Positions 1 through 64,000 of a stretch of 64,000 nt of DNA are shown here, one piece after another. The stretch comes from Natranaeroarchaeum aerophilus (GTDB taxonomy: Archaea; Halobacteriota; Halobacteria; Halobacteriales; Natronoarchaeaceae), in the NCBI RefSeq assembly GCF_023638055.1, contig NZ_JAKRVY010000001.1:627815-691814 (forward strand). Direction: 5' to 3'. A program made the translations under genes and the position numbers. The notes below the pieces were generated by a model. It searched no databases. It saw only the letters and a list, made by a program, of their open reading frames with translations, and was not told the origin of the DNA. How positions within the stretch are numbered: the first letter of the stretch is position 1; each line of letters opens with the position of its first letter.

Positions 1-60
1 GCGCGTGATGGTAACCGACACGCCGGGGATCGGTACAAAGTATTGGAGACGGTGAGCTGA
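1..60 (+). CDS. 3' end of an upstream gene (partial)
   Basis: The first 60 bases form an open frame from base 1 that ends in TGA at 58-60 and would encode about 19 residues ending KVLETVS. There is no start in view, so this would be the C-terminal tail of a gene that begins left of the window. The stretch is too short to assign a family, and it could be a chance open frame. Confidence 0.4.
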   Translation, partial: ARDGNRHAGDRYKVLETVS

Positions 61-103
61 TACAGCCCCCGGTCGTTTTCGTGTCCGCTGTGGAACTCCG
101 TCT

Positions 104-379
104 ATGACCGAAGCGCGCGCTCACATTTTTGTCGAAGGCGACGTTCAGGATGTACACTTTCGAGACAATGCACACGAGACCGCCCGCGCACACGACATCG
201 AAGGGTGGGTTCGGAACCTCGACGACGGGCGAGTGGAAGCGCTTTTCGAGGGAACCGAAGAGGACGTCGAGGCGATGATCGAGTGGTGCGAACGCGGTCC
301 GATCAAAGCCGATGTCACCCACGTCGAGGTCGAATACGGGGATCCGCAGGGCGACCTCGAGGACTTTGAGAAGCACTAA
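104..379 (+). CDS. acyP: Acylphosphatase
   Basis: This 91-residue protein has the length and layout of the acylphosphatase family, small cytosolic enzymes that hydrolyse acyl phosphates. The phosphate-binding loop reads GDVQDVHFRDN near residues 12-22 and carries the conserved Arg. The later GWVRN block near residue 34 holds the conserved Asn. The usual Gly after VQ is Asp here, a small departure from the consensus. The start fits the family's N-terminus (RAHIFVEGDVQ). The gene lies about 80 bases before the aldehyde oxidoreductase gene on the same strand, but nothing shows that they share a job. Confidence 0.88.
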   Translation: MTEARAHIFVEGDVQDVHFRDNAHETARAHDIEGWVRNLDDGRVEALFEGTEEDVEAMIEWCERGPIKADVTHVEVEYGDPQGDLEDFEKH

Positions 380-461
380 CAGTAGCTACGCTCCTCGAAA
401 TGACGACTTTCTTGACCGAATCATTAAGTGGACAGTCTCCGATAGTACGTTATAGATAATT

Positions 462-2396
462 ATGACAGATATGGGCGGATTCAACGACCACCTGGCGCGG
501 GTCGACCTCGGCGAGGGCGAGGTGAACTACGAGGCCATCGACGACGAGGACGCGAAAAAGTACATCGGTGCCCGCGGGCTGGGCGTCAAGTACGTCTTCG
601 AGCAGGGCCCGGACGTCGACCCCCTGGGCCCGGACAACCTGATCGCGTTCATGAACGGGCCGCTGACGGGAACCCAGACCACGATGAGCGGACGGATCGC
701 CGTCTGTACGAAATCGCCGATCAGAGGCCAGGTAACTGACTCCCATCACGGCGGCTGGTCGGGTGCGCGCCTGAAGTGGGCGGGCTTTGACGGCCTGCTG
801 TTCGAGGGCAAAGCCGAGGAGCCGGTGTACGCCTACGTCGAGGACGGCGAGGTCGAACTCAGGGACGCCTCGCATCTGTGGGGAAGCGGCGTCCACGAGA
901 CCGTCGAGACGGTCGAAGACGAGATCGACGGCCAGTACGGCAAGAACCTCTCGATCATGGCGATCGGGCCGGGCGGCGAGAACCAGGTCCGGTACGCCTG
1001 TATCGTCAACGAGGACGACCGGGCCTCGGGCCGCGGCGGTACGGGCGCGGTAATGGGCTCGAAGAACCTCAAGGCGGTCGTTGTCAAGTCCCAGACCAGA
1101 ATGCCAAAGCCCGCGGACAAGGAGACGTTCCGCGAGGGCCACAAGCAGGCGATGCAGCTCATCCAGGAGTCCGACGTCACCCGTCCCAACGAGGGCGGGC
1201 TGTCGGTGTACGGCACCAACGTCCTGATGAACCTCACCGAGGAGATGGATGGCCTGCCGACCAAGAACGCGAAGTACACGTCGACCCGGTCGATGCGGGA
1301 GTCCGAGGGCGGCGACCTCGACGCCGAACTGGTCTCGGGCGAGCACGTCCGGGAGAACATCCTCGTCGACGAGCCGACCTGTCACTCCTGTCCGGTCGCC
1401 TGCAAGAAGGAAGTCGAGGTCCAGACCCAGCACAAAGGCGAGGAGCTGAACGTCCGGATGGAGTCCTTCGAGTACGAGTCCGGCTGGGCACTCGGCCCGA
1501 ACTCCGGACAGACCGACGCCGAGGCGACCACGGTGATGATCGACCGCTGTAACGACCTCGGCATCGACACCATCGACGCGGGCAACACCATGGCGATGGC
1601 CATGGAGATGACCGACGAGGGGAAATTCGACGACCTTGACGATGGGCTCGACTGGGGCGACACCGAGGAGATGATCGACATGCTCGGTCGGATCGCTCAC
1701 CGGTCGGACGACCTCGGCGATCACCTCGCTGGCGGCCCGGCACACCTGGAAGACGAGTTCGACGCCGAAGAGAACTCGCTGGCGGTGAAAGGCCAGACGA
1801 TGGCAGCCTACGATCCACGGTGTATGAAAGGGATGGCGATCGGCTACGCCACCTCGAACCGCGGGGCCTGTCACCTGCGGGGGTACACCCCCGCAGCGGA
1901 GATCCTCGGTATTCCCGAGCAGGTCGACCCACACGATCCCGAGGGGAAAGGCGAACTCTGCGCGCTCTTCCAGGACCTGCACGCCATCTCGGATTCCTTT
2001 GACATCTGCAAGTTCAACGCCTTCGCCGAGGGGATCGAGGAGTACGTGCTTCAGTACAACGGCATGACCGGCCTCGACGTCACCGAGGACGAGCTGATGG
2101 AGGCAGGCGAACGCATCTACAATCTCGAACGCTACTACAACAACCTCGCCGGCTTCGACGGTGCGGACGACGACCTGCCCGGCCGGTTCGTCGAGGGCCA
2201 CGAGGACGCCATCCCCGCACAGGGCGGTAGCGAGGGGCAACTGGCCGAGCTCGACCAGCTCAAAGACGAGTACTACGAGGTCCGCGAGTGGGTCGACGGC
2301 GTCGTCCCGGACGAAAAGCTCGACGACCTCGGCATCGATATCGGGCCCGGCACCGGCGTCTCCGCGGGCGACTCGGCGGCACCGGCGGACGACTGA
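462..2396 (+). CDS. aor: Aldehyde:ferredoxin oxidoreductase (tungsten/molybdopterin enzyme)
   Basis: This 644-residue protein belongs to the AOR family, which oxidises aldehydes to acids with ferredoxin as electron acceptor and carries a tungsten (or Mo) bis-pterin plus a [4Fe-4S] cluster. The N-terminal half has the family's cofactor-binding pattern (GARGLGVKYVF, MSGRIAVCTKSP, SHHGGWSGARLK). The cluster ligands are visible: Cys307, Cys310 and Cys314 in PTCHSCPVAC, and Cys516 in FDICKF. Length is normal for the family. A poorly conserved Asp-rich tail ends the protein. The start at 462 is favoured by an AT-rich stretch just upstream. Small MoaD/SAMP-like genes lie within 4 kb, which fits a need for pterin cofactor. 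The aldehyde substrate cannot be told from sequence. Confidence 0.93.
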   Translation: MTDMGGFNDHLARVDLGEGEVNYEAIDDEDAKKYIGARGLGVKYVFEQGPDVDPLGPDNLIAFMNGPLTGTQTTMSGRIAVCTKSPIRGQVTDSHHGGWSGARLKWAGFDGLLFEGKAEEPVYAYVEDGEVELRDASHLWGSGVHETVETVEDEIDGQYGKNLSIMAIGPGGENQVRYACIVNEDDRASGRGGTGAVMGSKNLKAVVVKSQTRMPKPADKETFREGHKQAMQLIQESDVTRPNEGGLSVYGTNVLMNLTEEMDGLPTKNAKYTSTRSMRESEGGDLDAELVSGEHVRENILVDEPTCHSCPVACKKEVEVQTQHKGEELNVRMESFEYESGWALGPNSGQTDAEATTVMIDRCNDLGIDTIDAGNTMAMAMEMTDEGKFDDLDDGLDWGDTEEMIDMLGRIAHRSDDLGDHLAGGPAHLEDEFDAEENSLAVKGQTMAAYDPRCMKGMAIGYATSNRGACHLRGYTPAAEILGIPEQVDPHDPEGKGELCALFQDLHAISDSFDICKFNAFAEGIEEYVLQYNGMTGLDVTEDELMEAGERIYNLERYYNNLAGFDGADDDLPGRFVEGHEDAIPAQGGSEGQLAELDQLKDEYYEVREWVDGVVPDEKLDDLGIDIGPGTGVSAGDSAAPADD

Positions 2397-2411
2397 TCGG
2401 TTTCCATATTT

Positions 2412-2768
2412 ATGAACGAGACGGACGACTTCGAGTTTCGAGTAGAGTCACGCCTCACCAGCCACGGCGTCTACGTCGACGAAGTAACCGAGACGGCCGA
2501 CGGCTACGAGGTCAGCTACGAGTCCATCGCCGCCGAATCCGAAAGCGTCGTTCCCCATCGCGAGGTCGGCCGGGTGATCAACGTCTTCCGCGACCTGCAC
2601 GAGGATGACTGGACTGGCGCGGATATCGACGCACTCGTCACCGACTTCGAGGGCAACAAAAAGGGCCACTGGTACGTCGAGGCGGAGTGGATCGACGAAC
2701 TACACAACGGGAAGTTGACCGAAATAGAGTTCTCCGAGCGTGTCGTCGACACGATCACCACCCCCTGA
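2412..2768 (+). CDS. Hypothetical acidic protein after aor
   Basis: This 118-residue acidic, soluble protein starts 15 bases after the AOR stop on the same strand, so co-transcription is likely. It has no signal peptide, membrane segment or cysteine motif. The pattern suggests a compact alpha/beta fold with a conserved-looking WYVEAEWIDEL segment near the C-terminus. I do not recognise a characterised family. Its position suggests, but does not prove, a role linked to the oxidoreductase. Confidence 0.75.
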   Translation: MNETDDFEFRVESRLTSHGVYVDEVTETADGYEVSYESIAAESESVVPHREVGRVINVFRDLHEDDWTGADIDALVTDFEGNKKGHWYVEAEWIDELHNGKLTEIEFSERVVDTITTP

Positions 2769-2777
2769 GCAGCCGCG

Positions 2778-3149
2778 TCACGGCTGGGCGATCGCGACCG
2801 GTTCCCTGATCTCGACGCTCGTCTCGAACTCATCGAGTCGGTCGAGTGTGCGACCGTCCCGGAGGAACTGTGATTCGTGTGCGCGTCTGAGCGCGTCGGC
2901 CTCGCGGTCGGTGAGACCGAGTTCTTCACCCACCCGCGCCCAGTGACCATCGGACGCAAGGAAGTAGGTCCGCCCATCCGTACCGTCGATTCCCTCGAAC
3001 TGTCTGGCGTACTCGACGCGCTGGTCAACGAGCTGTTGCTGGGCCCGTTCGAGGAGTGCTGAGAGCTGGGAAAGGGTGACACTGGCGCGCGCGCCGGCGA
3101 GCAGCACGGTCTGGCCCTCGATCGGATGCGTGCGCTCGGAATCGGTCAT
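2778..3149 (-). CDS. Hypothetical protein, distal gene of a three-gene minus-strand unit
   Basis: This 123-residue soluble protein has a helical N-terminal half (VTLSQLSALLERAQQQLVDQRVEYARQFE) and a middle block (TYFLASDGHWARVGEELGLTDREADALRRAHE) that resembles a helix-turn-helix or small DNA-binding helical unit, though not convincingly. It follows the gene ending at 3160 by 10 bases and probably belongs to one transcript running 3835 to 2778. It converges on the small gene after aor. No characterised function recognised. Confidence 0.72.
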   Translation of the reverse strand: MTDSERTHPIEGQTVLLAGARASVTLSQLSALLERAQQQLVDQRVEYARQFEGIDGTDGRTYFLASDGHWARVGEELGLTDREADALRRAHESQFLRDGRTLDRLDEFETSVEIREPVAIAQP

Positions 3150-3159
3150 GCGTCCGGGA

Positions 3160-3438
3160 TCAGCCCCCGGCGCGGACCGCCTTCTGCGAGAACTTCTTGA
3201 TCAGGGGATCCAGCGTCTCCGCGCGCTCGCCCTCGAACGTGACGGTGGTTTCGGTGAGCTTCATCGACGGCCCGATGCTTACTTTCGATTCCGAAAAGGA
3301 GGCGCACCAGTCCTCGCCCTCGACGGTCCGGTCGTCGACCCGCTCGCCGCCGAGGTTCTCCAGGTAACCGATGAGCGCTCGGGCGGAGACGCCGCGATAG
3401 CTCCGTTCGCGCTCGACCATCACCGGGGCACCCGACAT
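3160..3438 (-). CDS. Small protein resembling the MoaD-related C-terminal domain
   Basis: This 92-residue protein starts at ATG 3438 (MSGAPVMVERERSYRG); upstream sequence in the same frame is low-quality shadow of the neighbouring gene. The body shows a YRGVSARALIGYLENLGG block and a C-terminal FSQKAVRAGG. I read it as similar to the domain found C-terminal to archaeal and Thermus MoaD-related proteins, but this is from memory of the pattern. If right, the protein would act with molybdopterin or tungstopterin assembly, fitting the adjacent aldehyde oxidoreductase. It sits 19 bases after the gene ending at 3458 and 10 bases before the one at 3149, so it is the middle of a three-gene unit. Confidence 0.65.
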   Translation of the reverse strand: MSGAPVMVERERSYRGVSARALIGYLENLGGERVDDRTVEGEDWCASFSESKVSIGPSMKLTETTVTFEGERAETLDPLIKKFSQKAVRAGG

Positions 3439-3457
3439 GCTGCACTCGCTAAAACCG

Positions 3458-3835
3458 TCACGACGAGCCCCCACCGTGACGGATCCCGTCGTCGACGATC
3501 CGGGCGTTGCGCTCGCGGTCGATCCGATCGGCCAGCTCGTCGTGGTCGTAGAGCTGGTGGATGACGGCGGCGTGCAAATCCCGCCACCCCATCGCGTAGA
3601 TGGGCGATTGGCCCCACGCGCGCAACTCGACGACGTACTCGTCGTAGGCTTCCCACCGCTCCTCGAAGTGGTCGAGTATGTCCACAACCGTCCCTACGGC
3701 GTCGTCGGCGAGCGCAGCGTTGAGTTCGCGTTCCCAGCCCTCTATCGCTCGACCCATGTCCTGTTTCGTTTCCTCGCCATCTGCGGGCAGTGCGTCAACG
3801 ATTCCCTCGGGGATGTACAGCTCGATCTCGTCCAT
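3458..3835 (-). CDS. Hypothetical acidic helical protein, first gene of the minus-strand unit
   Basis: This 125-residue protein is taken from ATG 3835 (MDEIELYIPEG), because sequence further upstream in frame loses the acidic haloarchaeal character. It is mostly predicted helix, with a Trp/Tyr-rich centre (WERELNAAL, HFEERWEAYDEY, AMGWRDLHAAVIHQLYDHD). No signal peptide or metal motif is seen. It is transcribed away from the interrupted MoaD-like gene that starts at 3936, so the 100 bases between them should hold both promoters. Function unknown. Confidence 0.75.
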   Translation of the reverse strand: MDEIELYIPEGIVDALPADGEETKQDMGRAIEGWERELNAALADDAVGTVVDILDHFEERWEAYDEYVVELRAWGQSPIYAMGWRDLHAAVIHQLYDHDELADRIDRERNARIVDDGIRHGGGSS

Positions 3836-4469
3836 ACGGACACTGTGGGGCTGTCGACAAGAAAAGATACCGCCGTTCGGCTGACCGAAGATGTTCGGCC
3901 CAAACCGCTTCGCAGTGGGCGTGCTATCTCGTTGTATGGGGGAGACACGACAGCGCACTGGCGAGGCGGACGACCGCTCGAATGCCACGTCCGAAACCAC
4001 CGTCCAGGTTCGCTGTACCGGACACGTCCGGTCGGCAATCGGAACCGGTCGACTGGAGTATCAATTCGAGGGCCGAACGCTCCGGGAGTTCCTCGACGCG
4101 TTCTTCGCGGAGTACGACGTACGGGACATGCTGATCGCCGACACGGAAGCCGAGGCGACGACGCGGGGCTGGGCACCCCAACTCGACGAGCTCCCGGGCA
4201 CGTACGCGAAAAACCCCGAGGGAGAGCAGACCAGACGGTATGCACGGGTCGTCGTCAACGGAACGTTCAACGAACATCTCGACGGGCTCGATACGAAACT
4301 TCACAATGGCGACCGCGTTGCGCTCGTTTACAGCGGATCGAGGCGAAAGCCCACCGCTTTAGCGGTGGGATGAGGCCGACAACTGGGAATCGTTCAACGT
4401 TCGTAGCTCCAGCAGGATATTCAACATCAAGTACCAATATTTATGTAAGTAGAAGTACTATGCTTACGT

Positions 4470-5779
4470 ATGTCGAATCAGGTCATCACGCGGACACTCA
4501 AAGCGAGTATCCACAACCACTCGCAAGTCAGTGACGACCTCGATTCGCATGGCTTTGCCGCGTCGAAATTGTGGAACGTCGGGCGGTGGACAATCTCGCG
4601 TGTCTGGGACGCTATCGACCACATTCCAGACGCCGACGAACTGTGTTCGCACCTCAAAAATCACGAACGCTACGCAGACCTGCACAGCCAATCTAGTTCG
4701 TTCGAAAGACGAAGTCTTTCGTGATGCCAAAAATCTGCGATTTTTGAGCACAGCGAGTTCTTCAGGAACTCGGTGAGGCGTTTGTCTCGTGGTACGAACA
4801 GGACGACGCAGACGCGAACCCACCCGGCTACCGCAAACACGGTGATGACCACCCCCGCTCGACGGTAATATGGAAAAATCAGGGCTTCAAACTCGATACC
4901 CAGTACAACCGTGTTCGTCTCTCGAAAGGAACGAATATGAAGGAGTCGCGCTACGCGGCTGACTACATCCTCTGTGAATACACACTCCAGACAGACGACC
5001 AAACACTCGACGCTGTAGAGAGCGTCCAGACGGTGCGTGCTGTCTGGACTGGCGACGACTGGGAACTCCACTTCGTCTGCAAGCTGCGGATTGAGACCCC
5101 TGAGACCCCTGGTGAGAAGACGGCGGGTGTTGACCTCGGCATCTGTAACACGGCGGCTGTCTCTGTCGGTGACGAAACCGTATTGTATCCGGGCAACGCC
5201 CTGAAGGAAGACGCCCACTACTTCCGACAGCAAGAATACGACACGGAAGGCGAGAATGGCCCGAGCGACCACGCAACGTGGGCACGTCGGAAGAAATCCC
5301 GGCGACAAGAACATTTCCTGCACGCGCTGTCAAAAGACATTGTTGAGCAGTGTGCTAATCGTGGTGTTGGGACGATAGCAGTCGGTCATCCGAAGAAGAT
5401 CCGTGAGGATGAAGATTGGGGCCGGCACGGGAACAAACGCCTGCACGACTGGGCGTTTGAAACATTGCTCAGTCAGATCGAGTACAAAGCTGAGGAGTGT
5501 GGAATTGAGGTTGAACGGGTTGATGAGTACGAGTTGGCCACGTCGATAACGTGCTGTGAGTGTGGAATGAAAGCAGATTCAAACCGGGTTGAGCGTGGGC
5601 TGTACGTCTGTGAGAACTGCGAGCTGGCCGCCAATAGCGACCTGAACGCGGCAGAGAATATGCGAGCGACGGTAACTCCGAGTCCTGGGAAGGATAGGAG
5701 TAACGGCTGCTTGGCACAGCCATCGGTACGCCTGTTCGACAAATCAACGGGCAGAGTACGCCCACAAGAACAGGTGTGA
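4470..5779 (+). pseudogene. tnpB: tnpB (RNA-guided nuclease family), interrupted by a 53-nt insertion
   Basis: The frame runs 4470-4697, is broken by 53 extra bases (4698-4750) that bring a stop at 4722-4724, and resumes at 4751 to the TGA at 5777-5779. Without the insertion it would encode 418 residues, against 416 in the intact relative at 36813-38063. The RuvC-like core shows the first Asp in AGVDLGICNT, a C-terminal zinc ribbon (CCECG and CENC) and the last Asp in NSDLNAAENMR. At the usual RuvC-II Glu position the sequence reads TIAVGHPKKI, so the Glu is replaced. As it stands the gene cannot make full-length protein; a re-initiated 280-residue C-terminal piece from ATG 4937 is conceivable. 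Confidence 0.88.
4698..4750. repeat. 53-nt double-hairpin insertion inside tnpB
   Basis: Comparison with the intact tnpB shows exactly these bases as extra. They contain two perfect short hairpins side by side: CGAAAGAC-GAA-GTCTTTCG (4703-4721) and CAAAAATC-TGC-GATTTTTG (4728-4746). The size, not a multiple of three, and the in-frame TGA kill the reading frame. It looks like a miniature palindromic insertion and not gradual decay, because the frame resumes cleanly at CAGCGAGTTC. Confidence 0.8.
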
Positions 5780-5839
5780 CCGTAGACCCGAATATCCCAC
5801 CGTGGGAATCCCACGGCTTTAGCCGTGGGAGGATGTCAA
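5680..5839 (+). ncRNA. Candidate omega RNA (reRNA) region of the first tnpB element
   Basis: In TnpB systems the guide RNA is made from the 3' end of tnpB through the right end, with the guide taken from flanking DNA. Here bases from about 5680 match the second element closely at the DNA level (GGATAGGAGTAACGGCTG, then GGCACAGCC), and the right end carries the terminal hairpin. The guide would start at 5840 with CCGTTCATCTACTGCTGT, which is the MoaD-like gene's own 3' end. The 5' boundary is a guess. Confidence 0.5.
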
Positions 5840-5866
5840 CCGTTCATCTACTGCTGTTGAGTCGAG

Positions 5867-6142
5867 TCAGCCGCCGGCGACCGGCGGGAACGCGCTGATC
5901 GTATCGCCGTCGTCGAGGCCCGTCTCCATCCCGTCCATGTGCGCGACGTCTTTCCCGTTTTTCATTATCGTGATGTACTCCCGCGGCGTGCCGTCCGCCT
6001 CGAACACCTCCAGCTCCGGGTGCTCCTCGGCGAGCTCGCGGAGGACGTCGCCGACAGTCGCGCCGTCGGGAGCCGTCCGACTGAGCGTCTTCTGGCCGAG
6101 TGCTTCCCGGAAGCTGGCGAACGAACGAATCTCGATCTCCAT
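5867..6142 (-). CDS. samp3: SAMP3-like ubiquitin-like small archaeal modifier (MoaD/ThiS family)
   Basis: This 91-residue beta-grasp protein starts at ATG 6142 (MEIEIRSFASFREALGQK) and ends with a diglycine, FPPVAGG, the signature of proteins activated by the E1-like enzyme UbaA. The pattern around ATVGDVLREL, the MKNGKDVAHMDGM block and GLDDGDTISAFPP recalls Haloferax volcanii SAMP3, which is conjugated to target lysines. A GTG in frame at 6157 is an alternative start but would leave less room for the TATA box. It lies next to the broken MoaD-like gene, which lacks the GG end. A function in pterin sulfur transfer in place of, or besides, protein tagging cannot be excluded. Confidence 0.85.
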   Translation of the reverse strand: MEIEIRSFASFREALGQKTLSRTAPDGATVGDVLRELAEEHPELEVFEADGTPREYITIMKNGKDVAHMDGMETGLDDGDTISAFPPVAGG

Positions 6143-6162
6143 ACGCAATGCTGGCACTACAG

Positions 6163-6171
6163 GGATATAAA
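6163..6171 (-). promoter_or_regulatory. TATA box for the SAMP3-like gene
   Basis: GATATAAAA on the plus strand (TTTTATATC on the coding strand) is centred about 25 bases before ATG 6142. This is the usual spacing for a leaderless archaeal promoter and supports the 6142 start. Confidence 0.6.
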
Positions 6172-6196
6172 ACGAATCGAGCCGGATGCTGCGGCG

Positions 6197-7507
6197 TCAC
6201 GTCACCTTGCCGACCAGCGGGACTGCCCGACGGGGCGTGTTGACCTCGTCGACCTGCGTCAGCACGACCGCGACGCCGATACCGGCAAGGGCAGCGGCAA
6301 AGGCGAACGGGACCACGAAGCCCCACGCAACGAGTATTCCGGCCAGAAGGGGCCCCGCGGCGACGCCGAAGCCGAAGGCCATCGTGAGCACCGAAAGCGT
6401 CGATCCGGACTCGTCGTCGGGCGCGATGTCACCTGCGAGTGCGAGGGCGGGAGCAAAGACCATCGCGCCGGCAACACCCTGCAGGAATCGTGCGGTGAAC
6501 ATCACCCACGAGTCCGACAGCCCCCCCAGTGCGAGGTCGGGGATGAGACCCTGAACCAGAGTCGTCGGGACGAGCAGTATGGTCCCGGCGACGATGAACG
6601 CTTTGCGACCGTAGAAATCCGTGGCGCGCCCGATGGGTGCCTGCAGAAAGATCTGTGCGAGGACGAATGCGGCAAACTGCAGGCCGAACATCTCGGGACC
6701 CTGGTTTAGCTCGGTGTTCACGATATCGCCAAGCGTTGCGAAGACGGCGATTCCTACGGCCATAAAGAAGGAGACGATCCCGAGGGCAAACACCGGATCG
6801 AACAGCTGTGTGCCGGTTCGGTCGAACACCTGAAAGCTGTCGAGTGCGGACCCCTCCGGCTCGCTGGGCTCGATGTCGGGATCGCGGATCAGTCCGAGCA
6901 CGAGGACGAAGGCGAGCGTCGCCGTCGACGCCGCAAAGTAAAAGGCGGCGTCGAAGCCGGTGACCGAGAGCGTCGTCGCGCCGAGCGGGATGGAGTACGG
7001 CCCCGCGGCGACGACACCCCCTGCAGCGATCGGGCCGACACCAAAGCCGACCAGTCGGAAGGTGTTGTACGTGCCCATGTTGCCACCGCGGTTCTCGTCG
7101 GTCGCGAGATCGTTGACCAGCGCGACCGTCGTCGGGATGATGAATGCGCCGGCGACACCCTGGAAGACGCGTAACACGATCAGGTGCCAGTACGTGGACG
7201 CCAGTGAGTACGCGAAACTGGCGACAGCGATCAGGACCAGTCCGAACAGGACGTAGATTTTCCGTTTCCCTGTCCGGTCCGAGAGCCGCCCGGTAAACGG
7301 CTGGAGCGGGCTGTTGACGAACCCGAAGATCGAGAGGACCAGCCCGGTGATGAACACCTCGGTCAGCCCGAAGGTGGTACCTGTAACGAACTCGCTGGCG
7401 ATGAACAGCGGTAGAACGACAATGAGAAACGAGTTTCCGACCGACTCGGACATCCGCGCGAGTGCGAGCGCGAGCACTTGTGGATTGACGCCGAGCAGGT
7501 TCCTCAT
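6197..7507 (-). CDS. Major facilitator superfamily transporter
   Basis: This 436-residue protein has about twelve hydrophobic segments in two six-helix halves. Between helices 2 and 3 it has the MFS signature loop GRLSDRTGKRKIY near residue 73, with a related GRATDFYGRKAF loop at the matching place in the second half. The N-terminus (MRNLLGVNPQVLALALARMSE) fits cytoplasmic entry into helix 1. It would move a small solute or drug across the cell membrane by proton or ion coupling; the substrate cannot be told. It stands alone, with its stop 54 bases from the SAMP3 start. Confidence 0.88.
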   Translation of the reverse strand: MRNLLGVNPQVLALALARMSESVGNSFLIVVLPLFIASEFVTGTTFGLTEVFITGLVLSIFGFVNSPLQPFTGRLSDRTGKRKIYVLFGLVLIAVASFAYSLASTYWHLIVLRVFQGVAGAFIIPTTVALVNDLATDENRGGNMGTYNTFRLVGFGVGPIAAGGVVAAGPYSIPLGATTLSVTGFDAAFYFAASTATLAFVLVLGLIRDPDIEPSEPEGSALDSFQVFDRTGTQLFDPVFALGIVSFFMAVGIAVFATLGDIVNTELNQGPEMFGLQFAAFVLAQIFLQAPIGRATDFYGRKAFIVAGTILLVPTTLVQGLIPDLALGGLSDSWVMFTARFLQGVAGAMVFAPALALAGDIAPDDESGSTLSVLTMAFGFGVAAGPLLAGILVAWGFVVPFAFAAALAGIGVAVVLTQVDEVNTPRRAVPLVGKVT

Positions 7508-7764
7508 CGATCTGCGTACTCTGTCGCGGTACTCTTGGAAGGCAACATTCCGTCTTGATTGAACGGATGGACGGATGCGACATGGGTGTTTGGATACCGG
7601 GCTCTGTAACCGGTATTGTTCTTTCCTCGCACAATAATGGAGGTGAGGAGAGATGCCCAGATGGAGAATACGATGGCCTGAGTGGTCTCAGGGCCACTAA
7701 TAAGTTCACTAACCGCGTACCGCTCTGAGTTGTAGTCTACTATATTGGGGAGAAAGCACAATTC

Positions 7765-7770
7765 TTTAAT
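7765..7770 (+). promoter_or_regulatory. TATA box for the VKOR-family gene
   Basis: TTTAAT lies about 28 bases before ATG 7796. That is the expected distance for a leaderless transcript and supports 7796 over the in-frame ATG at 7745, which lies upstream of the box. Confidence 0.6.
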
Positions 7771-7795
7771 ATGCCGTGGACATATTATCTCGTGT

Positions 7796-8428
7796 ATGGC
7801 AACACAGACTCGAACGATTGGCGCGTTTGATTACGACTGGGAGTACTCCTCACGGGTGTCGGTTCTGTTCGGCATCTTCGGAGTCGTTGCGGTCGTGGGG
7901 TGGCTCGTTAGCATCATGCTGACAGCCATCCATATGTTCGCGATTCCCGCAATACCCGCCGACGCACCCGTGCAGGGCAGCATCGAAGTTATCACCAGCC
8001 AGTGGGCCTACGTCTTCGGCATTCCGCTGGCAACGCTTGGTGGTGTGTACTATCTCGGTACGCTCGGCCTGACGCTCTGGTGGTTCGACACCCGCCACCC
8101 GCTGATCATCAAGATCCTCACGCCGATCACGGCAAGCGGCGTCGCGTTCTCCGCGTACTTCGTCTACCTGCAGCTGGTGCCGATCGGCGAGATCTGCCCG
8201 TTCTGTATGGTTTCGGCGAGCGCGACGGTCATCCTGTTCGGGCTCGAACTCGCGATCCTCAGCAAGAGTTCGACGCCCGGGCTCTCGGAGATGTCCTCGG
8301 ATCTGCCCCGACTGATTGGCGAGACCAACCTCGCCATCATCGCCTTCCCGATGCTGATCGGCGCGATGACGATTCTGGGGATGTTCGTGGTCCCGATGCT
8401 GCCGCTGCCCGACGTCGTTCCGTTCTAA
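7796..8428 (+). CDS. VKOR-family membrane protein with CPFC site
   Basis: This 210-residue protein has five or six membrane segments and the vitamin K epoxide reductase layout: a first helix, an outer loop, FGIPLATLGGVYYL, then a helix pair and the active-site EICPFCMVS. The family makes or passes on disulfides for secreted proteins through a quinone. Normally the first outer loop carries a second Cys pair that shuttles electrons to CPFC. Here that loop reads QGSIEVITSQWAYV with no Cys, and CPFC holds the only two cysteines in the protein. It may work with a separate thiol partner, or do something else. A hydrophobic C-terminal extension follows the core. Confidence 0.82.
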   Translation: MATQTRTIGAFDYDWEYSSRVSVLFGIFGVVAVVGWLVSIMLTAIHMFAIPAIPADAPVQGSIEVITSQWAYVFGIPLATLGGVYYLGTLGLTLWWFDTRHPLIIKILTPITASGVAFSAYFVYLQLVPIGEICPFCMVSASATVILFGLELAILSKSSTPGLSEMSSDLPRLIGETNLAIIAFPMLIGAMTILGMFVVPMLPLPDVVPF

Positions 8429-8581
8429 CTGTTGAGGCTGGTTGCAGTTCTGTGTTTTTCTGTGGTAATCTACTCGTATCGACAGCCACAGAGATTTTAT
8501 CCGGCGATTGACCGCTAATGGGGTCCAATCCTCTAATTAGCTGCATACCTGCAGCGGTAGGTCAATACTGTGAAAGAACCA

Positions 8582-8603
8582 TGCCGCCTCCCGGAGTGTG
8601 AAC
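8582..8603 (-). repeat. Partial copy of the 3' end of tRNA-Phe
   Basis: TGCCGCCTCC followed by a diverged T-arm (GGAGTGTGAAC) matches, in the same orientation, the start of the tRNA-Phe 3' end at 8723. The acceptor part is identical and the T-arm has changes. It lies 141 bases downstream of the tRNA in transcription order and does not form a full tRNA. Confidence 0.65.
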
Positions 8604-8722
8604 TACGTCCGAGAACCTGCTCGCTTCGCTCGCAGAACCTCGGTCTAGTTCAAATCCGATCGGATAGATTTTCACTGCTCACAGTGCAGTCGCTGCGCTC
8701 CTTCACGTTGTTCGCAGGAAAA
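8604..8722. other. Hairpin-rich spacer 3' of tRNA-Phe
   Basis: No coding frame of quality is seen. The stretch holds near-palindromic runs (GCTCGCTTCGCTCGC, and GAACTA...TAGTTC around it) and a T-arm-like CTAGTTCAAATCCG. A block next to the tRNA, CTCCTTCACGTTGTTCGC, recurs in similar form next to tRNA-Val at about 10782-10800. The remaining bases 8429-8581, after the VKOR-family gene, show nothing I can name. Confidence 0.6.
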
Positions 8723-8796
8723 TGCCGCCTCCCCGATTTGAACGGGGGACAGCTCGATCTTCAGTCGAGTGCTCTCCCAGTCTGAGCTAAGGCGGC
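8723..8796 (-). tRNA. tRNA-Phe (GAA)
   Basis: Read on the minus strand, the 74-nt gene folds as a standard cloverleaf. The acceptor GCCGCCU pairs with AGGCGGC and is followed by discriminator A. The anticodon stem CUCGA/UCGAG closes loop CUGAAGA, giving anticodon GAA. The T-arm has GUUCAAAUC. CCA is not encoded and no intron is seen. Confidence 0.95.
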
Positions 8797-8890
8797 CCAC
8801 CGTGCGGTGTATCACTAACTCTGTCGATGGAAGGAAAAAGGATTTCGAATCACGGCTGGCGGGCTACCACACCCCACGGCTTGCCGTCGA

Positions 8891-10264
8891 TCAGTCGAAG
8901 TACTCGAATTCGTAGCTCTCGGCGACGGATGGCAGGGTCTCCGTCGGATCGTCCCGGAGATCGTCCCAGTCAACTCCCGAGACAGCATCCCGATGAAGTC
9001 GTGTGGTCCCCGCCTGTTCCATATCATTGGTCCCCGAGGTCAGCCAGGACTCGATCTCGACATCGAGGACGTGGTACTCGCCGGTGAACAGGGCCTCGAA
9101 GACGTCGATCGCGAATTCGGCAGTCGCCGCCTCCGTCCGGTCCGCAGCCGACGAGAAGACGGCCCGCTGGCGAGCCGCCAGATAGCCCAGTCGCACCCGA
9201 TAGCCGTCGGGGTGAGCCTCGACCTCGACCGGGTCGTCCAGCCAGCGCTCGAAGACGGATGGCGTCCCGATTAGCGGGAACGTGTCCTCCGCGATGCGGA
9301 TCGCCTCGTCTTCGGTCAGCGCTGGTCCCTCGGGCGAGTCGGGCGTGAACAGTACCTCCTCACGCTGAAGTGGTGTACCGTCCTCGGCCGCCCGGACGGT
9401 GACTTCGACGGTCGTCTCCTCGACGATTCGGGGATCGAGGTCTAGCTCTGGCGCGACCAGTGTTTCGGCCGCGAACGTGTCGGTCTCGACGGAGGTTCCG
9501 TCGTACGCAGCGACGAGTTCGTACTCGACGTTCGCGCTCGCCTCGGTGATATCGAGGCTGTCCCCGTCTCCACTCTGATCCGCAACGCGGAGCGAGGCCG
9601 TCCGCTCGAAGGTGTATCGAACCGTCTCCTCAGCCAGTTCCCACTCGCCGTCCGCTGTCTGGAGCCTGATTTCGGCATCGCGATCCTCCCTGATCGGTGG
9701 GTCGAGGTCGAGGACGAGGTTGTCGACCGTGCGGTCGGCCTCGAACTCGTCGGTTTCGACGCGGCCCGATCCGTAGTCGACGACAAGGGTGTACGGAGCG
9801 TCCGCGCTCATCTCGTCGATGATAAACTGCTCGCCCGTCCCCTGCTGTTCGTGCACAACGAGCGTCCCCTGGGGCACCTCGACCTCGTACTCGAACTGGT
9901 GGCGGATCACCGTTTCGTCGTCATCTGTCGTCCGGAGCAACGCAGTGATGGCCGTATCCGATTCGAGTGGCGGATCGAGTTCCAGTTCGAGGTCTCCCGC
10001 GATCTCGTTGGCGGCGAACGCGTCCGTGGTCGTCGATCGACCGTCGTACCGGAGTTCGAGATAGTACCCCGTCGACGCGGACATCGCCGTCACCCTCACC
10101 GACCGACCGTCGCCCGTCTGATCGGGCACGCTGACGTAGCCGTCGTGGGAATCGGTTCTCGCTCCCGCCGATGATTCGTCATCATCCTCGCCACCGATAC
10201 AGCCCGCCAGGAAGGCGACGGGGACGGCGAGTATTGACCGCCGGTCGGTCGGAGTGGTACACAC
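8891..10264 (-). CDS. Secreted lipoprotein with three DUF7282-like repeats
   Basis: This 457-residue acidic protein begins MCTTPTDRRSILAVPVAFLAGC; the LAGC lipobox gives a lipid-anchored Cys at residue 22, followed by an Asp/Glu-rich linker. Three similar Ig-like domains follow, each opening with a DQTGDG-type motif or relative (VPDQTGDGRSVRV near 46, an equivalent with EQQGTGEQF near 136, VADQSGDGDSLDI near 227) and ending with a Leu/Asp-rich strand. This matches the DUF7282 repeat of haloarchaeal surface proteins. The last 150 residues form a separate alpha/beta domain (LTEDEAIRIAEDTFPLIG). Probable role is at the outer cell surface; no enzymatic motif is seen. Confidence 0.75.
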   Translation of the reverse strand: MCTTPTDRRSILAVPVAFLAGCIGGEDDDESSAGARTDSHDGYVSVPDQTGDGRSVRVTAMSASTGYYLELRYDGRSTTTDAFAANEIAGDLELELDPPLESDTAITALLRTTDDDETVIRHQFEYEVEVPQGTLVVHEQQGTGEQFIIDEMSADAPYTLVVDYGSGRVETDEFEADRTVDNLVLDLDPPIREDRDAEIRLQTADGEWELAEETVRYTFERTASLRVADQSGDGDSLDITEASANVEYELVAAYDGTSVETDTFAAETLVAPELDLDPRIVEETTVEVTVRAAEDGTPLQREEVLFTPDSPEGPALTEDEAIRIAEDTFPLIGTPSVFERWLDDPVEVEAHPDGYRVRLGYLAARQRAVFSSAADRTEAATAEFAIDVFEALFTGEYHVLDVEIESWLTSGTNDMEQAGTTRLHRDAVSGVDWDDLRDDPTETLPSVAESYEFEYFD

Positions 10265-10376
10265 GTTCCACGGTATGGAGTATCAGCGAATCAACGTATT
10301 TGCCAGTTACTGTCTCGAATACTACAAACCCGACGAGTGCAGTACGATGGGTGTGTAATAACTGGTATCCACTGGA

Positions 10377-10383
10377 TATATAT
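10377..10383 (+). promoter_or_regulatory. TATA box for the small membrane protein
   Basis: TATATAT is centred 28 bases before the GTG at 10408, indicating a leaderless transcript and supporting that start. Confidence 0.6.
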
Positions 10384-10407
10384 GTCTGATACAAATAGTG
10401 TGTTGCC

Positions 10408-10641
10408 GTGAGTGTACTCAACTCCTTTGGCGCACTGGTGAGCGGTCTGATCGCTGCGGCAGTGATGCTCGTGTTCGCAATCCTGAGCGTCTTCGTGACC
10501 GTCTTTATCGTCGACGCTGCCGCCGCAATCGGCGGGCTCTCGCCGAGCGACGATTACGTCGTGCTCGGGGCTACACTGATCGCCTCCGCAGCCATCGTCG
10601 CTGGCGGTGCCGGGTTCGCGACGCCCGAGGACAACACATAA
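10408..10641 (+). CDS. Small two-helix membrane protein
   Basis: This 77-residue protein starts with GTG (MSVLNSFGALVSG). Two hydrophobic segments (about residues 8-42, long enough for one or two helices, and 49-68) are joined by a short polar loop, GGLSPSDDY, and the C-terminus is acidic (FATPEDNT). No family recognised. It stands alone between the lipoprotein and the tRNA-Val region. Confidence 0.65.
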   Translation: MSVLNSFGALVSGLIAAAVMLVFAILSVFVTVFIVDAAAAIGGLSPSDDYVVLGATLIASAAIVAGGAGFATPEDNT

Positions 10642-10687
10642 GCGAAACCGAATTTTCCAGGCGGAATTGATGATGAGTAGTGATTAC

Positions 10688-10709
10688 TGGGTTCGGGCGG
10701 GTTCGAACC
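10688..10709 (-). repeat. Exact copy of the last 22 nt of tRNA-Val
   Basis: The 22 bases starting TGGGTTCGGGCGGG are identical to 10811-10832, the 3' end of the tRNA-Val gene, in the same orientation and 123 bases downstream of it. An exact tRNA 3'-end direct repeat is what an att site pair looks like, but only 101 bases lie between the copies. Confidence 0.85.
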
Positions 10710-10810
10710 AGACCCAGACGTGCTCGCTTCGCTGCGCGCGACTGGCAGGGTTCGATCCCGCCGCTCACGTCTACGATTTACTCCTCACGTTCGTTCGTCG
10801 CAAAATCGAG
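10710..10810. other. Spacer 3' of tRNA-Val with T-arm-like hairpins
   Basis: The spacer holds a palindromic run (GTGCTCGCTTCGCTGCGCGC) and a second T-arm-like unit, GGCAGGGTTCGATCCCGCC. Next to the tRNA it has CTCCTCACGTTCGTTCGTCG, similar to the block next to tRNA-Phe. No convincing gene is present. Confidence 0.6.
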
Positions 10811-10884
10811 TGGGTTCGGGCGGGTTCGAACCGCCGACCTCGGCCTTGTAAAGGCCACGTCATAACCAGCTAGACCACGAACCC
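10811..10884 (-). tRNA. tRNA-Val (UAC)
   Basis: Read on the minus strand, the gene gives a 74-nt cloverleaf. The acceptor GGGUUCG pairs with CGAACCC and is followed by discriminator A. The anticodon stem UGGCC/GGCCG closes loop UUUACAA, giving anticodon UAC. The T-arm is GGCGGUUCGAACCCGCC. CCA is not encoded and no intron is present. Confidence 0.94.
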
Positions 10885-10969
10885 GACACCGGAGAGAAGA
10901 CTACCCACGGGAATAACGCTTTCTTTCTCAGTCGGTACGCTTACCCTCGCGCCGACCGATACCGATTCT

Positions 10970-11473
10970 ATGGGCGACAGTCGTCTCCGGGTCGCGTTCT
11001 CGCTGACGCTTATCGTGCTCGCGTTCGTCGGGCTGGGACTCTACGCCAGCCAGATGGGTCTGTTTCCGTGGTCGGGCGAGCACTCGGAGGCGACGGTCGA
11101 GATCATCGGAGAGGACGACGAGACGCTCGCAGTCGTCGACGCCGAAGTCGCGGACACTCGCTCCGAGCGACTCACCGGGCTGAGCGAGCACGACTCCCTC
11201 GATGCAGGCGAGGGTATGTTGTTCGTCCACGACGACGAGGATGAACGAACCTACGTCATGCGGAACATGTCTTTTGGCATCGATATCGTCTTCGCTGATT
11301 CGGACGGCGAGATCACGACAATCCATAGCGCACCCGAACCGGGGCCCGACGAGGACGGCGAGGACCAGGAGTACAGCGGGACGGGCATGTACGTCCTCGA
11401 AGTGCCGGAGGGATACATGGCCGAGCAGGGTGCGGGTGTCGGGGACAGGATCGAGGTCGAATACCACGACTAA
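10970..11473 (+). CDS. DUF192 family protein, membrane-anchored
   Basis: This 167-residue protein has one N-terminal hydrophobic helix (residues about 7-28, LTLIVLAFVGLGLYASQ) that should anchor a DUF192 domain outside the cell. The domain shows the family pattern: VEVADTRSERLTGLS, then GEGMLFVHDD, TYVMRNMSFGIDIVFAD, and a C-terminal VLEVPEGYMAEQGAGVGDRIEV. DUF192 is a compact beta domain of unknown biochemical function, common in secreted proteins. It is followed by another small gene in the same direction after 42 bases. Confidence 0.85.
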   Translation: MGDSRLRVAFSLTLIVLAFVGLGLYASQMGLFPWSGEHSEATVEIIGEDDETLAVVDAEVADTRSERLTGLSEHDSLDAGEGMLFVHDDEDERTYVMRNMSFGIDIVFADSDGEITTIHSAPEPGPDEDGEDQEYSGTGMYVLEVPEGYMAEQGAGVGDRIEVEYHD

Positions 11474-11515
11474 CGGATCGAAACGAATAGGCACCGCGTG
11501 ACGTGAAGAACGTCT

Positions 11516-11785
11516 ATGACCGAGACGATAGACGCGCTCACCGAACAGGACGGCTGGCAGCGCGAGGGCTTCGCGGCGCGGGTCCACTACGAGGGCGCGG
11601 GCGAGTACTACAGCATCGAGTACTACGAGCCGAGCGACTGCGTGCTCTACTGGAAGGTGAAAGGCGACGGTGAGACCGCCGTTCCCGTGGGACGCGAAAC
11701 GGTCCCAACACCGCTTCGCGAGCGGATCCGACTGGATCTCGACGCTGCAGGGATTGACCCGGATGTCGAGGCGAGAACTCTCTAG
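11516..11785 (+). CDS. Hypothetical haloarchaeal protein
   Basis: This 89-residue soluble acidic protein (MTETIDALTEQDGWQREGF) has a Tyr-rich core, GAGEYYSIEYYEPSDCVLYWKV, and a helical C-terminal LRERIRLDLDAAGIDPDVEA. It resembles a small conserved haloarchaeal family without assigned function. It has one Cys and no metal motif. It could share a transcript with the DUF192 gene upstream. Confidence 0.68.
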   Translation: MTETIDALTEQDGWQREGFAARVHYEGAGEYYSIEYYEPSDCVLYWKVKGDGETAVPVGRETVPTPLRERIRLDLDAAGIDPDVEARTL

Positions 11786-11847
11786 AAAGCGGCCAATCTC
11801 CCGGTGCTGACAAACCCTTTTGAACCGGTGTCTGCTAGTTCGCTCGA

Positions 11848-13782
11848 ATGAGCGGCGTCGACTGGGACGAGGACGATCCTTTCGAGGAGCAGCGGGACAA
11901 GATCGAGAATCCGATGAAGCGGCTATTTAGTGAATACGGTAGCCAATACAAGTTCCAGAGTACGGTCGGGATCATCACCAGCATCTTTGCGCGGCTTCTC
12001 GACCTCTTGCCGCCGATCCTGCTCGGGGTCGCGATCGACGCCGTCTTTTTCCAGGAGGTTGGCTACGCCGAGGCGTTCCCCATCGGTGAGTCACTCATCG
12101 CGCCGATCGCGCCTGCAACACAGGACGGTCAGTTCTGGCTCACAATCGGGCTCATCGCCGGTTCGTTCCTCCTTGGGGCGATCTTCCACTGGACGCGCAA
12201 CTGGGGGTTCAACTCCTTCGCCCAGAACATCCAGCACGACGTCCGGACCGACACCTACGACAAGATGCAGCGGCTGAACATGGACTTTTTCGCCGACAAG
12301 CAGACCGGCGAGATGATGTCGATCCTCTCGAACGACGTCAACCGGCTCGAACGCTTCCTCAACGACGGGATGAACTCCTTTTTCCGCCTGATAGTGATGG
12401 TGTTCGGGATCGGCTTCCTGCTCTTTGCCTACAACTGGCAACTCGCGCTGGTCGCCCTGCTCCCGGTGCCGCTGATTATGGTTTTCACCTATCTCTTCAT
12501 CAAGATCATCCAGCCCAAATACGCCGCCGTGCGCTCGACGGTCGGGAACGTCAACTCCAGACTCGAAAACAACCTCGGCGGGATTCAGGTAATCAAATCG
12601 AGCACGACCGAAGACTACGAGTCCGAGCGCGTCGACGACGTCTCGATGGACTACTTCGACGCCAACTGGGACGCCATCGAGACCCGCATCAAGTTCTTCC
12701 CCGGCCTGCGCGTCATCGCTGGACTCGGCTTCGTGATCACCTTCATCGTCGGTGGACTGTGGGTCTTTCAGGGCGCTCCGGGACCCTTTACTGGTGAACT
12801 CCGGACCGGGACCTTCGTCGTCTTCATCCTCTACACCCAGCGCTTCATCTGGCCGATGGCCCAGTTCGGACAGATCATCAACATGTACCAGCGTGCCCGG
12901 GCGTCCTCGGCACGAATCTTCGGGCTGATGGACGAGCCAAGCCGGGTCGAGGAGGACCCGAACGCGACCGACCTGACCGTCTCTGAGGGGCGCGTCGAGT
13001 ACGACGACGTCACCTTCGGCTATGACGAGGAGACGATCATCGACGATATCGACTTCACTGTCGAGGGAGGCGAGACGCTTGCGCTCGTCGGACCGACTGG
13101 CGCTGGCAAGTCGACGGTCCTCAAACTCCTCTTGCGGATGTACGATGTCGACGACGGAGCGGTTCGGGTCGACGGTCAGGATCTCCGGAACGTCACTCTT
13201 GACAGCCTCCGGAAATCCATTGGCTACGTCAGCCAGGATACGTTCCTGTTTTACGGTACTGTCGAGGAGAACATCCGTTACGGCACCTTCGACGTCAACC
13301 GAGACGACGTGATCGAGGCCGCGAAGATGGCAGAGGCCCACGAATTCATCCAGAACCTGCCCGATGGCTACGATACCGAAGTCGGCGAACGCGGCGTCAA
13401 ACTCTCGGGTGGCCAGCGCCAGCGTCTGTCGATCGCGCGGGCGATTCTCAAGGACCCCGAGATCCTGATCCTCGACGAGGCGACCAGCGACGTCGACACC
13501 GAGACCGAGATGCTCATCCAGCGCAGTCTGGATCGACTCACTGAGGATCGGACGACGTTCTCGATCGCCCACCGCCTCTCGACGATCAAGGACGCCGAAA
13601 CGATTCTGGTCCTCGAAGGCGGGCGGATCGTCGAGCGCGGCACTCACGAGGAACTCCTCGGCAACGACGGGCTCTACGCCCACCTCTGGGGCGTACAGGC
13701 AGGCGAAATCGACCAGCTGCCACAGGAGTTTATCGAGCGCGCCGCGAAACGACAGGCCCGAACCGAGACCGACGACGACTGA
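11848..13782 (+). CDS. ABC exporter, fused permease and ATPase
   Basis: This 644-residue half-transporter of the MsbA/multidrug exporter type has an N-terminal domain with six helices (about residues 35-335) and a C-terminal nucleotide-binding domain. Walker A, GPTGAGKST, is near 415-423; the signature LSGGQRQRLS is near 519; Walker B, ILILDEATSDVD, and the H-loop in SIAHRLSTI follow. It should work as a homodimer, exporting a hydrophobic compound such as a lipid or drug. The ATPase part is fully conserved. A charged C-terminal tail follows. The gene stands alone. Substrate unknown. Confidence 0.92.
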   Translation: MSGVDWDEDDPFEEQRDKIENPMKRLFSEYGSQYKFQSTVGIITSIFARLLDLLPPILLGVAIDAVFFQEVGYAEAFPIGESLIAPIAPATQDGQFWLTIGLIAGSFLLGAIFHWTRNWGFNSFAQNIQHDVRTDTYDKMQRLNMDFFADKQTGEMMSILSNDVNRLERFLNDGMNSFFRLIVMVFGIGFLLFAYNWQLALVALLPVPLIMVFTYLFIKIIQPKYAAVRSTVGNVNSRLENNLGGIQVIKSSTTEDYESERVDDVSMDYFDANWDAIETRIKFFPGLRVIAGLGFVITFIVGGLWVFQGAPGPFTGELRTGTFVVFILYTQRFIWPMAQFGQIINMYQRARASSARIFGLMDEPSRVEEDPNATDLTVSEGRVEYDDVTFGYDEETIIDDIDFTVEGGETLALVGPTGAGKSTVLKLLLRMYDVDDGAVRVDGQDLRNVTLDSLRKSIGYVSQDTFLFYGTVEENIRYGTFDVNRDDVIEAAKMAEAHEFIQNLPDGYDTEVGERGVKLSGGQRQRLSIARAILKDPEILILDEATSDVDTETEMLIQRSLDRLTEDRTTFSIAHRLSTIKDAETILVLEGGRIVERGTHEELLGNDGLYAHLWGVQAGEIDQLPQEFIERAAKRQARTETDDD

Positions 13783-13813
13783 TTATTTATCTTCGCCCAC
13801 ACAACCACCGGGC

Positions 13814-14551
13814 GTGCAACTGAGCGACGCTACCTGGACGGATGCCGATGCGAGCGACGCCGATGTCGCCATCGTGCCGATCGGCAGCACGGAACAGCAC
13901 GGCCCCCACGCACCACTGGGCACCGATGTCTTTACAGCCGAGGCGGTCGCTGAGGCCGGGACGGAGGAGTACAACGGCGAGGTCGTTCTCGCCCCGTCGA
14001 TCCCCGTGGGGATCGCCGAGGAACACCGCCAGTTCCCCGGGACACTCTGGGTGAGCGAGGATACGTTTCGCTCGTACGTCCGCGAGACGGTGTCGAGTCT
14101 CGCCTATCACGGCTGGGACCGGATCGTCCTCGTGAACGGGCACGGCGGGAACGTCGATGCACTCCGGGAAGTCGCCGCGACGATTACGCGTCACGACGAC
14201 GCCTACGCCGTCCCGTTCACCTGGTTCGAGGCGGTCGGCGAGCACGGTTCGGACATGGGCCATGGCGGCCCACTCGAGACCGCGCTCTTGCGTCACGTCA
14301 GCCCGGAGCACGTCGACGAGGGGCGAATCGCGGAGGCGCGAGCGGGGGCCAGCGAAGACTGGGGCGAGTGGCAAAGCGGCGTCAATCTCGCATACGACTC
14401 GGCGGAGTTCACCGACAACGGTGTCGTCGGTGATCCGGGCGAAGGCGACGCCGACCGCGGCGAGGAGCTACTGGATCTCGCGGCGGACGCGCTTGCGGAC
14501 CTACTGGAGACCGTGGCGACTCGGAACGTGGAACCACCGGAAGACAAGTAG
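13814..14551 (+). CDS. Creatininase-family amidohydrolase
   Basis: This 245-residue protein begins with GTG (MQLSDATWTDADASDADVAI). The creatininase fold signature is clear: VPIGSTEQHGPHAPLGTD near residues 20-38 holds the Glu/His/Asp metal ligands, and LVNGHGGNVDALREV near 106-120 holds a further His. The family uses two divalent metals for amide hydrolysis. In archaea one branch (ArfB) deformylates the FAPy intermediate of flavin/F420 synthesis and another (MftE-like) cleaves peptides. Choosing between them needs a tree. Length is normal. Confidence 0.85.
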   Translation: MQLSDATWTDADASDADVAIVPIGSTEQHGPHAPLGTDVFTAEAVAEAGTEEYNGEVVLAPSIPVGIAEEHRQFPGTLWVSEDTFRSYVRETVSSLAYHGWDRIVLVNGHGGNVDALREVAATITRHDDAYAVPFTWFEAVGEHGSDMGHGGPLETALLRHVSPEHVDEGRIAEARAGASEDWGEWQSGVNLAYDSAEFTDNGVVGDPGEGDADRGEELLDLAADALADLLETVATRNVEPPEDK

Positions 14552-14601
14552 GGTTCGGCAGTCGCTACTCGACGGTTCGGCTGCTCGGTCGGCGATGACG
14601 A

Positions 14602-15015
14602 CTACTCCTCGTCGTCTGTGCCGTCGCTCTCGGCATCTTCGAGTGTGCTCTTGAGATCGGGGATCGTCGCCGTCAGGTCGCCGACCTGCTCGCTGGCGTC
14701 CTCGATCGTCTCGATTAGCTCCTCGACCTCCGCGATCGCCTCCTCGAGATCGTCGGCATCGTCGAAGGCGTCGGCCCGCTGGCCCATCGTGAACCACTTT
14801 TTGGCATCGCGGAGGTGGTCGGCCGCCGCACCGACGTCGAGGGCCGAGCGCAACCCGTTGAGCACACCGAGCACGTTGTCGCCCTCCGCCTCCCAGACTG
14901 AATCGCTGTCGGGGAGTTCGGCACGTGCATCCGCGAGCGACGCCTCGACGTCCTCGCGCATCTCCGAGGCCGCTTCGCCGAACAGTTCGTCGTTGTCGAG
15001 CGTTGACTGGCTCAT
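14602..15015 (-). CDS. DUF5790-like acidic helical protein
   Basis: This 137-residue, very acidic, almost wholly helical protein begins MSQSTLDNDELFGEAASEMR and contains AKKWFTMGQRADAF and a coiled-coil-like stretch, DLEEAIAEVEELIETIEDAS. This matches my memory of the haloarchaeal DUF5790 family. No catalytic motif or cysteine is present. Function unknown. It stands alone and converges on the creatininase-family gene. Confidence 0.78.
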   Translation of the reverse strand: MSQSTLDNDELFGEAASEMREDVEASLADARAELPDSDSVWEAEGDNVLGVLNGLRSALDVGAAADHLRDAKKWFTMGQRADAFDDADDLEEAIAEVEELIETIEDASEQVGDLTATIPDLKSTLEDAESDGTDDEE

Positions 15016-15130
15016 ATCACTACTTCAACCCGACCGCTGTTAAAAAGTTGCCCGAAAGTGAAAGTGAAATCAGTCAGTCTGGGTCGTTACTCGTCGGATC
15101 TCGTCGACAGCTGAGTTGCAAACCGGTCTA

Positions 15131-16186
15131 TCACGTGCCGAGCCCAAGCTGGCTCTCACGGGCACGTTCGCGCTGGTCTGGCACCAGATCCAGTCGGTCG
15201 TCGACATCGCCGAGCACGAGCAAGGCGTAGTATCGCAGATAGCTCTGGACCGGTACCTGCAGGACTGCGCCGATGACCGTCAGCAGTGTCAGCCCGATCA
15301 CCGCGGCGACGATGACAAGTGCCAGTCCCGCGCCCGACGTGACCCCGATCCCTCCCACGATAATGATCGTTCCGAACACGACGGCGAGCGCGAGCGCGAT
15401 CAGCCCCCCCGAGAAGACGAGGACGGTCGCAACCACGGCGGCGAGGACCAGTCCAAGCACATACTGCACGACCACAAAGACCACGAACTCGACGGGTTGG
15501 GCCCGTAACGCTTCCCAGACTCGCTTCCATCCCGAGAGAATCCCCCGGTCTTCCTGTATCATCGCGGGGACGACGAAGTAGGTCGTCAGACTGCTGATCA
15601 CCGTCGTCGTAAGAACAACCAGCGCACCCGCGGTCCCAGCGTACACGAGCGCACGGATAAGCGAGTCGGCAATCCCGAGTTCTAGGGCAAGCACCGCTAT
15701 TAGGGCGACAAACGCCGTCGAGAGCAGACCGAGCGCGATCCGGAACGCGAGCAGGGAAAGGCCCTGTTTCCAGCGTCGTGATGTGTACTGCCTGATCGTT
15801 ACGTCGCCGCTCCGGAGCGACTCGACGAAGACGAACTCGGCGATTGACGCGATTGCCGCAAACACGATGGCGATCAGTCCGAGGACCGCGGCTGCGATGA
15901 GCAGCGCCAGCAACAGCTCTTCGGGGATCGCGCCGAGCCCGGTATCCGCAACACCCGCTTCGGCGAACAGTTCTTCCATCGTGACCTCATCGGCAGTCGG
16001 CCCGCTGTAGGTCGGGTCGAGCGTCGGAGGGACCGGTGGGACGTTCGCCGAGAGGCTGATTCCCCCGCCGCTGAGCACGAAGACGACGACCGAGAGTTTG
16101 AGGATTCGACCGGGCGAAAACGGCGTCATAAACTCCCGTGTGAGATCGATCGCGTCGCCGACGGAACTGACCGCAGAGAGACTCAT
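15131..16186 (-). CDS. Polytopic membrane protein (DUF7544-like)
   Basis: This 351-residue protein has about six or seven hydrophobic segments: one near residues 28-45, then a polar outer loop rich in Pro/Thr (VPPVPPTLDPTYSG), then helices near 92-120, 145-175, 180-205, 235-275 and 285-315. Conserved-looking polar stretches face the cytoplasm (SRRWKQGLSLLAFRI, SGWKRVWEALRAQP). The layout recalls the DUF7544 family of haloarchaeal membrane proteins, which may be related to glycerophosphodiester-phosphodiesterase-type membrane domains. No transport motif is seen; function unknown. Confidence 0.75.
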   Translation of the reverse strand: MSLSAVSSVGDAIDLTREFMTPFSPGRILKLSVVVFVLSGGGISLSANVPPVPPTLDPTYSGPTADEVTMEELFAEAGVADTGLGAIPEELLLALLIAAAVLGLIAIVFAAIASIAEFVFVESLRSGDVTIRQYTSRRWKQGLSLLAFRIALGLLSTAFVALIAVLALELGIADSLIRALVYAGTAGALVVLTTTVISSLTTYFVVPAMIQEDRGILSGWKRVWEALRAQPVEFVVFVVVQYVLGLVLAAVVATVLVFSGGLIALALAVVFGTIIIVGGIGVTSGAGLALVIVAAVIGLTLLTVIGAVLQVPVQSYLRYYALLVLGDVDDRLDLVPDQRERARESQLGLGT

Positions 16187-16284
16187 AGGAAAACCTTACA
16201 GATCCAGCCTAAAATACGCTGTCGGAGACTGCTTGCTTCGTGGGTCGCTCACTCCCCGCGGCGAATATCGTCGACGCGGGTCGC

Positions 16285-16629
16285 CTACTCCCCGCGACGA
16301 ATATCGTCGACGCGCATCAACGGATACCCATCCTCCATCGCCATGCTCGTGATTACCTCGCTGTCCTCGTACTCGATGACGATTTCGACCTCCATGAACT
16401 CGCCCGTCAACTCGGTGTAGCCGTGGTCGATCGCATCGTCAAGCGCTGATTCGAGAATGTCGACCGTGACCGTGCTGGCGTGGGGCTGGTTCTCGATCGA
16501 TTCCTCCATCGCGCGTTCGAGGCTGGCCGCGCTCTCGGGACGCACCGGCGTCCCGGCGAACTGGTGATACAGCGTGCCGAACTTGATCCCGGCCTCGAAA
16601 CACGCCCGTTCTCCGACGGTCGGCTCCAT
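16285..16629 (-). CDS. mptD: Archaeal dihydroneopterin aldolase
   Basis: This 114-residue protein starts at ATG 16629 (MEPTVGERACFEAGIKFG). It shows the PF04038/MptD pattern: FEAGIKFGTLYHQFAGTPV with the conserved His and Tyr, SLERAMEESIENQP, and YTELTGEFMEVEI with the catalytic-site Glu. MptD splits 7,8-dihydroneopterin to 6-hydroxymethyl-dihydropterin in archaeal pterin (methanopterin or folate) synthesis. Haloarchaea use it for folate. It is a stand-alone gene, divergent from azf after about 120 bases. Confidence 0.85.
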   Translation of the reverse strand: MEPTVGERACFEAGIKFGTLYHQFAGTPVRPESAASLERAMEESIENQPHASTVTVDILESALDDAIDHGYTELTGEFMEVEIVIEYEDSEVITSMAMEDGYPLMRVDDIRRGE

Positions 16630-16753
16630 ACACCCACTCACGACGGGGGAGACTAAAACGTCCCGAACACACCGAGTAGGGCCTGTGACAGTCGACTCGG
16701 TGCTCGGAAGAAATCGCATGGTACTTGACCCCGCTAGACTACTGGGCAAACGA

Positions 16754-17515
16754 ATGGACGACCCCGTACTACTCACCGGCGCGACCGGACGGGTCGGTAC
16801 TGCGATCCTCGACGGCATCGGCGACGACTACGAGTGGCGCTGTCTCGCACGAAGCCCACCCGAGGACGACCTCCCCGGCGAGTTCGTTGCCGCGGATATC
16901 ACCGACGAAGACGCAATGAACGACGCGATGGAGGGTATCGGCGCAGTTATCCACCTTGCTGGCGATCCCCGCCCCGAAGCCCCGTGGAGTAGCGTGCTGG
17001 AAAACAACATCGACGGCACAAAAACGATTCTGCAGGCGGCTGTCGACGAGGGTGTCGAGAAGTTCGTCTTCGCGTCCTCGAACCACGCTGTCGGCGCGTT
17101 CGAGACCGACGAGCGTACACCCGAGATGTACCGGACACACGACGAGTTCCGACTCGATGGCACCGAGCTCCCGCGGCCCGGAAACTTCTACGGTGTCAGC
17201 AAGGCAGCAGGCGAGACGCTCTGTCGATATTACCACGACCATTACGATCTCGACGTCGTCTGCCTGCGGATCGGCAACCTCACGAAGAACCACCCACCGA
17301 TCGACTACGAACGTGGACAGGCCATGTGGCTTTCCCATCGCGACTGTGCCCATCTCGCCGAGCGCTCGCTCGAAGCCGACTACGACTACGAGATCCTCTA
17401 TGGGATCTCGGACAACGATCGGAAGTACTACTCTCTGGAGCCCGCAAAGGAAGCGATCGGCTACGAACCACGGGACAACTCCGCGCAGTTCGACGGGAAA
17501 GAGCGCGTCGATTGA
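16754..17515 (+). CDS. azf: NAD-dependent glucose-6-phosphate dehydrogenase (Azf type)
   Basis: This 253-residue short-chain dehydrogenase/epimerase-fold protein starts at ATG 16754 (MDDPVLLTGATGRVGTAI). The nucleotide motif GATGRVG is at residues 9-15, and the catalytic YGVSK is near residue 145. Long identical-looking stretches (AVIHLAGDPRPEAPW, FASSNHAVGAFETDERTP, ELPRPGNFYGVSKAAGET) match Azf of Haloferax volcanii, the enzyme that feeds the oxidative pentose phosphate pathway with NAD and is unrelated to the classical zwf product. Other close relatives are uronate dehydrogenases, so a substrate shift remains possible. Confidence 0.85.
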   Translation: MDDPVLLTGATGRVGTAILDGIGDDYEWRCLARSPPEDDLPGEFVAADITDEDAMNDAMEGIGAVIHLAGDPRPEAPWSSVLENNIDGTKTILQAAVDEGVEKFVFASSNHAVGAFETDERTPEMYRTHDEFRLDGTELPRPGNFYGVSKAAGETLCRYYHDHYDLDVVCLRIGNLTKNHPPIDYERGQAMWLSHRDCAHLAERSLEADYDYEILYGISDNDRKYYSLEPAKEAIGYEPRDNSAQFDGKERVD

Positions 17516-17670
17516 CCTCCGCTCCCGGCATCGGATTCGGAGTGACCGTGCTTTCTGACTCCACAACCAGCGGTCCGGAGAGGAGCCCTTCAAGCGTGAT
17601 GTGGCCCGAGTCCCGAGATCATCCGTTTACGTACTGCATCGCGGTCGAACCGCACAGTGTCCGGACCCGG

Positions 17671-18024
17671 TTAGGTTGCTAGCTGGAACGTGAGCTGAAT
17701 CATGATCGCGTCGTCGTACTCGAACTCCGTCCCTCGACCGTCCATCGTATCACGCTGTTGCCGTGTCGACAGGGTATCGACTGCAGGAAACAGATCGTGA
17801 CAGGTCTCCTCGAACTCGTCGACGAGAGTCAGAGTTCGGTCGGTCTCCTCGAACACCTCGGAGACCCACTCCTGCTTTGTCTCCTGAATACGTGCCGTAT
17901 CGACCTGTCCAAAGGCGTCCTCGAATGCTGTGCGTAGCTCCTCGATAGTCTGCTCGTTCCAGTTCGTCTCGTCCGGCACGTCAGCGTCGTCGGGAAGGAT
18001 GACGTGGAGGCGACAGCGTGTCAT
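17671..18024 (-). CDS. Hypothetical protein
   Basis: This 117-residue protein starts at ATG 18024 (MTRCRLHVILPDDADVPDET). It alternates strands and helices: a basic first strand, a helical centre (NEQTIEELRTAFEDAFGQVD, QEWVSEVFEETDRTLTLVDEFEE) and a closing beta strand, AIMIQLTFQLAT. No signal peptide or membrane segment. No family recognised. Its 5' end lies 46 bases from the stop of the next minus-strand gene, so both may be read together. Confidence 0.68.
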   Translation of the reverse strand: MTRCRLHVILPDDADVPDETNWNEQTIEELRTAFEDAFGQVDTARIQETKQEWVSEVFEETDRTLTLVDEFEETCHDLFPAVDTLSTRQQRDTMDGRGTEFEYDDAIMIQLTFQLAT

Positions 18025-18070
18025 ACGATGGAGTTGCTGTCGGCCGGGGGTATACCTGACGGAGCTACCG

Positions 18071-18685
18071 TTATTCGAACAGCCCATCGACGTCCCGCTC
18101 TCGTCCGCGACGACGGTCGACGTGCCCTTGCAGACGCTGATAGACGATCCCTCTGTTCTCGTGGTCGCCGACGAAATCGAGCACGAGCGTCAGGAAGGTA
18201 GTCTCCGCCGTGTCGAGCTCTTCCCGGGCATAGCTCACGGCATCGTCCACGACCGCCTCGTCCCAGTGCTCCCTGGCGTCGGCCAGCACGGACGCCGCGA
18301 CGAACGCCGCATCGATGTCGAGCTCAGCCAGCTCGAGTGTCACGCCCTCGTAGCTGAGTCGGGGTGGTGCCTGTCGTTCGATCAGCGCGGGATCCTCCGC
18401 GAGCGTGGCGAGGTACGTTCGGATCTCGGTGAGGACGACACCGCGATAGGGATCGGACAGCCCGTCGAGATAGTCCAGTGCGCTTTCCGCGAGTCCCGTC
18501 GCGCCGGACCAGTTTCGTTCGGTCGCGTGGTAGATCGCCGCAGTGAACTGGATGAGCCCGTGGAGGAACCGCTCGTCGTCGGTGCTGTCGTCCAGTTCGA
18601 GCCAGCGCTCCTCCCACGCATCGTGGGCGGCGTGGTACTCGCCGTGGTTGTAGATCGCGATCCCGGCACGTAACTCCGCGTCCAT
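18071..18685 (-). CDS. DUF309 domain protein
   Basis: This 204-residue protein starts at ATG 18685 (MDAELRAGIAIYNHGEYHAAHD). The opening FNxGxYxxAHDxWEExW pattern (YNHGEYHAAHDAWEERWLEL) followed by FLHGLIQFTAAIYHA is the DUF309 signature, a helical bundle with conserved His/Glu. The later part (SYEGVTLELAELDIDAAF and an Arg-rich tail) is an extension typical of haloarchaeal members. No biochemical role is established for the family. Confidence 0.8.
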   Translation of the reverse strand: MDAELRAGIAIYNHGEYHAAHDAWEERWLELDDSTDDERFLHGLIQFTAAIYHATERNWSGATGLAESALDYLDGLSDPYRGVVLTEIRTYLATLAEDPALIERQAPPRLSYEGVTLELAELDIDAAFVAASVLADAREHWDEAVVDDAVSYAREELDTAETTFLTLVLDFVGDHENRGIVYQRLQGHVDRRRGRERDVDGLFE

Positions 18686-18778
18686 ATGGACGAGTAGATG
18701 CGGAGCGGTGTAAACGTCCCGCAGCGGGCCACGCCGAATAAGCGGGATTTTTAATCCGGGACTGCATCCGACCCGTGT

Positions 18779-19840
18779 ATGCGCGTCGCGATGGTTACGT
18801 TGGAGACAGTCCACCAGCGCGACGCAGCGTTACAGCGGCGTCTCCACCGGCTCGCACAGACGCTAATCGGGCGCGGTCACGACGTTCACGTCTTCTGTGC
18901 ACAGTGGTGGGACAAGAAGATCGACACCTTCGTGCGCGAGGAGATCACGTATCACGGGGTCGTCCGGTCGGTCGAGTCGACGCGTGGCTTCCTGCTGGGG
19001 TTACCGCTCGCGATCAACAGCTGTGATCCCGACGTGGTCCATGCTGGGGCAGCGTATTCCCCGGCAGTTGCTGCCGCGAGCGTCGGGGCAACGCTTGCCC
19101 GCGTTCCGTTGCTCACCGACTGGTACGATCCGACGGTCGGCGACGGATTTCTTGCCCGCCGTGGGCTGTCAGCGTCCGACCGAATCGTCACGCCGTCGCG
19201 ACTCGTTCGCACCCGGCTACGCGAGCAGGGTGCAGACGCCGACCGGACGGGAGTCGTCCCGAACAGCGTCGACTTCGATCTGATCCGCGAGACCGAGCCT
19301 GCCGACGAACGCCATATCGTCTACGCACGGGATCTCGATGCGGGCGCGAACCTCGAAAGCCTGCTGCTCGGGCTGGCCGAACTCCGCGAGTTCGACTGGT
19401 CGGCGACGGTGATCGGGGACGGTCCACGTCGCGACGAGTACGAGCAGCAGGCTCGCGACCTGCGGATCGACGACCGGATCTCCTTCGCTGGGGCGCTCTC
19501 TCGGGAGGAGCGGGTCGCCATCTACCGGAACGCACACGTCTTCGTCCAGACGGCGCGGCAGTGTCGCTTCCCGACCGAACTGCTGTGGGGACTGGCCTGT
19601 GGCTGTGTCGGTATCGTCGAGTATCACGTCGATTCGAGTGCTCACGAACTCGTTGAGGGGCGCGAACGCGGGTTCCGGACCACCTCGGAGAGCGAACTCG
19701 CCGACGCCATCCGGGAGGCTGGCGGAATGGAGTCACGAACGATCGACGAGGAGTTCACGGGCTTCGATCGCGGGACAGTCGTGGAACAGTATCTGGACCT
19801 GTACCGGGAGCTTCGGAAGCAGTACGGCATTCTACGCTGA
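18779..19840 (+). CDS. Glycosyltransferase family 4 protein
   Basis: This 353-residue GT-B fold protein begins MRVAMVTLETVHQRDAALQ. The N-terminal Rossmann half has GRGHDVHVFCAQWW, and the C-terminal half has the nucleotide-sugar region VIGDGPRRDEYEQQARDL, FAGALSREERVAIYRNAHVFVQ and the following Glu-bearing segment (FPTELLWGLACGCVGIVEYH). This is the GT4 retaining glycosyltransferase layout; such enzymes build glycolipids or glycan chains at the inner membrane face. It overlaps no neighbour and is not in a visible glycosylation cluster, so its acceptor is unknown. Confidence 0.86.
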   Translation: MRVAMVTLETVHQRDAALQRRLHRLAQTLIGRGHDVHVFCAQWWDKKIDTFVREEITYHGVVRSVESTRGFLLGLPLAINSCDPDVVHAGAAYSPAVAAASVGATLARVPLLTDWYDPTVGDGFLARRGLSASDRIVTPSRLVRTRLREQGADADRTGVVPNSVDFDLIRETEPADERHIVYARDLDAGANLESLLLGLAELREFDWSATVIGDGPRRDEYEQQARDLRIDDRISFAGALSREERVAIYRNAHVFVQTARQCRFPTELLWGLACGCVGIVEYHVDSSAHELVEGRERGFRTTSESELADAIREAGGMESRTIDEEFTGFDRGTVVEQYLDLYRELRKQYGILR

Positions 19841-19993
19841 ACAGCCACACGACCACCTCGTTCGCGCGGAGAAGGAGTTGAACGAACAGTATGGACCACC
19901 TCGAAAGCTCACGCCGCACCGTTCAATCCGTAGCTGAACACCGCCCTTCCGAATGACACAAAATATAAACCCGACCAAGGAATATAAGGTATT

Positions 19994-20149
19994 ATGATGC
20001 CAGACTGCCCGCGGTGTGGAACGCGGATGAGTATGGACGACGAGACCACGAAACTCGTCGAATATCGCTGTACGGTCTGTCACACGCGCGAGGTAGAACA
20101 CAGAACGGGCAGCCAGTCGCTCCGCCAGGGCAGTCCGGACGTCGCCTGA
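19994..20149 (+). CDS. 51-residue zinc-ribbon micro-protein
   Basis: An ATG at 19994 (or the next codon, 19997) opens a 51-residue frame, MMPDCPRCGTRMSMDDE..., with two CxxC pairs (CPRC at residues 5-8, CTVC at about 30-33) spaced as in a zinc ribbon. A TATA-like AAATATAAA at 19961-19969 lies about 28 bases upstream, right for a leaderless gene. The stop TGA (20147-20149) abuts the end of the convergent RuvC-like gene. Haloarchaea carry many such small zinc-finger proteins; some affect motility or biofilm, most have no known role. Confidence 0.72.
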   Translation: MMPDCPRCGTRMSMDDETTKLVEYRCTVCHTREVEHRTGSQSLRQGSPDVA

Positions 20150-20881
20150 TCAACTATTCTTCCGGTGTGTATCCAGCGCTTCGTCGAGCGTTAGCTCCCC
20201 CGACGCGACGCGTCGTGCCAGCGCCTCGTCGATCGTCCGGTTCTGTTCGGAGCGCTCGCGCGAGCGGTTCTTGATCACCTGTAGCTCCCCTTCTGTCGGC
20301 TCGAACTCCCGGTCGTCGATCCGCTCGCCCTCGATCCGGGCGATGTTTACTGCGGCGAGCACGTCGCCCATTCCTCGCGCACCGGTTCCAACGTACGGCG
20401 TCGTTCCCGTTTCATCGACCAGTTCCACGGATACGTCGAGTTCGTCGACGATCCGGGCGGCCTCGATACGGGCACCGTCGCCGATTCGGACGATCGGGTC
20501 AGTCACACCCTCGATCTCCTCCCGAACCGTCTCGGCAGCCTCACTCAGTGGGACGTGATATGCACTTACGACGATCTCCCCTGCGAGGACGGCGATTCCC
20601 GGCTCGATGCCGGGATCGATTCCGACAACCAGTCGACCTCCTGCGTCTCGTAACAGGGCCAGCGCCGCCTCGACTGTGCGGCGTGGCTCTCCGGGCGTCG
20701 CCGTCACCGTCTCGCATCCGGGGTCGATGCTGTCTACGGTTTCGGCGTCCGTGATGACAACCGCTGCGGTCTCGGGCAGGTCGTCGGCCGGCTCGACGGT
20801 CGTAAAATCGACGTTCCGGTCGCGAAGCTCGTTGACGACGCCGTGGTACACCTCGAAATCGCTCGTTGCGACGACAATCAC
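20150..20881 (-). CDS. RuvC/RNase H-like predicted nuclease
   Basis: This 243-residue protein opens with a Rossmann-like segment (MIVVATSDFEVYHGVVNELRDR), followed by an RNase H-fold core: VVGIDPGIEPGIAVL near residue 86 supplies the first acidic residue, and GARGMGDVLAAVNIARIEG near 168 matches the last-helix Asp of RuvC-type resolvases. It resembles archaeal RuvC/YqgF-like predicted nucleases (COG2433 type) in shortened form. It is divergently oriented to radB with 85 bases between them, which suggests a link to recombination. It has no cysteine-metal motifs or membrane segments. Confidence 0.7.
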   Translation of the reverse strand: MIVVATSDFEVYHGVVNELRDRNVDFTTVEPADDLPETAAVVITDAETVDSIDPGCETVTATPGEPRRTVEAALALLRDAGGRLVVGIDPGIEPGIAVLAGEIVVSAYHVPLSEAAETVREEIEGVTDPIVRIGDGARIEAARIVDELDVSVELVDETGTTPYVGTGARGMGDVLAAVNIARIEGERIDDREFEPTEGELQVIKNRSRERSEQNRTIDEALARRVASGELTLDEALDTHRKNS

Positions 20882-20966
20882 TGGTCGATCGTTCGCTCTC
20901 CCCCGAGTTAACTGTCACGTCGCACGGACCGGGAGCTTTTTGCGGAAACCGGCGAAAGGATCGAGT

Positions 20967-21671
20967 GTGAACGCAGGTACGCCGATCCCGACGGGCTGTG
21001 AGTCGGTCGACGAGTTGCTCGGCGGCGGCTTCGAGCGCGGCACCGTCACACAGCTGTACGGCCAGCCCGCGGCTGGCAAGACGAATCTAGCCCTCGCCGC
21101 CGCGGTCGAAGTCGCCGCAAGCGGTAAGCTGGCAGTCTACATCGACACGGAAGGGCTGTCGGTGGACCGGTTCCAGCAGGTGCTGTCGGGCCGGGTCGAC
21201 GACGAGCGCATCGAGGAGGTCGCCTCGAACGTCGTCATCGAGAGCGCTTACGACTTCGAGGAACAACAGACCGCCGTCCGGGACGCCGCGGAGTTTGCCG
21301 ACCGGGCCGACCTGATCGCCCTCGACAGCGCAACCGGCTTCTACCGGCTCGAACGCGACGAGGCCGACGAGGGGGACACGCTCCGACAGGTCGCCAAACA
21401 GGTGACGCATCTGCTCTCCCTGGCACGAAAGCACGACCTTGCAGTGATCGTTACGAATCAGGTGTTCGCCGACCCCGACAGCGATCAGACGCGAGCACTG
21501 GGCGGGAACACGTTAGAACACTGGACGGGGACGGTACTCAGACTGGATCGCTACAGGGGCGGAAACAGACGTGCCACGCTAGAAAAACATCGTGCGAAGG
21601 CCGCTGGCGAGACGGCTCAGTTCCGAATCAGCGAATCCGGGCTGGAATCGGCGGACGGACGGACGCCCTAG
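20967..21671 (+). CDS. radB: DNA repair and recombination protein RadB
   Basis: This 234-residue RecA-fold protein, taken from GTG 20967 (V/MNAGTPIPTGCESVDELLGGG), lacks the N-terminal helix-hairpin-helix domain of RadA, as RadB does. Walker A is GQPAAGKT near residues 32-39; Walker B is DLIALD; VIVTNQVF and ALGGNTLEHWT follow as in RadB. RadB aids RadA-mediated strand exchange in euryarchaea. The start with a GTG and no clear leader agrees with the family's N-terminus. The downstream CBS gene converges, with 1 base between the stops. Confidence 0.92.
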   Translation: MNAGTPIPTGCESVDELLGGGFERGTVTQLYGQPAAGKTNLALAAAVEVAASGKLAVYIDTEGLSVDRFQQVLSGRVDDERIEEVASNVVIESAYDFEEQQTAVRDAAEFADRADLIALDSATGFYRLERDEADEGDTLRQVAKQVTHLLSLARKHDLAVIVTNQVFADPDSDQTRALGGNTLEHWTGTVLRLDRYRGGNRRATLEKHRAKAAGETAQFRISESGLESADGRTP

Positions 21672-21672
21672 C

Positions 21673-22830
21673 TCACATCTCGCCGAGTTTTCGGAGCACC
21701 TGTCCCTTGTACTCCTCGTCGCTGATAACGCCTTTCAGTTCGAGGACGTTCCGTTCTAGCTTGTCACTGGCGACGCGAAATGCGTTATCCGCGCCGTAAC
21801 CCTCGCCAGTGCCGGCGACCTGCCCCTTGTTGGTCCGGAGGCGGATCTGACACTGGATCAACGGGGTGCCGCGCAGTTTCTCCTTGTGTTTGTGAAAGCG
21901 GACGTGTGCATGCTGTACCTGCATCTTCCGGTACTTGTCGGCGATCTGCTGGATCTGTTCGCGGATGTCCTCACGAGTGATCGTATCGAGCAACCGGATG
22001 TTCGTGATCTGGACGTCGAGCCGCTCCTCCTCGGTGTAGGACAGGGCTCGTAGAACGTCAGTTTTGGTCAGGATGCCCTGGACGAGCCGATCGTCCTCTT
22101 CCGGCGTCACGACCAGTCCGCCGTAGTCGTGGTCGAGCATCGTCCGTACGGCTTCCTCGACCGATGCAGTGGTCGTCGTCGTCGTCACCGGGCTGTTCAT
22201 CGCGTCGTAGACGGGCATGTCGAGCACGCGCTCGACGTCACCTTTCCGATCGCCGGTGGTCTGTTTGTGCATCCGACGGATCGCGATGTCACTGATGTCG
22301 TGGGTCGTGATGACCCCCGACAGGTGGCCGTTTTCGTTGACGACCGGGAGCCGGGAGATGCCGTTCTCGCGCAGGTAGTTGATCGCCTTTCCGACACCTG
22401 CGGTCTCCTCGATCGAAATCACGTTGTCCGTGTAGATCTGCTCGACGGTCAGCGCGTCGAGATTGTCGAGAACGGCCGTGAGAATTGCGTCGGCCGTGAT
22501 GATGCCGTAGCGCTGCTCGCCCTCGAACACCGGAGCGACCTTGGTACCGCCCTCGACCAGCTGGCGGGCGACGTCCCGGATCCCTTCCGTTCGATCGATC
22601 TTCGGAGCCGGATCGTTTCGGCTGGGCTTGATCAGCGCCCCCGCCTTCGCGTCATCTTCAACGTGAGACTGGAGCACATCCTGCTCCGCGAGCACACCGG
22701 CGTACTCGCCATCGCGCGTGACAATGATCCCTTTCGGGTTCTCCTCGTCGAACAGCGAGCGCACCTTCCCGAGTCTCGTCCCAACATCGACTTCGACGTA
22801 CTCCTGTGACGCGATATCAGAAATATCCAT
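21673..22830 (-). CDS. Four-CBS protein with HPF/S30AE-like C-terminal domain
   Basis: This 385-residue protein starts at ATG 22830 (MDISDIASQEYVEVDVG). Four CBS repeats fill residues about 1-270 (for example KGIIVTRDGEYAGVLAEQDV, GISRLPVVNENGHLSGVITTHDIS, YGGLVVTPEEDD). The last ~110 residues have the beta-alpha-beta-beta-beta-alpha pattern of ribosome hibernation factors: LDVQITNIR, a helix, QVQHAHVRFHKHKEK, IQCQIRLRTNKGQVAGTGEG, then NAFRVASDKLERNVLELKG. CBS domains usually sense adenine nucleotides. CBS-bearing archaeal ribosome hibernation factors (Dri in Pyrobaculum) have been described, so a role in silencing ribosomes under low energy is a reasonable inference. A TATA-like ATTAAATAG lies about 35 bases upstream. 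Confidence 0.85.
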   Translation of the reverse strand: MDISDIASQEYVEVDVGTRLGKVRSLFDEENPKGIIVTRDGEYAGVLAEQDVLQSHVEDDAKAGALIKPSRNDPAPKIDRTEGIRDVARQLVEGGTKVAPVFEGEQRYGIITADAILTAVLDNLDALTVEQIYTDNVISIEETAGVGKAINYLRENGISRLPVVNENGHLSGVITTHDISDIAIRRMHKQTTGDRKGDVERVLDMPVYDAMNSPVTTTTTTASVEEAVRTMLDHDYGGLVVTPEEDDRLVQGILTKTDVLRALSYTEEERLDVQITNIRLLDTITREDIREQIQQIADKYRKMQVQHAHVRFHKHKEKLRGTPLIQCQIRLRTNKGQVAGTGEGYGADNAFRVASDKLERNVLELKGVISDEEYKGQVLRKLGEM

Positions 22831-22993
22831 AGTACTCACGCTTGGGACTTTGCTGGCTGACCTATTTAATGTACCGGCAATTGTTAACATATGAAAATTA
22901 ACGAAAGTTGACACGGCGAAGCTCCGGCAATCGGCGATCGCCTGGAACCAGCGAGGCCGGGGAAAACGAGCGGACAGAGTGGTAGCGTGGCGT

Positions 22994-23902
22994 CTAGACG
23001 CCGCGGTGCTGGAGCTGTTCGTCTTCGGGCAGGTCGGCGTTCGCGTCGCCGCGCATGCCCGAGCCGATATCCTTGCTGATCTCCGCGAGGGCGTCGGGGT
23101 CATCCCAGTTGTTGACGGCCTCGACGATGGCCTCGCCCATCTCCTCGGGGTCTTCCGCGCCGAAGATCCCCGAGCCGACGAAGATGCCGTCGCAGCCGTG
23201 GTGCATCATCAGTGCGGCGTCGGCGGGCGTTGCGATGCCGCCTGCCGCGAAGTTGACGACCGGCAGTCGGCCCTGCTCTGCGGTCTCGTGGACCAGATCG
23301 ATCGGTGCCTCGTTCGCGCGGGCCCACTCCTCGCGTTCCTCGTGGTTCATACCCGTGAGCTTGCGGATCGCGCTCTTGATGTTGCGCTGGTGGTGGACCG
23401 CCTGGTTGACGTCACCGGTCCCGGCTTCGCCTTTCGTGCGGATCATCGCTGCGCCCTCGTTGATCCGGCGGAGCGCCTCACCGAGATTGCGGGCACCACA
23501 GACAAAAGGCGAGGTGAACTCACGCTTGTCGATGTGGAAGCGGTCGTCGGCGGGCGTGAGTACCTCGGACTCGTCGATCATATCCACGCCGAGCGATTCG
23601 AGGATCTGGGCTTCTGCGGTGTGGCCGATCCGGGACTTGCCCATCACCGGGATCGACACCTCGTCGATGATCGCCTCGACGTCGACCGGATCGGGCATCC
23701 GGGCGACGCCGCCGCGCTTGCGGATGTCGGCCGGAACGGCCTCGAGCGCCATCACTGCCACCGCACCGACGTCCTCCGCGATCCGCGCTTGCTCCCGGTT
23801 GACGACATCCATGATGACACCGCCTTTCTGCATGCGAGCGAACCCGCGTTTCACGAGTTCGGTTCCGCGTTTGAGCTCCTCTAGATCGGTAGCTTCTGGC
23901 AT
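22994..23902 (-). CDS. pdxS: Pyridoxal 5'-phosphate synthase, lyase subunit PdxS
   Basis: This 302-residue (beta/alpha)8 protein begins [20 protein letters not shown]. The family's highly conserved blocks are all present: [43 protein letters not shown], the phosphate-binding [10 protein letters not shown] and the C-terminal [10 protein letters not shown]. PdxS joins ribose 5-phosphate, glyceraldehyde 3-phosphate and ammonia into PLP, with the ammonia supplied by the glutaminase PdxT. No pdxT is in this window, as is common in haloarchaea. Length and sequence look fully functional. Confidence 0.97.
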
Positions 23903-24069
23903 GGATTCGGGTTAGGACTGGGGACACTTAACCCGTTCCTTTGGGGGAGTCTCGGCGGTCCAAAATCGCGGTATCAACGGCGTGTATCGGCGGATCGAGT
24001 CATTCCGGATCGGCGTCCGAGACGCGGTGTCGTCGACAGATCTTTCGACCGGCAGCCTGATGTCAGCAC

Positions 24070-24303
24070 ATGGGCTGGAACGTCGAGTTCGACGACGGGG
24101 ACGCAGTCTCACTGGTTCACGACGAGGAGTTCCTGCTGTACGCACGCCGCGGACAGGAACGTGACGGGCACACCGAGTGGACGGTCGAGATTACCGATAC
24201 AGCCACTGGCGAAGAGATCGAGCGCGAGACGTACGAGATCTCGAACCGTCAGCATCTCCAGTCAGTACTTGACAGGTATACTGACGTGTATCCGCCGCAG
24301 TGA
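24070..24303 (+). CDS. Hypothetical small protein
   Basis: This 77-residue acidic soluble protein begins MGWNVEFDDGDAVSLVHDEEFLL and alternates beta strands (EWTVEITDTATGEEI) with a final helix, QHLQSVLDRYTDVYPPQ. No cysteine, signal or membrane segment is present. It converges on the histidine kinase gene. No family recognised; codon use and acidity look like a real haloarchaeal gene. Confidence 0.65.
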   Translation: MGWNVEFDDGDAVSLVHDEEFLLYARRGQERDGHTEWTVEITDTATGEEIERETYEISNRQHLQSVLDRYTDVYPPQ

Positions 24304-24328
24304 GTCGATTGTACAGGTAGTGACAGTA

Positions 24329-26020
24329 CTATTGTTGCCTCGGTGAAAGCGTCACTATAAGCACGTTTCCGTCATCGTACCCGAAATCGAGATCGCCGTG
24401 GAGCTTGCGTACACACCAGTAGACGATCCAGAGCCCGATCCCCTGGCCGTGCTGAAGCGGTGTTTCCTCGCCCGCACGAAGCGTTTCGATCTCCTGGACT
24501 GGAATCCGATGGTTGTTGTCACGGATTTCGAAGCATACGCCGCCTTCTGGCTCCGACGCCTCCGAAACGACGATGCGTACCACCGGGTCGGCTGATTCCG
24601 AATGAACGACTGCGTTCTCGACGAGATTGTTGAGGAGCGTCGACAGTATCACTGGATCGGTGTGAAGGCGAAGATCCGCTGACGTGACTGTCCGTGTGAT
24701 AGTCGCCTCAGTGTGGTTATCGGAATACGTCTGCACGATTTCGTCGACGATGTCCACAACGAGGAGTGTCTCGGATTGAATCACCCGATCCTGAATATCC
24801 TCGAAGCTGCGAACCTTCTCGGCGATCGAGTGAAGACGATCGCTTGCAGCGACGATAGTGCCAGCCTGCGTCGACTGCTGGGGATCGGCCAGATCGGCTT
24901 CCAGTAGCTCCGCGTACCCGCTGATGACCGTCGTTTCGTTTCGCAAATTGTGTCTGAGGATTCGATTGAGTACCGCGAGTCGCTGTCTGCGCTGTCGTTC
25001 TTTGGTCACGTCATACAGCACGATCATACTCCCGACCGAGTCGCTGCCAGGGTCAGTCAGTTGTGTATACGAGACCGCAAATGTCATGCCACCGTTCATA
25101 TCGAGCGTAATCTCGCCGGTTTCACGAAGTGTCTCCAGCCGGACGCCAAGGACACTCTCCAGGGAAACCGGGAGCGACGTCGACCGCGTAGTCGGAAAGA
25201 CGTCTTCTGTCCGGTCGTTCACCCGGACGACCTGTTGTTCGGTATCGAGGACGAATACGGGATCGGATAGCGAATCCAGACCGGTTCGTTCCGCCATCCG
25301 CTGTGTCGCCGGATTCGTCTCGAACATATGCGTCCCGACAAACGCGTACGCATCGAGAGCGACGTGAATGAGCATTAGCGGTGCTGTAAGGTGCAGTTGT
25401 GGGACTGGTCCAACTTCGAACAGCCATAGTAACACACCGACCGTCGGTGGGACCGTACTCAGGATGACCGCCGTGGCTTCACGTCGATACAGCGGGCCAT
25501 AACTCAAAATCGCACCGATCAGCAACAGCGACCCGACGGCCGCAGTCCCGATGGAAAACAGGAGCGCGAAGATCCCCCATGGCTGCACCGTGTACGTCGC
25601 AGTTGCCAGTCCGAGCACCGGATCGAGCTGAAAATCGGTCCAGACGAGGCCATGAACCGAATTTGTCACCGCAAGTCCAACCGTGAGAAGTGGGACGCCG
25701 GCGACGATTCCGAACAGCGGCGTCCGGATAAGGTCTCCACGCCCAGTGTAATCGAGGCCGAACGCAAGAAAGAACGGACCCATAAAACACACGCAGAGGA
25801 ACGCGACTGCGCCGAGCGTGGCCCGTATCATCGGCTCGAAAACGAGCAAGGCGAGGCCATACGAGAGGCAGAACACGGCAACTGACGCCATGTTCCCCAT
25901 GAACCAACCTGCGCCTGACCGATCCCGTTTGTGGTAGAGATACTGCAACAGATACAGCGCACCCCCCGAGGCTGCTATCGAGGCGATAACGATTCCAACA
26001 CCCAGCGCCTCCGGCGTCAT
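24329..26020 (-). CDS. Sensor histidine kinase with N-terminal 7TM domain and PAS
   Basis: This 563-residue protein starts at ATG 26020 (MTPEALGVGIVIASIAASG). Seven hydrophobic helices fill residues about 5-230, in the style of the haloarchaeal 7TM histidine kinase sensor. A PAS-like domain (LDSLSDPVFVLDTEQQVVRVND) follows at about 240-335. The phospho-acceptor His lies in RILRHNLRNE near 356. The ATPase domain has the N-box NLVENAVVHS and a G-box-like GQGIGLWIVYWCVR. The response regulator is not next door, as is usual in haloarchaea. The signal is unknown. Confidence 0.88.
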   Translation of the reverse strand: MTPEALGVGIVIASIAASGGALYLLQYLYHKRDRSGAGWFMGNMASVAVFCLSYGLALLVFEPMIRATLGAVAFLCVCFMGPFFLAFGLDYTGRGDLIRTPLFGIVAGVPLLTVGLAVTNSVHGLVWTDFQLDPVLGLATATYTVQPWGIFALLFSIGTAAVGSLLLIGAILSYGPLYRREATAVILSTVPPTVGVLLWLFEVGPVPQLHLTAPLMLIHVALDAYAFVGTHMFETNPATQRMAERTGLDSLSDPVFVLDTEQQVVRVNDRTEDVFPTTRSTSLPVSLESVLGVRLETLRETGEITLDMNGGMTFAVSYTQLTDPGSDSVGSMIVLYDVTKERQRRQRLAVLNRILRHNLRNETTVISGYAELLEADLADPQQSTQAGTIVAASDRLHSIAEKVRSFEDIQDRVIQSETLLVVDIVDEIVQTYSDNHTEATITRTVTSADLRLHTDPVILSTLLNNLVENAVVHSESADPVVRIVVSEASEPEGGVCFEIRDNNHRIPVQEIETLRAGEETPLQHGQGIGLWIVYWCVRKLHGDLDFGYDDGNVLIVTLSPRQQ

Positions 26021-26186
26021 CGTCTCTGTACATTTCAAAAAGCATCGACTATAAGCTTGTGGAGTATTTTCCGCCGAACAGTTGTACGCAGAGCGGCGAC
26101 ACACTGTAGCCGAAAAATGAGTAGTGATCCCAACTATCCCGCCGGAACCGCTATCGTTTTTAACCAATCGCGTGTCGTACACGACG

Positions 26187-26873
26187 ATGCCAGAGCTTCC
26201 GGACCGCGATCCGTTGCCGCGCTGGCTTGCGCCAGTGCCCCGCGCCGTCGAGGACCTCGGGCTACGACTGGTCTGGGTCGTCGTCGCGATCAACCTCGTG
26301 GGGACCGCCTTCGGCTTCTGGTTTTACGCCTTCGAGACGGGGCAGTTGCTCGACACGCCGCTGGTCATGTGGCCGTGGGTGCCCGACAGCCCGCTTGCCA
26401 CGCTCTTTGCGGCGGCCGCGTTCGCCAGCTGGGCTCGGGGGAACCCTCGGGAGTGGCTCACCGCGCTGGCCTTTTTCGGGAACATCATTCTCGGCCTGTG
26501 GACGCCCTACACCATTCTGGTCTTCTGGGAGGTCTACCTCGCCGGGCCTACGCCGGCCCTTTATGCCTTTATGTTCTTTAGCCACCTTGCGATGGTCGTC
26601 CAGGCGCTGGTGCTCCACCGGATCAGCGAGTTCCCGCCGTGGGCCGTCGGCGTCGCCGTTCTCTGGTACGGCTTCGATTTCATCGTCGACTTCCTCGTCC
26701 CCATCGTCGGCGAGCCACACCACACCGTCCTGCCGGTCCCACGCGATACAGACGTCTGGCTCGGTGCAACCGCGCTCGACGTCACCGCTGCGGGGACGTT
26801 CGCGTTTACCCTGCTGTCAGCGTATCTGGCGCTTGCGATCCGTTCGAAGAAACTCGAGGCGAGGCTCGATTAA
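26187..26873 (+). CDS. DUF1405 family membrane protein
   Basis: This 228-residue protein starts at ATG 26187 (MPELPDRDPLPRWLAPVPR). About six hydrophobic segments are rich in aromatic residues (FGFWFYAFETGQLL, TPYTILVFWEVYLAG, WYGFDFIVDFLVP). The pattern, with its WxPDSPLATLF and FDFxxDF motifs, matches DUF1405, a conserved membrane family of unknown function found in Bacillus and haloarchaea. Its stop overlaps the end of a small convergent membrane gene by 4 bases. Confidence 0.8.
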   Translation: MPELPDRDPLPRWLAPVPRAVEDLGLRLVWVVVAINLVGTAFGFWFYAFETGQLLDTPLVMWPWVPDSPLATLFAAAAFASWARGNPREWLTALAFFGNIILGLWTPYTILVFWEVYLAGPTPALYAFMFFSHLAMVVQALVLHRISEFPPWAVGVAVLWYGFDFIVDFLVPIVGEPHHTVLPVPRDTDVWLGATALDVTAAGTFAFTLLSAYLALAIRSKKLEARLD

Positions 26874-27010
26874 CGTTTCAGGATCGCAAAGGCAAGTGGC
26901 GCGGACGCCACGAAGGAGATGATCGCCAGCAGGCCGAACAGGAAGAAGACGACCGTGTTCATCACAACGATGACGCCCAGTGCGATCGCCTTCTGCTTGA
27001 TTGACATCAT
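26870..27010 (-). CDS. Small two-helix membrane protein
   Basis: A frame starting at ATG 27010 or 27007 encodes about 46 residues, MMSIKQKAIALGVIVVMNTVVF..., almost entirely two membrane helices with a basic end (FAILKR). A TATA-like TTAATATATC on the coding strand lies about 25 bases upstream, supporting this short start over the longer in-frame ATG at 27088. No family recognised. Confidence 0.6.
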   Translation of the reverse strand: MMSIKQKAIALGVIVVMNTVVFFLFGLLAIISFVASAPLAFAILKR

Positions 27011-27144
27011 ATATTCGGGAAATAATTGGAGATATATTAATCCAGGCATTTCGAAAGACAAAACGCGAATCAGTGCCAGTACCGCCATCGAGGACGCAGG
27101 ATCGTTCCAGCACGGTTAAGTCGGTACTCGAACAGGTCGTAGCC

Positions 27145-27468
27145 ATGGTCGAAGACACCCTCCCCGACCCGGACGACCGCACGGTGCAGGCGATCACTGC
27201 CGCCGGGATCGTCCTCGTCACCGTCGGAACCGTCCTCGACATCGGCGGGATCGGGACCATCGTCCTCGCGTTCGGTCTCGCACTCTCACTTGCTGGAGTC
27301 GTGTATCTCGCGACGCCGGGCAACCGGACCAGACGCTACGGCTTCGCAGTTGCCGCACTAGTTGCCGGACAGCTCGCTCTGTTCGGCGGAACTGTCGGTC
27401 TCGTCGGGATCGGTGGACTGCTCGCCGTCGGCGCAGCAGTCGCGTGGCTGAGTCTGCAGGAGGCCTAG
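27145..27468 (+). CDS. Small membrane protein, three to four helices
   Basis: This 107-residue protein starts at ATG 27145 (MVEDTLPDPDDRTVQAITAAG). A short acidic N-terminus is followed by about four hydrophobic segments rich in Gly/Val/Ala, with an Arg-rich loop (PGNRTRRYG) in the middle. No transport motif is seen. Its stop overlaps the end of the convergent valS gene by 4 bases. No family recognised. Confidence 0.68.
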   Translation: MVEDTLPDPDDRTVQAITAAGIVLVTVGTVLDIGGIGTIVLAFGLALSLAGVVYLATPGNRTRRYGFAVAALVAGQLALFGGTVGLVGIGGLLAVGAAVAWLSLQEA

Positions 27469-30125
27469 TTGTCGACCACGACGACGAGGTCGTCGGCCTC
27501 GACCATCTCGCCCTCGCCCGCGTAGGTTCGCTCTTCGCGGACCTCGAACAGATCAGCGTCGAGTTCCTCGCCCGCGAGTTGTAGTGTCCCATCCGTGAGT
27601 TCGTACTCCCCGCTTTCGAGCGCGGCGTCGAACTCGCCGACCTTGCCGCCGAACTTCGGCCCGACCTGCGAATAGTCGAGGCTGATCTCATCGATCTCGG
27701 TCGTCACGTCGGGGGCCGCCTCGAACGCGTCCAGTTCGCCGACGTGCATGACCTCGCTGATCGCGCTCTCGAAGCCGTCGATGGAGCCATACACCTCGAC
27801 GCGGTCGAGTTCGGCGTTCAGGGGAAGCTGGTGTTCGCTCTTGTACCGCCGCAGCGCGCCGATCACCGCAGTCGCCGTCTCGCCCGCCGCGAGATCTGCC
27901 TCGTGGTCAGTCGTCGTCGGCCAGTCTGTGGTGTGGATGCTTTCGCCCTCGGCGTACACTGACTGCCAGATCTCCTCGGTGATGTGCGGTAGCAGCGGCG
28001 CGAACAGGGTGAGGAATCGTCGGTGGGCCGTCCGCAGGGCGTAGGCTGTTGACGGGTCGTCGGTTTCATTGAGTCGCTGTTTCGCGATTTCGAGGTAGTC
28101 GTCACAGAACGTGTTCCAGAAGAAGCCCCGAAGCTGGTTGCGAGCCTTCGAGAACTCGTAGTTTTCGAGCTTCTCGGTGACCTCCTCGATGACTGCGTTC
28201 TGTTTCGCCAGCAGCCACTCGTCGATGGCCGCGAGTTCGTCCGGTTCCGTGGGCTGGGTCTCCTCGACGAGGTGGTCGACGAGCTTCGAGGCGTTCCAGA
28301 GCTTCCGGAGTAGCTTCTCGCCAGTCACGAGGTCCTGCTCTTTGAACGGGAAGTCGTCGCCGATCGAGGTGCCGGCAGCCCAGTAGCGGGCGGCGTCGAC
28401 CGGGAACTGCTCCAGGACCTCCTCGGGCCGGACGACGTTCCCTTTCGATTTGGACATCGCCTCACGGTTCTCGTCCAGCACCATCCCGTTGATCATCGTC
28501 GCGTCGAAGGGGACCTCGCCCGTGTGCTCGTAGCACTTGACGATGGTGTGGAACAGCCAGAACGAGATGATATCGTGGCCCTGGGGGCGCAGATCGAACG
28601 GATAGAGCTGTGGCCGGTCCATCGTGAACTCCTCGGCCTCGGCATCCCAGTCCCAGCCGGCGTTGATCAGCGGCGTCAGCGAGGAGGTCGCCCACGTGTC
28701 GAAGACGTCCTCCTCGGGTCGCAGGTTCTCGCTCCCGCACTCGTGGCAGGCATCGACCGGCGGATCGTCGGAAAGCGGGTCGACCGGGAGATCCTCGCGG
28801 TCGGCGACGATCGTCTCGCCGCAGTCCTCACAGTACCAGACCGGGATCGGAATGCCCGAGTCGCGCTGGCGGGAGATACACCAGTCCCATTCGAGTCCCT
28901 CGATCCAGTGTTTGTACCGGGTGAACATCTTCTCGGGGTACCAGTCCATCTCCCGGCCCGCCTGCAGGTACTCGTCTTTCTTGTCGAGCATCTTCACGTA
29001 CCACTGCTCGGTGACGAGGAACTCGACGTCGGTCTCACAGCGCTCGTGGACGTTGACGTCGTGGCTGATCGCGCGGCGGTCCTGCAGGTATCCTTCGTCG
29101 TCCAGATCCTCGACGATTTCCTCGCGGGCCACGTGAGTCGAGAGACCCTCGTACTCGCCCGCGAGGTCGGTCATCGTCCCCGACTCGTCGATGGCCACTC
29201 GTAGGGGGAGGTCGTGGGCCTGATACCACTCGATGTCGGTCTGGTCGCCGAACGTACAGGACATCACGACGCCGGTTCCTTTCTCCATGTCGACGCGCTC
29301 GTCCGCGATGATCGGCACCTCGTGATCGAAGATCGGGACGCGGGCGGTGTCGCCGACGAGGTGTTCGTTGTCCTCGTCGTCGGGGTGGACAAACATCGCG
29401 ACACACGCGGGCAGCAGTTCGGGGCGAGTCGTCGCGATGACGATATCCTCGCCAGTCTCGGTGTGGGTGAAGGCGATGTCGTTGTAGTGTGAATCCCGTT
29501 CGGCACCCTCCATCTCGACCTGCGAGATCGCGGTCTCGCAGTCGGGACACCAGATCGCCGGCGCTTTCTGGCGGTACTCCCGGCCCTGCTCGTACAGGTC
29601 GATAAAGGACAACTGGGAGATGCGCTGGACGCGCGGCTCGATCGTCTTGTAGGTGTTGTCCCAGTCGACGGAGACGGCCAGCGACTGGACGTCCCTGGTG
29701 AAGGCGTCCTCGTACTGCTGACAGATGTCGCGGCATTTCTCCTGGAAGACGTGGCGCTCGAAGTCCTGATGGCGAATGTCGAGTTCGCGTTCGGTCAGGC
29801 GCTCCGAGGCGATGCCGTTGTCGTCGTAGCCAAAGGGGAAAAACGTCGTCTCCTCGTGCATCCGGCGGAAGCGCGCGACGAAGTCCTGCAGGGTGAACTG
29901 ATAGAGATGGCCCATGTGGAGATCGCCCGACACCGTCGGCGGCGGCGTGTCGATCGAGAACAGGGTGTTCGGGTCGGTGACGGACTCGTCGTACTTGTTG
30001 ACACCCTGCTCGATCCAGTACTGCTGCCAGGACGGCTCGATCTCGCTGGGGTCGTAGCTGCCGTCGAGGCCGTCGCTGTCGTCGGGCGTATCGGCACCCG
30101 CATCGCTCGCGTCGTCGGCACTCAT
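27465..30125 (-). CDS. valS: Valyl-tRNA synthetase
   Basis: This class I synthetase of about 886 residues is taken from ATG 30125 (MSADDASDAGADTPDDSD); an ATG at 30224 would add 33 residues of weak quality. The HIGH-type motif is TVSGDLHMGHLYQF and the KMSKS-type loop is AMSKSKGNVV. The editing domain shows ATTRPELLPACVAM. A zinc-type CEDCG...CHECG pair lies in the catalytic insert. The C-terminal anticodon-binding part has LWNASKLVDHL and a beta-rich tail. The acidic N-terminal extension is typical of halophiles. It charges tRNA-Val; one such tRNA gene is 19 kb to the left. Confidence 0.96.
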   Translation of the reverse strand: MSADDASDAGADTPDDSDGLDGSYDPSEIEPSWQQYWIEQGVNKYDESVTDPNTLFSIDTPPPTVSGDLHMGHLYQFTLQDFVARFRRMHEETTFFPFGYDDNGIASERLTERELDIRHQDFERHVFQEKCRDICQQYEDAFTRDVQSLAVSVDWDNTYKTIEPRVQRISQLSFIDLYEQGREYRQKAPAIWCPDCETAISQVEMEGAERDSHYNDIAFTHTETGEDIVIATTRPELLPACVAMFVHPDDEDNEHLVGDTARVPIFDHEVPIIADERVDMEKGTGVVMSCTFGDQTDIEWYQAHDLPLRVAIDESGTMTDLAGEYEGLSTHVAREEIVEDLDDEGYLQDRRAISHDVNVHERCETDVEFLVTEQWYVKMLDKKDEYLQAGREMDWYPEKMFTRYKHWIEGLEWDWCISRQRDSGIPIPVWYCEDCGETIVADREDLPVDPLSDDPPVDACHECGSENLRPEEDVFDTWATSSLTPLINAGWDWDAEAEEFTMDRPQLYPFDLRPQGHDIISFWLFHTIVKCYEHTGEVPFDATMINGMVLDENREAMSKSKGNVVRPEEVLEQFPVDAARYWAAGTSIGDDFPFKEQDLVTGEKLLRKLWNASKLVDHLVEETQPTEPDELAAIDEWLLAKQNAVIEEVTEKLENYEFSKARNQLRGFFWNTFCDDYLEIAKQRLNETDDPSTAYALRTAHRRFLTLFAPLLPHITEEIWQSVYAEGESIHTTDWPTTTDHEADLAAGETATAVIGALRRYKSEHQLPLNAELDRVEVYGSIDGFESAISEVMHVGELDAFEAAPDVTTEIDEISLDYSQVGPKFGGKVGEFDAALESGEYELTDGTLQLAGEELDADLFEVREERTYAGEGEMVEADDLVVVVDN

Positions 30126-30517
30126 GCTCTCACCGCCCGGATCGGGCGACGTCGATACTGCGTCGTTGGCTGTTCGTTGTGATCGTACATACTGGTCGTT
30201 GTTCGCTGAATACTGGTCGGGCACAATACATCCGTCGAAACGGGGTGGGTGAGATGGGGCTAGAGGGCCCCTACGAAAACGTCGTCGCGACCGGCGGACG
30301 GACCGGAACCGTGCATATCTGCAATAGAACAGGGATCTTGTTATTTATTTCGGATCTGCAGGCGTCGATCCCACATCGAGTGCCCGTATCAAAAAGTATA
30401 GAGTAAGCGAGACCCAGTATGTGATATGACCGCAGTGTCCCCAGACAGTTCCAGCTTCCTCCAATCGTATCACGTGTGGGCCTCCACTGATCCAGACCGC
30501 CCTCGCTCCTCAGACGC
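30126..30517. other. Gap between valS and the RND exporter gene
   Basis: The part nearest valS could be its 5' extension. The rest holds AT-rich patches (TTGTTATTTATTTCGG near 30340, AAAAAGTATAGAG near 30395) that are plausible promoter elements for the divergent genes. No RNA gene, repeat or convincing small frame was seen. Confidence 0.5.
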
Positions 30518-33097
30518 ATGAGCGGCCGGATCGTTGATCGGTACGCCGACGTGCTCGTCGAACACAGCAAGCTCGTCGTGCTGATCTTGCTCGTCGCCAC
30601 GGCGCTTGTGGCTGCAGGAGCAGTTCTCGATGACACGGAAGACGGCCAGATCGGACAGTTCGAAACCGACGGGGAAGAACAGCAGGCCCTCGACGAGATC
30701 GACGCCACCTACGGCACCGACGATGGGGTCGTGACGCAGATCGTCGTGCGCGACGAGGACGGTGACGTACTCACCCGCGAGTCGTTACTCGACGGACTCG
30801 AACTCCAGCAGGCGATCCGTGAAGACGATGAGATCAACGCAACGCTCCACACAGACGATCCGATCGGCGGCGTCGAGAACGTCGTTGGGACGGCAGCATA
30901 CTTCCAGCAACAGGCCGAGCAAGGCGAACAGCCCTCGGGTGAACCGACGCTCGACGAACAGATCGAGGCGCTCGAAGCGGTCGACGAGGAAGCGGTCGAC
31001 GACCTGCTTGCAGATGTTCTGGATCCCGACGCCGACACGCCTGGTCCGGACGCCACGGCGTTCCTCCCGACAAGCTACGATCCGGGCGAGACGACTGCAG
31101 ACGCCCGTCTCACGTTCGTCTTCCACGCCCCCGCCGACAGCGTTGAGGGTGGCGAGGATGCCGTGGGGGCGGCCCAGCTCACCATCGATGGGCTGGTCGA
31201 CGAGCGCTTCGAAGACGCATTCGCCTTCGGCGGCGGGATCACCGACGACGCCTCGACGCGCGCGGTCGGTGACAGCTTCGCCATCATCACGCCGGTCGCG
31301 CTGGTGCTTGTTCTCGGCGTGCTCGGCTTCGCGTATCGAGACGTCGTCGACGTCCTGCTCGGCGTGTTCGGTATTGCGACCGTGATGGCGTGGCTCGCCG
31401 GCATCCAGGGCTGGCTCTCGATCCCGTCGAGTCAGCTGTTGATCGCCGTGCCCTTCCTCGTGATCGGGCTGAGTATCGACTACTCCCTGCACGTCGTGAT
31501 GCGCTATCGCGAGGCCAAGGAAGGGCGGTTACGTGATGACGGGCCGGATGCAACGGTTCCGCGCGAGCCGACGACTGCGATGCGACTGGGCGTCGCGAGC
31601 GTCATCCTCGCACTGGCAGCCGCAACCTTTTCGACCGGGATCGGCTTTCTCTCGAACTACGTCAGCCCACTCGCTGCGATCCAGGACTTTGCCCTTCTGA
31701 GCGCGGGCGGGATCCTCGCCACGCTGATCGTGTTCGGCGCGCTCGTCCCGGCGACAAAACTCGAAGTCGAGCGCCTGCTGGCACGACGCGGGCGGGAGCG
31801 ACGCAACCGCGCCGTCGGCGTCGAAGCGGGGCCGATCAACCGCGCGCTGTCGGGGGTCGTCTCGCTCGTCCAGCGCCGTCCGGTGGCGATTCTCGTCATC
31901 GCACTCTTGCTCGCGTCGGCAGGCGCGTACGGCGCGACCGGTATCGATACGGAGTTCAACGAGGCCGATTTCCTGCCCGAAGATCCGCCCGACTGGATCA
32001 AATCCCTTCCCGGGCCGCTCGCTCCGGGCGACTACGACGTCCGCGAGAACGCGGCCTACCTCGGCGACAACTTCCGCCAGCAAGGGGACGGAACGGAAAC
32101 ACAGATACTCGTCAGGGGAGCGGTGACCGATCCTGACGCGCTGGTGGCGATGGACGAGGCCAGTGCCCCACCTGCAGAGGGAAGCACGATCGTCACACGG
32201 CCGGGCGGGAACGCAGCGGTCGACAGTCCAGCAACCGTGTTGCGCGATGTCGCCGCCGAGGAGGACGACCTTGCCGAGGCAATCGAGGAGCGCGACGAGA
32301 CCGCCAACGGACTGCCAGACGAGGATGTCGCGTCGGTGTACGATCAGCTGTACGAGACGGCACCGGACCGCGCCGAAGACGTGCTCTACCGGACCGACGA
32401 CGGCTACGAGAGCGCGCGCCTGCTCGTCGGTGTGCAGGGCGACGCCTCGGCCCAGTCGGTCGCAGAAGACACGCGCGGGCTGGCAGCGGGGGTCGAAGCC
32501 AGTGGATCGGTCACCGCCATCGCGACCGGCGGGCCGGTGATTACCGCAGTCCTGCAGGACGCCCTGCTGGAGACGCTGGTACAGGCCTTTGCCGTAACGC
32601 TGGTCGTCATCATGGCATTCCTGTCCGTGCTGTACTGGACTCGCCACGGCGCGCCGGACCTTGCAGTCGTGACGATCACGCCGGTACTGGTTGCGCTCGC
32701 GTGGCTGCTGGGAACGATGGCCGCGCTCGACATCCCGTTTAACAGCGAGACGGCGGTCATCACAAGCCTCGCAATCGGGCTCGGCGTCGACTACAGCATC
32801 CACCTGAGCGAACGGATTCAGGACGAGTTGCTCGACAGCGAGGACGAGTCGCTGGGCGAGGCGCTTTCACGAGCGGTCGCCGGGACCGGCGGCGCGTTAC
32901 TCGGGAGTGCGGCGACGACCGCGGCGGGCTTTGGCGTCCTCGCGCTGGCGCTTGCGCCCCCACTCCGGCGATTCGGGCTCGTCACCGGTCTGAGCATCGT
33001 CTACGCCTTCATTGCCTGTGTGGTCCTGTTACCCGTACTGTTCGTGGTTCGCGAGCGTATCAAGGACTGGCGTGCAGATCGTCAGACCGGTCGCTGA
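30518..33097 (+). CDS. RND superfamily (MMPL/HAE3-type) membrane exporter
   Basis: This 859-residue protein has the doubled RND layout: TM1 near residues 18-38, a large outer domain, five helices at about 260-430, TM7 near 460, a second outer domain, and five helices at about 680-850. Both halves carry the family's GLSIDYSLHVVMRYRE / GLGVDYSIHLSERIQD motif, with Asp and Tyr/His for proton coupling. It would use the ion gradient to move lipids or hydrophobic compounds out of the membrane. It begins MSGRIVDRYADVLVEHSK. A small membrane gene follows 50 bases later. Confidence 0.88.
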   Translation: MSGRIVDRYADVLVEHSKLVVLILLVATALVAAGAVLDDTEDGQIGQFETDGEEQQALDEIDATYGTDDGVVTQIVVRDEDGDVLTRESLLDGLELQQAIREDDEINATLHTDDPIGGVENVVGTAAYFQQQAEQGEQPSGEPTLDEQIEALEAVDEEAVDDLLADVLDPDADTPGPDATAFLPTSYDPGETTADARLTFVFHAPADSVEGGEDAVGAAQLTIDGLVDERFEDAFAFGGGITDDASTRAVGDSFAIITPVALVLVLGVLGFAYRDVVDVLLGVFGIATVMAWLAGIQGWLSIPSSQLLIAVPFLVIGLSIDYSLHVVMRYREAKEGRLRDDGPDATVPREPTTAMRLGVASVILALAAATFSTGIGFLSNYVSPLAAIQDFALLSAGGILATLIVFGALVPATKLEVERLLARRGRERRNRAVGVEAGPINRALSGVVSLVQRRPVAILVIALLLASAGAYGATGIDTEFNEADFLPEDPPDWIKSLPGPLAPGDYDVRENAAYLGDNFRQQGDGTETQILVRGAVTDPDALVAMDEASAPPAEGSTIVTRPGGNAAVDSPATVLRDVAAEEDDLAEAIEERDETANGLPDEDVASVYDQLYETAPDRAEDVLYRTDDGYESARLLVGVQGDASAQSVAEDTRGLAAGVEASGSVTAIATGGPVITAVLQDALLETLVQAFAVTLVVIMAFLSVLYWTRHGAPDLAVVTITPVLVALAWLLGTMAALDIPFNSETAVITSLAIGLGVDYSIHLSERIQDELLDSEDESLGEALSRAVAGTGGALLGSAATTAAGFGVLALALAPPLRRFGLVTGLSIVYAFIACVVLLPVLFVVRERIKDWRADRQTGR

Positions 33098-33147
33098 CCA
33101 GCCGGAACGACAACCGATTTGTCGGTTGCGGAACGTACACTCGCCTG

Positions 33148-33570
33148 ATGGACTGGAGCAAAGTCGGCGCGTGGGTGGACGACCACGAGGAGCTGGTTCG
33201 GTCGGTGGTCGCCGTCACCTATATTATCGCCATCCTGCTGATCGGCGCGACACTGGTCGGGAATCCGACCAGCAACTACCCGATCATCTCCGATATCGCT
33301 GGACTCCTGCTGGTCTTTCACGCCTACCGCACCGGGAACATGGCCGCACTCGGGTCGACGATTCTGATCGTCGTCGCCGTCGGCGTCTGGTATCTCGTCG
33401 CGGCCCCGACGCTGCCCATCGTCGACGGCGGGGCGCTCGTTCCCACGGGCATCCCCTCGGAGGCCGCCCCACCAGTGACGCTCGCAGCCGTGCTGGCGAT
33501 CGGATATGCCCTGACGCTCGCGGATATCCTCCCGCAGGTTGACAGGGTCATCACTGAACGAGTCCAGTAG
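33148..33570 (+). CDS. Four-helix membrane protein downstream of the RND exporter
   Basis: This 140-residue protein begins MDWSKVGAWVDDHEELVRSV. About four hydrophobic segments follow an amphipathic N-terminal helix: VAVTYIIAILLIGATLV, ISDIAGLLLVFHAY, LIVVAVGVWYLVAAPTL, LAAVLAIGYALTLADI. It is 50 bases from the RND gene on the same strand and may be co-transcribed. No family recognised. Confidence 0.68.
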   Translation: MDWSKVGAWVDDHEELVRSVVAVTYIIAILLIGATLVGNPTSNYPIISDIAGLLLVFHAYRTGNMAALGSTILIVVAVGVWYLVAAPTLPIVDGGALVPTGIPSEAAPPVTLAAVLAIGYALTLADILPQVDRVITERVQ

Positions 33571-33599
33571 TCGAGCCGGTGCTCCGGTCCCGGAACCGC

Positions 33600-34496
33600 T
33601 CACTCGCTGTCGTCAGAGTGTGCACGCACCCACAGTTCGCCGATCCGCGAGAGACGAGTTCGGTGGGACTTGCCCTGCGATTCCTGTTCGATGTACCCCT
33701 TGCCGCCGGGACCGAGCAGATCAACGTTGTAGATGACTTTCGAGCGGAAGCTATCGGTGTACTCCTCGTTGAGTTCGCGTGCGAGCGCCTCGGCAAGTTC
33801 GGAGACGCTCTCGAACTCGCCGTGTTCGCCCAGCGTAAAGAGAATCAGCTCCTCGAACGGCTTGACATTCGAGAAAGAGGCGACGGGCAGTTCGACAATG
33901 TGAGTTCCGTCGATCTCCTTTGCGCCGATAGTCGTCCCCCGCTCGTCGAACTCCGAAAGGAGGTCAGTTGCGCTGTCGAGTCGCTTGTCGATCTGGTCGT
34001 CGGGGACAGCTTCCTCGTTCTGTAAGGTCTCCAGCAGTTCGCGCTGTTTGCGGAGTTCTTTGGCGAGTTCGGTTTCCAGATACTTCTCGGGAGCCGTGTA
34101 GTAGGTGTGGATCTTGTCCCGGTCTTCCTGACGCTCGACCATGATCGAGTGTGCCGCTGTCGCGAAGGCAAAGGAAATGGTGCGGGGCATCGCGCTAATG
34201 TTGACCCAGACCTCGTTGCCCCGATCGAGTTCGGCGTTGATCAGGTCGAACGCCTGCTCGAAGGCAACGTCGTAGTCGTAGACGTCCTCGATGACGAACC
34301 GCTCGGTTTCCGCGCCGAGCAGGTTCTGGAAGTCCTTGTCGAGCTTCTGTGAGAGGTTCTGTGCGTACTCGACGTTCTCCTCGCTGCCGACTGCACCCTC
34401 AAGGAGGATCACCCGGTCGACGTCCTGTTGATCGCGGACTAGCGGTGCGATCAACCGGTCGTAGTCGAAGCCGACCGGCACGATGTGTGTCTGCAT
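33600..34496 (-). CDS. HFX_2341-type transcriptional regulator (CARF-like domain plus winged helix)
   Basis: This 298-residue protein starts at ATG 34496 (MQTHIVPVGFDYDRLIAPLV). The N-terminal ~130 residues form a Rossmann-type domain with VILLEGAVGSEENVEY, VYDYDVAFEQAFDLIN and EVWVNISAMPRTISFAFATAA, much like CARF nucleotide-sensing domains. A coiled linker (EKYLETELAKELRKQRELL) leads to a winged helix (LILFTLGEHGEFESVSELAE ... KVIYNVDLLGPGGKGYIEQE). This matches the HFX_2341/DUF6293 family annotated as haloarchaeal regulators. An 18-base palindrome overlaps its start codon, suggesting self-control. Confidence 0.82.
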   Translation of the reverse strand: MQTHIVPVGFDYDRLIAPLVRDQQDVDRVILLEGAVGSEENVEYAQNLSQKLDKDFQNLLGAETERFVIEDVYDYDVAFEQAFDLINAELDRGNEVWVNISAMPRTISFAFATAAHSIMVERQEDRDKIHTYYTAPEKYLETELAKELRKQRELLETLQNEEAVPDDQIDKRLDSATDLLSEFDERGTTIGAKEIDGTHIVELPVASFSNVKPFEELILFTLGEHGEFESVSELAEALARELNEEYTDSFRSKVIYNVDLLGPGGKGYIEQESQGKSHRTRLSRIGELWVRAHSDDSE

Positions 34497-34508
34497 ACGT
34501 GTATGCAG
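34491..34508. promoter_or_regulatory. 18-bp palindrome over the start codon of the HFX_2341-type gene
   Basis: CTGCATACGTGTATGCAG has two perfect 8-base arms around a 2-base centre. The start codon (34494-34496) lies in the left arm. Such a site would let a bound dimer block a leaderless transcript, fitting self-regulation by the winged-helix product. Confidence 0.6.
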
Positions 34509-35115
34509 GCGTGGGACCTGTAAAAAGACACGAGTTTCCACTCGTTTGCCCCACGAAGCCGGGGTTTCGAGAATCGAACCAGAGACTACTACTTCCCGGG
34601 AAGTGTCGGTATAACTGGTTGCCGGCACGCAGACCGCTCGGACTTCGTACATCCATCTCCGGCGACCACCTGGACATCGACTGCCTCATCAGCCCGAGGG
34701 GCGAGAACGATCTGTTTCGCCTCTCGGCATTCAATCGTTCCGGCGAGTAGCGACACTTTCGATCCGTTCTTGGTGGTGGTTTCACTCCGTTACGGTCCGT
34801 GCGTCGCCTCGCTCGTCGAGCGATCCGGCCCCTTTCAGTCCACCCACAACACCTCATCCTCCCCAACCGATTCGCTCGCTCTGCTCGCTCATCCACCGGA
34901 AGACGAGTCTTCCGAGCCTTCGCTCGGTTCCCTCGCGAAGACCTCGCGCGACGCTGGCTCGTCATGGACGACTCGCCAGCACACGCCAACCGCACTCGGT
35001 GGATCGGAAACCAATACTTCAACTTTCGAAGCAAATAGCTACAGTTTCTATAGTGTATTACTACAGTATTCGAAGTAACGGTTGTAGCGCCCCAAAACGC
35101 AAAAAGGGGCCGAGG
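34509..35115. other. Hairpin-rich intergenic stretch
   Basis: No convincing gene is seen in about 600 bases. The frames here have repetitive Ser/Arg translations unlike the acidic neighbours. The stretch is full of short inverted repeats, including ACTTCCCGGGAAGT (34590-34603), CGGAAGAC-GA-GTCTTCCG (34897-34914) and GCTCGTCGAGC near 34809. The last 100 bases are AT-rich, with TAGTGTATTACTACAGTA near 35050. After the gpmI stop (35116) the sequence CAAAAAGGGGCC reads as T-rich on the minus strand and could be its terminator. Confidence 0.55.
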
Positions 35116-36630
35116 CTACTCCAGGAGGTTCTCGCCAGTCATCGCCCCGGGCTGGTCGATATCCATCAGGTCCAGCATCGTCGGCGCGAGGTCACACAGC
35201 GAGCCGTCCTCTCGTACCGATTTCCCGGCATCGTCGCCCTCGGAGCCGACGTAGATGAACGGGACGAGGTTGTAGGTGTGGGCAGTGTGTGGATCGTCTT
35301 CGGTGCCCATGTCGTCGGCGTTGCCGTGATCGGCGGTGATCAGGACCTCGGCACCATCCTCCTCCAGCGCGTCGGCGAGCCGGCCGAGCTGTTCGTCGAC
35401 GGCTTCGACGGCCTCGATCGCGGCCTCGTAATCGCCCGTGTGGCCGACCATGTCGGGGTTGGCGTAGTTGAGCACCATCGCGTCCGGGTCGTCGCTGTCG
35501 AGGACGTCGATCGCGGTCTGGGTCACCTCGGGCGCGCTCATCTCTGGCTGGAGGTCATAGGTTGGCACGTCGGGGCTCTCGACGATCTCGCGGATCTCGC
35601 CGTCGAACTCGACTTCCCGCCCGCCGTTGAGGAAGTAGGTGACGTGGGCGTACTTCTCGGATTCGGCGAGCCGGAGCTGGGTTCGTCCGGAGTCGGCGAG
35701 CACCTCGCCGAGTACGTCCGCAGGCTGGGTCGGGGGGAACGCCACCGGGACGTCGAACGTCTTGTCGTACTGGGTCATCGTCGTGACCGTCACGTCCGGT
35801 GGGCTCGTCTCGAAGGCCCATTCGGGGCGGATATCCGCGAGCATGCGGGTGAGCTGGCGGGCACGATCCGAACGGAAGTTGAAAAAGACCACGCTGTCGC
35901 CGTCTTCCAGTGCCGCGCCGTCGTCGATGATCGTCGGCTCGACGAACTCGTCGGTCGTATCGCGCTCGTACGATTCGGTGACGGCCTCGACGGCCGACGT
36001 GGCGGTGTGGTCGCCGTCCCGGTTGACGATGGCGTCGTAGGCGCGTCTGGTGCGTTCCCAGTTCTGGTCCCGATCCATCGCGTAGTAGCGTCCGGTGACC
36101 GTCGCAACCTGCCCGGTGCCGTGCTCGTCGATCGTCGCCTCGAGGTCTTCGAGATACCCTTCGCCGCCGTGAGGGGCAGTGTCACGACCGTCCATGAATG
36201 CGTGTGTGGTCGCCTCGACGCCGTGCTCGGCGGCCATCTCGATCAGCGCGTGGAGATGTTCCTGTGAGGAGTGGACGCCGCCGTCGCTGACCAGCCCCAT
36301 GAAGTGGACCCGACCGTCGTGTTCCTCGGCGTGATCGAACGCGGTCTGGATCGCGTCGTTCGTCTGGAAGCTTCCGTCCTCGATCGCGTCGTTGATCCGG
36401 GTGTACTCCTGGTAGACGACCCGGCCCGCGCCGATGTTGAGGTGGCCGACCTCGCTGTTGCCCATCTGTCCGTCCGGCAAGCCGACACGGCGTCCAGCCA
36501 CCGTGAGCGTCCCGTACGCGCCGGTGTCGGCAAGCCGATCGAAGTTCGGCGTGTTCGCGGCTTTCACCGCGTCGCGGCGGTCGTGTTCGCCGATACCCCA
36601 GCCGTCGAGGATAATCAGTGCAGCGTCCAT
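35116..36630 (-). CDS. gpmI: 2,3-bisphosphoglycerate-independent phosphoglycerate mutase
   Basis: This 504-residue protein begins MDAALIILDGWGIGEHDRRDA. The metal/nucleophile motif MGNSEVGHLNIGAGR, with the phospho-Ser near residue 60, marks the alkaline-phosphatase-type iPGM. Other family blocks are FMDGRDTAPHGG, VTGRYYAMDRDQNWERT and the C-terminal metal site ITADHGNADDM with MVGHTG. It interconverts 3- and 2-phosphoglycerate in glycolysis and gluconeogenesis with Mn ions. Full length is intact. The second tnpB element begins about 50 bases upstream of its start. Confidence 0.95.
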   Translation of the reverse strand: MDAALIILDGWGIGEHDRRDAVKAANTPNFDRLADTGAYGTLTVAGRRVGLPDGQMGNSEVGHLNIGAGRVVYQEYTRINDAIEDGSFQTNDAIQTAFDHAEEHDGRVHFMGLVSDGGVHSSQEHLHALIEMAAEHGVEATTHAFMDGRDTAPHGGEGYLEDLEATIDEHGTGQVATVTGRYYAMDRDQNWERTRRAYDAIVNRDGDHTATSAVEAVTESYERDTTDEFVEPTIIDDGAALEDGDSVVFFNFRSDRARQLTRMLADIRPEWAFETSPPDVTVTTMTQYDKTFDVPVAFPPTQPADVLGEVLADSGRTQLRLAESEKYAHVTYFLNGGREVEFDGEIREIVESPDVPTYDLQPEMSAPEVTQTAIDVLDSDDPDAMVLNYANPDMVGHTGDYEAAIEAVEAVDEQLGRLADALEEDGAEVLITADHGNADDMGTEDDPHTAHTYNLVPFIYVGSEGDDAGKSVREDGSLCDLAPTMLDLMDIDQPGAMTGENLLE

Positions 36631-36812
36631 ACCTGCACGGAGACGCTCGCCCTGTAACTACTCTTCGCTCTATCTTTAAACAGCGAGAGAATCCCGCCGT
36701 TCACGGCGGGCGTGAATCGCGTCACTCGCCTACACAATCCACCGCTCGATGGCAGACTGGATATTCAACGCTGCTCCACACTATTAAGTAGGATTATCTA
36801 CATAGGCTATGT

Positions 36813-38063
36813 ATGGCGATTGAGGTCACGCGCACCTACGTTGGTTCGATCCAGAACCAGCGACAGGTCTGCGATGGCCTCAACTCGCTCGGTGACTCTA
36901 CCTCGAAAATCTGGAACGTCGCACGCTGGACAACCGACCGCATCTGGAACCAAACCGGCGAAATCCCTGATGAAGGGACGCTCAAAGCGTATATGAAGAA
37001 CCAGCCGTGCTGGAAAGACTTGAACGCACAATCCAGTCAGAAAGTCATCGAAGAACTTTCTGACGCTTTTCAGTCGTGGTTCGACCTGCGACAGAAAGAC
37101 GCAGAGGCGAATCCGCCCGGCTACCGCAAACACGGGGACACCCGGCCAAAGAGTACGGTCACGTTCAAAGCAGACGGGTTCAAACACGACCCCGAAAACA
37201 ACCGTGTCCGACTCTCAAAGGGGAAGAACCTGAAGGAACACCGTTCTGATTTCCTGCTCTGCGAGTACCAGACCCGTCCGGACGTTGACCTCACCGAAGT
37301 CACTAAGGTACAGAACGTTCGTGCCGTCTGGAACGGCAGCGAGTGGGAACTACACTTCGTCTGCAAAGTCAGCCTCGAAACCACCGACTCGACAGACGAC
37401 GGAGTGGCAGGAATCGACCTTGGCATCAAGAACATCGCCACGGTCGCCTTCCCCGACGAATACGTTCTCTACCCCGGCAACTCGCTCAAAGAAGACAAAC
37501 ACTACTTCACCCGATCAGAGTACGACACCGAGGGCGAGAACGGCCCGTCAGAAAAGTCGATGTGGGCGCGCAGGAAACTTGCAGAGCGTGAAACTCATTT
37601 CTACCACACGCTTACGGACACGATCATCACTGAGTGTGTTGAGCGCGGTGTTGGAACGCTTGCAGTGAGTTGGCCCGAAGACGTGCGCCAGTCCGACTGG
37701 GGTAAGACGGGTAATAAGAAGCTGCACTCGTGGGCGTTTGACCGTATCTACCAGTACCTCGAATACAAAGGCGAGATTCGCGGTGTTGAGGTGCTGAAGG
37801 AGAACGAGTGGGACACCAGTAAGACTTGTTCACGGTGTGGTGACGACACGAAGGCGAACCGTGTCGAACGCGGCCTGTACGTCTGCTCATCGTGTGAGCT
37901 GGTCGGGAACGCAGATTGTAATGGGGCGGAGAATATGCGTCAGAAGATAACTCCGAGTCCTCATGGAGAGGATAGGAGTAACGGCTGTGTGGCACAGCCA
38001 TTGGTACACCTGTTCGACCGCGAGAGCGGGACGTTCAACACGAGAGAACAGGTCGTATCGTAG
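36813..38063 (+). CDS. tnpB: TnpB, RNA-guided nuclease family, full length
   Basis: This 416-residue protein has an N-terminal helical/beta domain, then the RuvC-like core. The first catalytic Asp is D202 in GIDLGIKN. The C-terminal zinc ribbon has CSRCG and CSSC, and the last Asp is D368 in NADCNGAEN. At the usual place of the RuvC-II Glu (family iviEdL) it reads TLAVSWPEDV: residue 286 is Ser, with E289 three residues later. It may cut DNA using a relocated Glu, or be nuclease-weak. The broken copy at 4470-5779 is clearly related (shared WNVxRWT, NPPGYRKHGD, YDTEGENGPS). ATG 36813 follows an AT-rich leader. Confidence 0.92.
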   Translation: MAIEVTRTYVGSIQNQRQVCDGLNSLGDSTSKIWNVARWTTDRIWNQTGEIPDEGTLKAYMKNQPCWKDLNAQSSQKVIEELSDAFQSWFDLRQKDAEANPPGYRKHGDTRPKSTVTFKADGFKHDPENNRVRLSKGKNLKEHRSDFLLCEYQTRPDVDLTEVTKVQNVRAVWNGSEWELHFVCKVSLETTDSTDDGVAGIDLGIKNIATVAFPDEYVLYPGNSLKEDKHYFTRSEYDTEGENGPSEKSMWARRKLAERETHFYHTLTDTIITECVERGVGTLAVSWPEDVRQSDWGKTGNKKLHSWAFDRIYQYLEYKGEIRGVEVLKENEWDTSKTCSRCGDDTKANRVERGLYVCSSCELVGNADCNGAENMRQKITPSPHGEDRSNGCVAQPLVHLFDRESGTFNTREQVVS

Positions 38064-38125
38064 ACCGGCAAATATCCCACCTGCGGTACGGGAAGCCTCG
38101 CCGTTTACGGCGAGGAGGATGTCAC
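37960..38125 (+). ncRNA. Candidate omega RNA (reRNA) region of the second tnpB element
   Basis: The end of tnpB and the right end are conserved with the first element at the DNA level, including GGATAGGAGTAACGGCTG and the stem GGCTGTGTGGCACAGCC. Conservation continues past the stop codon (GTAGACC, AATATCCCACC) to the terminal hairpin. This is where TnpB guide RNAs are made. The guide would start near 38126 with TTGCAACGACTGGGAG. The 5' boundary is a guess. Confidence 0.5.
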
Positions 38126-38266
38126 TTGCAACGACTGGGAGTCGTCTGGCGAACCCCACGATATGCTGGTCATATACGTCCGGCTACGGAGCTCTCCGGT
38201 GGTAAATATAGTCGTACGTGCTATCGAAAACAACGTTTATACCGGTGCTGGCGGTATCTCTGCTCG

Positions 38267-38704
38267 ATGACATCGCCAGTTCGCGTCGCGTTCGTTTGCG
38301 TACAAAACGCCGGTCGAAGCCAGATGGCAACCGCCTTCGCGGAGCGCGAGCGCGAGCGACGCGGGGCCACCGAAGCGATCGAGATCACGACCGGCGGCAC
38401 CCAGCCCGCCGACCACGTCCACGAGGAGGTCGTCACGGTGATGGACGAGGAGGGATTCGATCTCGCCGACAGGACGCCGAAAGACATCACGCCCGAGGAA
38501 CTCCAGTCGGTCGACTACGTCATCACGATGGGCTGTTCGGCCCAGGACGTCTGTCCGGCGACCTGGAACGGGGAGAACCGCGACTGGGGGCTCGACGACC
38601 CCGACGGACAGGGGCTCGAGGCCGTCCGCAAGATCAGAGACGAAATCGCCGGGCGCGTCGAGGACCTGTTCGACGAACTGCTCGTCGAGACCGAGACGGA
38701 CTGA
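38267..38704 (+). CDS. arsC: Arsenate reductase / low-molecular-weight phosphatase family protein
   Basis: This 145-residue protein starts at ATG 38267 (MTSPVRVAFVCVQNAGRSQ). The phosphate loop, C-x5-R-S in VCVQNAGRSQMA, is at residues 10-17. The later YVITMGCSAQDVCPATW gives a second and third Cys where thioredoxin-coupled arsenate reductases have their redox pair, and the end, EAVRKIRDEIAGRVEDL, is typical. So reduction of arsenate is more likely than protein phosphatase action. A TATA-like TTTATA at 38236-38241 is right for a leaderless start. No other ars gene is near. Confidence 0.83.
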   Translation: MTSPVRVAFVCVQNAGRSQMATAFAERERERRGATEAIEITTGGTQPADHVHEEVVTVMDEEGFDLADRTPKDITPEELQSVDYVITMGCSAQDVCPATWNGENRDWGLDDPDGQGLEAVRKIRDEIAGRVEDLFDELLVETETD

Positions 38705-38762
38705 GGGTCGGGACCCGCCGGAACCCGCTGGTTTTATCGCCTCGCCGTCGCGTTGTGATGAC

Positions 38763-40046
38763 GTGACGCTGGATCCGGTACAGTTTGAAGGAATTACGCA
38801 GCTTGCGCGACGGATCACCCGCTCGGTCGACGAAACCGACCAACAGCAGTTCGTCGACACGGTCTGGGCGGAGTTCCTCGACCCGCTGGTCGACGACGGT
38901 CGGGTCGTACTCGAACCGCTCGGCGACCAGCGCCGCTGTGAGGTACCGATCGAGGACGTCGCCCTGCAGGACGCCGAGTTCCCGAGCTGTCATGGACTCG
39001 ATTCCGGGACGATCAATCCGACATCGTTCAAAAACGGGATCGTGCTGGACGTCGCACAGGCCGCGATGGCGTCGAGCCCGTCGGATCTGGACCTGCATCG
39101 GGATCGCACAGTCGTCGTCACCGCTCATATCAGCGATCCCACGCAGGACCTCTCGACGGAGTGGACGAAGTGGGACGAGGGTCACACCGATCGACGCATC
39201 CTGCAGGCACCCCGAGTCTCCCGATTCGAAGAGAGCGTCGTCCACGAACTTGGCCTCTATCTCGCCGAGAGCCACCACGCGCTCGAACACGCCGACGCGG
39301 TCGATGACCTGTTTATTCTCGACGGGCCGATCTATCCCAAAGGCATGCTGAACTGGACCGATCGCGCCCCCGAACTCGCCGACCTGCTCCACGACGAGCA
39401 AGAGCCACGTGACGTCATCGAAAACTACGTCGCACTGGTCGAGACGTTCGTCGAGAAGGACGTTCCGCTGGTCGGATTCGTCAAGAACCCGTCGACGAAA
39501 GCGATTACCCGGACGCTTCGGGACACCGGTCAGACCGCACCGTGGGTCAACGACACAGCCTTTTTTACCAGGCTACTCGAACAGGTCGAGTTCGTCGAGC
39601 GCGAGGGGCCGGACGGCGAGCCGCGCCGGGAACGTTCCCGCGCAACTGACGTCCTCACCTTTACCAACTGGTTTCGCTCGCGCGGCGGTGCGGATCGCTT
39701 CCTCTGTGCGGACGGTGATGCCTTCGGCGTCGAGCGCAGTCTCGATCCAGCAGACTACGAGGTTACCTTCTTCCCGCTGTACGATCCGCGTGAGGACCTG
39801 CTCTATCGGATCGAAGCCCCCTACGCGTTCACGAAATCGGCCGAGTGTCGCGAGCGGCTGGCGATGCAGCTACTCGCGGACGTCGCCGCCGAGCGAGGTC
39901 CACCACTCTCGGTGCAGAAGGCCGACGAACTCGCCCGGATCAGCGCCGAGGGAACGGACTCGCTTCGCTCGGAGCTCGAAGCGGCGTTCGAGACCGAGCA
40001 GATGCACGGCTACGACGATCACCGGTGGGGGAGCGAAGAGTACTAG
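38763..40046 (+). CDS. nurA: NurA-domain nuclease
   Basis: This 427-residue protein begins at GTG 38763 (MTLDPVQFEGITQLARRIT). The NurA core is seen in FPSCHGLDSGTINPTSFKNG, with the first metal-binding Asp, then VVVTAHISD, VDDLFILDGPIYPKGML with a second acidic site, and LVGFVKNPSTKAITRTL. NurA is the 5' to 3' nuclease that works with the HerA translocase and Mre11-Rad50 to resect double-strand breaks in archaea. A herA-like gene lies 450 bases downstream on the same strand, with a small opposite-strand gene between. Length is normal for haloarchaeal NurA. Confidence 0.86.
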   Translation: MTLDPVQFEGITQLARRITRSVDETDQQQFVDTVWAEFLDPLVDDGRVVLEPLGDQRRCEVPIEDVALQDAEFPSCHGLDSGTINPTSFKNGIVLDVAQAAMASSPSDLDLHRDRTVVVTAHISDPTQDLSTEWTKWDEGHTDRRILQAPRVSRFEESVVHELGLYLAESHHALEHADAVDDLFILDGPIYPKGMLNWTDRAPELADLLHDEQEPRDVIENYVALVETFVEKDVPLVGFVKNPSTKAITRTLRDTGQTAPWVNDTAFFTRLLEQVEFVEREGPDGEPRRERSRATDVLTFTNWFRSRGGADRFLCADGDAFGVERSLDPADYEVTFFPLYDPREDLLYRIEAPYAFTKSAECRERLAMQLLADVAAERGPPLSVQKADELARISAEGTDSLRSELEAAFETEQMHGYDDHRWGSEEY

Positions 40047-40387
40047 ACAGCGACGTCCGGTTCGGTCTTTTCGAGTTCGACGTCGACTTTCCCTTCGGGG
40101 ACACCGATCCGGGCGAACTGCGTGCGGACGTGTTCTTTCGCCGCTTCAAGCGCCTGCTCGCGCGTATCGAACCCACGTGGCATCGGCGACTCGAAGGCGA
40201 CGTTGACCGTCTCGTCGCCGATCTGCTGTTCGGTGCCGCCGCTCTCGACCTCGTAAAAGGCGTCACAGACCCAGACGTAGGCTGCGTCCTCGTCGGGCGC
40301 ACCCCTGAAGGTCGGTGCCGACTCGCCGCGCTCGTACAGCGTTCCCGTGAGGGCCGTGCCGCCCGCCTGCCCACGAACCAGTAACAT
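40043..40387 (-). CDS. Small haloarchaeal protein between nurA and herA (DUF7113-like)
   Basis: This 114-residue protein starts at ATG 40387 (MLLVRGQAGGTALTGTLYER). It reads as a beta-rich N-terminal half (AAYVWVCDAFYEVESGG) and a helical half (FDTREQALEAAKEHVRTQFARIG). It recalls a conserved haloarchaeal family numbered DUF7113, from memory. Its stop overlaps the nurA stop by 4 bases, and its start is divergent from herA, so it is bound into the repair locus by position. No function known. Confidence 0.72.
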   Translation of the reverse strand: MLLVRGQAGGTALTGTLYERGESAPTFRGAPDEDAAYVWVCDAFYEVESGGTEQQIGDETVNVAFESPMPRGFDTREQALEAAKEHVRTQFARIGVPEGKVDVELEKTEPDVAV

Positions 40388-40496
40388 AGTAGTACAGAGG
40401 TCGGCAGCGGGCAAAAGGTCGTTGGGGAACCAGATCACGATCGACGTGTCGGTTCGCAGGGAAACGGGTTTCACCGATGGCCCACATTGGATGGAC

Positions 40497-42278
40497 ATGG
40501 CTGATCTGAACGACTTCGACGCGTACGGCGGGGACGGTGGGGGCACGGACGACACCGCCGCCGACCGCGACGCCGCGGACGACTTCGAGCGCGTCGAGAC
40601 GACGCCCGCGAGAAGCGAGGACGGTATCGGGACGATTGCCGTTTCGCAGGGGCTGCGCATTCACGAGGACGAGGAGGACTCGACGGTTCGGGCCTACGTC
40701 ACCAAAGGGAACCGATCGTCAGTCCGGATCGGGAAGTATCTGCTCGCGCCGTATCCGGACGGCGAGACGCTCTTCTGTCGGATCGCCGGACTGGAGTACG
40801 CCCAGGAGTTTCACGCCGACGACGCCACCGAGATCCACGCCCAGCGAGCGATGCGGCAGGACGGCATCGACGAAGCGGATTACAAGTTTCTCGCGGATCT
40901 GGAGCCACTGGCGGTCCTCTACGACAGCGATGACGGGCTCAAGCGCCGGATGACCGACCGCGTTCCGAAACCACAGACCACCGTGAGGGAAGCCGACGAC
41001 ACGGCCGAAATCAAGACGGGACTCAAGATTCCCGAAGATGGCGTCTTTCTCGGACATCTCGCGGTCGGCGGTGAGAAGGTTCGGACCAGCGCCCAGCCGC
41101 CAACAATCGACTACCGTCTCAAGGACGACTACGAGGATGGCGATCCGCTCGTCTTCCGGCACACCCTGATTGCCGGGGGGACCGGATCGGGGAAAACGCA
41201 CACGGCAAAAAACATTCTTCGGCAGTTCCTCGCCGACGAGCGTACCTACCGGATGGACGACGGGCGCTCGGTCACGCCCGCAGTCGTTCAGTTCGACCCG
41301 CAGGACGAGTACGCCCAGATGCACGATGACAACGACGACCTTGACGCCGAGACTGCGCGGCGGTACGAGCGCGAGGGAGTCGTCCACGGCGGCCACGACG
41401 ATACCATCGCCTTCGTCCCGAAAGTCGGTGACGCTACTTATGCGACGGACGACCACCGGGCAGAACAGGTTGAGTTCACTATCCCCTTTTCGATGGTGCG
41501 GGACAACGAGTGGCTGGTCGCTGGCGGCGGGCTGAACGACAACCAGTACAACGCACTCAGACATCTGCTCGATCGATTCTTCAGAGAACACGGTACTGGT
41601 GGGACGTACGACCAGTTCCAGACGTTTATGGACGACCCGGCCCTTCGGGAGGAGCTCAATGAGTCCGGCCGCGTCCACGAGGCGACGTTCGACGCCGTCA
41701 ACCGGCGTGTTCGTGGGTTCGGGACGGTGTTCGACCAGGACGCCCGCCCGATCACCGAGCAGATCGAGCGATTCGTCCGCCCGGGCGGGCTGACGGTCGT
41801 TCCGACCTACCATATCAATAATACGCGGGCAACCGAGACAATCGTGCTCGCGGTATCGAGTCTGCTCGTCGATCAGAAGCTCTCGAACGATCCGCGGTAC
41901 GACCGAATCAAGGAGACGCCGGTCGTACTGGGGATGGACGAGGCCCACAACTTCCTGACCGACGCCGAAAGCGCACAGGCCCGCCGAGTGATCGGCAAGT
42001 TCACTGACGCGGCCAAGCAGGGACGAAAGGAACGTCTCGGTCTCTTCTTGATCACGCAGGATCCACAGGACATCGCCGACGCCGTATTCAAACAGATCAA
42101 CACGACAGTCGTGCTCAACCTCGGCGACGAGGACGCCATCAAAAGCGTCAACATCCCGTCCAATCTGGAGAGCAAGGTCCCCTACATGGAGAAAGGACAG
42201 ATGGTCGTCTACTCGCCCGACAACTCCGAGCCGGTCGAGATCATCGGTCTCCCGAACTGCCTTACCCGCCACGGTTGA
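40497..42278 (+). CDS. herA: HerA-type ATP-dependent DNA translocase
   Basis: This protein of about 593 residues is taken from ATG 40497 (MADLNDFDAYGGDGGG); ATG 40491 is possible. After an acidic leader, a HAS-barrel-like beta domain is seen (GTIAVSQGLRIHEDEEDSTVRAYV). The FtsK/HerA ATPase core has Walker A GGTGSGKTHT near residue 227 and Walker B VVLGMDEAHNF near 478, then an Arg-finger region, FTDAAKQGRKERLGLFLITQDPQDI. HerA hexamers pump DNA to NurA during break resection. Pairing with nurA supports this, though other HerA-family ATPases exist. Confidence 0.87.
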   Translation: MADLNDFDAYGGDGGGTDDTAADRDAADDFERVETTPARSEDGIGTIAVSQGLRIHEDEEDSTVRAYVTKGNRSSVRIGKYLLAPYPDGETLFCRIAGLEYAQEFHADDATEIHAQRAMRQDGIDEADYKFLADLEPLAVLYDSDDGLKRRMTDRVPKPQTTVREADDTAEIKTGLKIPEDGVFLGHLAVGGEKVRTSAQPPTIDYRLKDDYEDGDPLVFRHTLIAGGTGSGKTHTAKNILRQFLADERTYRMDDGRSVTPAVVQFDPQDEYAQMHDDNDDLDAETARRYEREGVVHGGHDDTIAFVPKVGDATYATDDHRAEQVEFTIPFSMVRDNEWLVAGGGLNDNQYNALRHLLDRFFREHGTGGTYDQFQTFMDDPALREELNESGRVHEATFDAVNRRVRGFGTVFDQDARPITEQIERFVRPGGLTVVPTYHINNTRATETIVLAVSSLLVDQKLSNDPRYDRIKETPVVLGMDEAHNFLTDAESAQARRVIGKFTDAAKQGRKERLGLFLITQDPQDIADAVFKQINTTVVLNLGDEDAIKSVNIPSNLESKVPYMEKGQMVVYSPDNSEPVEIIGLPNCLTRHG

Positions 42279-42333
42279 ACTGTCGACACCGATTTTGGGG
42301 TGGATTTTTCAGGCTGTCGGCTGCAGTAGGTGT

Positions 42334-42762
42334 ATGGGCAAGACAGTACTTGTTGCGATCGATGGGTCCCCACAGTCCGACGAGGCGCTCGATCATGCCA
42401 TCGAGGAGTTCCCCGAAGCGGAACTGTTCGGACTGACGGTGATCGACCCCGCCGAAGCCGGGTACGCAGTTGAGGGGGCCGTGGCGGAGTTCCCACAGGG
42501 CTGGTACGAGACTGCTGAGGACGAGGCCCACTCCGTCCTTGACGAGGCGGTGGACCGCGCCGCCGAGGCTGGCGTCGAACTGCAGACGGCGAGTGAGATC
42601 GGTCGGCCCGCCAACACCATCGTGACGTTCGCTGACGAACACGACATCGACCACATCGTCATGGGCAGCCACGGTCGAACCGGTATGAGTCGAATTCTCC
42701 TTGGAAGCGTCGCAGAAACAGTGATGCGTCGGTCGACGGTTCCGGTGACCGTGGTCAGGTAA
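42334..42762 (+). CDS. Universal stress protein (UspA family)
   Basis: This 142-residue protein starts at ATG 42334 (MGKTVLVAIDGSPQSDEALDHA). The ATP-binding signature G-x2-G-x9-G-S/T is visible in GSHGRTGMSRILLGSVAETV near the C-terminus, so it should be an ATP-binding Usp. The preceding strand, TIVTFADEHDIDHIVMGS, is typical. Haloarchaea carry dozens of these stress-response proteins; specific roles are unknown. It converges on a small membrane gene whose end abuts its stop. Confidence 0.9.
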   Translation: MGKTVLVAIDGSPQSDEALDHAIEEFPEAELFGLTVIDPAEAGYAVEGAVAEFPQGWYETAEDEAHSVLDEAVDRAAEAGVELQTASEIGRPANTIVTFADEHDIDHIVMGSHGRTGMSRILLGSVAETVMRRSTVPVTVVR

Positions 42763-43059
42763 CTACTCTACTTTTTCGACGGAGACGTTCTCGCGATCCG
42801 ATTTGGCCTGTAGCTCCTCTCGTTCCTCAAGTAGTAGACCGAGCAGTCCGGCCACGATGAATCCGGCTCCGAGTGCCCTCGTCTGCGTGACGTACCAGTC
42901 ACGTGGCTCGAGCTCAGTCGGGTTCTCGAATCCACAGCCGAGAAGCTTCAGGTTCAACTTGAGCGACTGCCGTGGGAGTGCAAGCGAGAACAGCCCCTGA
43001 ACTGCCATCCACACGTACCCGATTTTCCGCAGTTTCGATCCGAACATACGGGTAGACAT
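42763..43059 (-). CDS. Small membrane protein
   Basis: About 98 residues from ATG 43059 (MSTRMFGSKLRKIGYVWMAV); ATG 43047 is an alternative. A first hydrophobic helix (GYVWMAVQGLFSLAL), a polar loop with one Cys (LLGCGFENPTELEPRDWYV) and a second helix (RALGAGFIVAGLLGLLLEE) are seen, then a charged tail. No family recognised. The pattern is typical of small haloarchaeal membrane proteins. Confidence 0.7.
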   Translation of the reverse strand: MSTRMFGSKLRKIGYVWMAVQGLFSLALPRQSLKLNLKLLGCGFENPTELEPRDWYVTQTRALGAGFIVAGLLGLLLEEREELQAKSDRENVSVEKVE

Positions 43060-43140
43060 AGGGCCGCTGGTGGTATAATGTTCACGGGACTGATAGCTCC
43101 TCACTGCACTGATGCATACTGATTGTGGAACGGCGTCGCG

Positions 43141-44220
43141 TCAAAACGCTCGCAGATCGGCGAGCACTGCGGCCGCACTACCGTCCTCGATCGCCGCCCG
43201 TGCAGCATCGAGCCCGTTGTCGAGTGTCTCCGCGTCCCCACCAGCGTAAATACGGAACGCGGCGTTCAGTGCAATAGCGTCTGCGAAGTGATCCTCACGG
43301 TCGCCGGCGATCACTTCCTCGGTGATCGTCGCCGAATCAGCCTGCACGTCCTCGACCTGCAGGTCGTCCTCCTCGAAGTCCATCCCGTACTCGGGTGTCT
43401 CGATCTCGTAGTCCTCGAACGCACCGTCGTCGGTGCCGTCAGCTTCCCACTCGGCGACTTTCGTGTAGCCCGGGCGGATGTCGTCGTAGCCTTCCATCCC
43501 CTGGAACATGATCACTTTGTTGGGCGAGACCTGCTCGCTCTCGCGGAAGGTGTCGACGACCTTCTTCGCGAAGGCGAGATGATAGAAACTCCCGAGGTGA
43601 ACGTCCGCATTCGCAGGGTTGGCCAGCGTTTCGATCGTGTTGACGAACGTCCGGACGCCCATCATGTCCCGGCGCTCGAACAGGGCGTCGATGCCGGGGT
43701 TGAACGCGGGCTGGTAGTAGAACCCAAAGCCGGTCTCATCGACCATGTCGGCGCTCTCTTCGACGTCTAGCTCGGTTCTGATGCCAAGTCCGTCGAGGAC
43801 GTGTTTGTATGCCGTCTCCTTCTGGGTTGGGACGCGGTCTCCGCTGTGGGTGACGATCGGGGTTCCTGCCCCGGCGGCGACGACGCCTGCCGCGACGCCG
43901 AGCAGCGCCGAGCGGTGTTTGCCGTCGTAGTTCGCGCCACAGTCGACCGGGTCGGAGTCCGGTTCAGCGACGACTGTCGACTCCTCGGCCATCACGTCGA
44001 CGTACGCGGCCAGCTCCTCGGGGGTGTTCCGTTTCCAGCGGTTTGCCAGCCAGAACGCGCCGAGCGTTGTCTGGTCCGGCTCGCCGCCGAGGATACGCTG
44101 GAAGGCCTCGCGGGCCTGTGGGCGGGACATATCGTCGGCTGACTTCGGTCCGGAGCCGACGACTGCAGTCATCAGGCGTTTGAGGGGCCACTCGCCGTAC
44201 TTTTGAGACGTCTGGGCCAT
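43141..44220 (-). CDS. Anthranilate phosphoribosyltransferase-like protein (TrpD2/YbiB type)
   Basis: This 359-residue protein begins MAQTSQKYGEWPLKRLMTAVV. The overall TrpD layout is seen: helical N-terminus (GGEPDQTTLGAFWLANRWKRNTPEE), glycine-rich VAAGVVAAGAGTPIVTH, MMGVRTFVNTIETLANPAN and a C-terminal NAAFRIYAGG. The PRPP-binding GTGGD of true TrpD is replaced by DCGANYDG, and KHGNR by THSGDR. It is therefore likely a TrpD2-type paralogue and not the tryptophan enzyme; the E. coli relative YbiB binds nucleic acid. No trp genes are nearby. Function uncertain. Confidence 0.78.
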   Translation of the reverse strand: MAQTSQKYGEWPLKRLMTAVVGSGPKSADDMSRPQAREAFQRILGGEPDQTTLGAFWLANRWKRNTPEELAAYVDVMAEESTVVAEPDSDPVDCGANYDGKHRSALLGVAAGVVAAGAGTPIVTHSGDRVPTQKETAYKHVLDGLGIRTELDVEESADMVDETGFGFYYQPAFNPGIDALFERRDMMGVRTFVNTIETLANPANADVHLGSFYHLAFAKKVVDTFRESEQVSPNKVIMFQGMEGYDDIRPGYTKVAEWEADGTDDGAFEDYEIETPEYGMDFEEDDLQVEDVQADSATITEEVIAGDREDHFADAIALNAAFRIYAGGDAETLDNGLDAARAAIEDGSAAAVLADLRAF

Positions 44221-44478
44221 GGTTGCGCGTTAGGAGAGCACGCGCAAAAACGTCCCGCTTCCGGTGTAAACCAGCTACTCAACCATTGGCGAACAGGCGG
44301 CAGGGAATCGACCGGAGCGGCGTGCCACACACCCGCGAACCGCTCCGGGCCGAGGTCTTAGAGCATGTTGGTTGCTGGCCGCCCGATCCGATATAAACCT
44401 GTGTCGAGCCGCAGGTGAGCTACCGCCTGTACAGGGTGACCCGAAAGAAGTACATTTGCGCCCTCCAACACAGCGATA

Positions 44479-45531
44479 ATGAATACCCGGTCGGCGGACT
44501 GGCGTGATTCCCTCGACGATATCGACGCGTCGATCATCGACGGCTTCCAGAGCGGCTTCCCCGTCGAACGGCGACCGTTTCGTTCCCTTGGCGAAACCGT
44601 TGGCGTTAGCGAGGCGGAGGCGCTAGAACGCGTCGAACGACTGTACGAACGCGGTATCTTCCGGCGATTCGGCCCGGTGCTCAACCCACCGGTGATCGGC
44701 AGTTCGACGCTTGCGGCCGTGCAGGCACCGGAGGATCGGTTCGACGAGATTGCGGATGTGATCAACGACTACCCCCAGATCAACCACAACTACCGCCGCG
44801 ACCACGAGTGGAACATGTGGTTCGTCGTCACGGCAGGGTCGCGCGAGCGCCGGGACGAGATCCTCGACGAGATCGAGGCGCGGACTGGCTGTACGATACT
44901 GAACTTGCCGATGCTGACCGATTTCTACATCAATCTGGAATTTCCGGTCGTCAACGCCGACCGGTTCGCGCGGGAGACGGACGGACCCGGGGAAAGCGGG
45001 TTCGGCTCCACGAAAGTGGACGCGACGCGGATCAGTGAGGACGCAACTGGCGACCTCTCGGAGTTCGAGGCCGAACTACTACTGGAGATCCAGTCGGGCT
45101 TTCCGCTCTCGCGGACGCCGTACGCCGACATCGCCGCGACGCTGGACGCCGACGTCCCGGACGTCGTTGCGGGGATCGAGCGTCTGCTCGATGCGGGCTG
45201 TATCAAGCGCATCGGTTGTGTCGTCAACCACATCGTCACCGGCTTCGACAGCAATTGTATGGTCGTCTGGGATGTCGACGACGAGGAGCTGGACGAGCGC
45301 GGCGTCGCTGTCGGAGACCTACCGTACGTGACGCTGTGTTATCACCGCCCGCGGCGGCCTGAACTCGACTGGGAGTACAACCTGTTTACGATGATTCATG
45401 GCCGTGACGCGGCCGCGGTCGACGAAAAGATAGACGAACTGGCGGCCGAGCACCTGCCGTTCGATCACGAGCGGCTGTACTCGACGGAGACGCTGAAACA
45501 GACCGGCGCGCGCTACGAGGAACTGGTGTAA
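44479..45531 (+). CDS. ahbAB: Siroheme decarboxylase, AhbA-AhbB fusion
   Basis: This 350-residue protein begins MNTRSADWRDSLDDIDASII. It holds two Lrp/AsnC-like modules in tandem. The first (about 15-165) has QSGFPVERRPF, then IFRRFGPVLN and HNYRRDHEWNMWFVV. The second (about 195-345) has QSGFPLSRTPYADIA, CIKRIGCVVNH and CYHRPRRPELDWEYNLFTMIHG. These motifs are typical of siroheme decarboxylase AhbA/AhbB subunits, which turn siroheme into didecarboxysiroheme in the alternative archaeal heme pathway. Usually two proteins form a heterodimer; here one chain carries both. The AhbC and AhbD enzymes are not in this window. A plain Lrp regulator is less likely, since the His/Arg active-site pattern is kept. 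Confidence 0.87.
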   Translation: MNTRSADWRDSLDDIDASIIDGFQSGFPVERRPFRSLGETVGVSEAEALERVERLYERGIFRRFGPVLNPPVIGSSTLAAVQAPEDRFDEIADVINDYPQINHNYRRDHEWNMWFVVTAGSRERRDEILDEIEARTGCTILNLPMLTDFYINLEFPVVNADRFARETDGPGESGFGSTKVDATRISEDATGDLSEFEAELLLEIQSGFPLSRTPYADIAATLDADVPDVVAGIERLLDAGCIKRIGCVVNHIVTGFDSNCMVVWDVDDEELDERGVAVGDLPYVTLCYHRPRRPELDWEYNLFTMIHGRDAAAVDEKIDELAAEHLPFDHERLYSTETLKQTGARYEELV

Positions 45532-45532
45532 G

Positions 45533-45790
45533 CTACTCTGCTGTCGTGTAGAGGATCGGCGCGACGACGATCAACAGGAAGCCGAAAGCGCGGTAGACGA
45601 TGTCGTCGGTCATCGAGAACGGGACGGCTACGAAAATGACGCCAAAGAGTACCGCGTTCAGCGAGAGGATCTTGCGCGACCGAAGCGGTAGCGATCCCAG
45701 CATTACCAGCACGAACGTCAGTACCAGCACGTGCCCGATGTGATAGTCGAGCAGGAACGTGTCCAGCAGTTGCAGTGGAACGGCGTTCAT
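45533..45790 (-). CDS. Small membrane protein, three helices
   Basis: This 85-residue protein begins MNAVPLQLLDTFLLDYHIGHV. Three hydrophobic stretches (HVLVLTFVLVMLGSLPL, ILSLNAVLFGVIFVAVPF, YRAFGFLLIVVAPILYT) make up most of the length, with a basic loop (RSRK). Convergent with ahbAB, stop to stop 1 base apart. No family recognised. Confidence 0.68.
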   Translation of the reverse strand: MNAVPLQLLDTFLLDYHIGHVLVLTFVLVMLGSLPLRSRKILSLNAVLFGVIFVAVPFSMTDDIVYRAFGFLLIVVAPILYTTAE

Positions 45791-45867
45791 TGATATCCGA
45801 TATTGCTACCGAGCAGGTGATTAAAGTTCCGTTACTCTGTGGGTCTGCATATATCACTGTAGCAATC

Positions 45868-46089
45868 CTAGCCCATCGGTCCCGTAAGATCGATTGGTCG
45901 GATCCAGATATACCAGGCAACGAACACTAGCGCAAAAAAGCTCGTCCCGAAGATAAACGTCCCGATGACGCCGTAGCCCACCTCGTTGAGATATCGTGCG
46001 ATAATTCCGGGAACAACGACCCCAACCGCGACGAGTATCAGCGTCTTCGCGACAAGCTCGTAGTCGGCCTCAGTTCCGTTCTCGCTCAT
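45868..46089 (-). CDS. Small membrane protein, two helices
   Basis: This 73-residue protein begins MSENGTEADYELVAKTLILVA. Two hydrophobic segments (TLILVAVGVVVPGIIARYL, GTFIFGTSFFALVFVAWYIW) with a conserved-looking IRPIDLTGPMG tail. No family recognised. It is separated from the other small membrane gene by about 80 bases, so co-transcription is possible. Confidence 0.68.
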   Translation of the reverse strand: MSENGTEADYELVAKTLILVAVGVVVPGIIARYLNEVGYGVIGTFIFGTSFFALVFVAWYIWIRPIDLTGPMG

Positions 46090-46471
46090 ACACTCTGTTG
46101 CGGTTGCAGCGTCGTGAATGCCGCGGTTTCACATCACCCCTGCTCGCAGCCAGACAGATAAACGGATCCACTGATTGACGACTCGGGTGTGACCAATACA
46201 TCGCCTGACAGACTGGAGTAAGCCCGTGTTGTGTACGGGAATGGCAAACGAACGACACCGCACAACGGTCGACAGCCGGTGCATCGACGGTCTTGGACCA
46301 GGCCACCTTCGAACGAATCGGGGACGGATCAGTATTGCTTTGCTGTCATCTGTCTATGAGGGTCCAGTAGTCGGTCTGTCAGGTCGTTCCAATGTCTAAT
46401 TTTCACGTCATCTATCGTGTAGCTGGTATATACTAATCACCGAAGCCGTCGAATCGCCGGTTGGAGATACA
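46090..46471. other. Gap upstream of the acidic lipoprotein gene
   Basis: No coding frame of haloarchaeal character is seen. A TATA-like GGTATATACTAATC at about 46425-46438 lies 35-45 bases before ATG 46472 and is a likely promoter for it. The middle part (about 46180-46330) shows nothing I can name. Confidence 0.5.
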
Positions 46472-46690
46472 ATGAAACGACTCGACAGGCGTACGTTCGT
46501 CGGTATCGCGGGGAGTATCGGGCTACTCGGGCTCGCAGGTTGTACGGATGACCCGGAAGACGAGCCAGTGGACGATCCGGAAGATGACCCAGTAGATGAT
46601 CCGGAGGACGATCCGGAAGACGACACAGAGGACGACCCTGAAGACGATACAGAGGATGACCCTGAAGACGACACGGAAGACGAAACCTGA
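46472..46690 (+). CDS. Acidic low-complexity lipoprotein
   Basis: This 72-residue protein begins MKRLDRRTFVGIAGSIGLLGLAGC. The twin-Arg DRRTF followed by a hydrophobic run and the LAGC lipobox predict Tat export and lipid attachment at Cys 24. Everything after it is a run of DPEDD/DTEDD five-residue repeats, about nine copies. No folded domain remains. It may be a decayed or contracted lipoprotein whose linker is all that is left, or a real surface polyanion. The codon-level repeat would be prone to slippage. Confidence 0.6.
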   Translation: MKRLDRRTFVGIAGSIGLLGLAGCTDDPEDEPVDDPEDDPVDDPEDDPEDDTEDDPEDDTEDDPEDDTEDET

Positions 46691-46765
46691 TGACTCGGTG
46701 TCGGATATCAGTACAGCACTGTGACCGAGAACAGGCTACTATTTTACGACCGATCGGAACTCCGA

Positions 46766-47290
46766 TTAGAGCAATCGATAGCCGTCCCGTGAGCGTGAGA
46801 CTTCCCCTCGCTGGGCGAGTTTGTCCAGGCATCTCGTGACGTACTCCGCCGGGACGTCGTGTTCAGTTGCGTAATCAATGACAGCGCTCTCGGTCGGCTC
46901 GTCGAGCGTACGGATTGCGTCGAGCACCGTCTCTTTCCTGGTTCGTGAACTCCCTGCCTGCTCGCTGGTGCTCGCTCCCGCGTCTGCGATCTCATCGGCG
47001 TCGAGTCCGGAGCCTTCCAGGTACTCGCGGTCGCTGACACCCGCGTCGTCGATCTCGTTTTCGAGCTCGCTGAAGGAGTCGACCGCAGCAAAGGCGTCGC
47101 CGTGATCGCTCCGATTCGCGAGCATCGAGGCCCGGAGCTCCCGGGCGTGGTCCTCGTCGTCGGTCTCGGCGAACTTCTTCAGGCGGTCGAACTGGTGGGT
47201 CTTCCCACAGCGAGAACACTGTGCGGTCTGTTGTCGTCCCTCGACGAGCCAGAGATTGCTACACGCGTTACAGCCGACGACCGCGTACAT
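46766..47290 (-). CDS. Zinc-ribbon plus winged-helix protein (DUF5817-like)
   Basis: This 174-residue protein starts at ATG 47290 (MYAVVGCNACSNLWLVEGRQ). An N-terminal zinc ribbon (CNAC at 7-10 and CSRC at 25-28) is followed by HQFDRLKKFAETDDEDHARELRA. A helical linker leads to a C-terminal winged helix (RKETVLDAIRTLDEPTESAVIDYATEHDVPAEYVTRCLDKLAQRGEV). This agrees with haloarchaeal DUF5817 proteins. It likely binds nucleic acid; target unknown. Confidence 0.78.
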   Translation of the reverse strand: MYAVVGCNACSNLWLVEGRQQTAQCSRCGKTHQFDRLKKFAETDDEDHARELRASMLANRSDHGDAFAAVDSFSELENEIDDAGVSDREYLEGSGLDADEIADAGASTSEQAGSSRTRKETVLDAIRTLDEPTESAVIDYATEHDVPAEYVTRCLDKLAQRGEVSRSRDGYRLL

Positions 47291-47376
47291 ACGCCCGGTT
47301 TGTCGGGCGACCATAATGAACGCACCGGCACTCGTGCTGTGACAAACTTCTTGCCGATCGCCGGCCAGCCACCAGT

Positions 47377-47721
47377 ATGGAAGTCCTTGGACCAGCCGAT
47401 CGTGCATCGACCGAAGCCGTCGACGGCGTCCACCTCGCCCTGCTCGCTGGCGGCGACGAGATGAACGTCCAGCGGTTCGAGATCGAGCCGGGCGCAACCG
47501 TCCCCGAACACGACCATCCACACGAACAGACCGGTGTCGTCCTCTCGGGGACGCTCACGTTCGTCCTCGCGGACGGGACCGAACACGAGGTCGACTCCGG
47601 CGATACTTACGCGATTCCCGGTCACGAAGCCCACGCTGCAGAGAACCGGACCGACGCGGTCGTCACGGGTATCGACGTGTTCTCGCCCCCGCGAACCGAT
47701 CCCGACTGGCAGGATGGGTGA
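47377..47721 (+). CDS. Cupin-domain protein
   Basis: This 114-residue single-domain cupin begins MEVLGPADRASTEAVDGVHLA. The two cupin motifs are present: VPEHDHPHEQTGVVLSGTL with its His/His/Gln-type metal ligands, and SGDTYAIPGHEAHAAEN with a closing His. It should bind a divalent metal. Such small cupins range from dioxygenases to sugar-binding proteins; no closer assignment is possible. The next gene converges. Confidence 0.85.
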   Translation: MEVLGPADRASTEAVDGVHLALLAGGDEMNVQRFEIEPGATVPEHDHPHEQTGVVLSGTLTFVLADGTEHEVDSGDTYAIPGHEAHAAENRTDAVVTGIDVFSPPRTDPDWQDG

Positions 47722-47722
47722 G

Positions 47723-48154
47723 CTACCCGATCGGTTTGTACATCTTCACGTGGGGTATCCCCGCCTCCTCGAACTCCTCGCCGCGACGCTCGAACCCGAC
47801 TGACGCGTAGAACCCCTTCGCGCGCGTTTGCGAGTGGAGTTTGAGTTTCGTTATCCCCGCTTTGCGGGCCTGGCGCTCAACGGCCTCCATCAGCGCCTCC
47901 CCGACGCCCTGTTCGCGGCGTGATTCGAGTACAGCCACGCGCTCGACTTTGCCCAGTCCGTCTTCGGGTTCGCGGAGCCGTGCCGCCCCGACGGGCTCGT
48001 CGCCGTCGTAGGCGACGAAGTGGGTGGCTGTGTCCTCGTGTTCGTCATACTCCAGTTCCTCGTCAACGCCCTGTTCCTCGACGAAGACGGTCTGTCGGAC
48101 TGCAAAAGCGTCCGTGCGTTCTGCGGTCGACTCGACGACTCGAACCTCGGTCAT
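47723..48154 (-). CDS. GNAT family N-acetyltransferase
   Basis: This 143-residue protein begins MTEVRVVESTAERTDAFAVRQ. It reads like the ElaA/GNAT group: RQTVFVEEQGVDEELEYDEHED, GAARLREPEDGLGKVERVAVLE, then the acetyl-CoA loop SRREQGVGEALMEAVERQA, and LHSQTRAKGFYASVGFERRGEEF. It would acetylate a small amine or a protein; the substrate is unknown. Convergent with the cupin gene. Confidence 0.87.
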   Translation of the reverse strand: MTEVRVVESTAERTDAFAVRQTVFVEEQGVDEELEYDEHEDTATHFVAYDGDEPVGAARLREPEDGLGKVERVAVLESRREQGVGEALMEAVERQARKAGITKLKLHSQTRAKGFYASVGFERRGEEFEEAGIPHVKMYKPIG

Positions 48155-48229
48155 GACAGGCGATACGAAGCGGCTGCTGGTGAGCGTTACGACACGACGC
48201 CTGTCTATAAAAGAGAGATTTCGGGCGCT

Positions 48230-49492
48230 CTAGGAGAGCTGCTCGATATTCTCGACGACAGCATCGGCGAACTCGCTGGTTGCCACCTTCGTGCCCCCCT
48301 CGATCTGTCGTTCGAGGTCGTAGGTGACGGTGCCCGAGGAGATTGTCTCCTCGACGGCATCGCGCACGAGGTCGGCGGCGTCGGACCAGCCCAGATAGTC
48401 GAGCATCTCGCGGCCCGAGAGGATCATCGCGGTCGGGTTGACCTTGTCTTCACCGGCGTACTTGGGTGCGGAGCCGTGGACGGGCTCTGCGAGACAGCGA
48501 CCGTGACCGAAGTTCGCGCCGGGAGCGATGCCGAGGCCGCCGATCTGTGCACCGGCGGCGTCGGACATGTAGTCGCCGTTGAGGTTCATCGTCGCGATGA
48601 CCGAGTACTCGTCCGTTCGGGTGAGGATCTGCTGGAGCATGTTGTCGGCGATGCGATCCTGCACGACAACCGTGCCCTCGGGCTGTTCGCCGTCGTACTC
48701 CTCCCAGAGTTCGTCCTCGGTAATGACGTCCTCGCCGTACTCTTCTTCTGCGACCTCGTAGCCCCAGTCGCGGAAGGCTCCTTCGGTGAACTTCATGATG
48801 TTGCCCTTGTGGACGAGCGTCACCGAATCGCGGTCGTTCTCGAGCGCGTAGTCGATCGCCTCGCGGATGAGGCGCTTGGAGCCGAACTCCGAAATCGGCT
48901 TGACGCCGATACCGACCGGGCCATCGTGGATGACATCGGAGATCTCCATGTCCTCTTCGAGGAACTCGCGGACCTGCTCGACCTCGTCGGTGCCGGCTTC
49001 CCATTCGACGCCCGCGTAGACGTCTTCGGTGTTCTCGCGGAAGGTTACCATATCCATCTCCTCGGGGTTTTTGACCGGCGAGGGGACGCCCTCGATGTGG
49101 TAGGTCGGCCGGACGTTGGCGTACATATCGAGCGTCTGTCGGAGCGCGACGTTGAGCGACCGGAAGCCAGCGCCGACCGGCGTCGTCAGCGGTCCTTTAA
49201 TCGCAACACGGTGCTCACGGATCGCCGAGACAGTGTCCTCGGGAAGGTTCTCGTCGTACTTTTCTCGGGCGGAGGAACCGGCGTAGACGCGCATCCAGGA
49301 AATCGAACGGCCGGTCGCTTCCGCGGCAGCATCGAGAACTTTCTGTGCAGCAGGACCGACGTCCGTACCGATTCCGTCCCCGTGAATAATGGGGATGATC
49401 GGGTTCTCCGGCACGTCGAGTTCGCCGGTGTCTTCGTCAGCAAGAGTGATCGGTTCCCCATCCTCGGGGACGTCGACCTTGTCGTAGCTCAT
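48230..49492 (-). CDS. icd: Isocitrate dehydrogenase (NADP-type)
   Basis: This 420-residue protein starts at ATG 49492 (MSYDKVDVPEDGEPITLADE); ATG 49498 is possible. Conserved features are IIPIIHGDGIGTDVGPAA, the substrate Arg/Ser region LTTPVGAGFRSLNVALRQTLDMYANVRP, metal-binding LNGDYMSDAAGAQIGGLG, and the cofactor loop HGSAPKYAGEDKVNPTAMI, with Lys-Tyr as in NADP-dependent enzymes. It converts isocitrate to 2-oxoglutarate in the TCA cycle. Length matches Haloferax Icd. It stands alone, divergent from the peptidase gene. Confidence 0.95.
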   Translation of the reverse strand: MSYDKVDVPEDGEPITLADEDTGELDVPENPIIPIIHGDGIGTDVGPAAQKVLDAAAEATGRSISWMRVYAGSSAREKYDENLPEDTVSAIREHRVAIKGPLTTPVGAGFRSLNVALRQTLDMYANVRPTYHIEGVPSPVKNPEEMDMVTFRENTEDVYAGVEWEAGTDEVEQVREFLEEDMEISDVIHDGPVGIGVKPISEFGSKRLIREAIDYALENDRDSVTLVHKGNIMKFTEGAFRDWGYEVAEEEYGEDVITEDELWEEYDGEQPEGTVVVQDRIADNMLQQILTRTDEYSVIATMNLNGDYMSDAAGAQIGGLGIAPGANFGHGRCLAEPVHGSAPKYAGEDKVNPTAMILSGREMLDYLGWSDAADLVRDAVEETISSGTVTYDLERQIEGGTKVATSEFADAVVENIEQLS

Positions 49493-49631
49493 GGTCATTT
49501 CTAACGAATCATGATGGGGGTAAAAGCCCTGTCTTTTACCTGTGGCCGGGCAAATATTGTCGGCTTGCCTCTCGACTCCCCGGGCCCGCCGTGTGGGAAC
49601 GCTGAAGATAGTCGATTCCCACGATGGCTGT

Positions 49632-50522
49632 ATGCGCGTAATCGTCCATGGCGGCGCGGGCGGGAAGCCTGCCGAACCGGAGCCGAGACAGGCGGTACTC
49701 GACCAGGCAGCAGGTGCCGGTACCGAAGCGTCCGATCCGCTCGATGCGGTCGTGAACGCGGTCGCGGTTCTCGAAGCGTCGCCACGATTTAATGCAGGAA
49801 CGGGGAGCGCGGTCCAGAGCGACGGCGTGATCCGCACGGATGCAGGCGTGATGACTGGTGGCGGCGAGGCGGGTGCGGCCTGTTCGATGCCGGGCGTCGA
49901 GCACGCTCTCAGTGTCGCACGGGTCGTTCTCGAAGAAACACCACACGTGTTCGTGTCTGGCGAGCACGCCTGCGCGCTCGCGAACGAGTACGGAATCGAC
50001 ACCGATGTCGATCTGTGGTCGGAGCGGGCGCGCGAGCGCTGGGACGAGGAGTCGCCACCAGCAGGCACCCCCCGTGATCAGCTCGACTGGATCGGCGAGC
50101 ACTTCGGCGATACGTCCGCACGCCGACCGGACGATCATGACACCGTCGGTGCGGTCGCCGTCGCGGATGGGCAGGTCGCCGCGGCGACGTCGACCGGCGG
50201 GCGCTGGTACGCCCTCGCAGGACGGGTCGGCGACGTCCCACAGCTCGGTGCCGGGTTTTTCGCCTCGGATGCTGGCGGGGCGAGTGCAACGGGAGCTGGT
50301 GAAGCGATCGCACGGACCGGCGTGGCACGGCGGGCGGTGGACCTGCTCGACGCCGGGGAGCACCCGGAGACGGCGGCGAGCCGGGCGATCGAGGAGCTCG
50401 GGGAGGTCACCGGTGAGTCGGCGGGCGTGATCGTTGCCGAGACCGATGGCGCGGTCGGCAGCGCCTACAACAGCGCGGGGATGCAAACGAGTATCGCAGG
50501 TGGCGACGAGGACACCCCGTAA
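49632..50522 (+). CDS. Isoaspartyl peptidase / plant-type L-asparaginase
   Basis: This 296-residue Ntn-hydrolase starts at ATG 49632 (MRVIVHGGAGGKPAEPEPRQ). Family features: VHGGAG at the start, SPRFNAGTGSAVQSDG, and the self-cleavage site DHDTVGAVAVADGQ, where Thr of DTVG becomes the N-terminal nucleophile, followed by ATSTGG and RVGDVPQLGAG. It clears isoaspartyl dipeptides or asparagine. A Glu/Asp-rich linker before the cleavage site is as expected. The map gene follows 31 bases later on the same strand. Confidence 0.92.
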   Translation: MRVIVHGGAGGKPAEPEPRQAVLDQAAGAGTEASDPLDAVVNAVAVLEASPRFNAGTGSAVQSDGVIRTDAGVMTGGGEAGAACSMPGVEHALSVARVVLEETPHVFVSGEHACALANEYGIDTDVDLWSERARERWDEESPPAGTPRDQLDWIGEHFGDTSARRPDDHDTVGAVAVADGQVAAATSTGGRWYALAGRVGDVPQLGAGFFASDAGGASATGAGEAIARTGVARRAVDLLDAGEHPETAASRAIEELGEVTGESAGVIVAETDGAVGSAYNSAGMQTSIAGGDEDTP

Positions 50523-50553
50523 CGCCTTTTGTCCCGCTGTGTCGAGTAGTGGT

Positions 50554-51450
50554 ATGGTAGATACCGAGGTCGACCTCGAATCCGAGCAGTACGAGAAACA
50601 CCGCGAGGCTGGCGAGATCCTCTCGCAGGTCCGCGAAGAGACCGTCGAACGCATCGAGGTCGGCGCGGGCCACCTCGAAGTGGCCGAATATGCGGAAGAC
50701 CGAATCCGGGAGCTCGGCGGCCAGCCGGCCTTCCCCGTCAACGTCAGTATCGACGAGGAGGCCGCCCACGCGACGCCGGGGATCGACGACGATTCGACCT
50801 TCGGCGAGGAGATGGTCAACATCGACATCGGCGTTGCCGTCGACGGCTGGCTCGCGGATTCGGCGATCACGATCGACCTGTCGGGCAACCCGGACCTGGC
50901 GGAGGCACCCGGGGCTGCGCTCGACGCCGCGATCGAACTGATCGAACCCGGCGTCGACACCGCCGAGATCGGGGCGGCGATCGAAGCGGCGATCGACGGC
51001 TACGGTTTCAATCCCGTCGTCAATCTCACCGGCCACGGACTGGGCCACTGGGAGCAACACACTGACCCGTCGATCCCGAACCGTGCAGTCCCACAGGGCA
51101 CCGAACTTGAGGTCGGCGATGTCGTTGCGATCGAACCGTTCGCGACGGATGGTTCTGGCAAGGTGAGCGAGGGAAGCGACGAGGAGATATTCGCGCTCGA
51201 ACGCGAGGGATCAGTCCGAAATCGACAGACTCGGCAGGTTCTAGAACAGATCACCGAAGAGTTCCGTACGCTCCCCTTCGCGACGCGCTGGCTGGAGAGT
51301 TCCCGCCCGAAGATGGCTCTCAGACGGCTCAAATCGCAGGACATCGTCCACGGCTATCCAGTGCTCAAAGAGGACGACGGCTGTCTGGTCAGTCAGAAAG
51401 AACACACCGTCATCGTCACGCCTGATGGCTGTGAAGTGACAACCCGCTAG
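50554..51450 (+). CDS. map: Methionine aminopeptidase, type II
   Basis: This 298-residue protein starts at ATG 50554 (MVDTEVDLESEQYEKHREAG). The pita-bread metal site is intact: HATPG, VNIDIGVAVDGWLADSA with two Asp, the His in LTGHGLGHW, Glu in AIEPFAT and Glu in a late KEHTVIV. The insert QDIVHGYPVLKEDDG and size are those of archaeal type II MAP. It removes initiator Met from new proteins. It is likely co-transcribed with the upstream peptidase gene. Confidence 0.96.
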   Translation: MVDTEVDLESEQYEKHREAGEILSQVREETVERIEVGAGHLEVAEYAEDRIRELGGQPAFPVNVSIDEEAAHATPGIDDDSTFGEEMVNIDIGVAVDGWLADSAITIDLSGNPDLAEAPGAALDAAIELIEPGVDTAEIGAAIEAAIDGYGFNPVVNLTGHGLGHWEQHTDPSIPNRAVPQGTELEVGDVVAIEPFATDGSGKVSEGSDEEIFALEREGSVRNRQTRQVLEQITEEFRTLPFATRWLESSRPKMALRRLKSQDIVHGYPVLKEDDGCLVSQKEHTVIVTPDGCEVTTR

Positions 51451-51647
51451 GCGTTGTTCATCCGCTGGCTCGTTCGTGCACCACACTCCAGACACTCCGC
51501 GATCCGGTACGGTTCCCGCGAGAACTGTGCGTTCTCCTCTTTTCTGCTTTCAGTCTTTAGCTGGACCGATACTCGGTGGGTCGTCTCCACGTCACAGCTG
51601 TCACAGCGTTCACGGACTCCGTCAAACGATCCCTCAGTAGTTGCCAT
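51447..51647 (-). CDS. Small zinc-ribbon protein (DUF7835-like)
   Basis: This 66-residue protein begins MATTEGSFDGVRERCDSCDVET. Two CxxC pairs (CDSC at 15-18, CLEC at about 53-56) are spaced as in a zinc ribbon, with strands THRVSVQLKTES and basic residues between. It recalls the haloarchaeal DUF7835 zinc-binding family, from memory. Its stop overlaps the map stop by 4 bases. Role unknown. Confidence 0.75.
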   Translation of the reverse strand: MATTEGSFDGVRERCDSCDVETTHRVSVQLKTESRKEENAQFSREPYRIAECLECGARTSQRMNNA

Positions 51648-51899
51648 TACTTCCGTCTACTCGGGGATAGCTATAAAACGGAGGCTCCGTTAGGGACTGT
51701 TTACTCGACACTGGCCCCGTGTCTCTGGGTTCTCGATCTGACGCGGTAAGATCGGCCAAAAACGTTTAAAACCAGATGTAAGCGTTCATTTATACCCCTT
51801 GTGGCCGCCGGTCGAACTGGCGGTGCATCCGACCGGGGGGCCGACCCACGCTGTACCATGGCCGACAGTATATATCTCTGGAACCGCCACACTGTCCGT

Positions 51900-52436
51900 A
51901 TGGATCAGGTGTTCGCTCCGTGGCGCATCGAATGGGTGGAACGCGATAGCTCTCGGGACGATATCGACGACTGTGTCTTCTGTGAACTGCCGGAACAGGA
52001 CGCCGATCGGCGGAACATGATCGTCGCCCGGAGCGACCACGCGTTCGTGCTTCTCAACAACTACCCGTACAACCCGGGTCACATCATGGTGATTCCCCGC
52101 TGCCATACGGGGGACTACCGCGATCTGGACGAGGCGGTGTTGACAGATCACGCGAGGCTCAAACAGCGCACGTTCGATGCGCTGGAAACCGCGATGAACC
52201 CGGATGGGTTCAATACCGGCCTGAACCTCGGTCAGGGGGCAGGAGGATCGATCGACGACCATCTCCACACGCACGTCGTCCCGCGCTGGGAGGGCGATAC
52301 GAACTTCATGGCGACGGTGAGCGACACGCAGGTGATCGTCGAGGCGCTCGAGGACACCTACGAACGAGTGTACGAGGCGTTCGCCGACCAGGAGGACACG
52401 ACCGTTCCGCCGGACGGCGCAGTCGTGGTCGAGTAG
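51900..52436 (+). CDS. HIT family nucleotide hydrolase/phosphorylase
   Basis: This 178-residue protein starts at ATG 51900 (MDQVFAPWRIEWVERDSSRD). The histidine triad is HLHTHVVPRW near residue 120. An N-terminal CVFCELP zinc-type pair and NNYPYNPGHIMVIPRCHTGDY match the FHIT/Ap4A phosphorylase-like branch that splits dinucleoside polyphosphates. TATATATCTC at 51869-51878 lies about 26 bases upstream, so the transcript is leaderless, which supports this start over ATG 51858. Confidence 0.9.
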   Translation: MDQVFAPWRIEWVERDSSRDDIDDCVFCELPEQDADRRNMIVARSDHAFVLLNNYPYNPGHIMVIPRCHTGDYRDLDEAVLTDHARLKQRTFDALETAMNPDGFNTGLNLGQGAGGSIDDHLHTHVVPRWEGDTNFMATVSDTQVIVEALEDTYERVYEAFADQEDTTVPPDGAVVVE

Positions 52437-52509
52437 CGGTCCTCCCGACCGCGAGCAACTGGTCGCTGACGATTGGCCCCTGACACGTAGCGAGCGGAAG
52501 CCCATCTCC

Positions 52510-52519
52510 TATATAAAAT
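52510..52519 (+). promoter_or_regulatory. TATA box of the fixABCX operon
   Basis: TATATAAAAT is the strongest TATA match in the gap upstream of fixA. It predicts transcription from about 52540 and so a leader of about 80 bases, longer than usual for this genome. Confidence 0.55.
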
Positions 52520-52620
52520 ACCACCGTACGAGGGTGTTCAGGCACTGTTTTCTCAGATGCTGGGAAGCGTCTGGATCCCTCATTGTCGGCTGTATCGTAG
52601 CTCCACCGTGAACAGCCACT

Positions 52621-53409
52621 ATGACTGATCAATGGACCGTCGTAGTAGGGATCAAGCAGGTGCCCGACGAGGACGACGTGACGATCGACCCCGACACGGG
52701 GACGCTCAATCGATCGGGAGCCGATGCGATCCTGAACCGGCCGGACAGAAACGCGCTGGAAGCAGCGTTAGAAATCAAAGACCAGGTGGATGCGAACGTC
52801 ATTGCCGTCACGATGGGGCCACCGCAGGCCACACCCGTTCTGGAAGAAGCGGTCGCGATGGGCTGTGACGACGCCGTACTCGTGACTGATCGGGCGTTCG
52901 CTGGCAGCGATACTTGGCCGACGAGTCTCGTACTCGCAGCGACCGCGGAGTATCTCGATGCGGATGTCGTGCTCGCCGGTGAGGAGACGACCGACTCCTC
53001 GACAGGCCAGGTCCCGCCGGGGATCGCTGCCCACAACGGGTGGGCACAGCTCACCTACGCCGAAGAGCTCGAACCGAAACCGGTGGATGAGCAGATCGTC
53101 GCCAAGCGCGACGTCGAAGGCGGTCACGAGTACGTTGCGGCTGATCTGCCGGTCGTGATCGCCTTCGCCTACGGCGAGAACGAACCCCGGCCCGCTGGAC
53201 TTCACCGGAAGATCTACGCCGAGACCGAGTTCGAGCCCGAGCAGGTCACTGCGGAGGAGCTGCCGATCGACACGGACAGAGTCGGACTCGCGGCCTCGCC
53301 CACACAGGTCGGCGGGATGGAGACGGTCGATCCGGTCGAACGCGAACAGGAACGCCTCGACTCGCCCGAGGAACTGCTCGAAACGCTCGCCGAGGAGGGG
53401 GTGGTGTAG
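52621..53409 (+). CDS. fixA: Electron transfer flavoprotein beta subunit (FixA type)
   Basis: This 262-residue protein begins MTDQWTVVVGIKQVPDEDDV. The ETF-beta pattern is clear: KQVPDEDDVTIDPDTG, LNRPDRNALEAAL, MGPPQATPVLEEAVAMG with ALVTD-like DAVLVTDRAFAGSDTW, and AGEETTDSSTGQVPPGIAAHNG. It forms a heterodimer with the next gene's product and binds AMP or FAD. It is the first gene of an unbroken four-gene operon; the stop is directly followed by the fixB start. Confidence 0.95.
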   Translation: MTDQWTVVVGIKQVPDEDDVTIDPDTGTLNRSGADAILNRPDRNALEAALEIKDQVDANVIAVTMGPPQATPVLEEAVAMGCDDAVLVTDRAFAGSDTWPTSLVLAATAEYLDADVVLAGEETTDSSTGQVPPGIAAHNGWAQLTYAEELEPKPVDEQIVAKRDVEGGHEYVAADLPVVIAFAYGENEPRPAGLHRKIYAETEFEPEQVTAEELPIDTDRVGLAASPTQVGGMETVDPVEREQERLDSPEELLETLAEEGVV

Positions 53410-54426
53410 ATGTCGGACGTCGATATCGACGACCACTCGGATGTCTGGGTGTTTATCGAGGAGCATGCTGGCGAGGTCGCCCCCGTCTCCTGGGAACTGC
53501 TTTCGGAGGCGAAAGGACTTGCCGATGAACTCGACGAGGATCTCGTTGCGCTCGCGATCGGAGAAGATCTAGACGACGTCGCCGAGGAAGCCGTCGAGCG
53601 TGGCGCGGACAAAGTGCTCGTCGCTGACGATCCGGTCTTCGAGCCGTATCGTGCAGATCCCTACGGAGAGCAGTTCCGCCATCTTGTGGAGGAACGAGAA
53701 CCCGATATCGTGCTGATCGGCGGGACCCACACCGGCCGGGACTTCGCGGGCCGGGTCGCCGTCCCCGCGTACGCGGGACTCACTGCTGACTGTACCGAAC
53801 TCGGCATCGACGAGGATAGTCACCTCGAAGCCCGCCGACCGGCCTTCGGCGGTAACGTTCTGGCGACGATCAAATGTGAACGCCACCGTCCACAGATGGC
53901 GACGATCCGCCCCGGCGTCTTCGCGACGGCAGATCCCGAGCCCGACCACGAGGGCGAAATCGAGGAGGTCGAGGTCATCGTCGAGGAGGCGGACACGATC
54001 TCCGAGGTCGTCGAGCGGAACGTCGGGGACACCGCAGATATCACGGATGCTGACCGGGTTGTTGCTGCCGGGCGCGGTGTCGAGGGTGACGTCGAACCGG
54101 TTGCCGAGCTTGCGAAGGCGCTGGACGCCGAACTCGCTGCGAGCCGCGCAGCAGTCGATGAGGGCTGGATCGATGGCGCGCGACAGGTCGGCCAGACCGG
54201 GAAAAACGTCCGGCCCGATCTCTACGTGGCGGTCGGGATCAGCGGTGCGATCCAGCACATCGAGGGCATGAACGACAGCGACATCGTGGTCGCGATCAAC
54301 AACGACCCCAACGCCCCGATATTCGAACACGCCGACTACGGCATCGTCGGCGACCTCTTCGAGATCTGTCCACAGCTTGTCGAACAGCTGGAGGACGTTG
54401 ACGACCCAGCGGAGGTACTAGCATGA
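53410..54426 (+). CDS. fixB: Electron transfer flavoprotein alpha subunit (FixB type)
   Basis: This 338-residue protein begins MSDVDIDDHSDVWVFIEEHA. The C-terminal FAD-binding domain has VVAAGRGVEGDVEPVAELAK, AASRAAVDEGW-like ASRAAVDEGWIDGARQVGQTGKNVRPDLYVAVGISGAIQH and AINNDPNAPIFEHADYGIVGD, the ETF-alpha hallmarks. It passes electrons to the FixC quinone oxidoreductase. Its first codon follows the fixA stop with no gap, and its stop overlaps the fixC start (ATGA), so translation is coupled. Confidence 0.95.
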   Translation: MSDVDIDDHSDVWVFIEEHAGEVAPVSWELLSEAKGLADELDEDLVALAIGEDLDDVAEEAVERGADKVLVADDPVFEPYRADPYGEQFRHLVEEREPDIVLIGGTHTGRDFAGRVAVPAYAGLTADCTELGIDEDSHLEARRPAFGGNVLATIKCERHRPQMATIRPGVFATADPEPDHEGEIEEVEVIVEEADTISEVVERNVGDTADITDADRVVAAGRGVEGDVEPVAELAKALDAELAASRAAVDEGWIDGARQVGQTGKNVRPDLYVAVGISGAIQHIEGMNDSDIVVAINNDPNAPIFEHADYGIVGDLFEICPQLVEQLEDVDDPAEVLA

Positions 54427-55787
54427 GCGAAGACGACGACCGAGCAACACCACCAGCAGAGCCGAACTACGACGACGAGTTCGACGCAATCGTCGTCGGT
54501 GCAGGCCCCGCCGGGAGCGCATCGGCGCTGACGATGGCCGACGCCGGGCTCGACGTCATCATGATCGAGCGCGGAGCGTATCCCGGCGCGAAAAACGTCT
54601 TCGGTGGCGTGCTGTACACGCCGACGATCCGCGAGCTGACCGACATCGACGACGCGCCGCTGGAGCGCTACGTCGGCGAGAAACGCTTCGGGATGCTCTC
54701 GCCCGAGGACGAGACCGCCGTCTCGGTCAAGCCAAACCAGTGGCACCAGGAGCCACATAACGACTCCTACACGGTCCTGCGTGGGGACTTCGACGAGTGG
54801 TTCGCCGAGCAAGCCGTCGAGGCCGGTGCGACGCTGATCACCGAGACGACGGTGACCGACCTTATCCGCGAGGACGACGGACAGATCGTCGGCGTCGACA
54901 CTGACCGACCGGAGGGCGAACTCCGCGCCCCGGTGGTTGTCCTCGCAGAAGGTGGCAACTCTCTCGTTGCGGAAGGGGCCGATCTCAAGGATCCATCGCC
55001 ACGGGAGGACGTCGCGGTGGCGGTCAAGGAGGTCATCGAGTTCCCCGGCGACGGCAACGAGATCGAAGACCGGTTCCGGTTGACGGAAGATTCCGGCGTC
55101 TCCTACCACTACTTCGGCGAGGGTGCCGTCGGCGACGCCTTCGGCGGCGCGTTCATGTACACCAACGACGACACGGTGAGCATCGGTCTGGCCTACCGAA
55201 TCGAGGACGCGGTGACGAGCCAGCCAAAGCCCGAGCAGACGCTCAACGAGTTCAAGTCACATCCGGCGGTCGCACCACTGGTACGCGGCGGTCGCACGGT
55301 CGAGTACTCCGCGAAGACGATCCCGGAAGGCGGTGCCGACGCCATGCCGGACCTCGTCCACGACGGCGCGGTACTGGTCGGGGATACTGCTGGACTCGTC
55401 CTGAACAACGGCGTCCACCTCGAAGGGACGAACATGGCGGTCGAGAGCGGCTACCACGCAGGGAACGCGATCATCACGGCGATGGCCAACGATCGAACCG
55501 ACGCGAACGCACTGCTGGAGTATCCACGAAACCTCGAGGAGTCCTTCGTCGTCCAGAACCTCGAACGCTACGAGTGGCTGATGGAGACCGCCGTCGAGGA
55601 CAAAGACCTCCTCTTTCGCGATCTGCCGCGAGCGATCGCCGACGCGAGTGAGGAGTACTTCAGCATCGACCGCGATCCGAAGGCAGAACACGCAGACGAG
55701 GCGAAAGACCGGATCCTCCAGACCATCGGCGGCTGGAGCGGCGCGGCGAAACTGGCCTGGCGCTACCGCAAGGTGATGACTTCATGA
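54423..55787 (+). CDS. fixC: FixC flavoprotein, ETF:quinone oxidoreductase type
   Basis: This 454-residue protein begins MSEDDDRATPPAEPNYDDEF. The FAD Rossmann motif AIVVGAGPAGSASALTMADAG lies near residues 23-43 and YPGAKNVFGG follows. The second FAD motif is DGAVLVGDTAGLVLN near 320. It is the FAD subunit that hands electrons from FixAB to quinone, together with FixX. In bifurcating Fix systems the FixAB flavins split NADH electrons between quinone and ferredoxin. Overlaps its neighbours by ATGA on both sides. Confidence 0.95.
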   Translation: MSEDDDRATPPAEPNYDDEFDAIVVGAGPAGSASALTMADAGLDVIMIERGAYPGAKNVFGGVLYTPTIRELTDIDDAPLERYVGEKRFGMLSPEDETAVSVKPNQWHQEPHNDSYTVLRGDFDEWFAEQAVEAGATLITETTVTDLIREDDGQIVGVDTDRPEGELRAPVVVLAEGGNSLVAEGADLKDPSPREDVAVAVKEVIEFPGDGNEIEDRFRLTEDSGVSYHYFGEGAVGDAFGGAFMYTNDDTVSIGLAYRIEDAVTSQPKPEQTLNEFKSHPAVAPLVRGGRTVEYSAKTIPEGGADAMPDLVHDGAVLVGDTAGLVLNNGVHLEGTNMAVESGYHAGNAIITAMANDRTDANALLEYPRNLEESFVVQNLERYEWLMETAVEDKDLLFRDLPRAIADASEEYFSIDRDPKAEHADEAKDRILQTIGGWSGAAKLAWRYRKVMTS

Positions 55788-56092
55788 GCACGACACAGAA
55801 CTCCGTCGACAACGCATCGCTCGAAGACCGACTGTACACCGTCAAATACGAGGACCCCGGCGAGTCCCATCTCGATGTCAAGGTGACGGGAATCTGTGAA
55901 GAACGCTGTCGGACCGACGACTGCGTCGACGTCTGCCCGGCTGATGTCTGGCGCGAAGGCGAAGACGGCGTTCCACACATCGCCTACGAGAACTGTCTGG
56001 AGTGCAGTAGCTGTCGGTTCGCCTGCCCGCACAACAACGTCGTCTGGACGTATCCCGAGAACGGCTCCGGTGTGACCTACAGTTTCGGTTGA
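55784..56092 (+). CDS. fixX: FixX ferredoxin-like protein
   Basis: This 102-residue protein begins MSTTQNSVDNASLEDRLYTV. It carries a [4Fe-4S]-type Cys set: CEERCRTDDCVDVCPADVW followed by YENCLECSSCRFACPHNNVVW. FixX proteins hold a cluster that links FixC to quinone; the spacing here is typical of the FixX/ETF-QO ferredoxin domain. It is the last gene of the operon. Confidence 0.93.
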   Translation: MSTTQNSVDNASLEDRLYTVKYEDPGESHLDVKVTGICEERCRTDDCVDVCPADVWREGEDGVPHIAYENCLECSSCRFACPHNNVVWTYPENGSGVTYSFG

Positions 56093-56186
56093 CCGGAAGA
56101 CTCCGCAGTCGCTTCATATTTGTATAATTATTCACGATGATTACGACGGTTTCTCACATAGTGGGAACGAACACTGGGTCATTCAA

Positions 56187-56210
56187 AAGGAGGTTACGTA
56201 TCAATACGTA
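56187..56210 (+). promoter_or_regulatory. Shine-Dalgarno-like site and repeated TACGTA before the HTH gene
   Basis: AAGGAGGT (56187-56194) is an unusually strong ribosome-binding site for this genome, but it lies 15 bases from ATG 56210, rather far. Two copies of the palindrome TACGTA (56195-56200 and 56205-56210), 10 bases apart, run up to the start codon and look like an operator on one face of the helix. Confidence 0.5.
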
Positions 56211-56905
56211 TGACTGCAGCCCACAGCGCGGATACCGACCTTGGAGAGGTCGACACTCTCCGCGCACGTCTCCGCGTCGAGCCCCCCTCGACTGCGGGCT
56301 GTGAACTGCTTTCGGCAGCAACCGATCACGGCTCCGTTCGTCAATCCCTGTCCTGTCCCGACAACGAATGCCCTGATCAGTCCTGTGAGTGCCATGCCGA
56401 AGTGGCTTCGAGTGACGAGCCCGGACGTCCCAAGTTGCTCAGTAGAGAAGTCACGAGTTCCTGTGTTTGCCGGACGTTCCGCAATCACGCCTGCGTGTCG
56501 GAGATGGATAGCGTACAGAACGGCGAGCTCGTCTTCTCGGTGACGATTCAGGGCCGCGAGGAACTGCGCGATATCGTCGCCGAGCTGCGTGAGACCGGTG
56601 CGACCGTTCGTCTCCAGCGACTCGTCGATCTCAGTTCCGGTGATTGTGACGGCTCCCGGATCGACGACACGCCGGTCACCGACAAACAGCGCGAGGCGAT
56701 TCGTACCGCCTACGAACTCGGCTACTACGAGACGCCCCGCGAGTCTGATCTCGGCGACGTTGCGGACGAACTCGGCATCTCGAAGTCCGCGGCATCCCAG
56801 CGGCTCAACGCGGTCGCGTCGAAACTGGTCGTCGGCTTGCTACAGACAGAGGATGCTGCTGGTTCCGACAGCTCGCCCCCTGCGGGCGTTTCGGCGGACG
56901 ATTGA
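56210..56905 (+). CDS. Cysteine-rich HTH (Bat-type, HTH_10) transcriptional regulator
   Basis: This 231-residue protein begins MTAAHSADTDLGEVDTLRAR. The C-terminal third is a HTH_10 domain: PVTDKQREAIRTAYELGYYETPRESDLGDVADELGISKSAASQRLNAVASKLV, as in bacterio-opsin activator relatives. The N-terminal part has a ligand- or dimer-type beta domain (FSVTIQGREELRDIVAELRE) and, before it, eight Cys (residues 31 to about 95), several in close pairs (CECH, CVC). That set could bind Fe-S or zinc. It lies 118 bases after fixX on the same strand and may control it. Confidence 0.82.
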   Translation: MTAAHSADTDLGEVDTLRARLRVEPPSTAGCELLSAATDHGSVRQSLSCPDNECPDQSCECHAEVASSDEPGRPKLLSREVTSSCVCRTFRNHACVSEMDSVQNGELVFSVTIQGREELRDIVAELRETGATVRLQRLVDLSSGDCDGSRIDDTPVTDKQREAIRTAYELGYYETPRESDLGDVADELGISKSAASQRLNAVASKLVVGLLQTEDAAGSDSSPPAGVSADD

Positions 56906-57013
56906 CCGGTGTTCTATAAAGAATAATAGCGCGAGTACCCCGACCCACCGTGGTCGGGAGTGAAGCGCGTCTAATCCATACTTTTATCAATCACTAAACC
57001 GCACCAGAATACA

Positions 57014-58354
57014 GTGCAGTCGTCCAAACTCACCCAAACGTTATCATTCGGACTAGACATCCACACGGGGAGTGGCGACGACCTGCAAACCGGCTGTCTC
57101 GAAGCACGACGCATCCGCAACGAAACCAACCGCCTCGACCAATCTGGCTGGGATTGGACTGATATCAAATCGACTGTCGTTGACAATGCTGATCACGTCA
57201 ACAACACCACCCAACTCATCGTTGACAAAGCTCTTGGCGAGATCGAAACCTACCTCGACAACAAAACTGACGGGTGGGGTCGTCCCTACCCGTACATTGA
57301 TGAGTCGTATCCGATGGTGATGAACCATGGGGAAGGCTACCGGCTGTTCCCCGAAGACGACAGAACGGTTCGATTCCGTATCACTGCCACAAGAGGAACA
57401 CACGTTAAAGGTGAGCTCTGTGGCAGTGCAGACCACTTTGACCGACTCCAAACCGCGTTCAACGATGAAGAATGGCGGGTTGGAATGGCTGAAGTTGTTC
57501 ACAAACACGGTGAGTGGCGACTTCATGTCACAGTCACGCACAAGACTCATCAAGTCGCCAGCAAAGCTGATGCAGACACCGTTGTTGGTGTGGATGTGAA
57601 CGAAGACTGTATCGCGCTCGCTGCGATGAGTCGTGATGGTTCGGTGGAAGACTCTGTGGTGTTGGAGTATCCGTCGGTGAAAGAGCAGCGTCATGAGTTT
57701 TTCACCAAGCGCAAACGGATGCAGAAAGCAGAACAGACTGGGTTTGAGACAGTCGTGAAGACTGAAGAACGCGATTACGTTCATGATTGCCTGCACAAAG
57801 TCTCGCGGAAAGTAGTTGCATGGGTCTCGCAATTTAACGACCCGGTTATCGTCTTTGAAGACCTCAAAGACATGCGAGAGTCCATCGATTATCGAACGCG
57901 GATGAACCGTCGCCTGCACTCGTTACCGTTCGCTGCACTCCAAGAGATGGTATCGTACAAAGCTGCGTGGGAAGGAATTCCGTCGGATAACGTTGATCCT
58001 GAGTACACCTCGCAGCGATGTCCTCGAACGGAGTGTCAGCACACAGAACGCGCAAACCGGCATAAGAAACGATTTAAGTGTAAACGGTGTGCGTTCCAAG
58101 ATCATGCGGATCGAAAGGCGGCGGTGTGTGTTGTGCAGAAGTGGTTAGAGCGAGAAACTGGAAATGTGCCGTCTCTCGAAACCCTTCCACGCGTTCGGAA
58201 GGTGAGACGGGCGGCATCGGGGGCTGGTGGAGGCCCCGACTCTCACGGACACAGTTTGTGTTCGGGTGTTCACCGACAGGTAACGTCGGCGCAAGACTCT
58301 CCGAGTCAAGCGCGAGAGGAATTAAAGACCGTTGCGTCAGCTGTGCAAGACTAA
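57014..58354 (+). CDS. tnpB: TnpB, RNA-guided nuclease family, canonical active site
   Basis: This 446-residue protein starts at GTG 57014 (MQSSKLTQTLSFGLDIHTG). The RuvC-like core has Asp194 in VVGVDVNED, Glu282 in VIVFEDLKDM and Asp366 in DHADRKAAV, a full D-E-D set. The zinc-binding part is CPRTEC with CKRC. It differs from the other two tnpB genes, which lack the Glu at this place, and belongs to another branch. The C-terminal tail after residue 390 is rich in Gly/Arg/Ser and likely overlaps the guide RNA region. Confidence 0.92.
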   Translation: MQSSKLTQTLSFGLDIHTGSGDDLQTGCLEARRIRNETNRLDQSGWDWTDIKSTVVDNADHVNNTTQLIVDKALGEIETYLDNKTDGWGRPYPYIDESYPMVMNHGEGYRLFPEDDRTVRFRITATRGTHVKGELCGSADHFDRLQTAFNDEEWRVGMAEVVHKHGEWRLHVTVTHKTHQVASKADADTVVGVDVNEDCIALAAMSRDGSVEDSVVLEYPSVKEQRHEFFTKRKRMQKAEQTGFETVVKTEERDYVHDCLHKVSRKVVAWVSQFNDPVIVFEDLKDMRESIDYRTRMNRRLHSLPFAALQEMVSYKAAWEGIPSDNVDPEYTSQRCPRTECQHTERANRHKKRFKCKRCAFQDHADRKAAVCVVQKWLERETGNVPSLETLPRVRKVRRAASGAGGGPDSHGHSLCSGVHRQVTSAQDSPSQAREELKTVASAVQD

Positions 58355-58391
58355 ACACGGACGCCCCGCGCCACCGTGCGCGGGGTACTTC
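58200..58391 (+). ncRNA. Candidate omega RNA (reRNA) region of the third tnpB element
   Basis: The last 150 bases of tnpB code for a low-quality tail but hold a strong hairpin (GGGGCTGGTGGAGGCCCC, about 58218-58235), and the stretch ends in the terminal hairpin. This is the usual source of the TnpB guide RNA. The guide would begin just past the element, near 58392. Boundaries are guesses. Confidence 0.45.
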
Positions 58392-58770
58392 ACTCGTCGA
58401 CAGTATTGTCCGACAGACGGTTCGGGAGCAGATCGGCACAGACGACTTCGACGTCTTCTCCAACGGTCACAGTGATAGCCGGCGCTCTCCGTTTGTACCG
58501 TGCTGGTGGATCGCCATCAGGTCGTTTCGCCGTCGTTTCGACCAACAGTCCTGCCTCGGTGAGCTTGTCGACTTTCCGGTATGCGGTCGACTGTGAGACG
58601 TCACATTCTTCGGCCAGTTGCTGGATCGTCATTGGTTCGGTTGCGGTCTGAAACAATTCGACTGCTTCTTCGTCGTCCAGGAGCTGGACGACCAGTTCGG
58701 AATCGAAACACTCCCCCAGCTCGCGTTCGTCGATTCCACCGTCGGGGTAGTGTTGATAGGTCCGGCTCAT
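58390..58770 (-). CDS. Winged-helix transcriptional regulator
   Basis: About 126 residues from ATG 58770 (MSRTYQHYPDGGIDERELGE). The winged helix is AVELFQTATEPMTIQQLAEECDVSQSTAYRKVDKLTEAGLL, typical of haloarchaeal ArsR-like regulators, followed by an Arg-rich wing and a strand, AITVTVGEDVEVVC. The stop codon lies 5 bases from the right-end hairpin of the tnpB element, so the last residues (RLSDNTVDE) or the stop may have been supplied by the insertion. It is transcribed toward the element. Target unknown; the permease operon upstream is a candidate. Confidence 0.8.
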   Translation of the reverse strand: MSRTYQHYPDGGIDERELGECFDSELVVQLLDDEEAVELFQTATEPMTIQQLAEECDVSQSTAYRKVDKLTEAGLLVETTAKRPDGDPPARYKRRAPAITVTVGEDVEVVCADLLPNRLSDNTVDE

Positions 58771-58865
58771 ACCCAATCATAGTACCTATTTCCCCAACTA
58801 CGTGGCTCTGTAATATACACAGGTTTATACGCGGAGCAGGTGCAGTGGCGCGGGCTTGAGGCGGC

Positions 58866-58877
58866 GGAGGATGTCAA
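58866..58877. repeat. 12-mer identical to the right-end tip of the first tnpB element
   Basis: GGAGGATGTCAA here equals bases 5828-5839, the last 12 bases of the first element. No matching hairpin precedes it. It overlaps the stop codon of the permease gene. It may be the footprint of a lost element or chance. Confidence 0.35.
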
Positions 58878-59647
58878 ATGAAACTACCCTCGGTGGAGTC
58901 GTCGTTCCACGGCACGAGTCGGTGCTGGAGATACTCCAGTCCGTACGTGATCCCGACGCCGACGAGGCCGATCACGACGATCGTCCCGTAGAGCTCCTCG
59001 AGCGCGTACGTGTTCCATGCAACCCACATCAGATAGCCGAGCCCTTCGCCACCGGCGATCAGTTCGACCGAGATCACGATCAGAAACGACGTGCTCACCC
59101 CGAGGCGAACGCCGGTGAAAAGCAGCGGCAACGACCCCGGTAGCAACACTTCCCGAAAGAGCTGGTACGTGGATGTTGCACCGTTATCTCGCGCCGCATC
59201 GAGATACACCTGCTCGATTCTTGTTGCACCGTTTTTCGCGTTCGAGACGACGAGAAAGAACCCGCCGAACGCAGCGGTAAAAACGAGTGCGGTCTCGCTC
59301 GATCCGAACGCGAGGACCAGAAGCGGAAGCAACGCGATCACTGGCAGTGGGTACAGCGCCGAAATCGGCGGCTGCAACAGCGCACGTACCGTCGTGTTCC
59401 ACCCCATCGCCAGCCCGATCACCGTCCCACTCATCACCGCAACTCCCCCGGCAACGACGGTACGTGTCATGCTCGTCGAGAAGTGTCGCAGAAACTCCCC
59501 GTCGCCCAGCAACGCCACGGTACTCGCCAGAATCGTTGTCGGTGCGGGAAGCACGGCCGCATGCACGAGTTCGAGATGCAGAACCAGTTGCCAGAGACCA
59601 ACCAGTACCCCGACGGAAAGCGCCTGGTACAGCGTGTCTCGGTTCAT
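58874..59647 (-). CDS. ABC transporter permease, NitT/TauT (SsuC) type
   Basis: About 257 residues from ATG 59647 (MNRDTLYQALSVGVLVGLWQ); ATG 59686 would add 13. Six hydrophobic helices and the EAA-loop region (YLDAARDNGATSTYQLFREVLLPGSLPLLFTGVRLG) mark a binding-protein-dependent permease of the nitrate/sulfonate/taurine group. No ATPase or solute-binding protein gene is beside it, which is unusual. It follows the TIG-repeat gene on the same strand after about 60 bases, so the two are probably one transcript. Confidence 0.85.
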   Translation of the reverse strand: MNRDTLYQALSVGVLVGLWQLVLHLELVHAAVLPAPTTILASTVALLGDGEFLRHFSTSMTRTVVAGGVAVMSGTVIGLAMGWNTTVRALLQPPISALYPLPVIALLPLLVLAFGSSETALVFTAAFGGFFLVVSNAKNGATRIEQVYLDAARDNGATSTYQLFREVLLPGSLPLLFTGVRLGVSTSFLIVISVELIAGGEGLGYLMWVAWNTYALEELYGTIVVIGLVGVGITYGLEYLQHRLVPWNDDSTEGSFI

Positions 59648-59709
59648 CAGGTGTCTCGCGGTACGGATGGTTCGAAAGGACTGCACGACGGCGCGTGATC
59701 GATCCGAGC

Positions 59710-61158
59710 TTACTCGGTGATCTCGAACGCGAAGTGCAGTGCTGGCAGTGGTCGCACTGGATGGTTGTCCCAGTACGAGAGATGGGGTTTCGTCGTGAAG
59801 TTCGGCTCGTCGGTCTCGGTCTCGAACAGGCTCGGGTACACGTCGATGAAGTGGTAGCCGGGTTCACCGGTCGCCCGGAGCTTCGTCCGAAGGATACCGT
59901 CTTCCTCGTCCAGACTGCAGATGTAGCCAAGTGGCTTGTTGTCGTAGACGAAATGGTAGGCGTTCTCGTAGAGCGGCCAGCCGATACCGGTCACCTCGAA
60001 CTCGATCTCGGTTCCGACCGGACCGCTGGTCGGGGACATATCGACGATCTTGGGCTGCATCATAAAGCCCGTCACGGCGACCGACTCGCCGTCGATCTCC
60101 GCCATAATCGGACGGGTCGCCCCCATTTCGTTGGGGATCGTGAACTCGTGGTCGAACCCGCCGTTCTCGTCAGTCGTAACCGTCGGTAGTATCTCGGGCT
60201 TGGCGTTCGGCGTGATATCGATATCGAGCGGGCGGTGGCCGCCGTGTGAGTACCAGACCAGATCGATCTCGGTGTTGGCTGGGAACGCTTTCCCGGAGAG
60301 TGTCGCCGTGTCACCGGCCTGCCCGGACGTCGGGCTGATCTCGAGCTGTGCGTCCGTCTCCCGATCGGGGTCGGGTAGATGGACGCCCAGAACCTCCTCG
60401 TCGTACATCGGATCCACCCAGTAGGGGTCCGGCGTGGCGGTCTGTTCCGTAACCTCGACCGTCCACGTAGACTGGCGTTCACCCGCGACCGGGCCAAACG
60501 GCGACTGTGTGTTGTTCTGCAGGAACGGAACGCCCCGATAGTTCCGCCAGACCTGCAGGACGTGCTCGCCCGGCGGACCGACAGCACGGACTTCCGCCGT
60601 GGCGGTACCGCGATTGACGACGCCGGTGATGAACCCGACCATCCCGTTGTCCCAGGCGATCTGGTAGTTGCTCCGCTCGACGCCCGGCCCGAGTCCGTAG
60701 CCGACGACGGTAAACGTCTCGCCGAGTTCGGCGGTCGTCCGATCGATCTCGAACCACGCGGTCACGGAGAACTCGGCTTCAGCGAGCGTGTTGCCATCGC
60801 TCGTCCGGAGCTCGATCGTGTGGTCCCCGCCGTAGTCTTCCGGGATCTCCCAGCGCTGGCTGAACTCGCCGCTGGCGTTCGTCCGTACCGTCGCGATCTG
60901 TTCGGTCCGTGGCTGATACTGTGGGCCGTGAATCTCGTTGCCCTCGATCACGCCCCACCGACCTCTGACGGAGTGCCAGATCAGCTCGAAGCCCTGGTTT
61001 TCGGGCAACGATGAGCCCTCGATCGTGATCTCGTCACCGACGTAGCCCGCCTCCGGCGTCACCGTCAGGTTGGTTGACTGGTCCTGACGCCCACGCCGAT
61101 GTTCCTCAAACGTGTCCCGCAGCGTCGACGTAATTCCCGAATCTCCCTTCTCTGTCAT
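59710..61158 (-). CDS. Protein of four TIG/Ig-like repeats, no signal peptide
   Basis: This 482-residue protein begins MTEKGDSGITSTLRDTFEEH. Four Ig-like units are seen, near 30-130 (TVTPEAGYVGDEITIEGSSL), 135-235 (AELGETFTVVGYGLG), 270-365 (ISPTSGQAGDTATLSGKAF) and 370-480 (MSPTSGPVGTEIEFEVTGIG). Each has a PTSGxxGxxxxxxG-like opening and an aromatic strand (LIWHS, IAWDN, LVWYS, FVYDN). These openings are typical of IPT/TIG domains, which are usually outside the cell, yet the N-terminus is charged with no hydrophobic run. It would be a cytoplasmic TIG protein unless exported by an unknown route. It is coupled by position to the permease gene. Confidence 0.75.
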   Translation of the reverse strand: MTEKGDSGITSTLRDTFEEHRRGRQDQSTNLTVTPEAGYVGDEITIEGSSLPENQGFELIWHSVRGRWGVIEGNEIHGPQYQPRTEQIATVRTNASGEFSQRWEIPEDYGGDHTIELRTSDGNTLAEAEFSVTAWFEIDRTTAELGETFTVVGYGLGPGVERSNYQIAWDNGMVGFITGVVNRGTATAEVRAVGPPGEHVLQVWRNYRGVPFLQNNTQSPFGPVAGERQSTWTVEVTEQTATPDPYWVDPMYDEEVLGVHLPDPDRETDAQLEISPTSGQAGDTATLSGKAFPANTEIDLVWYSHGGHRPLDIDITPNAKPEILPTVTTDENGGFDHEFTIPNEMGATRPIMAEIDGESVAVTGFMMQPKIVDMSPTSGPVGTEIEFEVTGIGWPLYENAYHFVYDNKPLGYICSLDEEDGILRTKLRATGEPGYHFIDVYPSLFETETDEPNFTTKPHLSYWDNHPVRPLPALHFAFEITE

Positions 61159-61644
61159 TGTCCTAGTTTACTGTTTACCGGCAGTTCCCTATAGCTCTGC
61201 CTTCACAAATAAGGATTTTTTAACGACGCTGCGACGGTCGACGAACGATAGTTCGTGTCCCTGCTCTACCGTATTCTTGTACGTATCCGTATGTGCGACC
61301 GGTTTTGCGTGATCCAGGTTCGGACCTGAGACCGCGGACTCCCGACGACTCTTGGGCCGTGACAAAAATAACAATAAAACAATACGTATGTAGAACTGGC
61401 CGATGATTGTAGATGATTAATGTAGATTTTTCGTATGACTTGATTTTGTAATACAGTATCCGATTTTCGAGAGTTCCGGTATGAACGGCTCTCAACGGTG
61501 ATATCGGGGGTCCGATAGGTCTGCTCACGAACGACCAAATTACAAATTGTTTGTAATCAGGAATTCGTAATGTAGAAATGGTATTCTCAATCTGCGGAAA
61601 TGATGTGGTTTTATTAGTACTGGGGGATGTACAGTACAACTACA
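61159..61644. other. AT-rich divergent promoter region
   Basis: This gap between two divergent units is clearly more AT-rich than the rest of the window, mainly 61360-61620. TATA-like GCTATAGGG (minus strand, about 61188) suits the TIG gene; TTTTATTA (61609-61616) suits the start at 61645. It also holds TAAGGATTTTTTAACG near 61210. No frame of haloarchaeal quality is seen, and there is no clear repeat. Confidence 0.6.
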
Positions 61645-62595
61645 ATGGTACCTACCCCGACCGACGATGCTGATGGCCGAATGAGTGCATCCCGCCGTCG
61701 CGTGATGGCAGCTGGTGGCGCAGCCTTCGCCTCCGTTGCTGTCGCCGGCTGTACTGGCGACGACAACGACGACGAAAACGGCGCGGCAAACGATGACGAG
61801 AACGGTGACGAGGAAAACGAGGTCCTCAACTACGTGGTCACGGACGACCTGATCGCCGGATCCTCGGGTGCGCCGGATACGGGCTTTGCCCAGTCGTGTT
61901 CGCCGACGCGCCAGTTCATGCCCGGCATGCAGGCGGTGTTCAAGATCGGAATCTACGACCCCGAAACCGGCGATCCCGTCGACAACGAGACCGTCGACGA
62001 GGCGGTCGTCGAAATTGGAGGCGACACCGTCGAGCTCGATCACGGCGAGGAAGGCGAGGACGACGAGTTCGAGTGGAGCGGCAACTGGATGATCCCCGAC
62101 GACCAGGATCCCGGCACGGTCGAGTACGTCGTCGAGGTAACGAACGAAGGCGAGTACCACAACGTCGGCATCTACCAGGGAGAACTGGAGATCATCGAGG
62201 GCGACGACCCGCGTAACTACGTCGTTACTAACGACGTCATCGCCGGCTCCGCGGAGATCCCCGACGATGCGAACGGATTTGCACAGTCCTGTGCACCCCA
62301 GCATCAGTTCCGCCCCGGTATGCAAGCGGTCTTCAAGGTCGGGGTCTACGACGGCACGACCGGCGAAATGGTTGGGCCCAGCACGCTCGATGAAGTGACT
62401 GTCGATCTCGATGGATACGATACGCTCGAACTGGACACTGAAGACGAGGAGGAGTGGGACGACGACGAATGGTCCAACAACTGGATCATCCCCGACGACG
62501 CCGAGGAAGGCACGCTCGAGTACACGGTCGAGGTGACCAACGACGGTGTCTTCTACGACGTCGGCGTCGCCGCGGCCGAAATCGAGATCATCTAG
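61645..62595 (+). CDS. Tat lipoprotein with a duplicated domain, one Cys per copy
   Basis: This 316-residue protein is taken from ATG 61645 (MVPTPTDDADGRMSASRRRV), because the TATA box TTTTATTA at 61609 is too close to ATG 61627. SASRRRVMAAGG and the AVAGC lipobox predict Tat export and a lipid on Cys36. An Asp/Glu/Asn linker follows. Two copies of one ~125-residue domain then fill residues 62-187 and 191-316. Each has NYVVTxDxIAGS, GFAQSC (Cys85, Cys216), F-x-PGMQAVFK-x-G-x-YD, W-x-x-NW-x-IPDD and a Y-x-VEVTN strand. I know no family for it; the Ig-like pattern with a fixed Cys hints at metal or heme binding or pairing. Confidence 0.78.
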   Translation: MVPTPTDDADGRMSASRRRVMAAGGAAFASVAVAGCTGDDNDDENGAANDDENGDEENEVLNYVVTDDLIAGSSGAPDTGFAQSCSPTRQFMPGMQAVFKIGIYDPETGDPVDNETVDEAVVEIGGDTVELDHGEEGEDDEFEWSGNWMIPDDQDPGTVEYVVEVTNEGEYHNVGIYQGELEIIEGDDPRNYVVTNDVIAGSAEIPDDANGFAQSCAPQHQFRPGMQAVFKVGVYDGTTGEMVGPSTLDEVTVDLDGYDTLELDTEDEEEWDDDEWSNNWIIPDDAEEGTLEYTVEVTNDGVFYDVGVAAAEIEII

Positions 62596-62650
62596 CGCTG
62601 ATCTATCCGTTTCGTCGAGTTCACACGACACCCCCACTCCGCCCTGCCCC

Positions 62651-62659
62651 TTTTAATAA
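62651..62659 (+). promoter_or_regulatory. TATA box of the tandem ferredoxin gene
   Basis: TTTTAATAA lies about 55 bases before ATG 62710, so the gene has its own promoter with a leader of about 25 bases as well as possible read-through from upstream. Confidence 0.55.
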
Positions 62660-62709
62660 GGTGTATATTCCACCCGAGTCCTGTAGGGAGTACGCTACAA
62701 AACATAGGT

Positions 62710-63555
62710 ATGGCCAAGAGAGGTACTGACCGAGCGGCTGATTGTGATTCCGAAGCGAACGGGGACTGTGCGAACTGTCCCAACAGCGATGCCGACGCCC
62801 GTCGACGGAGAATACTGACAGGGATGGCCGCGGGCGGTACGGCGGCGTTTGCCGGCTGTGCTGGCCTGTTCGACACCGGTGAGGACGACGGCCCGGAGAA
62901 TTTCGTCTCCGAGGATGCCGAAGAAAACGGCGAGGAGAACGGTGAAGAAGCCCCCGCCTACGAACTCGAATTCCTCCGTAACGAACAGACGCTCGATATC
63001 GGTGAAGACGAGATTATTCTCGATGCCGGTCTCGATGCCGACCTCGACCTCCCCTACCAGTGTGAGGTCGGCGTCTGTGGACAATGTGAAGCCCACGTCA
63101 ACGGCGACGCCACCGATGTCGTCGAGATGGACGGCAACGAGTATCTCGACGACTCGGAGATCGAAGACGGGGCCTTCCTCACCTGTGTCGCCGAACCGCG
63201 CGCTGATTTCGCTATGGACGAACGTCCGGACGAATCCGGGAGCCCACTCGACGATGTCGAGGAAGCACAGGCGTTCGCGGTCGAGTATCTCGGCCACGAT
63301 ACCGGTGGGACGACGATCGACGTGCCGGAAGACGAGGAACTACTGTACGCCGGACTCGACGAAGGCTGGGATCTGCCATACCAGTGTGAGGTCGGCGTCT
63401 GTGGGCAGTGTGTCGCAGAAGTCGATGGTGATGCCAACGACGTGGTCGAGATGGACGGCAACGACTACCTGTCCGAGGAAGAGGTCGAGGACGGACAGCT
63501 ACTGACCTGCGTCGCCCAGCCTCGCGACGACTTTACGCTCGATACCGAACCCTGA
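62710..63555 (+). CDS. Exported lipoprotein with two tandem [2Fe-2S] ferredoxin domains
   Basis: This 281-residue protein begins MAKRGTDRAADCDSEANGDC. After an unusual 30-residue hydrophilic start with three Cys (12, 20, 23) comes a Tat-like signal, RRRRILTGMAAGG, and a lipobox ending at Cys50. Two plant-type ferredoxin domains follow: C118-x4-C123-x2-C126 ... C159 and C226-x4-C231-x2-C234 ... C267, each as CEVGVCGQC with LTC later. The two are clearly duplicates (DVVEMDGN in both). [2Fe-2S] ferredoxins are nearly always cytosolic; Tat export of a folded Fe-S protein is possible. It likely moves electrons at the outer membrane face. Confidence 0.88.
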   Translation: MAKRGTDRAADCDSEANGDCANCPNSDADARRRRILTGMAAGGTAAFAGCAGLFDTGEDDGPENFVSEDAEENGEENGEEAPAYELEFLRNEQTLDIGEDEIILDAGLDADLDLPYQCEVGVCGQCEAHVNGDATDVVEMDGNEYLDDSEIEDGAFLTCVAEPRADFAMDERPDESGSPLDDVEEAQAFAVEYLGHDTGGTTIDVPEDEELLYAGLDEGWDLPYQCEVGVCGQCVAEVDGDANDVVEMDGNDYLSEEEVEDGQLLTCVAQPRDDFTLDTEP

Positions 63556-63559
63556 TCCG

Positions 63560-64000
63560 CTACGCGCGTTCGGGTTCGATCTCCGTTCTGATGTTCTCGA
63601 AGTAGCTGTTGAGATCCGACGTGACCGCCTTCCGGACGACGAGTTTCGGGAGCGAGGCGACCCCGCCGGAGTAGGATAGCTCGGCCGTATACGCCAGCTC
63701 CGTTCGATCGTCTTCGACCTCGCTCATCTCCATCGCGGCGAGCACGTCGAATCGACTTCCGGTCGTCGAATCGAACGCCTCCCCGTCGGCGACGATCCAG
63801 TCCGGCTCGTTCATCTCGACCATCTCCAGTTCGCCGTCGATCGAGATCGTCATCTTGCTGATTCCGCGGGTAACCTCACAGGTGTACCGGCGTTCCGTCT
63901 CCCTGGTGACCGATTCCGCGCCGGGAATACACTGGGCGAGATTCTGCGCTTCGGAAATGAACCCCCAGAGCTCCTCTTTTCGGGCGTCGATCGTGACGGA
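63560..64000 (-). CDS. CoxG-like SRPBCC protein (5' end outside the window)
   Basis: The frame is open from the right edge to the stop at 63560, giving at least 146 residues. It reads TIDARKEELWGFISEAQNLAQCIPGAESV, then YTCEVTRGISKMTISIDGEL and a closing VVRKAVTSDLNSYFENIRTEIEPE. This is the START/SRPBCC fold in its CoxG form (start of helix, CIPGAE, ISxFKF-like strand). CoxG proteins help anchor or mature CO dehydrogenase and related molybdenum hydroxylases. The stop lies 4 bases from the ferredoxin gene's stop, in convergent order. Confidence 0.82.
   Translation of the reverse strand, partial: SVTIDARKEELWGFISEAQNLAQCIPGAESVTRETERRYTCEVTRGISKMTISIDGELEMVEMNEPDWIVADGEAFDSTTGSRFDVLAAMEMSEVEDDRTELAYTAELSYSGGVASLPKLVVRKAVTSDLNSYFENIRTEIEPERA

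Follow-up and report, generated by a model that had tools for sequence, protein, structure and literature searches.

Ends matching the IS608 code on a tnpB-containing insertion in a haloarchaeal MoaD-like gene, and a recurrent double-hairpin repeat inside its tnpB

The ends of IS608 (ISHp608) follow a code that consists of TTAC on the left (CL), TCAA on the right (CR) and the guides AAAG (GL) and GAAT (GR), with a C preferred directly after TTAC (PMC5934647). In haloarchaea, the IS605-type transposons and PATEs of Haloquadratum have near-terminal palindromes, lack terminal inverted repeats and produce no duplications, and many of the copies are tnpB-only and disrupted (PMC3119063). The same organism also carries the small mobile repeats SMR-A, which measure ~110 bp, are bounded by terminal inverted repeats and leave the target unduplicated. 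No transposase is known for them; they have a strong preference for the palindromes of IS605-type elements and PATEs, and their mobilisation has been called enigmatic (PMC3119063). TnpB is described as dispensable for IS605 transposition (PMC8612924).

We compared with these systems a locus in the window, the 64,000-nucleotide stretch of Natranaeroarchaeum aerophilus DNA that was analysed (Table 1). It is very probable that an IS608-type insertion at TTAC, most likely made by a TnpA acting in trans, interrupted a MoaD-like gene, and that the tnpB of the inserted element was knocked out by a recurrent double hairpin.

Table 1. Features of the interrupted MoaD-like locus, in window coordinates
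Feature	Position	Strand	Evidence
5' part of MoaD-like gene, 132 codons, ThiS/MoaD fold, ending GTTTAC	3936..4331	+	Pfam ThiS; 86% identical orthologue in G006
TTAC target tetranucleotide (CL), retained in left flank	4328..4331	+	IS608 rule (PMC5934647)
Inserted element, by sequence IS200/IS605 (IS1341-type, tnpB-only), 1508 bp, no target duplication	4332..5839	+	Absent from G006 and all other homologues
Left end: guide AAAG (4346-4349), then hairpin CCCACCGC-TTTA-GCGGTGGG	4346..4369	+	Single-strand DNA fold, z -3.05
tnpB, first 76 codons (MSNQV...HSQSS)	4470..4697	+	Intact relatives 88-90% identical
53-bp double-hairpin repeat between QSS and Q codons of tnpB, no target duplication	4698..4750	+	Comparison with uninterrupted tnpB genes
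tnpB, remaining 342 codons and stop, OrfB_IS605 and TNB domains, no further damage	4751..5779	+	
sot/omega-type RNA overlapping tnpB 3' end	5670..5830	+	Rfam RF02656 sot0042, 108.5 bits, E 9.2e-29, full-length
Right end: guide GAAT (5806-5809), hairpin CCCACGGC-TTTA-GCCGTGGG, cleavage site TCAA (5836-5839)	5806..5839	+	Fold z -5.13
3' remnant of MoaD-like gene, CCG TTC ATC TAC TGC TGT TGA (PFIYCC and stop)	5840..5860	+	Joined translation; G006 alignment
SAMP1-type ubiquitin-like modifier gene, neighbour, convergent with MoaD-like gene	5867..6157	-	NF041918 SAMP1, 1.3e-26, above cut-off

The MoaD-like gene and its empty site

The MoaD-like frame reads GDRVALVY at the end of the left flank and then enters the insert. 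When base 4331 was joined to base 5840, the translation ended in GDRVALVYPFIYCC followed by the stop, and the gene is uninterrupted, with this very ending, at locus L020 of G006, the only same-genus genome compared. The proposal of the earlier note that exact removal of the element rebuilds the gene is thus borne out. TTAC forms the last four bases of the left flank, the element ends on the right in GGAGGATGTCAA and the right flank is CCGTTCATCTACTGCTGTTGA, so that the site after removal of the element would read GTTTACCCGTTC. The junction is unshiftable: C at 4331 stands against A at 5839, and A at 4332 against C at 5840. G006 is co-linear with the joined window on both flanks over ~1.2 kb, and 20 of the 21 bases 3' of the junction are identical between the two. 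The element was found in none of 13 further haloarchaeal homologues, all of which end in PF-x-[YF]-C; ten have the CC ending, L027 and L029 have CL, and L033 was matched only up to PFVFC. Since G006 and every other homologue are without the element, an insertion in the lineage of the window is the simplest reading.

The product of the MoaD-like gene matched Pfam ThiS at 1.1e-5, above the cut-off of that model, and the matches to TIGR01687 moaD_arch (1.1e-7) and to the SAMP1 model fell below theirs. A PDB search with the rebuilt protein returned one weak match only, a molybdopterin converting factor subunit (E 0.03). At the place where MoaD and SAMP1 have a C-terminal GG, the rebuilt MoaD-like protein and its homologues carry a PF-x-[YF]-C[CL] tail. 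The same replacement of GG runs through the ThiS-fold family of L020-L032, and, judged by eye from the sequence, one neighbour in L027 resembles a copper nitrite reductase and one in L030 MoeA. The gene order of a DUF gene, the MoaD-like gene and SAMP1 is common to the window, G006 (L020) and Halovenus (L030). In the window, the interrupted product has lost the PFIYCC tail and gained SGSRRKPTALAVG from the element; a MoaD-like gene deprived of this conserved tail is presumably dead.

The inserted element matches all features of the IS608 code: the guides stand at the 5' feet of the subterminal hairpins, the cleavage sites fit, and base 5840, which directly follows TTAC in the joined site, is C. 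Of the 19 left ends compared, from the window element and its relatives, 18 have TTAC and the hairpin equally far apart to within one base, and TCAA closes nearly all related right ends. Together with the empty site in G006, these observations confirm the ends, the TTAC target and the lack of duplication that had been proposed earlier. The assignment to IS200/IS605 was likewise upheld by the TnpB family matches (NF040570, PF01385 and PF07282) and by the sot0042 match. A search for tnpA within 4332-5839 found none. This is the expected state in the IS1341 group, whose members have no tnpA and in which the element is filed. The element is thus, judged by its sequence, a tnpB-only IS200/IS605 (IS1341-type) insertion with IS608-type ends.

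It resembles IS608 in the left TTAC, the right TCAA, both guides, the C after TTAC and the lack of duplication (PMC5934647), and differs in having no tnpA, a broken tnpB and a haloarchaeal host. The likeness to the Haloquadratum IS605-type transposons and PATEs covers the near-terminal palindromes, the lack of terminal inverted repeats and duplications, and the tnpB-only, disrupted state that many of those copies share (PMC3119063); unlike there, the ends and the target are fixed here to the base by the empty site of a sister species. The insertion into the MoaD-like gene, taken alone, is an instance of an already known kind of event. The locus is a clean natural archaeal record of IS608-type chemistry, in which ends, target and guides fit the bacterial code.

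The element likely owes its mobilisation to a Y1 TnpA acting in trans. Elsewhere in the genome lie two genes for Y1 TnpA, both with open frames, and the element around one of them, L061, shares AAAG, GAAT and TCAA with the window element; against this mobilisation speaks the left flank of L061 itself, which is CACG, not TTAC. The most likely agent is a Y1 HUH transposase, such as the intact TnpA that another locus of the genome encodes; it would have inserted the tnpB-only element in single-stranded form immediately 3' of a TTAC among the final codons of the MoaD-like gene. Joining by TnpA-type single-strand chemistry would duplicate no bases, and for this reason the gene is restored when 4332-5839 is removed.

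The sot/omega-type RNA of the element matches sot0042 (RF02656), the haloarchaeal omega-RNA class, over its full length and has the same placement at the tnpB 3' end; no difference was noted. The guide of this RNA would extend into the right flank, that is, into the end of the MoaD-like gene, and would begin CCGTTCATCTAC. By analogy with known TnpB biology, one would expect the empty allele to be cleaved wherever TnpB is functional. An intact tnpB copy, L002, which is 88% identical to that of the window element, is present in the same genome.

A double hairpin at one codon junction of tnpB

The tnpB of the window element is dead, cut by a 53-bp double hairpin. The insert reads TCGTTC-GAAAGAC-GAA-GTCTTTC-GTGATG-CCAAAAATC-TGC-GATTTTTG-AGCA; it causes a frameshift and brings in an in-frame TGA. 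The QSSQ motif that it splits is common to every intact relative sampled, and in the clade of the window copy (L002, L092, L093 and L095-L097) there is no double hairpin and tnpB reads straight through. The tnpB coding sequence contains a palindrome with a strong DNA fold (z -4.0), at whose 5' foot the insertion is situated, and the insert contains no transposase gene.

Related double hairpins were found in 101 of the 392 haloarchaeal genomes searched. The same QSS/Q junction is occupied in at least 22 tnpB genes from several subfamilies (the window, L046, L047, L063, L065, L066, L068, L080 and L152-L165), by inserts of 53, 54 or 55 bases without target duplication. Inserts were 98-100% identical where the tnpB flanks were only 59-77% identical. 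The stems covary: in 20 diverse copies, 96.8% of the cells, which are counts of sequences and not of events, were paired, with 66 double-sided changes, a result that 0 of 500 shuffles reached.

Related double hairpins also occur at other sites. They lie within the Y1 tnpA genes of L051, L077 and L085, directly 3' of HVHLFLSAHPK in L051 and apparently read as the in-frame residues SSSENQRFSGSRETSSLERL in L077. In L066 and L046, a second tnpB double hairpin with other hairpins is located ~150-200 bases upstream of the main insert; that of L066 consists of GAAATC-TTC-GATTTC and GAGAGC-TTC-GCTCTC and is in frame as VLRKSSISDGLHESFALVN. L069, L073, L082 and L083, from four genomes of different families, have a common site beside the end of another tnpB family, occupied by double hairpins. 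In L039, L044, L045, L052, L054, L055 and L059, short intergenic elements start near CTAC/AG, end in CGGTTCAC or similar and form a long stem with the double hairpin at its tip, resembling PATEs invaded by the repeat. Hairpin 2 (CCAAAAATC..GATTTTTGAGCA) has 4 to 8 copies in each of the genomes G416, G425 and G432 (L175, L176), which belong to one genus of the same phylum outside the haloarchaeal class. A tnpA or tnpB gene was found within ~1.5 kb at 25 of 51 sampled double-hairpin loci as against 0 of 14 control loci, in a sample biased by a query taken from the tnpB site. An Rfam search with the double-hairpin loci outside tnpB gave no match.

The double hairpin inactivated the tnpB of the element in an event separate from the insertion into the MoaD-like gene. 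In its apparently repeated, seamless entry at QSS/Q of haloarchaeal tnpB genes, it would behave like the SMR-A small mobile repeats. Both are short, without a transposase gene and without target duplication, and the tnpB sites, at least 22, at which the double hairpin was found may reflect a preference like the strong one of SMR-A for IS605-type elements (PMC3119063). The double hairpin differs in having 53-55 bp, two hairpins in a row and a fixed site in the tnpB coding sequence, as opposed to the ~110 bp of SMR-A and its location in near-terminal palindromes. Because its length and ends depart from the description of SMR-A, which includes terminal inverted repeats, it was set apart and not filed as SMR-A. 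In the literature, searched in open-access papers only, we came upon no account of a repeat of 53-55 bp that occupies a fixed tnpB site, which is weak evidence of absence.

The distribution could also have arisen from an immobile repeat, by a single entry followed by many precise losses or by gene conversion between tnpB copies. We regard this as rather unlikely. Gene conversion would accord with the bases adjoining the insert, which are identical between tnpB subfamilies C and D, where short-tract exchange could mimic independent insertion, and with the two bearing copies each in G141, G294, G154 and G310; however, in the window copy (clade A), in L063 and in L046 the flanking bases are native to the gene itself right up to the junction. 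On a tnpB tree of 75 rows, presence of the double hairpin requires 16 changes, at least 9 of them forced by well-supported branches. Its clustering does not exceed that of permuted labels (145 of 500 shuffles were as low), a scatter that speaks against an immobile repeat. Bearers with flanks 91-93% identical differ in the sequence of hairpin 1, which is entirely different in L080 within one subfamily, and many genomes have members of this hairpin family at places other than tnpB.

The reading set against immobility is that of a haloarchaeal family of 53-55-bp non-coding double hairpins that insert seamlessly and site-specifically at one tnpB codon junction and at some other IS200/IS605 sites. 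Such a family would be a hyperparasite that inactivates RNA-guided transposon nucleases, and its insertion would possibly be due to the action of a HUH transposase on the hairpin DNA. To this reading as a whole we assign about even chances.

Age of the insertion and state of its parts

The earlier note held that the insertion must be young since both halves of the gene are undamaged. The interrupted gene indeed has no other damage; the element itself is damaged, as its tnpB carries the second insertion of 53 bp. The dN/dS of the truncated MoaD-like gene against G006 was 0.15, compared with 0.06 and 0.13 for the neighbouring genes, a difference without clear relaxation or strong decay. As dS has already reached ~0.5 and the right remnant comprises only 21 bases, the bound on age is weak, and a young insertion is plausible where the note had called it necessary. 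As a clock for either insertion, that of the element or that of the double hairpin, dN/dS proved uninformative.

The element might instead be a fossil, an old insertion that is no longer able to move, which we consider unlikely. A broken tnpB and an absent tnpA would be expected of a fossil, and there is a single same-genus genome for comparison. However, both ends, the guides and the target are perfect, neither the interrupted gene nor tnpB shows other damage, and IS605 transposition can dispense with TnpB (PMC8612924).

That tnpB survives the double hairpin, by archaeal bulge-helix-bulge splicing from the RNA or by ribosomal bypass, seems very improbable. In 13 of the 22 bearers the downstream frame reads through as far as the native stop, and dN/dS is 0.12 both in pairs with bearers and in intact pairs, as continued function would have it. 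Yet the fold shows no evident bulge-helix-bulge, take-off and landing codons that match were not seen, and several bearers (L046, L047, L065 and L066) have further stops or frameshifts. Recent insertion explains the equal dN/dS values as well, and these values fit a recent arrival of the double hairpin in tnpB.

Although the MoaD frame meets a stop only after 13 codons of the element, it is exceedingly improbable that the right flank matches by chance and that the element merely adjoins an intact MoaD-like gene, because the PF-x-[YF]-C end recurs in G006 and all 13 other homologues and the 21 bases in G006 are nearly identical with co-linear flanks. A search for homologues without a PFIYCC-like end, which would have spoken against the earlier reconstruction, yielded the identical ending in G006 and the common pattern elsewhere, and the intact homologues ruled out a gene that naturally ends at another place.

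Significance of the nested repeat

The nested repeat matters more than the insertion into the MoaD-like gene, and the novelty of the locus rests on it. A gene-free element of ~54 bases that recurs at one tnpB junction throughout the haloarchaea would make the mobilisation of small mobile repeats, so far "enigmatic", directly testable. If the reading as a mobile family is true, TnpB nucleases would have a natural off-switch in the double hairpin.
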